IMG/VR virus record: IMGVR_UViG_3300002180_000034
Span: 1-35,890 of that record
DNA length: 35,890 bases
From: a virus
Direction: 5' to 3' (one strand)
Shown here: positions 1-35,890 of the stretch, in pieces
Layout: each line of letters opens with the position of its first letter
How positions within the stretch are numbered: position 1 is the first letter of the stretch
Notes under the pieces: model-generated
What the model saw: only the letters and a program-made list of their open reading frames with translations
Database searches by the model: none
Told to the model about the DNA's origin: nothing
Position numbers and translations under genes: made by a program

Positions 1-113
1 GGGATTTGCAACTCCCGAAAGGCGAATACTGATTTTGGGCTCAAAAACAGCCTTCACGCGATTTTAATTTTTGAGGCATGCTTTGGGTCATAAAATGGAA
101 AAAAGGAGCTTAC
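1..113. other. G+C-rich non-coding lead-in upstream of the small terminase gene; possible cos/packaging region
   Basis: Bases 1-60 contain 30 G/C out of 60, far richer than the A+T-dominated genes around them. Bases 1-16 form a near-perfect palindrome (GGGATTTGCAACTCCC, one mismatched pair). In lambda-type phages the cohesive-end site lies just upstream of the small terminase gene, so position and composition fit a cos or packaging site, but no nick site can be proven. One frame is open from the window edge to a stop at 91-93, so this could instead be the 3' end of an upstream gene. The ribosome binding site AAAAGGAG for the next gene lies at its right end. Confidence 0.3.
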
Positions 114-692
114 ATGGTTGTTACGCAAGTGCATTTTGCTAAATTAGCTGGGGTTACAAGAGCAACAGTTGATAGAAAAATTAAACAAGGTGTATTAATT
201 AAAAACGAACAAGGGAAATTAGATCCTGAAAACGAAAAAAATAAGAAATATTTGCATAAGCGAATGAAAGCGAAAGATAAAGAAGAATTGAAAGAATCAT
301 TTGAGCCAAAAAGTGAAACAGACAAAGAAATAAAGCATTTTGCAAGTTTAGCAACAATCGAGCAACAGTTAAAAGTTGATAAACTTGAGGCGGACGTAAA
401 GTTAAAATTGTTATTACTTAAGGAAAAACGTGGAGAGTTGATATCAAAAAAGAGGTTGGGAGATGTTTGCTTTTCTTATTTAGATTTATTGAATAAAAAT
501 TTATTAGTTATCCCACAAGTGTTTTTGGATAGGGTTGAAAATTACGTTAAACATCACAAAGATTCAAAAATATCGAAAAAAGACATGATGAATGACATAG
601 CAGGATATTTAACAAAAGCTATAACTCAAACAAAGAAACAAGTTGAGAAAAAAATGGCAACCAAATATGAAGAGGACATTGATGAAGACTGA
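114..692 (+). CDS. Terminase small subunit, Nu1-like DNA-packaging protein
   Basis: The 192-aa product probably binds the packaging site and delivers viral DNA to the large terminase subunit. Residues 3-30 look like a winged helix-turn-helix (FAKLAGVTRATVDRKIKQG), as in lambda Nu1 and related terminase small subunits. A charged middle with coiled-coil character follows (about residues 75-125, EQQLKVDKLEADVKLKLLLL). Length is close to lambda Nu1 (181 aa). I chose ATG 114 over the in-frame ATG 78 because AAAAGGAG lies just before it and the protein then begins directly at the HTH. The end overlaps the large subunit gene by 11 bases, the usual coupled arrangement. Identification rests on the HTH and the neighbour; the family is weakly conserved in sequence. 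Confidence 0.8.
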   Translation: MVVTQVHFAKLAGVTRATVDRKIKQGVLIKNEQGKLDPENEKNKKYLHKRMKAKDKEELKESFEPKSETDKEIKHFASLATIEQQLKVDKLEADVKLKLLLLKEKRGELISKKRLGDVCFSYLDLLNKNLLVIPQVFLDRVENYVKHHKDSKISKKDMMNDIAGYLTKAITQTKKQVEKKMATKYEEDIDED

Positions 693-2523
693 TATTGATA
701 GATCATATTTTTCAAACCAGATTCAGGATTTAACAGATAAAAGGTTATTTTTAAAAGTATCAGAATGGGCAGAAGAAAAACGAGTAATCCCTTTGGGTTT
801 AAGTCCTTTTCCTGGATTATGGCAAAATAGCAGAACGCCTTTTTTAGTTGAAATCATGGATTGTTTTTCCATGAGTGATGACACACGTGAAGTTGCATTT
901 ATGAAAGGTGCACAGATTGGTGCAACAACAGGAGTATTAGAAAATATCATTGGATATATTATTGATCATGATCCAGCTCCGACGATGTATGTTTCGGCTG
1001 ATAAAGGTTTAGTTGAATCTTCAATTGAATTGAAATTAGACAGAATGTTGGATTCAACAGGTTTGGCAGATAAAATATTTTCACAATCTGAAAAAAAACA
1101 TAACAAAAAAACAGGTGATACAAAGGCTCGCAAGGAATTTGCGGGTGGTTTTTTAATTGCAGCAGGTGCACAAAGTGCTCCAAAATTAAGAAGTATTTCA
1201 ATAAAATGCTTATTATTAGATGAAACGGATGGTTTCCCGATAACAGTAGGGAAAGAGGGTGATCCAATTGAGATTGCAGAAAAAAGAACAACAGCATTTG
1301 AAGCAAGCAAGAAAGTTTTATATATTTCCACACCTTTAGAAACTCAAACAAGTAAAATTCAAGCATTATTTTTACAAGGGGATCAGAGATATTTTTATAT
1401 TCCTTGTCCAGAATGTGGTTATATGCAAAGGTTAGAATTTAAAAATTTGAAATATTCTCAGTATGAAGATAAAGCTTTAGATTATGACAGCGTTTATTAT
1501 GAATGCAAAGAGTGTAAGTTCCAAATAAAAAATTTTCACAAAGATTACATGCTAGAAAAAGGAGAATGGAGAGCAACAGCAAAAGCTAAAAAGCCAAATT
1601 ATAAAAGTTATCATTTAAACAGTTTATATTCCCCTGTAGGAATGTTAAGTTGGGAAAAGATTTGTGAAGAATTTATAAATGCAAAAGATAAGCCATTGAA
1701 GTTGCAGGCTTTTTTAAATTTAAGGTTAGGTTTAACATGGGAAGAGAGGGGGGAAGCTCCTAAGTATGAAAGAATAATGTTAAGGCGAGAAAATTATGAT
1801 GTTGGTATTATTCCAAATGAAGTTTTATTTTTAACATTAGGTATTGATGTGCAAGAAAACAGGCTTGAGTGTGAATTGGTTGGGTGGTGTAAAGATAAAA
1901 TTAGTTATAGTGTTGATTACAAAGTATTTCCTGGAAATACTGCAATTCCTGATAGTAAAAGTTGGCAACAATTATCAAATTATTTATTGAAAACATTTTA
2001 TAATTTTGATAAAACGAAAGAATATTCAATTTTAATTGCGATGATAGACAGTGGATTTAGAACGAATATAGTTAATGCATTTTGTGATCAGTTTCAAAAT
2101 GTTCATCCAATTCAAGGAGTAAATTATTTATTAAGGGGTGAAGTATTCAGGACACACAAAACAAAATCCCATAATAACATGACTAGATTTGATTTGCAAA
2201 CGAATGTATTAAAGGATGAAATTTATTCTTATTTAAGATTAGGAAAACATTCTGATAACACTTTTCCGAGGGGATATTGTCATTTTCCTTTAGAATATGA
2301 TGAGAAATTTTTTAAAATGTTAACATCAGAAGAAAAACGTCAACAAATTTCAAAAAAAACAGGATATAAGACATATAGTTATTTTTTACCTCATAAAACT
2401 AGAAATGAAGCTTTAGATTGTAGAGTATATAATCTTGCAGCAGTATATATTTTTAGATGGATGTTGTCTCAAGAAGAAGATTTGACATGGGAAACTTTTT
2501 GGAAGATTATGAAAAATAAATAA
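682..2523 (+). CDS. Terminase large subunit, lambda gpA family ATPase/nuclease
   Basis: This 613-aa protein is the packaging motor that pumps DNA into the prohead through the portal and cuts it. The ATPase has a deviant Walker A (KGAQIGATTG, Lys75) and a Walker B (CLLLDETDGFP, Asp180-Glu181). A four-cysteine zinc-binding insert follows (Cys242, Cys245, Cys275, Cys278), typical of the gpA family. A nuclease-domain strand LGIDVQENRLECELVGW contains an acidic residue near position 389. Length is near lambda gpA (641 aa). ATG 682 was chosen because GAGG lies six bases upstream, and it overlaps the small subunit gene; the frame remains open further upstream from a TTG at 643. A terminator follows about 50 bases after the stop. 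Confidence 0.95.
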   Translation: MKTDIDRSYFSNQIQDLTDKRLFLKVSEWAEEKRVIPLGLSPFPGLWQNSRTPFLVEIMDCFSMSDDTREVAFMKGAQIGATTGVLENIIGYIIDHDPAPTMYVSADKGLVESSIELKLDRMLDSTGLADKIFSQSEKKHNKKTGDTKARKEFAGGFLIAAGAQSAPKLRSISIKCLLLDETDGFPITVGKEGDPIEIAEKRTTAFEASKKVLYISTPLETQTSKIQALFLQGDQRYFYIPCPECGYMQRLEFKNLKYSQYEDKALDYDSVYYECKECKFQIKNFHKDYMLEKGEWRATAKAKKPNYKSYHLNSLYSPVGMLSWEKICEEFINAKDKPLKLQAFLNLRLGLTWEERGEAPKYERIMLRRENYDVGIIPNEVLFLTLGIDVQENRLECELVGWCKDKISYSVDYKVFPGNTAIPDSKSWQQLSNYLLKTFYNFDKTKEYSILIAMIDSGFRTNIVNAFCDQFQNVHPIQGVNYLLRGEVFRTHKTKSHNNMTRFDLQTNVLKDEIYSYLRLGKHSDNTFPRGYCHFPLEYDEKFFKMLTSEEKRQQISKKTGYKTYSYFLPHKTRNEALDCRVYNLAAVYIFRWMLSQEEDLTWETFWKIMKNK

Positions 2524-2571
2524 AATGAATATTTATGTTCGCTCATCTACCAAGTTGTAGAAGGAGTATGA

Positions 2572-2605
2572 GGGGACGCTAAATAAATTAGCGTCCCCCG
2601 TTTTT
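2572..2605 (+). terminator. Intrinsic terminator after the terminase genes
   Basis: GGGGACGCTAA (2572-2582) and TTAGCGTCCCC (2588-2598) form a perfect 11-bp stem with a 5-base loop, followed by CG and five T residues. This is a textbook Rho-independent terminator and separates the terminase transcript from the structural operon. Confidence 0.92.
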
Positions 2606-2675
2606 ATATAGTTATTATACTTTTTTATTATTTTATCCTTTAATGTTTATTTATTTTGGAAAGAAATAAAAAAGC

Positions 2676-2704
2676 TTGACTTTTATTTTTTTATAAAGTA
2701 TAAT
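2676..2704 (+). promoter_or_regulatory. Sigma70-type promoter for the structural operon or leader RNA
   Basis: TTGACT at 2676-2681 and TATAAT at 2699-2704 are separated by exactly 17 bases. Transcription would begin at about 2711. It lies in the gap between the terminase terminator and the gpW-like gene and points into the leader RNA and late genes. It shares its -35 hexamer, 17-base spacing and the AGTATAATAT context with the promoter at 35050-35078 on the other strand. Confidence 0.85.
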
Positions 2705-2710
2705 ATTAAG

Positions 2711-2809
2711 GTTTTGAATTGTGATAGATCCCTGCTACGCAGGGATATTTAAAAAGCAATAAAATGTGTATGCGTTAACTGGGGTTGATGGCTGCATTTT
2801 ATTGTTTTT
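2711..2809 (+). ncRNA. Structured leader or small RNA ending in a terminator-like hairpin
   Basis: The 100 bases after the promoter code for no protein but fold strongly. Hairpin 1 is ATCCCTGC-TAC-GCAGGGAT (2728-2746), a perfect 8-bp stem. Hairpin 2 pairs AAAAGCAATAAAATG (2752-2766) with CATTTTATTGTTTTT (2795-2809), and inside it GTTAAC and GTTGAT can pair around a TGGG loop (with G-U pairs). Hairpin 2 ends in TTGTTTTT, as in an intrinsic terminator. A promoter, two hairpins and a terminator in 130 bases look like a small RNA gene, or an attenuating leader ahead of gpW and portal. The family is not recognised. Confidence 0.6.
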
Positions 2810-2829
2810 AAAATATTAAAAGGTAAAAC

Positions 2830-3060
2830 ATGAGTATATATACACAACAAGAATTGATTGATAAAATTAAAGCTCTTGATGTTGATATTGCAACAGCTCA
2901 AAGTATTTTTGAATATGAATTAGACACTGGGCAAGGTGATCAACGAGCTAGACGACAAAAGTTATCTGAGCTTTTAAAATTAAGAGATTATTGGGAAGAT
3001 CAATTGAATCGATTGCAGAATTCTAAATCTGGTTTATTATATGGAAAATTTAAAAGATGA
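2830..3060 (+). CDS. Head completion / head-tail joining protein, gpW-like
   Basis: This 76-aa protein lies between the large terminase and portal genes, exactly where lambda has W (68 aa). It is largely helical with charged heptads (QQELIDKIKALDVDIATAQ and KLSELLKLRDYWEDQLNRL) and ends in a basic tail, GLLYGKFKR. GpW-type proteins fit under the portal after packaging and prevent DNA leakage while providing the site for tail attachment. The ribosome binding site AAAGG is modest. The stop overlaps the ATG of the portal gene (ATGA), pointing to coupled translation. The family call rests on size, position and general character. Confidence 0.75.
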   Translation: MSIYTQQELIDKIKALDVDIATAQSIFEYELDTGQGDQRARRQKLSELLKLRDYWEDQLNRLQNSKSGLLYGKFKR

Positions 3061-4682
3061 AAATGTTTGATAACGTATTATCATTTTTCAAAAGAAAAAA
3101 GAAAAGAATAAATCAAGACACATCACGTTTAATTGATGAAAATAATACATTTCGAGCTATTTTTTCTGACATTTCTAGTGCTGCTTCTTTTATTAATGTG
3201 TTTGATGGAAGTAAAATTAAAGGAAGTTTAAATTATCCTTCTTTGCTTTCTTTGGATACAACTCGATTAAGAGAAAGAAGTCGAACAGCAATATTTGATT
3301 CTCCTCAATCTGCCGCTGCTTTAAATCGATTGACTGAACACGTAATTAATTCTGGACTTACGTTAGAAATAACGCCAATGTGGAATATTGTAAAACCTAA
3401 AAGTGATGGAGCTGTTGATAAAGAAGAAAGGAAAAAATGGACAAAAAAAGTTGAACAATATTGGAAAATATTTGCAAATTCCAAAGATGTTAGTTATGAT
3501 AAAAAAAAGACATTTCAACAATTGCAATCAATTTTTTATTATAACATCCTTAGAGATGGTGAAATTTTCATTATGTTAAGATATTCTGCTGAAGCAAACC
3601 AGTTAAATCCATTAACAATTCAAATTATTGATCCAGCAAATATTCAAGATCCAGATTATAAAGATATTAAGAAAGCTAAAAATCAAGGAAATAAAATTTT
3701 AGATGGAATTGAATTTAACAAAAAGGGTGAAGAAGTTGCATATTATGTTTGTGATTCTATAACTTTAAAAACTGTACGAGTTGAAAAGAATGGAACTAAA
3801 AGTAAACGAGTTTTTATGCTTCACCCTATGTTGACTGAATATTCAGAACAAACAAGAGGAATTCCTTTTTTATCAGGTGTTTTGCATGAGATGCAAAAAA
3901 TCACAGATTATGGATTATTAGAATTGCAGGCAGCAATTATTAATGCAGTTTTAGCAGTTTGGGTTAAGCCTTCTGAAACAAATGATTCTAGTGCTCCTTT
4001 TGCTGGCGTTAGGAAAAAAGATATTTATCAAGAAGATGCGAATGATACTGTTGTAGATCAAAAGCCTAATGATGCAAGATTTTCTGATGGTGGTTTAATC
4101 ATTCAAAATTTAAAAAAGGGTGAAAATGTTGAAAGTTTTGATACCAAACGTCCTAATGTTAATTTTGATGGTTTTGTTACCTCTGTTCTTAAAAATCTAA
4201 GTAGTTCATTGTCAATACCGATGGAAGTTTTAACTATGACTTTTGGTCAGAATTATTCTGCAAGTAGAGCTTCTTTATTATTATTTTGGACAAATGTTAT
4301 AAAACACAGATCGAATTTTATTGCAGATATTTTAAATCCAATATTTGAAATGTGGATGGTTGGAGAAGTTGAAGCAGGTCGAATTTTAGCTCCTGGCTTT
4401 CAAAATAAATTAATCAGAGAGGGGTGGTTGAATAAAAGATGGATTGGCATTTCTCAACCATCAATTGATCCATTAAAAGAAGGAAAAGCGGTGACATCAA
4501 GATTAGCAGATGGTTTAACAACGAGAGAAATTGAATCACAAAAATATAATGGTACAAGTTTTGAAGATAATGTTGTAAAATTAAAAGAAGAAAATGAGTT
4601 GTTATCAAAAGCAAATGAACCAATTGTTGGTGTTGATAGTAAAAAAAATAATGAGGAGGCTGATAATGAGCCTGGAGCATAA
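3057..4682 (+). CDS. Portal protein, lambda gpB family
   Basis: The 541-aa product forms the dodecameric ring at the unique capsid vertex through which DNA enters and leaves. Its length matches lambda gpB (533 aa), and recognisable blocks include DSPQSAAALNRLTEHVINSG near residues 79-98, a central stretch with YNILRDGEIFIMLRY (about 161-175), and the C-terminal signature SIPMEVLTMTFGQNYSASRA (about residues 382-401). It overlaps the gpW-like gene by ATGA; a second ATG at 3063 is possible. It is followed, with a short overlap, by a small beta-rich protein gene, whereas lambda goes directly from B to the protease gene. Confidence 0.95.
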   Translation: MKMFDNVLSFFKRKKKRINQDTSRLIDENNTFRAIFSDISSAASFINVFDGSKIKGSLNYPSLLSLDTTRLRERSRTAIFDSPQSAAALNRLTEHVINSGLTLEITPMWNIVKPKSDGAVDKEERKKWTKKVEQYWKIFANSKDVSYDKKKTFQQLQSIFYYNILRDGEIFIMLRYSAEANQLNPLTIQIIDPANIQDPDYKDIKKAKNQGNKILDGIEFNKKGEEVAYYVCDSITLKTVRVEKNGTKSKRVFMLHPMLTEYSEQTRGIPFLSGVLHEMQKITDYGLLELQAAIINAVLAVWVKPSETNDSSAPFAGVRKKDIYQEDANDTVVDQKPNDARFSDGGLIIQNLKKGENVESFDTKRPNVNFDGFVTSVLKNLSSSLSIPMEVLTMTFGQNYSASRASLLLFWTNVIKHRSNFIADILNPIFEMWMVGEVEAGRILAPGFQNKLIREGWLNKRWIGISQPSIDPLKEGKAVTSRLADGLTTREIESQKYNGTSFEDNVVKLKEENELLSKANEPIVGVDSKKNNEEADNEPGA

Positions 4683-4944
4683 AACTTTTGCAGTTGTTTC
4701 TGTTACCCAAACTGAAACTGAAATTTTACCCCAAAATTTTAATCGGATTTTGTTATATTTAAGAAATCGAGGAGTTGAATCGATTTATATGGGAAGTAAG
4801 GCTAGTTTTGATATTGATACAGAAAGTATTGAAATCCCAGCTGGCAATTATCAATCATGGACTAATGATTCATGTCCTGCTAATGCTATTTTTGTCAAAT
4901 GTAAAATAGGATTGACAAGTTCTCTTGAAGTTGAGGAGGCATAA
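4666..4944 (+). CDS. Small beta-rich virion-associated protein (possible head-fibre or decoration domain)
   Basis: This 92-aa protein has the look of small phage beta-sandwich proteins found next to capsid genes: an N-terminal strand pair, a strand of the type FNRILLYLRNRGVESIYMGS, an IPAGNYQSW turn and a final strand AIFVKCKIG. It has no signal peptide or membrane segment. ATG 4666 is preceded by GAGGAGG and lies inside the end of the portal gene. The stop TAA shares its last base with the next ATG, so it is translated together with the fibre-like protein that follows. A role in decorating the head or anchoring a fibre is an inference from position and fold character. Confidence 0.6.
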   Translation: MSLEHKTFAVVSVTQTETEILPQNFNRILLYLRNRGVESIYMGSKASFDIDTESIEIPAGNYQSWTNDSCPANAIFVKCKIGLTSSLEVEEA

Positions 4945-5741
4945 TGGGTAGAGAAAGTTCTATAGGACATGTAGGTGGAGGAGAAGGAGTTTTTATTTTT
5001 AAAGGTTCTATAACTGTTGCTGCTGATTTTCCAACTTTAGCTCAAGTAAAAAATGGTTGGACATATATTATTATAGCTTCTGTAACTGACAATGATCCCA
5101 CAAAAACTAATACTGGACAATCTTTTGTTGCTGATGATGTTGTTGCTTGGAATGGAACAAATTGGACAGATATTACAGGTCTTGAACTAATTCCTGGAGG
5201 AGTAAATCAAGATATACAATTTAATAATTTAGGAATTTTTGGAGGTAGTGTTGATTTCAAATGGAATGATGCATTAAAACAATTAATTCTTAATGGTAGT
5301 GCGAATATAGGAAATTTAGATATATTAACTAATGTGATTCAAGCATTAAATGTGAATGGTGGTATAGAATTAAAACCAAATGGAATAGGAGAAGTTAAGG
5401 TTGCAACTAATCTTGAAGTAGTTGATATTATCAAATCTTCAATATCAAGTGTTGTTAATATTACAGCAGTGGGTGGTATTATAGTAACGAAACAAACTAT
5501 GATAGTTCAAAGTTCAACAGCTGGAAATGTTGATATCACTGCAAATCCTCAAATTAATATAGGTACAGCAGGACAGCATTTATATTTAATTGGAAATGAT
5601 GATGTTAAAACTGTAACATTAGCTAATGGGAATGGCTTAAAATTAGATGGTAGCGTTAGTTTTAAAATGAGAAATAAGAGTGCAATCCATTTCATTTCTG
5701 ATGGTGTGAATTGGATCGAAATATCAAGAAGTAGTAATTAA
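4944..5741 (+). CDS. Fibre-like structural protein (possible head fibre)
   Basis: The 265-aa sequence is rich in Gly, Asn, Thr and Val and begins with a glycine-rich segment (HVGGGEGVFIFKGS). A motif common in phage fibre proteins, GGVNQDIQFNNLGIFGGS (residues about 90-107), is followed by a run of short beta strands with NG and SG turns, as in trimeric beta-helical fibres. The C-terminal block AIHFISDGVNWIEI (about residues 248-261) resembles fibre end domains. No signal peptide is present, unlike the next gene. Because it lies among head genes, a capsid-attached fibre is likelier than a tail fibre, but this is inferred. The one-base overlap with the upstream gene suggests that the two products work together. 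Confidence 0.6.
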   Translation: MGRESSIGHVGGGEGVFIFKGSITVAADFPTLAQVKNGWTYIIIASVTDNDPTKTNTGQSFVADDVVAWNGTNWTDITGLELIPGGVNQDIQFNNLGIFGGSVDFKWNDALKQLILNGSANIGNLDILTNVIQALNVNGGIELKPNGIGEVKVATNLEVVDIIKSSISSVVNITAVGGIIVTKQTMIVQSSTAGNVDITANPQINIGTAGQHLYLIGNDDVKTVTLANGNGLKLDGSVSFKMRNKSAIHFISDGVNWIEISRSSN

Positions 5742-5751
5742 TGGAGGAAAA

Positions 5752-8394
5752 ATGAAATTTAAACTGTTTATATTTGGAATTTTATTAGGATTGTGTTCAT
5801 ATCTTCATGCAGTTGATCCAGGAAGAGGAGAAGATGAAATTTTTAATAAAAATGTTAATTTTACTACACATACTGTTTATAATATTTCTGATGTTCAAAC
5901 TGACGTATTAAATACGAATTATATTGCATGTGCGGATACTGCAAATTTTAAAGGTGAAACAATTTTTCATAGTACAGGAGAAGTTCCTGTTTTGAAAATT
6001 AAAGATGATAATGGTGTTGATATGTTTTCTTTTGATCAGCAATCTTATGGAGCTTCTTTTGTTATGACTGATACGAATGGAGTTACTTCTATGGAATTAT
6101 CTAGTATTGCTAATTATTGGGATGCTCCAACTTCAATACAAAATAGTTTATCTGCACACACTTTAAATACAGGGCAGGGAGCGAATGAGCTTTATGTAAT
6201 GGATCAAGATGTTACTACTACTAGTGATGTTATTTTTGACACAGTTAATGCTAGTGCAGGAATATTTGGAAATATAGAGGCTGATACAATTACAATAGCT
6301 GCCATAGAATTGAACGAGATAAATGTTGACACAATTACATCAAATGTTTTAGGAATAGGAAAAGATATAAATATAGGAAATAATAAATTTAAAATAAAAA
6401 TTGACACTGCTGTTCCTATCTTAGATCAAGTACAAGATTTACAAAATTCTACCACATATCCAGCAATGCCAATGTGGCAATCTATTGAAGAAGGATTTTC
6501 AGGATATTTGACTGAGGTTATATTTGCTATCGATTCAGGAAGTGCTGGAGCAACAGGCTTTGAGGTGTATGAGGGTGAGGGGAATGGTGGCACTCTTTTA
6601 TATAGTCAATCTATATCTTTCACACCTTTAGGGCTAAATTATGTTTATTTAGATGCTCCATTAGAGTTGCAAAAAGGTCATATATACACAATACAAATTA
6701 CTGGTGGTCTTACAAATTGGACGTGGTATAATTCAGATGTATACTTGAAAGGACGCTCTTCTATTTCTGAAAGTGATGATATGTATTTTAAAATGCTTGT
6801 GTCACCTGTAAGTGTCTTAAATGTTAATGCTGAAAGTGGGAATGTTATAATTAATAAATCTTTAACTTCACAAACAACTTTCCAAGCAGAAGGGAATATA
6901 ATTGTTGAAGGTGCGATTGCAAGTCAGAGTGATGAATATTTAGATGATTATTATATGCGTCTATTTGATCCTTCTCAGACCTTAGATCAACAACAGTTAA
7001 TTTCAAATAATATTGATTTTTCTAATACTGCATGGCAATCTATTACGTCTAGCCAAGATGGTTATTTAAAAAAAGTTAGTCTTGATTTAGGTGCTGTTGC
7101 ACTTGCAACTGTAAGAGTAGAAATTTATGAAGGTCAAGGCACAGGTGGGACATTACTAGCAACTTCTGATGAAAATATTGGACCGCCAATACCCGATGGT
7201 TGGAATGATTTTACATTTTCTTCACCTGCTTTTTTAACTAATGGACAGACTTATAGTATTCATTTAAATAAAATTGCAGGACCAGCAACTTTTATATGGG
7301 AATATCAAAATACAAATGTATATGCAGGAGGTAGATATTCATTATCTGCAAGCTATGATGCTGCTTTTGAGACTTATATGCGAAGTGAGGATGTTTTATC
7401 TGTAAGAAATGACAATCAGCGTGTAGGTATTAATAAATCTATCCCATCTCAGACACTTGATGTAGAAGGTACTGGTGCATTTTCAGGAGCTTTAGAAGCA
7501 GCAAGTTTAGATACAGGCCAAGGTGCAAATGAACTGTACGATATGGATCAAAATGTTCTTACAACAAGCACGCCTACTTTTGGCGCAGTTGATACAGGCC
7601 AGGGTAATAATGAACTATATGCAATGGATCAGGATGTGCAAACAACTGATGATGTTACTTTTTCTACTGTAACTATTACTAATGGAATCATAGAAAAAGG
7701 AACAATTGAAGGTTTTTATGTAACTTATAATGATACGACTAGTATTATTGTTACAGAAGGAAAAATAGAGTCTAATGATAAATATTTTTATTTATATTCT
7801 GATGAAACTTATGACTTAGTAGCATTAAGTGCAGGTTTCGATATTATATATATTTATATAGATGATGATGCAAGTACTGAACCAACAGCAGTATTTATAG
7901 ATACCACTACTGAACCTATATATGATTCTGTTAAAAAAGGTTGGTATAATAGTGATGATAGATGTATAGGAAGTATAACGACATCTGATACTTTGCCTCA
8001 AATAGTTACTTTCGATTTAATGGTAATTAATGAAAAAAATATTAGAGTGAGTTATGGAAGATATAAAAGTTTAGCAACTAACATGAATCCTGATACAACT
8101 TGGCAAACTCCAAATACATCTGATACTGATGTTTTAGTCCCTGTAAATGCAAATAGTATTCAAATATCTATGAATAATACACATATAGGTGCTATGGTTT
8201 TACAATTTGCAGCAAGTAAAGAAATAGGTGATTTGCTTGGATATGGGTCTTTTGAAAGTTTTAATTATCAACAAGCTACTATTCAGACTTTTTTCTTTTC
8301 TTTAGGGAGTAGTAGGAAAATTTATATTAAAGGTGAAGATAATGACGATAATTTCTTTAGTGCTTGGTTGTGGGGTATGGCATATAGTAGATAA
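5752..8394 (+). CDS. Large secreted fibre-like protein with signal peptide and internal repeats
   Basis: This 880-aa protein begins with a clear Sec signal peptide (MKFKLFIFGILLGLCSYLHA, probable cut after residue 20). Residues 138-165, 586-613 and 614-640 carry a repeated motif of the form DTGQGxNELYxMDQ. Residues 224-386 and 411-573 are two copies of one roughly 160-aa beta domain sharing MWQSI/AWQSI, GYL, YEGxGxGGTLL, a late tryptophan and GRSS/GRYS. VGINKSIPSQTLDVEG (about 558-573) is typical of secreted or viral fibre stalks. The C-terminal 240 residues are another beta-rich domain. A signal peptide is unusual for a virion protein; it may be exported to the host surface or periplasm. It sits in the late operon after GGAGG. 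Function unknown. Confidence 0.7.
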   Translation: MKFKLFIFGILLGLCSYLHAVDPGRGEDEIFNKNVNFTTHTVYNISDVQTDVLNTNYIACADTANFKGETIFHSTGEVPVLKIKDDNGVDMFSFDQQSYGASFVMTDTNGVTSMELSSIANYWDAPTSIQNSLSAHTLNTGQGANELYVMDQDVTTTSDVIFDTVNASAGIFGNIEADTITIAAIELNEINVDTITSNVLGIGKDINIGNNKFKIKIDTAVPILDQVQDLQNSTTYPAMPMWQSIEEGFSGYLTEVIFAIDSGSAGATGFEVYEGEGNGGTLLYSQSISFTPLGLNYVYLDAPLELQKGHIYTIQITGGLTNWTWYNSDVYLKGRSSISESDDMYFKMLVSPVSVLNVNAESGNVIINKSLTSQTTFQAEGNIIVEGAIASQSDEYLDDYYMRLFDPSQTLDQQQLISNNIDFSNTAWQSITSSQDGYLKKVSLDLGAVALATVRVEIYEGQGTGGTLLATSDENIGPPIPDGWNDFTFSSPAFLTNGQTYSIHLNKIAGPATFIWEYQNTNVYAGGRYSLSASYDAAFETYMRSEDVLSVRNDNQRVGINKSIPSQTLDVEGTGAFSGALEAASLDTGQGANELYDMDQNVLTTSTPTFGAVDTGQGNNELYAMDQDVQTTDDVTFSTVTITNGIIEKGTIEGFYVTYNDTTSIIVTEGKIESNDKYFYLYSDETYDLVALSAGFDIIYIYIDDDASTEPTAVFIDTTTEPIYDSVKKGWYNSDDRCIGSITTSDTLPQIVTFDLMVINEKNIRVSYGRYKSLATNMNPDTTWQTPNTSDTDVLVPVNANSIQISMNNTHIGAMVLQFAASKEIGDLLGYGSFESFNYQQATIQTFFFSLGSSRKIYIKGEDNDDNFFSAWLWGMAYSR
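6163..6246 (+). repeat. TGQG motif, copy 1 of 3
   Basis: Encodes residues 138-165 of the 880-aa protein. TGQGANELYVMDQDVTTT matches two further copies encoded at 7507-7671. Such motifs often form stalk segments between globular domains. Confidence 0.7.
6421..6909 (+). repeat. Duplicated beta domain, copy A
   Basis: Encodes residues 224-386 of the 880-aa protein. It aligns by eye with copy B (6982-7470) through LDQ near the start, WQSI, GYL, YEGEGNGGTLL, a tryptophan-tyrosine segment, GRSS, VSVLNV and a closing INKS...SQT block. Confidence 0.7.
6982..7470 (+). repeat. Duplicated beta domain, copy B
   Basis: Encodes residues 411-573. It repeats the landmarks of copy A in the same order: LDQ, WQSI, GYL, YEGQGTGGTLL, WEYQ, GGRYS, DVLSV and INKS...SQTLDVEG. 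The copies have diverged at DNA level, so the duplication is not recent. Confidence 0.7.
7507..7671 (+). repeat. TGQG motif, tandem copies 2 and 3
   Basis: Encodes residues 586-640 of the 880-aa protein, where DTGQGANELYDMDQNVLTT and DTGQGNNELYAMDQDVQTT follow each other directly. Together with 6163-6246 they make three copies. Confidence 0.75.
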
Positions 8395-8408
8395 ATAAGG
8401 AGGTTTAT

Positions 8409-8696
8409 ATGAAAAGATTTTTATTAGCAATTATTTTTTGTTTTTGTTCTTCATTTTTATATGCAGGGCAATACGTTTTACAAATTAATAATTCAGATCA
8501 TGTATTGGCTAGAAGTTATATAGTAACTGAAAGTTGTCCAATTGTAGAGATAGTGCCTGAAGGACGTACACAAATAATTATAACTGATGAAAAAAAATAT
8601 AATGAAATATTGCAAGTATATAAAGATAATACAACTCATGCAAAATTTTATTATAACACAGAGACAAAAGTAATTACTTGGCAAATAGATAATTAA
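8409..8696 (+). CDS. Small secreted protein of unknown function
   Basis: The 95-aa precursor starts with a Sec signal peptide (MKRFLLAIIFCFCSSFLYA, probable cut after residue 19), leaving a mature protein of about 76 aa that is beta-rich and soluble. It has one cysteine in the mature part and ends in VITWQIDN. A strong AAGGAGG site precedes the ATG, and the gene follows the 880-aa secreted protein by 14 bases, so both are made late and exported together. A link with the larger protein, or a role in envelope modification, superinfection exclusion or lysis, is possible but not shown. I do not recognise the family. Confidence 0.6.
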   Translation: MKRFLLAIIFCFCSSFLYAGQYVLQINNSDHVLARSYIVTESCPIVEIVPEGRTQIIITDEKKYNEILQVYKDNTTHAKFYYNTETKVITWQIDN

Positions 8697-8705
8697 GGAG
8701 GAATT

Positions 8706-9971
8706 ATGAATCCAAAAAAAAATGATTTTTGGGCAATAGATTTAAATTATTTCAGTTCTAAAAAAGAATTTTTTGACCAAATAAATTCTCAAGATTTAAG
8801 TTACACAAAAGCAAAAGATTTTTTGAATGATGAAAAGTTAAGATTAGAAAAACAAGAAAGTTCTATTGCGTTTATAGATTCAAATAAACCAAATGTTGGA
8901 GTAATTCAAATTCAAGGTGAATTGGTGAATCGAAAAGATCCATGTGCTGCTTTTTTTGGATTTGTTCAAACAACTTATTCTGATATAATTGTAAATTTAT
9001 CAAAATTTGAAAATGATTCAGAAATTGAAAAAATAATTTTACAAATTGATTCCCCAGGTGGAACGGTTGCAGGTGTAATGGATGTTGTTAATAAAATTAA
9101 ATCGATAGATAAAACCATTGTTACACAAGGTGGTGCATTATGTTGTAGTGCAGCTTATTTAATTGCTTCTCAAACAGATAAAATTATGGCTAATAGTAGA
9201 TTATCATATATGGGAAGTATCGGTGTTATGTGTTCTTTTGTGGACAATTCACAAGCAATGGAGAAAGCTGGTTATAAAAAAATAGTTATTACTAGTACAG
9301 ATGCTCCAGATAAATATCTTGATCCTTCAACAGATAAAGGGCAATTAGATATTAAAAAACAACTTGATGAAATTCATAATGTTTTTGTTTCTGAAGTATC
9401 AGAGGGAAGGCAAGTTAGTGTTGCAGATATAAATGTTAATTTTGGGAAAGGAGGAGTTTTATTAGCTGAAAAAGCAAAAGAAGTTGGTATGATTGATGAA
9501 GTTACTATTGTAACACATGTAAAAAGTTCAAATGGAGATGTTGAATTAGATAGTCATTTAACGGATACATCTCTTAATCAAATAAAAAAAGATACTAAAA
9601 AGGAGGATTTAAAAATGGATATTGAGGAATTCAAAGGTCAACATTCTGATTTATATTCTGAAGTTTTTGAATTGGGTATTAAAACTGAAAGAACAAGAAT
9701 CGAAAAGTTGAATGTCTGGGTAAAAACAAATCCAGAAACACAAGAAATTGTTGAAAGAGCTATTTCTCAAGGACAATCATCTGATGATGTTATGCCAGAA
9801 TTATTAGCTGTTATTAAAACAGGTTTTGGTTCCAATAAATCAGCTAAAGTTGAAAGTCCACAAGAAATTGCTCAAGTTGCAGCAAAAGTTGCTGGAGATG
9901 TAGAGCCAGAAATTAATGATTCTGATGTTGAAGTAGCAGCTAAAAATGCATTCGCATCAGTTATTTTTTAA
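8706..9971 (+). CDS. Prohead protease, S49 (SppA/gpC-like), with C-terminal scaffold region
   Basis: The 421-aa protein combines a serine protease with a scaffold, as lambda gpC does (439 aa). The S49 core includes IILQIDSPGGTVAG (residues 110-123), the nucleophile block GGALCCSAAYLIAS with Ser148, and YMGSIGVMCSFVD (168-180). Lys203 in APDKYLDP is the likely base of the Ser-Lys dyad; the Ser-Lys distance of 55 fits the family. Residues 304-421 are a charged helical scaffold that is also made separately from an internal start at 9615. The protease would cleave the scaffold and itself during prohead maturation. Its start has AAGGAGG. Confidence 0.92.
   Translation: MNPKKNDFWAIDLNYFSSKKEFFDQINSQDLSYTKAKDFLNDEKLRLEKQESSIAFIDSNKPNVGVIQIQGELVNRKDPCAAFFGFVQTTYSDIIVNLSKFENDSEIEKIILQIDSPGGTVAGVMDVVNKIKSIDKTIVTQGGALCCSAAYLIASQTDKIMANSRLSYMGSIGVMCSFVDNSQAMEKAGYKKIVITSTDAPDKYLDPSTDKGQLDIKKQLDEIHNVFVSEVSEGRQVSVADINVNFGKGGVLLAEKAKEVGMIDEVTIVTHVKSSNGDVELDSHLTDTSLNQIKKDTKKEDLKMDIEEFKGQHSDLYSEVFELGIKTERTRIEKLNVWVKTNPETQEIVERAISQGQSSDDVMPELLAVIKTGFGSNKSAKVESPQEIAQVAAKVAGDVEPEINDSDVEVAAKNAFASVIF
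9615..9971 (+). CDS. Nested capsid scaffold protein (Nu3-like), in-frame internal start
   Basis: Inside the protease gene, ATG 9615 is preceded by AAAAAGGAGG with an 8-base spacer, a far better site than expected by chance inside a gene, and lies in the same frame (codon 304). It would yield a 118-aa protein, acidic and helical (MDIEEFKGQHSDLYSEVFEL near the start, EIAQVAAKVAGDVEPE later). In lambda the scaffold Nu3 is made in exactly this way from an internal start in gene C. The free scaffold should outnumber the protease fusion during prohead assembly. The site and frame are seen; the function is inferred from that precedent. Confidence 0.8.
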   Translation: MDIEEFKGQHSDLYSEVFELGIKTERTRIEKLNVWVKTNPETQEIVERAISQGQSSDDVMPELLAVIKTGFGSNKSAKVESPQEIAQVAAKVAGDVEPEINDSDVEVAAKNAFASVIF

Positions 9972-9989
9972 ATATAAAGGAGGAATATA

Positions 9990-10391
9990 ATGAGTGATAA
10001 TTTTGCAAGAACAGATACGGATATTTCACAATTGTTGTTAGGGAATAATTTCAAAAAGCCAAATGTAACAATTGTTTCAGGTCAAACAATCACAACAGGA
10101 ATGTTGTTAGGTATTATTACAGCAAGTGGGAAATTAGCACAGACCAAATCAGGTTCGGTTGATGGTTCTGAAATTCCAAAGTATATCGCTATTGCTGATG
10201 ATGATGCAAGTGCTGGTGATGTTGTGACTGAAGTTTTAGCTTTCGGTGAAGTGAATTCTGAAAAGTTAGTTTTTGATGGTTCAGACACTTTAGAAACTGT
10301 TGTCTCAGGAGATACTTTTTACAATCATTTAAGACGATATGGCATGTTAGCTTTGACAAGTGAAATTGTAAATTCTTTTGACAATGCATAA
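9990..10391 (+). CDS. Head decoration protein, gpD-like
   Basis: The 133-aa product follows the protease/scaffold gene and precedes the major capsid gene, the position of lambda D. It has the features of the gpD family: a flexible N-terminal part, then a beta-rich core with VTIVSGQTITTGMLLGIITA (about residues 29-48), AIADDDASAGDVVTEVLAFG (71-90) and a C-terminal helix. GpD-type trimers plug the threefold sites of the expanded capsid and stabilise it against internal DNA pressure. AAAGGAGG precedes the ATG. Confidence 0.88.
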   Translation: MSDNFARTDTDISQLLLGNNFKKPNVTIVSGQTITTGMLLGIITASGKLAQTKSGSVDGSEIPKYIAIADDDASAGDVVTEVLAFGEVNSEKLVFDGSDTLETVVSGDTFYNHLRRYGMLALTSEIVNSFDNA

Positions 10392-10411
10392 AAAAATAAA
10401 GGAGAAAACAA

Positions 10412-11488
10412 ATGGCTTTAATTGCGTCTAATGAAATAACAAAAAAGATGATGAGAGCATTTTCAGATCAAATGAATGCTGTCCCAACAGGTTTTTTGAA
10501 ATCATTTTTTGGAAAAAATCCTTCTGAAATTTATATTTCAGATAGCGAAACTGTAGAAATAGATATTGAAAGATATGGAGAAGAAGTTGCTGTTGATGTT
10601 AAAAGAGGAGCAGATGGGAATTTAAATGTTTATGGTAAATATACCACTAAACTTTATAAGCCACCTTTGTATAATGAATATACAAATTTAGAAGCTTCCC
10701 AGTTAACTAAAAGAATGCCTGGTCAAGATCCATATGCTCCTGTTAACAAAAATGCTAATGCTATGCAAATACTTTTTAAAACTCAGTTTGAAGAAAGTAA
10801 AAAAATTCTTAGAGCATTAGAATTGCAGGCATCTGAAGCATTGTTTAGTGGAACTATAACATTTAAGAATGCAGATCAAATGGATTTTAAACGAAAATCT
10901 TCTCATAACATTACTCCAGTAGTTAAATGGGATAATGCAAGTTCAACTCCTCTTTTGGATTTAACGGCTGCTTGTAGTGCAAATCGAATTGATGGAAAAG
11001 TTCAATCTGACACTGTTATTATGGGAACAGAATTATTTGAAGCTTATCAAAGACATGCAACTGTTCAAACAATGTTAGATAATAGAAGAATTAATATTGG
11101 AGAAATAAGACCTCGATTTGTCAATGAAGGAGCTGTTTTTCAAGGTTATATTTGGTTGCCTGGTTATAGGTTGGAATTATACACTTATGATCAGTATTAT
11201 ACAGATGCAGCTGGATCACCTCAACCATATACGCCTTTAAAACAAGCATTGGTATTTTATTCTGGAGCAAGATTAAATGAAAGTTATGGAGCTGTTGATA
11301 TTTTGAGACCAGCAGAGGCTGCTTTTAGAAGTTTAGGAGTCCCAAGAGTTCCAGCTTTAGTGCCTGGAAAAATAGTTCCATATGCTTATACTATAAAAGA
11401 AAGTAATTTAGTTGCAGGTATTAAATCTGCTCCAATTTTAATTCCAACTCAAATTGATGCAATATCTAATATCAATGGGTTGGCATAG
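10412..11488 (+). CDS. Major capsid protein, lambda gpE family
   Basis: The 358-aa protein is close in length to lambda gpE (341 aa). It has the family layout: an N-terminal arm, the early block TVEIDIERYGEEVAVDVKRG (about residues 48-67), YTTKLYKPPLYNE (about 78-90), a central helix with QFEESKKILRALELQASEAL, and the C-terminal segment RLNESYGAVDILRPAEAAFR. It forms the icosahedral shell. It directly follows the decoration gene and has AAAGGAG upstream. No frameshift or truncation is seen. Confidence 0.95.
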   Translation: MALIASNEITKKMMRAFSDQMNAVPTGFLKSFFGKNPSEIYISDSETVEIDIERYGEEVAVDVKRGADGNLNVYGKYTTKLYKPPLYNEYTNLEASQLTKRMPGQDPYAPVNKNANAMQILFKTQFEESKKILRALELQASEALFSGTITFKNADQMDFKRKSSHNITPVVKWDNASSTPLLDLTAACSANRIDGKVQSDTVIMGTELFEAYQRHATVQTMLDNRRINIGEIRPRFVNEGAVFQGYIWLPGYRLELYTYDQYYTDAAGSPQPYTPLKQALVFYSGARLNESYGAVDILRPAEAAFRSLGVPRVPALVPGKIVPYAYTIKESNLVAGIKSAPILIPTQIDAISNINGLA

Positions 11489-11496
11489 GAGATAAA

Positions 11497-11706
11497 ATGA
11501 AGAAATATATAGTAAATGAAGGGCATAGTTTGTCGTTTAATGGTAAAGTCATTAAACCAGGACAAGAATTAAAACAAGATGTGCTATCAAAAATTGGCAA
11601 AGAAAGAATGAAGGAATTAATAGCAAAGAAAGTTTTACTATGTTCTGGAAAAGAAGTTGAAAAAGTAAAAGAAGTTGAAGAAGTTGACAAAAATAATAAA
11701 AAGTAG
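11497..11706 (+). CDS. Small protein after the capsid gene, possible head-tail connector accessory
   Basis: This 69-aa protein has a short beta-rich start (YIVNEGHSLSFNGKVIKPGQ, residues 4-23) of a kind often seen in small phage proteins encoded between capsid and connector genes, where a hydrophobic strand, a Gly-Lys turn and PGQEL recur. The last 20 residues are Lys/Glu-rich and likely disordered. AGGAG precedes the ATG and the gene starts 8 bases after the capsid stop. A structural role is likely from position; the exact one is unknown. Confidence 0.6.
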   Translation: MKKYIVNEGHSLSFNGKVIKPGQELKQDVLSKIGKERMKELIAKKVLLCSGKEVEKVKEVEEVDKNNKK

Positions 11707-11713
11707 AAAATAA

Positions 11714-12073
11714 ATGGTTAATCTTAAAACTTTAGCTGAAACAGATTTACAAACAACTTTAGAGGATAAAACTTCTGGATTTGGTGTTGATATAATATTA
11801 ACAAATCTTATTTCAGAAGAACAAACAGTGCAGGGTCAATATCATAGAACGTCTATTGATATTGACCCTGATACTGGAATGCAAGTTAGATCTAAAAAAA
11901 GTGCAGTTACCATGAGAATTTCTAGTGTTGCAGGAACAATCGCAATTGGGTGGAAAGTTTCTGTTGTTGATGTTAATGGAAATGTTATTAATGGAATTGT
12001 TGCATCTCCTCCGTTGCCTGATAATACATTAGGATTTGTTACAGTTAAAATTAGGGAGATTGAAAATGGCTAG
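11714..12073 (+). CDS. Probable head-tail connector protein (gpFII-like position)
   Basis: The 119-aa product is beta-rich, with an N-terminal helix (LKTLAETDLQTTLEDK, residues 4-19), a central strand pair around QVRSKKSAVTMRIS and a C-terminal strand FVTVKIREIENG. Size and position match proteins such as lambda gpFII (117 aa), which connect the head to the tail tube. A good Shine-Dalgarno site is not visible ahead of the ATG, so translation may depend on coupling to the preceding gene. It overlaps the next gene by 8 bases. Assignment is by context, not by a diagnostic motif. Confidence 0.6.
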   Translation: MVNLKTLAETDLQTTLEDKTSGFGVDIILTNLISEEQTVQGQYHRTSIDIDPDTGMQVRSKKSAVTMRISSVAGTIAIGWKVSVVDVNGNVINGIVASPPLPDNTLGFVTVKIREIENG

Positions 12074-12647
12074 TTTGCCTTTTAAACTTATTTTTGATAT
12101 TATTGAAGATAGGATTTATGATGTTATTGTAAAAGTTAGAGATGAACAAGTTATTATCGATCCTTTAGTTAATTTTAATGTTGAAAAAGAAAGAATTACA
12201 GATTTAAGTCCATCTGAGCTCCCTTTTGTAAATATTAATTTTATTAGTGAGTTAACAAAGCCATCAACAACAAGTCGGATGCATCAAGGAATGTCTCTTT
12301 TTTATGATATTGGTATGTTTGCTTATGTTAAAGGGGGTGATACGTTTTCTTCTGATTTATTGAGTGCTAAAAGATTATATTATTTAGCAGCACAAGTAAA
12401 AGAGGCTTTAACTAGATTGTTAGAAACAGATTTAGGATTTGTTCCAGGAATTATTGCAAAAAGAAAATTTCCAGAATTTCAAAAATTTGAAGCAGGAAAA
12501 GCAAAAGATGATTCTGAAATTTTAATTGCTGCTGGTAAATTTTCTTTAGAGATTGAAACAAGTTTTACATCTGAGGATATAACATTATTAGATTTAGATG
12601 AAATTACAGTAGATACAAAATTATTTCAAGTTCATTATACATATTAG
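12066..12647 (+). CDS. Probable tail terminator / tail completion protein
   Basis: The 193-aa protein sits immediately before the sheath gene, where contractile phages usually encode the protein that caps the tail tube. It has an N-terminal helix (FKLIFDIIEDRIYDVIVKV, residues 6-24), a middle part with LPFVNINFISE (about 48-58) and a helix with RLYYLAAQVKEALTRLLETD (about 103-122). This fits the alpha/beta fold of tail terminators but is not diagnostic. ATG 12066 was chosen over an upstream non-ATG start because AGGGAG lies just before it and the overlap with the preceding gene is then short. Confidence 0.6.
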   Translation: MASLPFKLIFDIIEDRIYDVIVKVRDEQVIIDPLVNFNVEKERITDLSPSELPFVNINFISELTKPSTTSRMHQGMSLFYDIGMFAYVKGGDTFSSDLLSAKRLYYLAAQVKEALTRLLETDLGFVPGIIAKRKFPEFQKFEAGKAKDDSEILIAAGKFSLEIETSFTSEDITLLDLDEITVDTKLFQVHYTY

Positions 12648-12655
12648 GAGGAAAA

Positions 12656-14143
12656 ATGATAAATTTTAATCAAATATCAAATGATTTAGTTGCTTCAAAA
12701 GTTGCAATTGAATTAAATTCAAAAGTATCCGCTTTGTCAGCAGCAATTATACCTCAAAAAATTTTGATTATGGGGCAATATGATAACACAAAAACGGTGG
12801 TTGATTATGTTCCTCATGAATTGACAGGTGGTTTACAAGAGGTTAAAAATACGTACGGATATGGAAGTATGCTTGCTTTAATGGTTGATAAAGCTATTGC
12901 AAACGCAGGTAGTTCAATTCCTATTTTTGTTTCCCCAGTTCCAGATGATGGAGCTGCTGTTGTAGCAACAGGAACAATAACAGTTACAGGAACAGCGTCA
13001 ACATCAGGAGTATTATATTTTTATATTGCAGGACAAAAAGTTGCAGTTGCAGTTGCAAAAGATGAGGTATTTGGAGATATTGCAAGTGCAATTGAAACTG
13101 CTGTTAATGCGAATGCAGATTTACCTGTTACCGCTAGTGCTACATTAGGAGTTGTGACTTTAACTGCAAATTGGAAAGGTCTCACAGGAAATGATATCAC
13201 AATAGAACAGAATCTTGGTGGAATTGATGAATCAAGTTCTGCTCCATCAGATGTTACAATCGTAATTGTTGGTATGGCTAGCGGAGCTACAAATCCAGAC
13301 ATTACTGATGTATTTCAATATTTAGAAGGTTCAGATTGGTTTACCGTTTTAGTTAATCCATATACTGATGTTGCAAATTTAACTATATTAGAAACTAAAG
13401 CTGAAGCGTTAGCAGACCCATTGATTAAAAGATTTCCAAACACTTTAACAGGAGACACAACTATTCTTGCTACTGCAGAAGCTTTAGCTGATAGCAGGAA
13501 TTCAAGATTTAATACTTTAGTTCATGTTGACAGCTCTCCATCTTTCCCAGCTGAAGTTGGAGCAGCAACAGCAGGACAAATTGCAAAATCTGCAGGAATT
13601 GATCCAGCTCGTCCTTTTAAAAATTTGATTTTAGTTGGAATTTTACCTGGGAATAAATTGAGTTATTCTCAAATAGATCAAGCAGAAAAAAAAGGATTAG
13701 GAGAAACAGACGTTACTGCTGATGGAAGGGTTAAAATTTATGATTTAGTAACAACATATAAAACTAATGGAGAAGGTGCACCAGATACAAGTTATCGGTA
13801 TACAGTTACGATATCTAATTTACAAGCAAAAATTTATACTTTAGATGTTGTTTTAAGTTCCGAGCCTTTTACGAGAGCTAAAGTTGTTGATGATGATACA
13901 GTTACATCTCAAGAATATGCAATTAGTCCAAAAGTTTTGAAAGGATTTATAATTGAAGTTGTTGATAAAATTTGGATTGCAAATGTTTGGTCAATAAATA
14001 GAGATGAAATTGTTGATAGTATTCAAGCTGAAATTAATGCAACTAATCCATCAAGATTAGATGTTTCATTTATTGATATACTTGCTAGTGGTCTTAGAAT
14101 ATTGGCTGTTAAATATGGTTTTGCATTTTCCCCAGTGGAATAA
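12656..14143 (+). CDS. Contractile tail sheath protein, Mu gpL-like
   Basis: This 495-aa protein forms the sheath that contracts to drive the tube through the host envelope, making the phage a myovirus. Typical features are an N-terminal handshake arm (residues 1-20), the block PQKILIMGQYDN (about 33-44), an inserted Ala/Thr/Gly-rich beta domain (about 103-180), a central domain with DWFTVLVNPYTD (about 225-236), and a conserved C-terminal part with GLRILAVKYGFAFSPVE. AGGAGG precedes the ATG. The tube protein gene follows after 17 bases, as in Mu-type tail operons. Confidence 0.93.
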   Translation: MINFNQISNDLVASKVAIELNSKVSALSAAIIPQKILIMGQYDNTKTVVDYVPHELTGGLQEVKNTYGYGSMLALMVDKAIANAGSSIPIFVSPVPDDGAAVVATGTITVTGTASTSGVLYFYIAGQKVAVAVAKDEVFGDIASAIETAVNANADLPVTASATLGVVTLTANWKGLTGNDITIEQNLGGIDESSSAPSDVTIVIVGMASGATNPDITDVFQYLEGSDWFTVLVNPYTDVANLTILETKAEALADPLIKRFPNTLTGDTTILATAEALADSRNSRFNTLVHVDSSPSFPAEVGAATAGQIAKSAGIDPARPFKNLILVGILPGNKLSYSQIDQAEKKGLGETDVTADGRVKIYDLVTTYKTNGEGAPDTSYRYTVTISNLQAKIYTLDVVLSSEPFTRAKVVDDDTVTSQEYAISPKVLKGFIIEVVDKIWIANVWSINRDEIVDSIQAEINATNPSRLDVSFIDILASGLRILAVKYGFAFSPVE

Positions 14144-14160
14144 ATTAAAAGGAGGCTGTT

Positions 14161-14538
14161 ATGGTTAGAGGTGGAGATATTCGACAATTTAAAATTAATG
14201 GAAGAGAATTTGAAATAGCTGCGGATACTGCTGGAAATATTTTAGTGGCAGGTTGGAATAATGAAAGTTCTCCGACTGGAAATGGTAACCTTTCCACAAT
14301 TCAAAAGAGAAAGTTGGGTGGGATCACTGATTTTATATTATCTATTAAGGATGCCACTAAAGATTTAGAATTTTTACAAGCTGTTTGGGATAATGGTGAG
14401 AGCCTTCCTGTAACAGTGACATTAGCAACAGGAAAAACTTATTCAGGAGCTTTAGCAGGAGAAGGTGAGTTGGTTCAAGATACATCTGTTGGACAAGTTA
14501 CAATATCAATGTTAGGTATTAAATTTGAACAAATTTAG
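14161..14538 (+). CDS. Tail tube protein, Mu gpM-like
   Basis: The 125-aa product lies between sheath and tail-chaperone genes, as in Mu. It starts with MVRGGDIRQFKINGREFEI, a beta hairpin typical of Mu-type tube proteins, then NGNLSTIQKRKLGGITDF (about residues 41-58), and ends in a beta segment with TVTLATGKTYSGALAGEGEL and VGQVTISMLGIKFEQI. Stacked hexamers would make the inner tube through which DNA and tape measure pass. AAGGAGG lies ahead of the ATG. Confidence 0.9.
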   Translation: MVRGGDIRQFKINGREFEIAADTAGNILVAGWNNESSPTGNGNLSTIQKRKLGGITDFILSIKDATKDLEFLQAVWDNGESLPVTVTLATGKTYSGALAGEGELVQDTSVGQVTISMLGIKFEQI

Positions 14539-14546
14539 GAGGATTT

Positions 14547-14933
14547 ATGACAAAAGAGGTTTTATCAAAAGAAGTTGCAAATGAAATATTAAAAGATATA
14601 TTATCTTATTATGAACAAAAATCAATTTTACAGAATGGAGAGATATTAATAAATTTACTTATATCAGGTCGATTAATATTCTGTGAAGATCACACATTTG
14701 ATCTTGATTTATTTTCTTGTATAACAGATCATTCAAATGTAGAAATAAATAAAGTTAATTTATCAATGTTTAATGGGCAAGTTATGGTTGATTCTTCAAA
14801 AAATAATCGAAATGATATGGAAGTTGCTTTATTTTATATTGCAAGTTCTGCAAAATTACCTTTAGGTAGTATCTTTAAAATGTCTTCAAAAGATATTAAG
14901 AATTGTCAAGCGGTGATAGAACTTTTTTTGTAA
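14547..14933 (+). CDS. Tail assembly chaperone, zero-frame product (gpG/gpE-like)
   Basis: The 128-aa product is the short member of a chaperone pair encoded between tube and tape measure. It is acidic to neutral and helical at the N-terminus (EVANEILKDILSYYEQKS), with a central beta part and a C-terminal helix (SKDIKNCQAVIELFL). Its last codons read CTT TTT TTG TAA, and a fraction of ribosomes should slip one base back there to make the longer form ending at 15076. Such proteins bind the tape measure and recruit tube subunits but are not in the mature virion. AGGAGG precedes the ATG. Confidence 0.85.
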   Translation: MTKEVLSKEVANEILKDILSYYEQKSILQNGEILINLLISGRLIFCEDHTFDLDLFSCITDHSNVEINKVNLSMFNGQVMVDSSKNNRNDMEVALFYIASSAKLPLGSIFKMSSKDIKNCQAVIELFL

Positions 14934-15076
14934 AATTTGCAGAAAATCGATACAAAATGTTGCAAATAGCATATCATTATCATTTTTCTGCAAATGAGAT
15001 TAAACAATTTTCACAAACAGAATTAGATTTTTGGTTTTTAGGAATCCTTGATGTGATAGGAAAAACAAATGGCTAA
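14547..15076 (+). CDS. Tail assembly chaperone, -1 frameshift extension product
   Basis: A -1 shift at 14924-14930 continues reading from GTA at 14930 for 48 further codons to TAA at 15074-15076, giving a 176-aa fusion. The extension includes VKFAENRYKMLQIAYHYHF, ends in LDFWFLGILDVIGKTNG, and has no ATG near its start preceded by a ribosome site. Without frameshifting, 14934-15068 would be an unexplained gap in a tightly packed operon. The extension overlaps the tape measure start by 8 bases. The short plus long chaperone pair ahead of the tape measure is conserved across long-tailed phages (lambda G/GT, P2 E/E+E'). Confidence 0.85.
14924..14930 (+). promoter_or_regulatory. Programmed -1 ribosomal frameshift site, T TTT TTG
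   Basis: Zero-frame codons ..T TTT TTG are followed at once by the stop TAA. The heptamer fits the slippery form X XXY YYZ and is the same sequence reported for the phage P2 E/E+E' shift. ATTTGCA (14935-14941) can pair with TGCAAAT at 14961-14967 or 14989-14995, possible stimulatory structures. Confidence 0.85.
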
Positions 15077-16697
15077 AGCTCAATATGCAGTAAAAACAGA
15101 TTTTAAAGCACATGATAAAGTCACTCCTGCTTTAAAACGTATGAATAAAAATGTTACTTCTTTTTCTAAAAATTCACAAAAACAATTTAGAAAGATGACA
15201 AAAAGAAGTAATGTATTTGCAAGATCATTACGTACTATTGCTACAGGATTTGGAATTGGAAGTGGGATTGCTATTTTTCAAAAATTTAATCAAGTGTTTA
15301 AAGAAAGTATAATGCTAGGTGTTGATTTTGAACAATCTATGGCTAGTGCAAGGGCAAAATTTCCAGGAAATATAACAAAAACATCAAAAGAATTTAAAGC
15401 TTTAAATGATGTTGTTAGAAAAGTCGGACGAGAAACTGTTTTTACTGCCAATCAAGCTGCGCAAGGTTTAGAACTTTTAGCTCGAGCAGGTTTGGATGTA
15501 GATCAAGCAATTGCTGCTTTACCTCCGACTGTTAATTTAGCTATTGCTGCTAATATTGAATTAGCTCGAGCTAATGAAATTTCATTAAAAGTTTTAGGTC
15601 AATTTAATCTAAGAACAAAAGATAGTATCCTATTAAGAGAAAGATTAACACATATTAATGATGTTTTAGCAAAATCTGCGAATAGTGCGAATTTAACTAT
15701 TGAAAATATGTTTGAAACATTTCAAAGAGCTGCTCCTATTGCTGCTGCAGCTGGTAGTAGTTTAGAAACTGCTGCAACTTTAACAGCAGCTTTAGCAGAT
15801 GCGGGTATTGAAGGAAGTATCGCAGGTACAACATTAAAGAATGCTTTTACAAAATTAGTAAATCCAGTAGGAGCAGGAACAAAGGTAATAAAAGGATTGC
15901 ATCTTAGAATTGCTGATTCAAAAGGTGATTTTAGAGATATGGTTGATATTTTTTCTGATTTTGGGCAAGCTATTAAAAAATTTGGGACAGTGAAAAGATT
16001 AAAATTAATTGATGAAGTTTTTGGATTAAGAGCGATTGCAGGTGCTAGTGTAATTATGGCACGTCATTTAGATGATTTAAAAGCATTTAGACAATCATTG
16101 ATTGATTCTGCAGGAGCTTCTAAAAAAATGGCAGATATTATTCAAGATACTGTTGGTGGGAGTCTTAAAAGATTAAAATCTGCAACTGAGTCAATTATTA
16201 TTTCTTTATTTAATATTGGTAAAATACAATTTAGAGATTTAATTGATAGTTTGAAAGATATTGTTTTAATTGTTGATAAATGGATTCTCACCAATCAGGA
16301 TTTGATAAGAGATTATTTAGATAAGATTGTTAATTTTGGTAAAAATGCAAAAGATGGTGTAGTTGATTTTATTGATGTGATGAAATTATTAGCAAAAATA
16401 TTTGAAGGTATTGTTAAATCTATTAAATTTATTAGGAAATATTCTGCATTCCCAAGTTTGGTTTTGCCTTCAGGTATGCATGTAACAGGTGCATTAAGTC
16501 GAGCTTTTTTAGGAGGTGAACCAAAGCCTCATACAAGAGCTGTTCGACATTTTGATGAAACTCGAGAAAATATGATGAGTACTAAATTTGCGGATAGTTT
16601 TTTAAATATTAATTTCAGAAATAAACCAGATGATGTTGACATTCAATCTGATATTCAACATCCTGGAATAAGACTTGTCGGAGGGAAGACTAGATGA
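15069..16697 (+). CDS. Tail tape measure protein
   Basis: The 542-aa protein should set tail length and be ejected with the DNA. The N-terminal 50 residues are basic and polar, followed by a hydrophobic stretch (FGIGSGIAIFQKF, about 61-73). The conserved tape-measure core of the TP901 type is clear: DFEQSMASARAKFPG, then VGRETVFTANQAAQGLELLA (about 120-139), PIAAAAGSSLETAATLTAAL and GIEGSIAGTTLKNAFTKL. Further helical and hydrophobic segments lie in the C-terminal half. It is short for a tape measure, suggesting a short tail. It follows the frameshifted chaperone gene and overlaps the next gene by ATGA. Confidence 0.92.
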   Translation: MAKAQYAVKTDFKAHDKVTPALKRMNKNVTSFSKNSQKQFRKMTKRSNVFARSLRTIATGFGIGSGIAIFQKFNQVFKESIMLGVDFEQSMASARAKFPGNITKTSKEFKALNDVVRKVGRETVFTANQAAQGLELLARAGLDVDQAIAALPPTVNLAIAANIELARANEISLKVLGQFNLRTKDSILLRERLTHINDVLAKSANSANLTIENMFETFQRAAPIAAAAGSSLETAATLTAALADAGIEGSIAGTTLKNAFTKLVNPVGAGTKVIKGLHLRIADSKGDFRDMVDIFSDFGQAIKKFGTVKRLKLIDEVFGLRAIAGASVIMARHLDDLKAFRQSLIDSAGASKKMADIIQDTVGGSLKRLKSATESIIISLFNIGKIQFRDLIDSLKDIVLIVDKWILTNQDLIRDYLDKIVNFGKNAKDGVVDFIDVMKLLAKIFEGIVKSIKFIRKYSAFPSLVLPSGMHVTGALSRAFLGGEPKPHTRAVRHFDETRENMMSTKFADSFLNINFRNKPDDVDIQSDIQHPGIRLVGGKTR

Positions 16698-17941
16698 GTT
16701 TTATAGATCGATTAAAAACAGCACGATATACTAGTCCTTCAGGACAATCAATTTTATTTGATTATATAGAATTAGAAAGAGCAGGAGCAAAAAAGGGAAG
16801 TATTCAAGAATTGCCATTTCAAGATGGAGGAGTTTTACAACAATTAGGAAATAAAATTATTCAATATCCTATTACTGCGTATTTTTATGGTGAAAATTAT
16901 GATATTGCGGCAGATAGAATGTTTAAAGTTTTATTGGAATCAGGAATTGGTATTTTAGATCACCCAAGATGGGGAGAAATAAAAGTTCAATTACTTTCCA
17001 CTTTTAAACAATCTGAACAATTTATTGAAAATGTTAGAGTGTCTATTTTTAATATAATATTTTTCGAATATAAAGAGCAAGAAAGCCCAATTTCTCAAGA
17101 AGAGCAACGAGGAAATTTTTTAAAAAAATTGGATGCTTTTAAAGAAGTTGTTACATTAGATTTTTTAAGAAATTTTAAAGTGCAAAATTTTATTGAAAAA
17201 AGTGTAGCTGTAAGTGAATTTAATTCATTATTAGATAGTTTAGAATCTGGATTAGATGCTATTGTTCAAACCAAAGAAGAAGTTAAAAATCAATATGATT
17301 TAATTCTTAGGAATATTGATAGGGTTAATGGATTAATTGATGATACTGAAACAACTATTACAAATATTGTTAGCCTTAATTTTTTAGGAGTTGAAGCAAA
17401 TGATAATATCACTCATATTGTAGGAAGTTATAAAGATTTATTAACAAATTATAAAGAAGTTCATTTAACTGCAACAAATAGAGCAAATTTAAATACAGTT
17501 TATCAATTACAAGTATTTGGAATTTGTGCAGTTGCAGCAATCGCAAATTCAGTTGTTGAATATGATTTTGCAAATAAATCTGAAGCTATTAATATTTTAA
17601 ATATTTTAAAAGATAATTTTGATGAATTTATAGAATATTTAGATCAATTCCAAGAACAATTTGAAGATAATTTAGTAGAAAATGATTATGTTATAACAAA
17701 TGATACATACTCTTTATTAAATGATTTGGTATATATTGCTTATTCTTATATTTTAAATCAATTGTATGATTTAAAAACAGAACAAGTAATTGTTTTGGAT
17801 AAAGAAGTTACCCCATTAGTATTATGTTATGAATTATATGGAACAATAGAAAAATTAGATGATTTAATTGCGGATAATAATTTATCAAAATATGAATTAT
17901 ATTTATTACCAATTGGAAAGGAAATAGTTATTTATGTCTAA
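16694..17941 (+). CDS. Mu gpN-like DNA circularisation / baseplate protein
   Basis: The 415-aa product has the N-terminal domain known from Mu gpN (DNA circularisation protein N-terminal family): FIDRLKTARYTSPSGQSILF (residues 3-22), ELERAGAKKGSIQELPFQD and LLESGIGILDHPRWGEIKVQ, followed by a long, mostly helical region. In Mu, gpN is part of the tail tip between tape measure and hub. The same order is kept here: tape measure, N, hub, spike. The last bases overlap the hub gene by 8 bases. Confidence 0.85.
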   Translation: MSFIDRLKTARYTSPSGQSILFDYIELERAGAKKGSIQELPFQDGGVLQQLGNKIIQYPITAYFYGENYDIAADRMFKVLLESGIGILDHPRWGEIKVQLLSTFKQSEQFIENVRVSIFNIIFFEYKEQESPISQEEQRGNFLKKLDAFKEVVTLDFLRNFKVQNFIEKSVAVSEFNSLLDSLESGLDAIVQTKEEVKNQYDLILRNIDRVNGLIDDTETTITNIVSLNFLGVEANDNITHIVGSYKDLLTNYKEVHLTATNRANLNTVYQLQVFGICAVAAIANSVVEYDFANKSEAINILNILKDNFDEFIEYLDQFQEQFEDNLVENDYVITNDTYSLLNDLVYIAYSYILNQLYDLKTEQVIVLDKEVTPLVLCYELYGTIEKLDDLIADNNLSKYELYLLPIGKEIVIYV

Positions 17942-19133
17942 AAAATATATAATAAAAAAAGGTGATACGTTAACAAAAATATCACAAAGATTTTATGGAA
18001 CTCCACAAAAATATATGGATATTTTTAATGCTTCTAATTTTAAAAGTGGAAATCCAAATATTATTCAAATTGGAGAAATTGCATTTCTTCCTGAAATTGT
18101 TGATGATAAAATTGTAAAAATTAACACTGTTAATAATAATGAAGTTGTTATAAAAATTGAAGATCGAATTTTTATAGGTTGGCAAGCGGATATTATTTCT
18201 TTATCAATGTTGGAATTTGCTGATACATTTAGTTTTAGTTTTCCATTTGATGGAGTTGTTGAAGAATTTTTAACTCCTTATATATATCCAAAAATTCAAA
18301 TATATATTGGTGAAGATTTAATTTTAACAGGACAGATTGAATATATTGGAATATCAACTTCATCTAATGAAGTTTTGATTAATATACAAGGGAGTAGTAA
18401 AGCAGGATTATCATTAAATAGTCAATTAGATATTGTTAAAGAATATAATAATCAAGCATTATCAAAAATTGCACAAGAAGTTTTTGTGCGATATGGCATT
18501 CAAATTATTGCAGAAGAAGATGTGATTATACAAAAAGCGAATTTTAAACAAAATGATACATTGCATTCTTTTTTAACAAATTATGTTGTTGAAAATGCAT
18601 TATTATTATATAGTCTTCCGACAGGTGAAGTGATTTTAACAAAAGTTAATTTAGATAAACAGGCATTACAAACATTAAAACTAGGAGACGGTCAAGTTCA
18701 AAAAATTACAACATCTTTTGATGGAAGAGAAATGTTTAGCAGTTTTAAAATATTAAGTCAATCTTTGTTAGGGGATAGTAAAAAAAGCGTTATCAAAAAT
18801 TCTTTTATTGATATTTATAAACCTTCAGTTAAAATGAGAGATTATGTTGTTAATATTGAGCTTACAAATAAATCTGAATATTTAAGTTCTTTTGCAAAAG
18901 CGAATAAAATTCAAGTTACTTTGATTGGTTGGAGAAAAAAAGATGGAAGTTTATGGAAAAAGAATGAAAATGTAATTATTGATTCTCCAATGAATAATAT
19001 TATAAGACCAACAAAATTTTTAATTGTTCATGTTAAATTTATAATAAATTCAAATAAGCAATTTACAGTTATTGATTGTGTTATGCCTGAAGCATATTCA
19101 CAAGAAGATATAAAAGAGGTGTTTTGGAAATGA
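17934..19133 (+). CDS. Baseplate hub protein with N-terminal LysM domain (Mu gpP / P2 gpD-like)
   Basis: The 399-aa protein starts with a LysM module (residues 3-52: YIIKKGDTLTKISQRFYGTP, later NPNIIQIGEIAFLPE). The rest is a gp27/gpD-type hub: two beta domains around DTFSFSFPFDGVVEEFLTPY and IYIGEDLILTGQIEYIG, a central block LSKIAQEVFVRYGI, and a C-terminal barrel ending in TVIDCVMPEAYS. The hub joins the tube to the spike. In P2 the LysM-like protein gpX and hub gpD are separate; here they are fused. ATGA links it to the spike gene. Confidence 0.85.
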   Translation: MSKKYIIKKGDTLTKISQRFYGTPQKYMDIFNASNFKSGNPNIIQIGEIAFLPEIVDDKIVKINTVNNNEVVIKIEDRIFIGWQADIISLSMLEFADTFSFSFPFDGVVEEFLTPYIYPKIQIYIGEDLILTGQIEYIGISTSSNEVLINIQGSSKAGLSLNSQLDIVKEYNNQALSKIAQEVFVRYGIQIIAEEDVIIQKANFKQNDTLHSFLTNYVVENALLLYSLPTGEVILTKVNLDKQALQTLKLGDGQVQKITTSFDGREMFSSFKILSQSLLGDSKKSVIKNSFIDIYKPSVKMRDYVVNIELTNKSEYLSSFAKANKIQVTLIGWRKKDGSLWKKNENVIIDSPMNNIIRPTKFLIVHVKFIINSNKQFTVIDCVMPEAYSQEDIKEVFWK

Positions 19134-19642
19134 TGATATTTGCAAAAATATTAGATAATATAAAGTATAAATTTTCACAGAAAGAAACTGATGGCTTAAA
19201 AGTTGAAGGATATAAGGATGATATTTTAAATGTAGATCATATCCAGCATTTTGGTTTTAGATCAAAACCACCAAAAAATACAACTGCTATTGTTAAATAT
19301 TTATCTAAAAATGGAAGAAATAGAGTTGCAATTGCATCTAAAAATTATAATATTAATATTGTTTTTTTAGATGGTGAGACCATTATGTTTGCAGTTGACA
19401 GTAATTTAGAAGTAAAAGCAAAAATATATTTAAAAAATGATGGTGTGATTAATTTGGAAACTGAAAATAGTGTTAATATTAAATCGAATAATGTTAATAT
19501 TGGTGAAGGTGGAAATGCGATTGCTCGAAAAGATGATTTTGTTGAAGGTAAAATAATTATTCCTAGTGGGAGTAGTTCTGGTACTTATGATTTAATTGAT
19601 GGAAAAATATCAACAGGTAGTTCAAAACATACAGCAAGTTAG
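19130..19642 (+). CDS. Baseplate spike protein (Mu gp45 / P2 gpV-like)
   Basis: The 170-aa product would form the trimeric membrane-piercing tip. An OB-type N-terminal domain (IQHFGFRSKPPKNTTAIVKYL, quoted in part: FGFRSKPPKNTTAIVKYL) is followed by a repetitive beta-helical segment (INLETENSVNIKSNNVNIGEG) built from short strands, and the common apex signature GNAIARKDD (about residues 126-134). The paired HxH iron-binding motif of P2-type tips is not seen; only one late histidine (SSKHTAS) occurs. ATG 19130 overlaps the hub stop as ATGA with GAGGTG upstream; TTG 19124 or ATG 19133 are alternatives. Confidence 0.85.
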   Translation: MMIFAKILDNIKYKFSQKETDGLKVEGYKDDILNVDHIQHFGFRSKPPKNTTAIVKYLSKNGRNRVAIASKNYNINIVFLDGETIMFAVDSNLEVKAKIYLKNDGVINLETENSVNIKSNNVNIGEGGNAIARKDDFVEGKIIIPSGSSSGTYDLIDGKISTGSSKHTAS

Positions 19643-19650
19643 GAGTTATC

Positions 19651-20079
19651 ATGGAATTTTATGGAGATGTTTTAATAACAGAAGGTGAAATTGGAGGAAA
19701 TATTCAATATGAAAATGGACAACCAGTTATGGATGGTGGGATGGATTCTTTTATATATATATCTTTATTCTCAAACGATTATTGGGGGAATGAAATTGTA
19801 AATTCTGATGCAGAGAAATTAGAAGAGGGATTAGATTTTATTTTAAGAAATAAAGTTACATCTCAAACAGGACTTTCAATAATTGACCGATTGAATAATT
19901 TATTACAACCAATGATTGATATTGGGTTAGCAGATCAAATTGAAAATATAGATGTTTTTTTAGATGTTAATCAAATGAAATTAACATTTGATGTACTTAA
20001 AGGTGGAATTACAAATAACTATAAATATATTATTACATGGAATAATCAATTAACAAATCCAGCAATTAATAGAGTGTAA
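19651..20079 (+). CDS. Baseplate wedge protein, Mu gp46-like
   Basis: The 142-aa product matches the GP46 (gp25-like wedge) pattern: VMDGGMDSFIYISLFSNDYW (about residues 26-45), then EKLEEGLDFILRNKVTSQTG, and a central helix LSIIDRLNNLLQPMIDIGLA. The C-terminal strand pair (NQMKLTFDVLKG ... YKYIITWNNQL) is also typical. It helps connect the hub to the wedges of the baseplate. GAGTT before the ATG is a modest ribosome site. The baseplate J gene follows 9 bases later, as in Mu. Confidence 0.88.
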   Translation: MEFYGDVLITEGEIGGNIQYENGQPVMDGGMDSFIYISLFSNDYWGNEIVNSDAEKLEEGLDFILRNKVTSQTGLSIIDRLNNLLQPMIDIGLADQIENIDVFLDVNQMKLTFDVLKGGITNNYKYIITWNNQLTNPAINRV

Positions 20080-20088
20080 GGAGAAAAA

Positions 20089-21198
20089 ATGCCAATTCCA
20101 AATATACCAACAACAAAAGAAATAAAAGATTCAATAATTAGTAATATTGAACAAGAAATAAATCAAAATACTCCTTTATTACAAAAAGCATTTAACAGGG
20201 TTTTAGCCACTGCTTTAGCAGGTATTATTACCCTTGTTTATAAATTTGGTAATTGGATATTTGAACAAATATTTACAGTTACACAAGATGAAGAAAGTTT
20301 AATTAAAGAGGGTGAAGAATTAGGTGTTTTTATAAAATTAGCACAACAAGCTGAATTAACAATAACTATCACAGGTGAAGAATTAGTTGTTATGGACGCA
20401 GGAACTCGATTTATCAATGGTGTTACAGGATTGGTGTATTCCACAACTTTATTTGCAACTATTCCTGCGGGAGAAACCACGGTTAAAGTTAATGTGATTT
20501 GTTTAACTGCAGGATTTTCAGGAAATATGTCAGATGGTACTGAATTGCAATTAATTTCTGCTCAAGCTCAATTTCAAGATATTGCTATAATATTTGCAAC
20601 TGTTGTTTATGGAGAAGATCGAGAAGCTACAGAAGATTATAGAAGCAGATTATTGCAAGCTAAAAGAAGAAAACCACAAGGCGGAGCAATTGCAGATTAT
20701 GTAAGATGGACTTTAGAAGTTCCAGATGTAACAAGAGCTTTTGTTTTTCAGACTTCGCCAGGTAATATTACAAGTTATGCTTTAACGGACAATTTGCCAT
20801 CTCGATTGCCAACTCCTTCTAAATTAGCAGAGATAGAAACATATTTAAGAGATGAAAAAAGAAAACCTTTAAATGATACTGTATTCGCTGGAGATTTAAC
20901 TGAAATTTCTTTTGATATAGAAATTACTGATATTAATCCTGATACTCCTGATATAAGAACAGCAATTGAAGCAAATCTTCATGAATTTTTATTAGGGCGA
21001 GAGCCAAAACAATATTTACAACAAGCATTTGTAAAAAATATTGTTTCACATGCAGAATTAGTAAATGCAGTATTAAATAGTGGTGCAATTGTTTTTGTAT
21101 TACAATTTAAAATAACAGGAACTTCAACTTATTTAGATTTTTATACATTGAAGGATAATGAAATTGCAAAATTAGGAAATCTTAGTATAACAACATAG
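20089..21198 (+). CDS. Baseplate protein J (Mu gp47-like)
   Basis: The 369-aa protein belongs to the baseplate J family, which forms the wedge core that triggers sheath contraction. Diagnostic blocks are the N-terminal RVLATALAGIITLVYKFGNW (about 44-63), the tower region with TRFINGVTGLVYST, AGETTVKVNVICLTAGFSGN, and the conserved EDREATEDYRSRLLQAKRR (about 179-197) followed by PQGGAIADYVRWTLEVPDV. The C-terminal part contains the usual ferredoxin-like repeats. AGGAG precedes the ATG. Confidence 0.94.
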   Translation: MPIPNIPTTKEIKDSIISNIEQEINQNTPLLQKAFNRVLATALAGIITLVYKFGNWIFEQIFTVTQDEESLIKEGEELGVFIKLAQQAELTITITGEELVVMDAGTRFINGVTGLVYSTTLFATIPAGETTVKVNVICLTAGFSGNMSDGTELQLISAQAQFQDIAIIFATVVYGEDREATEDYRSRLLQAKRRKPQGGAIADYVRWTLEVPDVTRAFVFQTSPGNITSYALTDNLPSRLPTPSKLAEIETYLRDEKRKPLNDTVFAGDLTEISFDIEITDINPDTPDIRTAIEANLHEFLLGREPKQYLQQAFVKNIVSHAELVNAVLNSGAIVFVLQFKITGTSTYLDFYTLKDNEIAKLGNLSITT

Positions 21199-21206
21199 AG
21201 GGAAAA

Positions 21207-21836
21207 ATGTTAGAATTAAAAACATTAAAAACTTTAGTGCCTCAGAAAGCAAGAGCTTGGTTTATTAGAGAGGGTTATCTTTTAGATTTATATACCGGTT
21301 TGGCAGAATCTTTGAAAGAAGTGAGATTATGGTTTGAATTATTACTTGAAAATATATTTCCTGATACTGCAGATATAAGTTTGGAAGATTGGTTTCATGA
21401 ATATGAAATTATTTATAATAGCCTTGAAACTTTAGAAACTAAAAGGAATAAATTAAAAAGTAAAGTTTATCAATCAGGAGCTTCAAATAAAGATTATATT
21501 ATTTCAATTTTAAGGAAAGCAGGTTTAAATAATGTTTTTATAAAAGAAGGGATTGTTGATGAAATTAATTCTTGTGGAGATGCAGAATGTGGAGAAGCTG
21601 AATGTGATGGATTATTTACGCAATGGGACATATATGATGATTATTATAATTATTATTTAGTATATGGGACTGTTGGTGTTCCTGATGAAATTAATACATT
21701 AAAAGCAATTTTATTTGAAATTGTAAGTGTAAGATTAAAACCGATATATTATTTAAATTATTGGGTAATTGAAGATGGCTTTTGGAGAGATGGAAAATTT
21801 TGGATGGACACTAGAATTTGGAAGGATGTTCCATAA
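21207..21836 (+). CDS. Mu gp48-like tail/baseplate protein
   Basis: The 209-aa protein follows baseplate J as gp48 does in Mu. The N-terminus has a helix bundle (LLDLYTGLAESLKEVRLWFE) and the segment DISLEDWFHEYEI typical of the family. A cysteine-rich stretch, SCGDAECGEAECDG (about residues 126-139), is a hallmark of many gp48/YmfQ relatives and may bind metal. The C-terminus has an aromatic repeat (DGFWRDGKFWMDTRIWKDVP). It probably links the wedge to the tail fibres. Confidence 0.85.
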   Translation: MLELKTLKTLVPQKARAWFIREGYLLDLYTGLAESLKEVRLWFELLLENIFPDTADISLEDWFHEYEIIYNSLETLETKRNKLKSKVYQSGASNKDYIISILRKAGLNNVFIKEGIVDEINSCGDAECGEAECDGLFTQWDIYDDYYNYYLVYGTVGVPDEINTLKAILFEIVSVRLKPIYYLNYWVIEDGFWRDGKFWMDTRIWKDVP

Positions 21837-21847
21837 AAGGAGGATTT

Positions 21848-23365
21848 ATGAGTGTAGATATTGAAATTCTTAATGATGGAGATGGAGCAGGTGATTTTAG
21901 AAATAAATTAAATACGAATTTTGATAATTTAAAAAATCAAGCTGAAGAGTGTGAAGGTGTAATTAAAAGGGTTTTTAGTATTGATGATTTTCCTGCACCT
22001 GTTGGAGATGTAATTTCTTTAACTGAAAGTATACATTATATTTTATTTGCAGACATTATAACAGATAAAAGATTTGAATGTATTGCAAGCGGTGTTAATA
22101 TTCAGATTAGTAGTAGTCAAAATTTAAATTTTACTTTAGAATACACAGGTACAGATACTTTTTTTACGTTATTAAATTGTGATAATTTCATATTCAGCAA
22201 TGCTATTATGATCAAAGGAAATATTAATGCAACTTTATTTGATGCCAGTGGAACTGGAAGAATTCATTTATTAAATATTCCTTTAAATGGGTGGGGAAAT
22301 TTGGGTAATATTTCAGATGTTACTTATAATCATGTTTTTGGAATTATAGAAGATATAGGTCAAGGATTTGTATTTGATAATAATAATGAAGTTTTATTGA
22401 ATAAAATTGAACATGTTAATTGGAAAAATCAAGTAAGCACCTTTTATACTTTTAAAAATATGATTGATTATATTCAAATATCTTTATGTGCGTTTGAAAT
22501 GCAATCTAATGAAACTACTTTTGATTTTCAACAAAATTTGCAAGCTTTATTTGGAGTGTTAATTGATGATAATGTATTTAATAATATTGGTGATATTTTT
22601 GCTACGGACAGCAAAACACAAAAGGATGATTTTTTTTATGTTTCAGGCAATTCCCGATTACCAAATGCTACAGTTAAAGCAAATATGCTTTTTAATGATA
22701 ATACAGGAGTTACTACTATAACCACAATCAATGTTCCTGAACCAATAAATGTTTTATGGAATTCAATTAATATTGTAATTCCTGAAAGAATGGTTTATCA
22801 AGATGAATGTACGTTTGATAATATTTCTGATACAATATCGACAACTTTTAATCACAATTTATCTAATGGTGATAAAATTACATTTGTTGAAAATGGAGGG
22901 TTACCTGCTGAAATTCTAGAAAATACTCTTTATTTTGTGGCAAATGTTACAGCTACTACTTTTCAAATTGAATTATCAATTGGAGGAGGGATCGTTAATT
23001 TTACTGATAATGGAACGCCACCCAATTATTTTAGACATCGAACAGGAGTAACAAGAGGTTGGTTAGTATACATTGGTATTGCAGATGTTTCATTAGCAAT
23101 TAATGGATGGATTGGAATAAGAAATGCAGGTGGAGGAGATATTGAAGTTGGAGCATATTTAATTAAAACTGAAATAAATTTTAGTGAAACTTTAAAAGCA
23201 AAAGGAAGTCTGGTTACCACTAAAATTGATAAACCTCAATCATCAATTTTAACTGATTTATTAATTTTAAAAACAAATGAAGGATTAAAATTTTATATTG
23301 AAAATAGAGAAGATACAGAAGATATAATAGGAACTGATGCTCATATAATTATAGCAAAAATATAG
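21848..23365 (+). CDS. Putative tail fibre / receptor-binding protein
   Basis: The 505-aa product begins with a helical attachment region (DGDGAGDFRNKLNTNFDNLK, residues 8-27) common at the start of proteins plugged into baseplates. The body is beta-rich. A segment with FNHNLSNGDKITFVENGG and TLYFVANVTATTFQIELSIG (about 338-382) matches a small beta domain widespread in phage fibres. ATG 21848 was chosen because AAGGAGG lies directly before it. The position after gp48 and before a second fibre gene fits an adhesion protein. No enzymatic motif is seen. Confidence 0.7.
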   Translation: MSVDIEILNDGDGAGDFRNKLNTNFDNLKNQAEECEGVIKRVFSIDDFPAPVGDVISLTESIHYILFADIITDKRFECIASGVNIQISSSQNLNFTLEYTGTDTFFTLLNCDNFIFSNAIMIKGNINATLFDASGTGRIHLLNIPLNGWGNLGNISDVTYNHVFGIIEDIGQGFVFDNNNEVLLNKIEHVNWKNQVSTFYTFKNMIDYIQISLCAFEMQSNETTFDFQQNLQALFGVLIDDNVFNNIGDIFATDSKTQKDDFFYVSGNSRLPNATVKANMLFNDNTGVTTITTINVPEPINVLWNSINIVIPERMVYQDECTFDNISDTISTTFNHNLSNGDKITFVENGGLPAEILENTLYFVANVTATTFQIELSIGGGIVNFTDNGTPPNYFRHRTGVTRGWLVYIGIADVSLAINGWIGIRNAGGGDIEVGAYLIKTEINFSETLKAKGSLVTTKIDKPQSSILTDLLILKTNEGLKFYIENREDTEDIIGTDAHIIIAKI

Positions 23366-23373
23366 GAGGAAAG

Positions 23374-24420
23374 ATGAAAGAAACAAGAGCTCCGAATAAT
23401 GATGCAGGTGCATATAAAGATAAAAATCTTATCGGAGGGACACCAGGAACACTTCTTCAAGCTGAAGACAGAAATGCTTTGCAATCAGAATTATTAGCGA
23501 TTCAAGATGCTTTAGGTTTAGTGAGGAGTTATGCTGATTTAGAGCAAGTTAAAAAAGCAATAGGATTACAAAATGCAGGAGCTTTTCATTATATTGATTC
23601 AGGAACTATTAATAATTATATTTTAGATCGTCCTGCAAATATGATATTGCCTTTTGAATTAAGACCAGGGATGGTTTTTTTATTTCGACCTTTGAATACG
23701 AATAGCGGAGCTTCTCAAGTAAAAATTACATCATCTGGATCAAATTATGATATTTTAAAAGCGGATGGTTCTACGCCTCTTACAGCGAGAGAAATTGATT
23801 CGAATCGAGATTGTATATTGATATTTATGGGAAGTTATTTTAAATTGTTAAGTTTAGGATTTTTCGAAGCTAATTTACAAGGAATATATGATGATTCTAT
23901 ACAAGTTATTCATGATTCAAGTATTGTGGGATCATCAGCATTAGTAATAATTCCAGATTTATTATCTAAAATAAAAGGATTAGATATATATATATCTTTT
24001 GATATAGGTTATAGAGCAGGAACAGGTTCGACATTGCATATGACTATTAATGATAATGTTGCTACGAATTATATTAATCTTACAACCACGGCTGATTATG
24101 TTGGAGGAGGAGTTACAACAACAGGAGGGATGGCTCAAAATAATATTCCATTACCACCTTCTCAAGCAAATATTGCTCCTTTACAAGATTTTAAAGTTTT
24201 AAAAGGAAGAATTTCTAGAAATATTTTAAATAGTGAATTAAATTATGCGTTTGAATGGTTATCTAGAACTGCTGCTGCAGCTGGAGCTCAATATTTTGCT
24301 GGAGGTCAGATTTTAGGAGTATTAGAGGGCGAAACAAATATTGATTTAATTAAATTAATTTCTTCTTCTCCAGATATTTTAGAATCTAGGTTTTTAATAT
24401 ATGCGAAAAAAACAGAATAG
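23374..24420 (+). CDS. Putative tail fibre protein
   Basis: The 348-aa protein has an N-terminal segment (LIGGTPGTLLQAEDRNALQS, residues 19-38) common in fibre and collar-type proteins next to the baseplate, then a beta-rich part with NMILPFELRPGMVFLFRP, and a C-terminal domain with glycine-rich VGGGVTTTGGMAQNN and FEWLSRTAAAAGAQYFAGGQ. It probably adds a distal domain or a second adhesin. AGGAGG precedes the ATG. Which of the two fibre proteins contacts the receptor cannot be decided here. Confidence 0.7.
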   Translation: MKETRAPNNDAGAYKDKNLIGGTPGTLLQAEDRNALQSELLAIQDALGLVRSYADLEQVKKAIGLQNAGAFHYIDSGTINNYILDRPANMILPFELRPGMVFLFRPLNTNSGASQVKITSSGSNYDILKADGSTPLTAREIDSNRDCILIFMGSYFKLLSLGFFEANLQGIYDDSIQVIHDSSIVGSSALVIIPDLLSKIKGLDIYISFDIGYRAGTGSTLHMTINDNVATNYINLTTTADYVGGGVTTTGGMAQNNIPLPPSQANIAPLQDFKVLKGRISRNILNSELNYAFEWLSRTAAAAGAQYFAGGQILGVLEGETNIDLIKLISSSPDILESRFLIYAKKTE

Positions 24421-24429
24421 GAGAATTAA

Positions 24430-24837
24430 ATGAAAAATAAAGTTAAACTTTTTGGTAAAGAATATGATAGAAATAATTTACCTTCAATAATTGAATCTGA
24501 ATGTGGATGTAAATATAAAAATAATTGCAAAAATTGTAGAACTGGTATTTCATTTATAGCAGAACATATTTGTGATGAACATAAAATTGTGATTGATATT
24601 GATAAAGAAAAATATAAAAAAAATAAACAATTAAAAGAAAATATTACACATTTAATATATAAAGATTATCCGATTTGGAAACAATTAAATATTACACGTT
24701 TAACAAATGGATATAAAGAAGTTGACGTCCAAAAAATGGATAAATTTATAAAAGAAAAAATTAAAACGTATAATAATATTGAACAATTAATAAATAATTG
24801 CACAACCATCAAAGAATTAGTTGATATAGAAATTTAA
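24430..24837 (+). CDS. Cys-rich protein of unknown function after the tail fibres
   Basis: The 135-aa protein carries a compact cluster (ECGCKYKNNCKNC near residues 23-35) followed by HICDEH (about 46-51), together a plausible zinc site of Cys and His residues. The remainder is Lys-rich and helical (MDKFIKEKIKTYNNIEQLIN). It is placed where many phages encode a tail-fibre assembly chaperone, but nothing in the sequence proves that role. AGGAG lies before the ATG. I do not recognise the family. Confidence 0.55.
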   Translation: MKNKVKLFGKEYDRNNLPSIIESECGCKYKNNCKNCRTGISFIAEHICDEHKIVIDIDKEKYKKNKQLKENITHLIYKDYPIWKQLNITRLTNGYKEVDVQKMDKFIKEKIKTYNNIEQLINNCTTIKELVDIEI

Positions 24838-24852
24838 AAAAGGAGGAAGACA

Positions 24853-25089
24853 ATGTCATTAAATTTTAAATCTTTATTAAAATTTTTATTACCTTTTATT
24901 GGAAAATATTTGGTATTAAAAGCAGAAGAATTGTTTAAAAGTGCTAAATCTGGAACAGATAAAAAAGCATATGTGATTAAAGAATTAGAAAATTTTGCTG
25001 AAATGTCTGGGATGAGTAAAGAAGTAGACAAAGAAAAATTAGACAAATTTGTTGAAGAAACTGTTGCAAAAATTGTTAACAAATTATAA
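24853..25089 (+). CDS. Possible holin-like protein (LL-H-type C-terminal pattern)
   Basis: The 78-aa protein has a short hydrophobic N-terminal stretch (LLKFLLPFIGKYLVLKA, residues 8-24) and a charged C-terminal half (KKAYVIKELENFAEMSGMSK and KLDKFVEETVAKIVNKL). That arrangement, with KKAYVI and a final helix, resembles the LL-H family of phage holins, which make holes in the inner membrane at lysis. The hydrophobic part is weaker than in most holins, so it may be an accessory. A strong AGGAGG precedes it. The next gene is also a membrane protein; the likely endolysin lies on the other strand at 25822-26289. Confidence 0.5.
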   Translation: MSLNFKSLLKFLLPFIGKYLVLKAEELFKSAKSGTDKKAYVIKELENFAEMSGMSKEVDKEKLDKFVEETVAKIVNKL

Positions 25090-25104
25090 AGTAAGGATAA
25101 GCAA

Positions 25105-25734
25105 ATGTTTGGATATAAATGTCATAACGAGACTATCGTTGGAGGAGCAACAATATTATTGTTCACTATTATAAGCAGTATTTATAAATTCAAACATTTG
25201 CTTAGACGTCAAAAACATTATAACAAAAAAGCATTTTTAAATCTGATTCATTCTGACATAGCTTCACAATTTTTAGATTTAAAATATGAGTTGCAATTTA
25301 ATGATATTTCAGAAAAAAAGAAACGAGCTTTAGAAATAACATGTATTGAATTATGCGATCAATACAAATCTTACATTGATTTAATGATTGTTAAAATTGA
25401 ATGCAATTCAAAAATGACTGAAGAATTTTGTAGATATAAATATCATTCAAAATTAATTTTTACAATTATGGAAAATATCAATAAACAGATTTTAAATTCA
25501 GTTCCTTATGAATATTATTTAAAATTTAAAGATATTTTAGATGAATTCACCCAACCTTTCACCTCAGGATTATTAGAAGAATTACAAAGATTAATTGAAA
25601 AATTCCACAATAATCAAGGTCACAATTATAGTCGATTATTATTGCAAATTTTAGAATTACATTTTATTTTTTCTAAATTATTTTTAAAATTCTTAAAAGT
25701 TAATTGCAAATTATTAAATGGTAGTTTAGATTAA
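25105..25734 (+). CDS. Membrane-anchored protein, last gene of the late operon
   Basis: The 209-aa protein has one clear N-terminal membrane segment (VGGATILLFTIISSIYKF, about residues 12-29), a basic stop-transfer region (KHLLRRQKHYNKK), a long mostly helical body and a hydrophobic C-terminal stretch (LLLQILELHFIFSKLFLKFL). AAGGA lies ahead of the ATG. Its place beside a holin-like gene at the end of the late operon suggests a lysis role, such as a membrane partner or inhibitor, but no family is recognised. Confidence 0.55.
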   Translation: MFGYKCHNETIVGGATILLFTIISSIYKFKHLLRRQKHYNKKAFLNLIHSDIASQFLDLKYELQFNDISEKKKRALEITCIELCDQYKSYIDLMIVKIECNSKMTEEFCRYKYHSKLIFTIMENINKQILNSVPYEYYLKFKDILDEFTQPFTSGLLEELQRLIEKFHNNQGHNYSRLLLQILELHFIFSKLFLKFLKVNCKLLNGSLD

Positions 25735-25737
25735 AAA

Positions 25738-25809
25738 CTGCTCTCTGTGGACTCGAACCACAAACCTATCGGTTAACAGCCGATTTCTCTACCATTGAGC
25801 TAGAGAGCA
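25738..25809 (-). tRNA. tRNA-Asn (anticodon GTT)
   Basis: Read on the - strand this 72-base stretch makes a full cloverleaf: acceptor TGCTCTC/GAGAGCA, D arm beginning GCTCAATGGTAGAG, anticodon arm ATCGG-CTGTTAA-CCGAT with GTT in the loop, variable AGGTT, and T arm TGTGG-TTCGAGT-CCACA. The discriminator is G and no CCA is encoded. It lies in the convergent gap between the late operon and the - strand endolysin gene. Asn codons AAT/AAC are very frequent in these proteins, so it may support translation of phage genes. Confidence 0.95.
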
Positions 25810-25821
25810 ATATAATTCCAA

Positions 25822-26289
25822 TTATACAAGTTCTATATGAGGGAAATCTCTAAATTGATTGTCTCTTATAGTATTTTTGTTCCATTTGCAGCCTACTCTT
25901 ATTTTTATTCCATATGAATCTGCAACACTTTGAATATAACCGATTAAAAAACAAATATCAAATAATGCTTCTTTTTTCCAATCTATATGTGGTGCATTTC
26001 GAAAATAAGGCATAATATCAACTGCTTGACTTGGTTCAACGTTATGTTTACTTTTCTTTTTATATCCATCACAATTGGTCACCACTTTTTTTTGATTTGT
26101 AACAATCCATTTTCCAAGGTTTGTATCAAATCTTCTCCCTTTTTCATATAATTCAACTTGAACATCTTGATCTCTATATCCACAAACAATTTTAAAATTG
26201 ACACATTCTATTGCAGTTTTTAAAATGTCTTGTAAATCAGGATGTAACTGAGATAATTTTGTTTTTGAAGCTTTACTAAATTTTGGCAT
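25822..26289 (-). CDS. Endolysin, M15 L-Ala-D-Glu / D-Ala-D-Ala type peptidase
   Basis: The 155-aa protein is a single-domain zinc peptidase that would cut peptidoglycan stems at lysis. The VanY/M15 zinc motif is complete: His82 in KSKHNVEPSQAVDIMPY, Asp91 in AVDI, and His151 in FRDFPHIEL, with Asp148 as the probable catalytic base. The early block IVCGYRDQDVQVELYEKGR (about 34-52) is the usual substrate-site region. Size fits T5-like Lys enzymes. No signal peptide is present, so a holin is needed. GGAGG precedes the ATG. It lies opposite to the late operon instead of in it. Confidence 0.9.
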   Translation of the reverse strand: MPKFSKASKTKLSQLHPDLQDILKTAIECVNFKIVCGYRDQDVQVELYEKGRRFDTNLGKWIVTNQKKVVTNCDGYKKKSKHNVEPSQAVDIMPYFRNAPHIDWKKEALFDICFLIGYIQSVADSYGIKIRVGCKWNKNTIRDNQFRDFPHIELV

Positions 26290-26298
26290 ATTGCCTCC

Positions 26299-26679
26299 TT
26301 ATAAAATATTAATTTTATTAATGATTTCTTTAATATCATAACTCCATATGATACTCCAATCTTTATAAGTGCCATATGATGTTTTTATTTCTTGCAATTG
26401 TCTTATTTTTGATTTATCAAATAAAAAATACATTTTATCAACCGCTAATAAAATATAAGCTTTAGATGGATAACTTAAAAACCATAAAATTTGAGATCGT
26501 CGGATGTTGATTTTATAAAATTCATCTTTTATAGCTTTTAATTCTATGAATAAGACTGTTCCTCTTTTATTTACTATATGGGTATCAGGGATACCTCCAT
26601 TCCCTTTTGGTTCAATTCTTTTTAAATATTTCCCATCCCATTTATTTTTAAGTTTTTGATACAATCGTTTTTCTAACAT
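26299..26679 (-). CDS. VRR-NUC-type nuclease
   Basis: The 126-aa protein has the restriction-endonuclease-like pattern of phage VRR-NUC proteins: N-terminal Glu3 in LEKRLYQKLK, KGNGGIPDTHIV with Asp32, the IELK strand (about 45-48) that supplies the catalytic Glu and Lys, then an RRSQILWFL helix. These enzymes cut branched or Holliday-junction-like DNA and help clear replication or recombination intermediates before packaging. It is flanked by the endolysin and a secreted protein gene in the same direction. A GGGGA site lies before the ATG. Confidence 0.78.
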   Translation of the reverse strand: MLEKRLYQKLKNKWDGKYLKRIEPKGNGGIPDTHIVNKRGTVLFIELKAIKDEFYKINIRRSQILWFLSYPSKAYILLAVDKMYFLFDKSKIRQLQEIKTSYGTYKDWSIIWSYDIKEIINKINIL

Positions 26680-26683
26680 ATAT

Positions 26684-27103
26684 TTAATCCCCTATTGTAA
26701 TATCTTCAATTATAATTTTACCTGTTGGAGCATTTAGCAAAGGTTCAGTTGAAGAATATGTTGCGTGATGAAACCAACGAAATTCTACGGTTGTTCCAAT
26801 TAATTTAACTTTAAATATAACATTTAGAGGTAAACAATAAATAGCATTACATTTTCTCTCATAATATTGATCAGATCTTTTTCCGGATATATAATAATAA
26901 AATGAGTTATTATGTTTATGTTTCCACATTGTTTTTCTAATTTTTGGCAATTGAAAATATGCAAGATTTCTTTGTGAAGGATTAACCTTATGAGCTGATA
27001 AATGTGGATTCACAATATCAGTCATCAAAAGAAATTGACGTTTTGCTAAACAATTCCCAATTAAAAAACATAAAAATAAACTAATTAACAGCAACTTTTT
27101 CAT
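26684..27103 (-). CDS. Secreted protein with signal peptide, function unknown
   Basis: From ATG 27103 the 139-aa precursor starts with an obvious Sec signal peptide (MKKLLLISLFLCFLIGNCLA, probable cut after residue 20). The mature part is about 119 aa, basic and aromatic, with two cysteines close together (RKCNAIYCLP) that may form a disulphide, and a C-terminal beta segment (GKIIIEDITIGD). An upstream in-frame ATG at 27142 is less likely because AAGGGAG lies directly before 27103 and the signal peptide begins there. It is not linked to any known family by eye; an envelope or lysis-related role is possible given the nearby endolysin. Confidence 0.65.
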   Translation of the reverse strand: MKKLLLISLFLCFLIGNCLAKRQFLLMTDIVNPHLSAHKVNPSQRNLAYFQLPKIRKTMWKHKHNNSFYYYISGKRSDQYYERKCNAIYCLPLNVIFKVKLIGTTVEFRWFHHATYSSTEPLLNAPTGKIIIEDITIGD

Positions 27104-27159
27104 AAAATCTCCCTTAACATAAATTTGATTTTGGAATATCATTTCTTATACCGCCAGTG

Positions 27160-27210
27160 CTAGTCTGTTACAATGTCTTGAACTTTACTTCCTAACTTAA
27201 TTTCCTTCAT
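27160..27210 (-). pseudogene. Tiny or truncated ORF upstream of the secreted protein gene
   Basis: A strong AAAAAAGGAG site stands seven bases before an ATG that reads only 16 codons, MKEIKLGSKVQDIVTD, before TAG. That start (beta strand, LGxKV.DIVT) is like the beginning of small conserved phage proteins that go on after VT with more beta strands, so an internal stop or frameshift is suspected. Another frame downstream reads STGGIRNDIPKSNLC. It could also be a leader peptide. It lies between the SNF2 helicase and secreted protein genes. Confidence 0.35.
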
Positions 27211-27229
27211 AATTTTCTCCTTTTTTATA

Positions 27230-28924
27230 TTAATATTCCAAGAAAAAGCTTTTTGGATCTTGTAAAATCATTTCTGATATTGTTTTCTTTTTTCTTAGAA
27301 TTCTAACTATTTTTTTATCGATTGTTTGATTGCAACAAATATCAATGTAATTCACATTATTTTTTGTGCCAATTCTATGATTTCGATCTTCAGATTGAAT
27401 CCTTTTTTCTAGATCAAAAGTATTTGTATAATAGATTGTTGTTTCGGCTTCTGTTAAAGTTAAACCTTCTGGCATTTGAATGTTGATCACAAAATATTTG
27501 ATATTTGGATCTGTTTTAAATCGGTTTTTATTTTGTTCTTTTTCTTCGCTTGATATTTGTCCATCATAGCGGACAGCTTTATTTTGTAAAGTTTTCATAA
27601 TAATATCAATATCATATATTTGAGTTGTCCAAATTATAACTTTCCCATTGATTTGTTCTAATAAATCTAATAATTTAAGTAGCCGAGGATTCTTATTCAT
27701 AGGCACTATTTCAATGCATTTGCCTGTTTCTGGCTCTTTAATGAAGCCAGAGGAGATTTGCCTTAGCTTAGCCATTTTAGCCATGATATTATCAAATATC
27801 AAAGGCTCACCCTCATTTAAAGAGGCTATTCCTTCTTCTTTCACTTCTTCATATAACATTCTTTGCTGTTTTGTCATATCAAACATTTCTTCTTGATATA
27901 TTTTATCAGGTAAATCAAGACAATCTTTTTTCAACACTCTCATAGAATATGCCTTAATTTTATTTTGCAGCTCTTCAATGTGTTTATATCCAATGATTTG
28001 TTTGTTTTCCCACCCTCCCATAACACAATATTTCGCTCGAAAGGCATAATATGATGATATACCTATTATATTAGGGTTCAAAAACTTAAACTGTGTATAA
28101 AAGCCTTGAGCTCCATTGGCGATTGGAGTACCAGTTAATATTCTTTTATATAAAGGTAATTTTGAAATTTCAATCAAAAATTTTGTTCTTTTGGCAGATG
28201 GATTTTTAATTTTATGACTTTCATCTACAACAAGCATACATTTATTATGTTTTAATATATCAATTAATTCTTTTCTTGATTTTTCAGATACAAAAGTTTC
28301 GATATTAAAAGAAAAAATATTAAGCCCTAATGTATGTATGTATTTAAAAGTATTCCAATCTTCCATGCTTTTTTTGTTAAAGTTGGTTTGCCATATAAAT
28401 TCAATGTATTTTTGATCAGAATGGATAATTTTTTCCTCAGTTAACCAATTTTTATGAACTCCGTTTGGAGCAATAATAATCAAAGTATCTATTTTACCTT
28501 GTTGATATAAATAATCAGCATTATCAATTATTACTTTAGATTTTCCACAACCTTGTTCAAATAACAAACCATATTCTTTTAGATTTTTACTGATTTCAAA
28601 TGCTTGTAATTGATGGTCGTACGGTTTTGTTTTAAATTTAAAATCAGAATTTGTAAAATCAGTTTTATCTATTGCCAATAACTGTTTTTCATTTTTTTTA
28701 AATTCATAATATTCTTTTAATATTTGATCTAATTCAAACCATTTTGCTTCAGGATATTTGTTCAAAAAATATTCAATATTCGCATACGTATTCAAAAAGA
28801 AAAATTTACTATTTTTAAAACTTTTTCTATCTGGACATTGAATGCAAGTATTATATAATTCTCCATGAAATGTATCTGAAATTAATTCAATCATTTTTGA
28901 AGTAGAATATTTAAAGCTTATCAT
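27230..28924 (-). CDS. SNF2-family DEAD/H helicase-translocase
   Basis: The 564-aa protein has the full set of SF2 motifs: Q motif region YDHQLQAFE (about 102-110), Walker A-like FEQGCGKSKV (122-131), motif Ia IIIAPNGVHKNW, the DESH box LVVDESHKIKNPSAKRTK (about 227-244), motif III LTGTPIANG, and C-terminal VIIWTTQIYDIDII, MPEGLTLTEAETTIYY and RIGTKNNV. Phage SNF2 enzymes remodel or translocate on DNA during replication or recombination. It lies with a primase and a UvrD-like helicase in one operon. Its start GAGGAGG site is strong and overlaps the end of the upstream gene by 14 bases. Confidence 0.9.
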   Translation of the reverse strand: MISFKYSTSKMIELISDTFHGELYNTCIQCPDRKSFKNSKFFFLNTYANIEYFLNKYPEAKWFELDQILKEYYEFKKNEKQLLAIDKTDFTNSDFKFKTKPYDHQLQAFEISKNLKEYGLLFEQGCGKSKVIIDNADYLYQQGKIDTLIIIAPNGVHKNWLTEEKIIHSDQKYIEFIWQTNFNKKSMEDWNTFKYIHTLGLNIFSFNIETFVSEKSRKELIDILKHNKCMLVVDESHKIKNPSAKRTKFLIEISKLPLYKRILTGTPIANGAQGFYTQFKFLNPNIIGISSYYAFRAKYCVMGGWENKQIIGYKHIEELQNKIKAYSMRVLKKDCLDLPDKIYQEEMFDMTKQQRMLYEEVKEEGIASLNEGEPLIFDNIMAKMAKLRQISSGFIKEPETGKCIEIVPMNKNPRLLKLLDLLEQINGKVIIWTTQIYDIDIIMKTLQNKAVRYDGQISSEEKEQNKNRFKTDPNIKYFVINIQMPEGLTLTEAETTIYYTNTFDLEKRIQSEDRNHRIGTKNNVNYIDICCNQTIDKKIVRILRKKKTISEMILQDPKSFFLEY

Positions 28925-29276
28925 TCTTCCTCCTCTTTATATTATATTCAGATTTTAAATAATTTTTAAATTTAATATCATGATTTTTATATTGTTTTAA
29001 ATTTTTAAGAATTTCCTTTTTAATGGTTTTTAGATTTTGATGAGCTGGGGAATTTAACAATAAATAATTTTTAGAACTATGATTTGGGCATTTTGCAACT
29101 AATGAAAAAGTATCCTCTAAATTATTCATAAAAAGAGTATAATGCACATGATTCAGTTTAAATATCGCCACATCAATTGGTCTTCTTTTTTTATATTGTT
29201 TTACGATATGCTTACCTTCTTTCATCCAAAATGATATTCTCGTTGTTTTTGCGTTCATATTTCTTTTACTAGTCAT
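28911..29276 (-). CDS. Small basic protein of unknown function in the replication operon
   Basis: From ATG 29276 the product is 121 aa, very basic, and has no recognisable catalytic motif. It has a beta-rich middle (VAIFKLNHVHYTLFMNNLED) and a Lys-rich helical C-terminus (LKTIKKEILKNLKQYKNH). I chose this start because AGGAG lies just upstream and it leaves the UvrD-like gene free; an in-frame start at 29363 would overlap that gene by about 80 bases. Its charge suggests nucleic-acid binding, which is only an inference. Confidence 0.55.
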   Translation of the reverse strand: MTSKRNMNAKTTRISFWMKEGKHIVKQYKKRRPIDVAIFKLNHVHYTLFMNNLEDTFSLVAKCPNHSSKNYLLLNSPAHQNLKTIKKEILKNLKQYKNHDIKFKNYLKSEYNIKRRKNDKL

Positions 29277-29284
29277 TTCATCTC

Positions 29285-30751
29285 CTAAATACAATAATAC
29301 TGTAAACTTTGTTCTTTTATAATATATAAATTTTTCTTTGCTCTTGTAACCGCAACATACCAAACTCTATGTTCTGAATCATCAAATCTATGATTCCATA
29401 CATTATAACTAATATCCGTAAATAAGACAACATTATCCGCTTCTCCTCCTTTTGCTTGATGAATTGTTGATAATTTTATTTTTGGGATATCAGAAAAAAG
29501 ATGTTTTTTTGAAACATTTTTTAAATAATTCATTGTATTGAATGGTATTGAATTTAATATCGTATACCATTTCTTGTTCATAATTTTTTTAGGCAATTTA
29601 TCAATGTGATATTGTTGTAAGATTGATGAATATTTTTGAATCTTTCTATATTGTCTATGTTCAATATTCCCAGTTTTTTTGAAATCTTTCCAATATTGAA
29701 TTGCTAAAATTTCATCTGTCTCTAAAACATTTTTATTAAAAAGATAATAAATTTCGCCTTGTTTTTCTAACCATTTTTTAATAGCTTTTAATTGCCATTT
29801 ATTTCTAAATAAAATATAATAAGATTCTTCTTTATTAAACTTTATTGCTTCAAAATTTAATAAGCTTATGATTTGACCAACTTTGTTAATTGGAGAACAT
29901 TCTTTAGCTTTTCTGGTTTTTATTCTTGCTAATATTTTCCTTGATAAATTATAAATATTGCTAGGCAATCTGTATGAATGCCTTAAAATAGTTTCTTCAT
30001 CAACATGAATATTAAGGAAAAAATCAACTATCGCTCCAGCCCAATTAAAAATTGATTGATCATCATCCCCAGCAATAAATACCTTTTTAGCTTTTGCAGA
30101 AGCTTTATTCATAACTTTCCATTGCAAAGGACATAAATCTTGAGCTTCATCAATAAACACATAATCAACATTTAATTCAGTATTATATTGTTCAAGCATA
30201 TCAGTAAAATCAATTAAACCATTTTCAATTTTGTATTCTTTTAATGTCTTATGCCATTTTTGAAGTAAAAATAATGGACAGTCTTGCTGATTACTTTGTT
30301 TCCATTGATCAACAATATCAATCATTTTTAAACGTGCCAAAGATTCTATATTAATGATTTTATCACCTTGTTTAGCTCCTGCTCCTTCTTCAATATCTTG
30401 ATAAGAACTTACATGCATTCCATTTTTTCTTGCTAACTGTATTAATTCTTTATGTTGAATAACTGAACTTTCAGATTGATCAATTGTTCGATAACACATT
30501 GAATGAATGGTTCTAAAATGTGTAAATTGTTGTGGTGAAAACTGTTTAAATTTTTGTATACATCGTTCTACAATTTCATCAACAGCTTTATTTGTGAATG
30601 AAACAAATGCAATTTTATTTGGATTTACACCTTGTTCAAACAATTGATTCAATTGATCTAATAAAAATGTTGTTTTACCTGATCCAGCTGTCCCAAATAT
30701 TCTATGCACATAATTTTTTTTAAATAATTGATAAATATTTGTTTTATACAT
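29285..30751 (-). CDS. SF1 DNA helicase, UvrD/PcrA-like
   Basis: The 488-aa protein shows SF1 motifs in order: Walker A GTAGSGKT (20-27), motif Ia FVSFTNKAVDEI (49-60), DEAQD box VFIDEAQDLCPLQW (198-211), motif III GDDDQSIFNWAGA (228-240), motif V STIHQAKGGEADNVVL (about 432-447) and motif VI VAVTRAKKNLYII near the end. It unwinds DNA in replication or repair. It is shorter than UvrD (720 aa), mainly in the accessory subdomains. It follows the primase gene with a one-base overlap (TAATG), so primase and helicase are likely made together. Confidence 0.92.
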   Translation of the reverse strand: MYKTNIYQLFKKNYVHRIFGTAGSGKTTFLLDQLNQLFEQGVNPNKIAFVSFTNKAVDEIVERCIQKFKQFSPQQFTHFRTIHSMCYRTIDQSESSVIQHKELIQLARKNGMHVSSYQDIEEGAGAKQGDKIINIESLARLKMIDIVDQWKQSNQQDCPLFLLQKWHKTLKEYKIENGLIDFTDMLEQYNTELNVDYVFIDEAQDLCPLQWKVMNKASAKAKKVFIAGDDDQSIFNWAGAIVDFFLNIHVDEETILRHSYRLPSNIYNLSRKILARIKTRKAKECSPINKVGQIISLLNFEAIKFNKEESYYILFRNKWQLKAIKKWLEKQGEIYYLFNKNVLETDEILAIQYWKDFKKTGNIEHRQYRKIQKYSSILQQYHIDKLPKKIMNKKWYTILNSIPFNTMNYLKNVSKKHLFSDIPKIKLSTIHQAKGGEADNVVLFTDISYNVWNHRFDDSEHRVWYVAVTRAKKNLYIIKEQSLQYYCI

Positions 30752-32256
30752 TATATCAATTCTTCCTCATCAGATTTATAAAATTCTGGAGATTGCATAT
30801 ACCAAACTCTTATTCTTTTATTCCCAATTTTTATTTGTTTTTGTTCAGCTTCCATATTTCTTAACCAATGCCACACTTCTTGTTCTGTATATGTAAATTT
30901 TTTATTTTTTAAATAAGAGAATAAATTAATTGATCTGAAATAAATTTTATCATCTTCTAAAAAAATGTTTCCGCTTAATAAATTTTCCTTTACAGTATTT
31001 GCAATCCCTCCTGTTAAAAATGAATCCAACAATTCTTTGAATTGCCCTTTGCGTGAAGCATCTTCAGGATCAACAACAATTTCACAATTAGTTAATAATT
31101 GTTCAATTCTTTCTAACCATGCTCCTTGTTTAAGAGGTTGAAAAATTTTATTTACTGAATTTAAAAGCTTTTTTTGTAATAATTTTTGATTTAATAATTC
31201 ATCAGTAGTTAATTGAATTCGTTTACTTTGATATTCAGCATACCAACATACTGAATTATCAGCCGAAATGTATTTAGTTAAATTCTCAAAATTTAATTCT
31301 AAATTAGATCCAGTTCCAATTCCAAATTTTCTTTTTGCACATTCACTTTTATTACAATATTGACATATTGGATATTCTCCACATTTATAAAAATATTTTT
31401 TTCTATTAATAGATTTAAAAATATTTTCCATTTCAGTTCGATTTAAAGCAGGCGTAATTACTTGCCCATTAATTTCCATTAATTTTTCTTCCCAATTATC
31501 AGGATATTTATTTTTAAAATAAACTGCAAAATTGTATATCCCATTATTCCGACTTCCTTCTTCAATTCCAGAATTTACTAATATTTGCAAACAAGGAGGC
31601 GCATCATTGTAAGAATGATTAAGATTATCAATTTTAAAATCTTTTAATTCATCTTTAGATATTCGCATTGTATTTGCAAATTCAATAAATTGTTCAAAAC
31701 TTAAAGGCTTATTTTTATTAATTGCATACCGAATTGTATCTTTATAATTGAAATATGGAATATTGATCCAATTTCCAATGTCTTGGCTGTTTATTCTATA
31801 ACTTTGTTTTGGGAAAATTTCAGCAGTACCATAGCCAATTAAACTAGCCCATTCTTTTAATCTTGTGATTAATAATTGTGATTTTATTTCTTTTTGTGTA
31901 AAGCAATATAAATGCACTCCTTTACTTTTACTTTGACAAACAACTAATGGTAATGATAATTTATTAATTTTATCTTCCATTTCTTGTAAAGTGTGAATTA
32001 AAGGGGTTACAGGATGTTTTTTATCAATATCTATAACTCCAAATTTACAAGTATTATTTTTCTTTAATGGAATAATGCCTAAACTTGCTCCTGTTCCTTC
32101 AAGATGTTGTTTAATTATTTCATCTGAAATTGAAGCTTGAATAGTTTTAGCTCTTCCATTTAACTTTCCAACGTTATCTTCAATGAAATTATTATGTTGT
32201 CCATATGCCAATTCATAACCATCAAATAAAGATATAAATTTTTTCACTATATCCAT
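30751..32256 (-). CDS. DNA primase of the archaeo-eukaryotic (AEP) type
   Basis: The 501-aa protein has an AEP core: FGVIDIDKKHP with the metal-binding Asp76 and Asp78, the histidine motif CQSKSKGVHLYCF with His115, and GTAEIFPKQSYR. A PriCT-like helical part follows (GSRNNGIYNFAVYFKNKYPD, about 234-253), then a Cys cluster (Cys292, Cys298, Cys301, Cys306) that may bind zinc. The last 190 residues are a helical C-terminal domain with no clear motif. It probably makes primers for the phage-encoded polymerase. AAGGAG precedes the ATG, and a terminator lies just upstream on the same strand, so how it is transcribed is unclear. Confidence 0.82.
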   Translation of the reverse strand: MDIVKKFISLFDGYELAYGQHNNFIEDNVGKLNGRAKTIQASISDEIIKQHLEGTGASLGIIPLKKNNTCKFGVIDIDKKHPVTPLIHTLQEMEDKINKLSLPLVVCQSKSKGVHLYCFTQKEIKSQLLITRLKEWASLIGYGTAEIFPKQSYRINSQDIGNWINIPYFNYKDTIRYAINKNKPLSFEQFIEFANTMRISKDELKDFKIDNLNHSYNDAPPCLQILVNSGIEEGSRNNGIYNFAVYFKNKYPDNWEEKLMEINGQVITPALNRTEMENIFKSINRKKYFYKCGEYPICQYCNKSECAKRKFGIGTGSNLELNFENLTKYISADNSVCWYAEYQSKRIQLTTDELLNQKLLQKKLLNSVNKIFQPLKQGAWLERIEQLLTNCEIVVDPEDASRKGQFKELLDSFLTGGIANTVKENLLSGNIFLEDDKIYFRSINLFSYLKNKKFTYTEQEVWHWLRNMEAEQKQIKIGNKRIRVWYMQSPEFYKSDEEELI

Positions 32257-32296
32257 AATAACTCCTTAATATTAATGATAAAGAACAATATGATTT

Positions 32297-32337
32297 AAAA
32301 AAATAGAAAGGTAGGGATTTGCACCCTACACTTTCTA
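32297..32337 (-). terminator. Intrinsic terminator on the - strand
   Basis: On the - strand, TAGAAAG-T-GTAGGG pairs with CCCTAC-CTTTCTA around a 7-base loop (TGCAAAT): 13 base pairs with a single bulged T, followed by seven T residues. It would end transcripts of the upstream block (promoter 35050-35078, genes 35018 to 32469) before the primase gene. Confidence 0.9.
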
Positions 32338-32468
32338 CCAAAAAGATCACTAATCCTTTTGTGATGAATTTTATACACTTACCAAGAGAGTTTTGGTATC
32401 ATCATTAAGTTTCTATTTCCACACCATTAGTAGTTACTCAAATTTGTGGTGATCTCTCTAGATGTTTA
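32338..32468 (-). ncRNA. Candidate structured non-coding RNA upstream of the terminator
   Basis: The 131 bases between the 32469 stop and the terminator have no ORF of note but several helices (coordinates on +): AGATCAC (32344-32350) with GTGATCT (32449-32455), TACCAA (32380-32385) with TTGGTA (32393-32398), CCACA (32419-32423) with TGTGG (32445-32449, or the alternative CACCA/TGGTG), and ATCAC (32346-32350) with GTGAT (32361-32365). Some exclude each other, as in a switch. It may be an RNA processed from the operon end, an antiterminator controlling read-through to the primase, or only an elaborate 3' UTR. Not a tRNA. Confidence 0.45.
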
Positions 32469-33290
32469 TTACATTAAATCATTATTATTTTCAGGAGTTT
32501 CTTTAACAATACTATTTGCATAATTTGCATATTGTATTTTTTCTTGTTTCATTGCATTTGACCATTCTTTTGACTTTTCATATATCATTTTTCCTATTGT
32601 AGGAATTGCCAAAGTATAACCTGCATAACTTATTTCATAATTGAAATAAGATTGTCCTTGTTTATTACTTTCAGGAATCGATGTAATTTTATAAATTGCT
32701 GCATATTCTGGAAATGGTTTACCTGATTTATCACAAAAACATCTCATTAAAGTGTTCCATTTTTTCATTTTTTTCACTGCACTTTTTTGAAATGAAAGGA
32801 TAGCTTCAGAATATTTTTCACCTTCTAAATCAATAAAAACTCCATATACTTCATAAGTTTTTACAATTTCAGAATCTTTTGTTTGTCCAATTTTTGCACC
32901 TTTTTCATTTGTTTCAGCGTTATTATAAGCACTACTATCTTCACCAAAATGCTGAACCATTCCTCCACCTTGTTTTCTATCTAACCATTCAATGTATACA
33001 ATTTTTCTTTTAACTGGAACAAAGAAAAATCCTTTATCCCCTTTAATTATTGAAGAATCCAGAGTATTCAGAAAATCTCCAGTTTCTGCTTTTTCATTGT
33101 ATTCTGGACTTCCTTTTGATACTTCTGGAGATAATGCTTGAAGAAGTTTAATCCTAGGGAGTGCTAAATCTTCTTCAGCAGTATCATCCACATAATCCTC
33201 AGCATCTTTTTCCATTTGTGCCATCATTTCTTTGTCATTTGATGTAAATGCAACATCTTTCGTTTCTTTTTTTTGTAATTCTTTACTCAT
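32469..33290 (-). CDS. Conserved phage replication-module protein, possible ssDNA-binding role
   Basis: The 273-aa protein starts with an acidic, low-complexity segment (EKDAEDYVDDTAEEDLAL, about residues 27-44), followed by LPRIKLLQALSPEVSKG and GFFFVPVKRKIVYIEWLD. The core is beta-rich with conserved aromatic residues (SYFNYEISYAGYTLAIPTIG). Proteins of this build lie next to primase and polymerase genes in many phages and are often suspected of ssDNA binding, but I see no OB-fold signature that proves it. GGAGAG precedes the ATG. The gene is the last before the terminator. Confidence 0.55.
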   Translation of the reverse strand: MSKELQKKETKDVAFTSNDKEMMAQMEKDAEDYVDDTAEEDLALPRIKLLQALSPEVSKGSPEYNEKAETGDFLNTLDSSIIKGDKGFFFVPVKRKIVYIEWLDRKQGGGMVQHFGEDSSAYNNAETNEKGAKIGQTKDSEIVKTYEVYGVFIDLEGEKYSEAILSFQKSAVKKMKKWNTLMRCFCDKSGKPFPEYAAIYKITSIPESNKQGQSYFNYEISYAGYTLAIPTIGKMIYEKSKEWSNAMKQEKIQYANYANSIVKETPENNNDLM

Positions 33291-33306
33291 TTTTCTCTCC
33301 TTTTTA

Positions 33307-33882
33307 TTATTTTATATCAACTATCGTTCCTGATTTGATATCGAAAGTATCAAAAGGAACAACTTTACCTTCACCTATTTGTTCTTTTAAAGTTGCTTTT
33401 AAAGTTGAATGATGAACGGATTCATCATGTTTACATAACACATCTAATTTTTGCAAATATAACAAAACTTCTTTTACCTTTTCTTTTTCCCCTTTATTAA
33501 AATTCGCAGTTAATTTATTCTTTATAATATCACCAACTCCATTTTCATTAAGCCATTTAAGAGCTTTTTCTTTCTTTTCAATTAATTGCTTTTGGATGAA
33601 TGGATCTTTAGTTTTATTAATTTTTGTTTCCGTTGGAATAGTTGCGTTAAAATATTCTTTAACTATTACATTTTTACCATTAGATAATGTGATTTTTGAG
33701 CCTATCGCAAAGCCTTCATTTTCCATTAAATCAGCTAATTCTTGTGTTTTTATTTCATTAATACGTTCTTTTATTTTGTCTACTGCATGTTCATGATAGT
33801 TTAAATCATCAACTAATTTTGATAAATGTAAAGCTAATTCTTCAATTTTACCTTCAAACTTTGGTTGATTGGTTGATTCCAT
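33307..33882 (-). CDS. Conserved phage protein of the replication module
   Basis: The 191-aa protein has an N-terminal coiled-coil (VDDLNYHEHAVDKIKERINE, about 24-43), a compact beta unit (GFAIGSKITLSNGKNVIVKE), then EYFNATIPTETK and a helix carrying KALKWLNENGVGDIIKNKLT, a pattern I know from conserved phage proteins next to ssDNA-binding and polymerase genes. Function is not established. Its start overlaps the preceding gene by 29 bases, and the 273-aa protein gene follows after 16 bases. Confidence 0.6.
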   Translation of the reverse strand: MESTNQPKFEGKIEELALHLSKLVDDLNYHEHAVDKIKERINEIKTQELADLMENEGFAIGSKITLSNGKNVIVKEYFNATIPTETKINKTKDPFIQKQLIEKKEKALKWLNENGVGDIIKNKLTANFNKGEKEKVKEVLLYLQKLDVLCKHDESVHHSTLKATLKEQIGEGKVVPFDTFDIKSGTIVDIK

Positions 33883-34072
33883 CTTTACTCACTTCCTTTT
33901 TTTCTTTTAATATTTGATCTTTAGCAACATTTAAACCATGCCACAAAAATATTTTTGCAACATTTTTCGACGACATATATGGATTCTGTTTATCAAAAGG
34001 CTTCCATATTTTTTTGAAATAATCATCAAAATTGATGTCTTTTTCTAATTCTTCCTGTGTTTTTTCTCCCAT
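33854..34072 (-). CDS. Small protein of unknown function
   Basis: The 72-aa protein is read from ATG 34072, which shares its A with the stop of the MORN-HAD gene (TAATG) and has AAAGGAGG directly upstream; a longer in-frame reading to 34156 would overlap that gene and is rejected. It is helical and charged, with KNVAKIFLWHGLNVAKDQIL (about residues 36-55) as its most ordered part. No family is recognised. Two overlapping neighbours suggest coupled translation. Confidence 0.6.
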   Translation of the reverse strand: MGEKTQEELEKDINFDDYFKKIWKPFDKQNPYMSSKNVAKIFLWHGLNVAKDQILKEKKEVSKDGINQSTKV

Positions 34073-34851
34073 TAATCCTCCTTTGATATCTTTGGTAATG
34101 TATAACATTTTAGCCCAATCGCTTCCCACATCTTTATAAGAATGCTTGAATCGCAATTTTCAAATACTCCTTTAACATCATATAATGGTTGTATGGTATT
34201 TGAATATTCAATTGATTTGAAAGAAACTTCTGAAAAATTTTCTTGATATGCTTTTTTCATAATTAAAGCAAAATCATTAATTTCTTCAACTGTATATATA
34301 TTCTCTTCAATCCATTCAATAGTTTCTTCTCTATATTCTTCTGATCTACTAGTTAAAAAAATAATTTGCATATCAATTTTACTACATATTAATGATTTTA
34401 ATAAAAATGCTACATCTTCAAAAGTTTTACAATTTTCACAAGCCAAAGATTCATCAACTAATTCATCAAAAAATCCATCTAAATCAAAAATAAAGGCTGC
34501 TAATTTTTCTTTTATTTTCTTTTCAGATTTAAGAATAAAATCATTTCCTATAAATTTTCCATTTGAATAAGCTTCTTTTTTTATTAAAATTCCATCTTCA
34601 TTATAATGCTCCCATACTCCTTCTATTTTCCCATTTTCATATTGACCCTTAATCCCTAATTCTGCATTTTGTTGATAACCTTCATGTTTTCCATGTTTGA
34701 TTCCATTTTTATAAAATTGAATTCCATTAATTCCACCTTCATTATAAAATGAAACCCATCTGTCTTCTTTTTTATTTGTTATTTTATCTACAAATCCCAT
34801 TTGTTTCATTCCACCATGTTCATACCTTTCTTGAATTAATTTTAAATTCAT
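34072..34851 (-). CDS. Fusion of MORN repeats with a HAD-superfamily domain
   Basis: Residues 30-105 hold MORN-type repeats (VSFYNEGGINGIQFYKNGIK, QYENGKIEGVWEHYNEDGI). Residues 115-255 form a HAD-like domain: motif I AAFIFDLDGFFDE with Asp123 and Asp125, motif II FLTSRS (165-170), and a C-terminal block YDVKGVFENCDSSILIKMWE followed by IGLKCYTL. That order resembles the 3'-phosphatase part of T4-type polynucleotide kinase and related phage HADs. The usual acidic pair of motif IV is degenerate here (FENCD), so activity is uncertain. A phosphatase on nucleotides or nucleic-acid ends is a guess. The ATG shares a base with the upstream stop. Confidence 0.7.
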   Translation of the reverse strand: MNLKLIQERYEHGGMKQMGFVDKITNKKEDRWVSFYNEGGINGIQFYKNGIKHGKHEGYQQNAELGIKGQYENGKIEGVWEHYNEDGILIKKEAYSNGKFIGNDFILKSEKKIKEKLAAFIFDLDGFFDELVDESLACENCKTFEDVAFLLKSLICSKIDMQIIFLTSRSEEYREETIEWIEENIYTVEEINDFALIMKKAYQENFSEVSFKSIEYSNTIQPLYDVKGVFENCDSSILIKMWEAIGLKCYTLPKISKED

Positions 34852-35018
34852 TATTCTTCCTCCTTTAAAATAGTAGATTTGATTTTTTTAAAATTTACAT
34901 AATCATCAAATTTTAAACTATTTTTAATATCATTTTTTAAATCTTTAACTCTAGTTGCGACAGTTTCAAAATCACATTTTTTAATTTCAACCAAAATTTC
35001 AATTTTAACTTTTTCCAT
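34851..35018 (-). CDS. Small acidic/basic protein, first gene after the promoter
   Basis: A 55-aa ORF is read from ATG 35018, with a strong AAGGAGGAG site ahead. It begins MEKVKIEILVEIKKCDFETV and ends ILKEEE; its stop TAA shares a base with the next ATG. It is a simple strand-helix protein without known motifs. Placement directly after the 35050-35078 promoter and the tight coupling to the next gene make it a real gene. A regulator or structural peptide is possible. Confidence 0.75.
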   Translation of the reverse strand: MEKVKIEILVEIKKCDFETVATRVKDLKNDIKNSLKFDDYVNFKKIKSTILKEEE

Positions 35019-35049
35019 TTTAACTCCTCCTTACTTTATTCTTAAATAT

Positions 35050-35078
35050 ATTATACTAAATTTTCAAGATAAAGTCAA
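35050..35078 (-). promoter_or_regulatory. Sigma70-type promoter on the - strand
   Basis: On the - strand TTGACT (35078-35073) and TATAAT (35055-35050) are 17 bases apart. It begins within the stop codon of the polymerase gene and drives the 55-aa gene and those after it. The -35, spacing and AGTATAATAT context match the promoter at 2676-2704. Confidence 0.85.
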
Positions 35079-35890
35079 GGACTTTTTTTAATTTTTTTTA
35101 TCACCTCTTCAGGTGTGATTTTCCTAATGTTTTCAATGAAAATATAGCGAAAGCCATCACAACTTCTTCCTTTTAAAATATAATAATCTCCAATTTTATT
35201 TTTATTTATGATATCTGATCCATATCTTTGAAATAATTCTCTGTTAATTCTTCCCAAAATATTATCAGTATCATCAGCAAATTTTAAATCTAAAAATTTT
35301 AAGCAACCATATTTGATTTTCTTTCCATTTCTTTTTTCAATATTTATAGCTTCATTTACATCTCTTAAATTTATTGCTGTTATTTTGCATAATACTCGGA
35401 CTATTCCGCCACTCTCATCAATATCTTTCAACAATACATTTTTTTCTTTAAACCATAAATTCCAATTATTATAAAATCCAGAAAACTTTTCCCTGAATTC
35501 AAAAACATTGTCGTATGGCGTTTCAGCATTATAAAATATTTTTTTCTCCGCTACAGTTAATTCTTTATTGTTATTTCTTTTGTCAATTAATTTTCTAGCT
35601 TTAGTTGTACCCACTCCTTTTATATTTATAAATCCACCAATGATCATATTATCTTTAATACTCCAATCAACGCCTGATAAATCTTTATCAAATACTTTAT
35701 ATTTATAACCTTCATTATCTAATTCTTTTAATATTTGAATTGTTTGATCTTCTGATTTTGCATTTTTTAATGTAGCTAATGCGAACTGTAAAGGGTAATA
35801 AGCTTTCAAAACCATGCACCAATAACTAATCAATCCATACGCAACACTATGTGATTTGTTAAATGCCCATGATCCCATCGTATTTACATT
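35075..35890 (-). CDS. DNA polymerase III alpha subunit (DnaE-like), C-terminal part, cut by the window edge
   Basis: The frame is open from the right edge to TGA at 35077-35075; 271 codons are visible and the start lies outside. NTMGSWAFNKSHSVAYGLIS and YWCMVLKAYYPLQFALATL are the conserved end of the bacterial C-family polymerase domain. A helix-hairpin-helix follows (NIKGVGTTKARKLIDKRN), then an OB-type region (GGIVRVLCKITAIN). The catalytic aspartates are upstream, outside the window. A phage-encoded replicative polymerase gives some independence from the host. Its stop overlaps the next promoter. Confidence 0.92.
   Translation of the reverse strand, partial: NVNTMGSWAFNKSHSVAYGLISYWCMVLKAYYPLQFALATLKNAKSEDQTIQILKELDNEGYKYKVFDKDLSGVDWSIKDNMIIGGFINIKGVGTTKARKLIDKRNNNKELTVAEKKIFYNAETPYDNVFEFREKFSGFYNNWNLWFKEKNVLLKDIDESGGIVRVLCKITAINLRDVNEAINIEKRNGKKIKYGCLKFLDLKFADDTDNILGRINRELFQRYGSDIINKNKIGDYYILKGRSCDGFRYIFIENIRKITPEEVIKKIKKSP

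Follow-up and report, generated by a model that had tools for sequence, protein, structure and literature searches.

A conserved promoter and a structured, putatively attenuating leader between the terminase and head genes of a contractile-tailed phage

In phage lambda, transcription that starts at the late promoter pR' meets the terminator tR', yields the short 6S RNA, and is carried onward by Q antitermination. This arrangement is described in part in PMC4604602. The putL RNA of phage HK022, which consists of two stem-loops close behind a promoter (PMC9378689), offers another point of comparison, as do the short trans-acting RNAs of phages such as PreS, 24B_1 and IsrK (PMC12197685). The int-alpA RNA (RF02996) has a counterpart at the TerL junction of Vibrio phage 1.225.O. 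In the literature, we found nothing relevant on a described RNA at the junction between the genes for the terminase large subunit (terL) and the gpW-like adaptor.

The DNA analyzed here, referred to as the window, is the IMG/VR virus record IMGVR_UViG_3300002180_000034, positions 1-35,890 (35,890 bases). Based on Pfam and phrog annotation, its genes are arranged as in a contractile-tailed phage. The plus strand encodes terS, a GpA-type terL, a gpW-like adaptor, a lambda-family portal, an S49 protease, and the decoration and major head proteins, followed by the sheath, tube, tape measure, baseplate and holin. The minus strand encodes an endolysin, helicases, a primase and a polymerase. The element under study lies downstream of terL (682-2523, plus strand; Pfam GpA_ATPase, 7.6e-72, and GpA_nuclease, 1.7e-65; phrog_15) and upstream of the first gene of the head operon, the gpW-like head-tail adaptor (2830-3060, plus strand; phrog_118 head-tail adaptor, 2.8e-4; phrog_9104, 3.7e-6), which is followed by the portal gene (3057-4682, plus strand; Pfam Phage_portal_2, 7.6e-62). 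Between the terL stop (2523) and the gpW start (2830) there are 306 non-coding bases. The best cellular match of TerL is a Spirochaetales MAG (49%); Spirochaetales were not adopted as the host, given that the metagenomic relatives are of mixed origin.

Elsewhere in the window, a tRNA-Asn gene (GTT) is located at 25737-25810 on the minus strand, with the plus-strand genes of the lysis side on one flank and the endolysin gene on the other. A second candidate for a structured non-coding RNA occupies the gap between two early genes at 32292-32464, also on the minus strand. Its predicted fold (z -3.65) is branched, is closed by AGAGAGATCAC/GTGATCTTTTT, and is followed by a hairpin and then TATTTTTTT, this being the strongest hairpin with a T-run on the minus strand of the window; no Rfam family matched it above threshold.

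The junction contains a sigma70-type promoter, TTGACT-17-TATAAT, at 2676-2704 on the plus strand (hereafter P2676). With 11 of 12 consensus matches it has the top promoter score within 3 kb, and promoters of the same kind recur at this junction position in relatives, so that the consensus promoter placed here by an earlier note on this DNA is borne out. The exact TTGACT-N17-TATAAT string is found twice in the whole window, each time at an operon start; the second copy (35050-35078, minus strand) fronts the leftward early operon. Copies with at most two mismatches number 17, which corresponds to the chance level. Upstream of P2676, the terminator scan located a strong terminator-like hairpin at 2572-2598 on the plus strand (11 bp, then CGTTTTT). 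At -19.2 kcal/mol it is the strongest hairpin with a T-run on that strand; it probably closes the terS-terL unit and would isolate the unit that begins at P2676 from it. An inverted copy of the -10 region is also present at 2613-2623 (TATTATACTTT, against AAAGTATAATA at 2695-2705, 11 of 11 positions), and possibly represents a weak divergent promoter.

Placing the start site by the position of the -10 hexamer, we predict a 5' leader RNA of about 118 nt (2711-2829, plus strand) that ends at the gpW start codon. Two hairpins were predicted within it. Hairpin 1 (2728-2746, plus strand) has 8 bp, ATCCCTGC-TAC-GCAGGGAT. Hairpin 2 (2752-2809, plus strand), the candidate terminator or attenuator, is built in two parts: in the RNAfold structure, 2752-2768 pairs with 2793-2809 to form an outer stem of 17 pairs, which leads through an internal loop to an inner stem of 7 bp capped by a tetraloop. 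It ends in TTGTTTTT (2802-2809), 20 nt upstream of the gpW-like gene, whose moderate ribosome site AAAAGG (2818-2823, plus strand) stands 6 nt before the ATG at 2830. Between P2676 and gpW there is no ORF of at least 20 codons. These results agree largely with the description given in the earlier note. Its GC-rich 8-bp hairpin and its stretch of about 130 non-coding bases were recovered as such. Its long hairpin is present and does end at the T-run, with 17 instead of 15 pairs because the A-run pairs with the U-run, and the ribosome site that it called weak is modest and not absent.

The RNA from 2705 to 2815 folds at -34.2 kcal/mol, compared with -19.7 +/- 2.9 in shuffled sequences (z -4.95; none of 200 shuffles reached this value), and the full leader has a z of -5.2. 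The opposite strand folds as well (z -5.54), as expected of inverted repeats. Thus the energy alone cannot set the strand, which is set by the promoter and the T-run. The part of hairpin 2 that ends at the T-run has an energy of -14.2 kcal/mol; in shuffled genomes, among about 270 T-run sites per genome, approximately two reach -12 or lower and 0.7 reach -15 or lower. As in an intrinsic terminator, the hairpin is stable and the U-run follows it directly. In contrast to a classical strong terminator, the base of the stem (CAATAAAATG/CATTTTATTG) is rich in A-U and not in G-C pairs, and the U-run lies partly within the stem. Hairpin 2 was not among the results of a consensus terminator scan that called for at least three G-C pairs and allowed loops of up to 8.

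To gather relatives, we searched IMG/VR and a collection of genomes for TerL and portal proteins; those of the phages obtained are mostly 30-50% identical to the window's TerL or portal. We compared 37 TerL/gpW junctions, namely the window and 36 relatives. The pattern TTGAC-(17-19)-TAnnnT is present in 21 of the 37; in 200 shuffled junction sets, the average was 0.27 and the highest count 4. As the junctions share descent, the figure of 21 counts sequences and not independent events. A promoter score of at least 10 was obtained for 18 of the 37 junctions (0.8 expected, maximum 3). In 13 junctions, one of them that of the window (125 nt), 111-137 nt separate the -10 hexamer from gpW, and the distances cluster near 120 nt. 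In other relatives the -10 hexamer ends 4-6 nt (L008, L082 and L147) or 20-27 nt (L010, L165 and L166) before gpW, so close that the promoter there can serve nothing but the head genes. Because the same kind of promoter is found at the same position in the relatives, P2676 is very probably the promoter of the head operon. The earlier note had named a leader of this operon as the alternative to a small RNA gene; the conserved promoter position favors the leader, and the interpretation given in the note is, as a whole, supported in part.

The same comparison bears on the possibility that the unit is an RNA moron, a small RNA gene standing on its own; its product of about 100 nt would target phage or host RNAs in trans, and most transcription of the head genes would start at another site. 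Such a gene would account for a compact promoter-RNA-terminator unit without an ORF, and the 3' side of terL does take up independent units in relatives (L011, L111-L113, and the Vibrio phages with an int-alpA-like RNA). However, L008, L010 and L082 keep the promoter without an RNA behind it, which argues that the promoter belongs to the head genes. The promoter scan also gave nothing convincing in the stretch from hairpin 2 to gpW, where the sole further candidate scores 9 of 12 and overlaps the hairpin, and the sequence of the RNA is not conserved. We therefore regard a stand-alone gene as doubtful, noting that our confidence in this reading overlaps with that in the others because a terminated leader also makes a small RNA.

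Sequence relatives of the window RNA were sought in several collections. In Rfam 15 it scored below the gathering threshold of every family, and a lax threshold gave matches at chance level alone. A blastn search against 50,697 phage records gave no match, and a pattern search of IMG/VR found neither the region of hairpin 1 nor the loop side of hairpin 2. Two covariance models were built for junction RNAs of relatives, R1 for those of L002, L003, L006 and L149, and R2 for those of L145, L146, L153, L154 and L184. Neither matched the window junction, the best scores being 3.1 bits for R1 (with filters off) and 0.5 bits for R2. For hairpin 1, the window and L009 showed a likeness (p 0.043 in a set of 21 pairs) that was not significant once corrected. 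As these searches gave no homologue of the window RNA, covariation backs neither its fold nor its terminator.

In the junctions of the relatives, we found differing material: covarying RNA folds, terminator-like hairpins, or predicted ORFs of about 38 codons. L002 and L003 are 89% identical over the junction segment and 93% over its terminator part, compared with 80% in the flanking terL, 63% in gpW and 62% in the portal gene. A covariance model of this pair also recognizes the terL/gpW junction of L149 (51.9 bits) and that of L006 (29.3 bits). A reading of the L002/L003 segment as plain non-coding RNA from its conservation alone was rejected, since the same stretch is an open frame that overlaps the gpW start, and an ORF is present at this place in most relatives. 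In L145 (3562-3679), L146 (2736-2853), L153 (3540-3656), L154 (3476-3592) and L184 (2093-2206), a sequence-only alignment yielded a common branched fold in which 86% of cells are paired, against 31-43% for slid versions, and both sides have changed in 16 of the 38 pairs. This covarying fold holds the invariant stretch GTCCGGCG[AG]GTGA. Neither the R1 nor the R2 fold was matched in Rfam, and a search with R2 over 393 genomes from the phylum of G001 found nothing. The pair counts of alignment A9 were discounted, as it was fitted to the model and included a weak minus-strand match of L142 away from the junction. Alignment A6 was also fitted to its model, and the unfitted alignment A8 provides better evidence.

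Many junction segments are at the same time open frames of 31-60 codons, typically 38, whose end coincides with the start codon of gpW. They may encode micro-proteins or be by-products of a folded RNA. Directly after the promoter, small ORFs (about 38-41 codons) are present in L138-L140, L142, L145, L146, L153, L154, L171, L176, L184 and L080, with a stop that overlaps the gpW start or lies within a few bases of it, and several of them share an RRVTPREA-like motif. In group A, the differences are spread across the three codon positions (150/158/173), and the synonymous and nonsynonymous codon pairs number 44 and 223, respectively. These substitutions give no sign of constraint at the protein level and the pairing is kept, so that we lean toward an RNA over a micro-protein in this group. 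The window is without such an ORF and fits neither the R1 nor the R2 fold. We also considered that its leader is the decayed remnant of the micro-ORF of the relatives, with hairpins that are incidental. The frequency of these ORFs among the relatives, and the fact that gpW of the window likewise begins ATGA, agree with this idea; however, a fold z of about -5 is unexpected for a decaying sequence and the window retains no recognizable trace of an ORF, making a remnant quite improbable.

A terminator-like hairpin with a T-run is found directly before gpW in L002, L003, L149 and L142; in L137, a distance of 60 nt separates it from gpW. Leaders are folded (z < -2) in 10 of 22 junctions, window included, and in only some of the leaders does a U-run follow the last hairpin. 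The latter two observations would suit a plain structured leader without real termination, serving mRNA protection, as an RNase III type site, or for feedback binding by a head protein, and the long two-part hairpin 2 likewise fits processing or protein binding. In contrast, the window, L002, L003, L149 and L142 have the U-run directly at the hairpin, and we consider a leader without termination possible, if somewhat doubtful.

The window resembles its relatives in the promoter, in the position and length of the leader, and in a strong last hairpin, and has no detectable sequence in common with them. A TerL tree that predates the portal search places six relatives with long junctions in one group (85/88), which does not include the window, so the tree does not establish that its leader and theirs have a common origin. 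It is conceivable, though we think it unlikely, that in a broad range of uncultured phages the terL/gpW junction is a dedicated site of fast-evolving structured RNAs (those of the window, R1 and R2) behind a conserved promoter, and that these would act as RNAs themselves, for instance in trans or in head assembly or packaging, and not as mere leaders. A role as packaging RNA in the manner of the phi29 pRNA was set aside, its position alone speaking for it.

Other cargo was observed behind terL in the relatives, where the region is an insertion hotspot; the identities given here were judged by sequence. L011 has an NrdR-like zinc-ribbon ORF, L111-L113 have DNA-methylase-like ORFs, and L118 has a small HicA-like ORF that possesses a separate promoter. 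An int-alpA-like RNA occurs in Vibrio phages (L122, at 2886-2953, and L126-L132), at the terL junction or elsewhere; it matches RF02996 with an E of 0.018, under the gathering score. Its hairpin loop (ACGTAGA, CTCAGA or TCATAGC) is complementary to a downstream stretch, with co-change across 8 sequences, and the genes after it include T5orf172-like (IPR018306), putative HNH endonuclease and other genes. We dropped this RNA as support for the window RNA, as it accompanies an inserted gene. The terL/adaptor junction of L121 (Acinetobacter phage Scuro) comprises 345 non-coding nt (3469-3813) with a deposited terminator annotation; it had no Rfam match and no relative in the phage collection, and its fold was no better than those of shuffled sequences.

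The reading that we prefer, and hold with moderate confidence, is that P2676 starts the head operon and that the hairpins belong to its 5' leader, in which hairpin 2 would act as a terminator or attenuator giving both an RNA of about 100 nt and read-through. It builds on the promoter sequence and its conserved position, the hairpins, the order of the operon, and the absence of an ORF. Transcription of terS-terL would stop at the hairpin at 2572-2598, and host sigma70 RNA polymerase would restart at P2676, the folded leader of about 118 nt being its first product. Hairpin 2 and its U-run would then form an intrinsic terminator that works partially or conditionally; transcripts that end there would be the short RNA, and those that pass it would express gpW, the portal and the genes behind. 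In this scheme the start site, termination and its degree, and any regulator are predicted elements. A terminator in the leader is not a general requirement of the clade, because many relatives have a short leader or an ORF there. For the late operon to be held back in full, as the earlier note proposed, efficient termination at 2809 and an antiterminator of the phage would both be required. No Q- or N-like antiterminator was found among the annotated genes of the window, several of which are without a match; the record may also be incomplete.

Altogether, the locus suggests that phages with lambda-type terminases that are known from metagenomes alone have a transcription boundary, so far undescribed, where their packaging genes give way to the head genes. 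The boundary consists of a conserved promoter followed by a variable and often structured stretch of about 120 nt, which includes two covarying folds that Rfam lacks. Should the leader attenuate, the phages could time or dose their head proteins without a promoter switch, in parallel to late control in lambda.

Among the known systems, the int-alpA RNA shares with the window RNA its location at the TerL junction, as seen in Vibrio phage 1.225.O; however, the window gave no match to it, and the Vibrio copy precedes an inserted gene beside the head genes and not gpW directly. The trans-acting phage RNAs are alike in being short and in possibly having a promoter of their own, and differ in that the promoter in the relatives of the window also drives the downstream operon. 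In common with the HK022 putL RNA, the leader has two stem-loops close behind a promoter, here that of a structural run of about 23 kb, as would be expected if a put-like RNA acted in cis to modify RNA polymerase, enabling it to read a long late operon nonstop. We consider this reading very improbable: put elements are on early operons, a U-run right on stem 2, as a direct terminator, would make little sense for an antiterminator, and relatives with leaders of 4-27 nt do without one.

The preferred reading, an attenuating leader behind a head-operon promoter, finds its nearest parallel in lambda pR'-tR'. The window element lies between terL and the head genes, whereas that of lambda precedes the lysis genes; its terminator is a predicted one, and no Q gene and no qut or pause element were identified in the window. 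As no Q-type factor or site was found, we liken the element to lambda pR'-tR' and do not claim membership in that kind. At the sequence level, the likeness comprises a strong sigma70 promoter, a terminator-like hairpin shortly downstream, and a long operon of late structural genes behind it, an arrangement that predicts a short RNA and regulated read-through.
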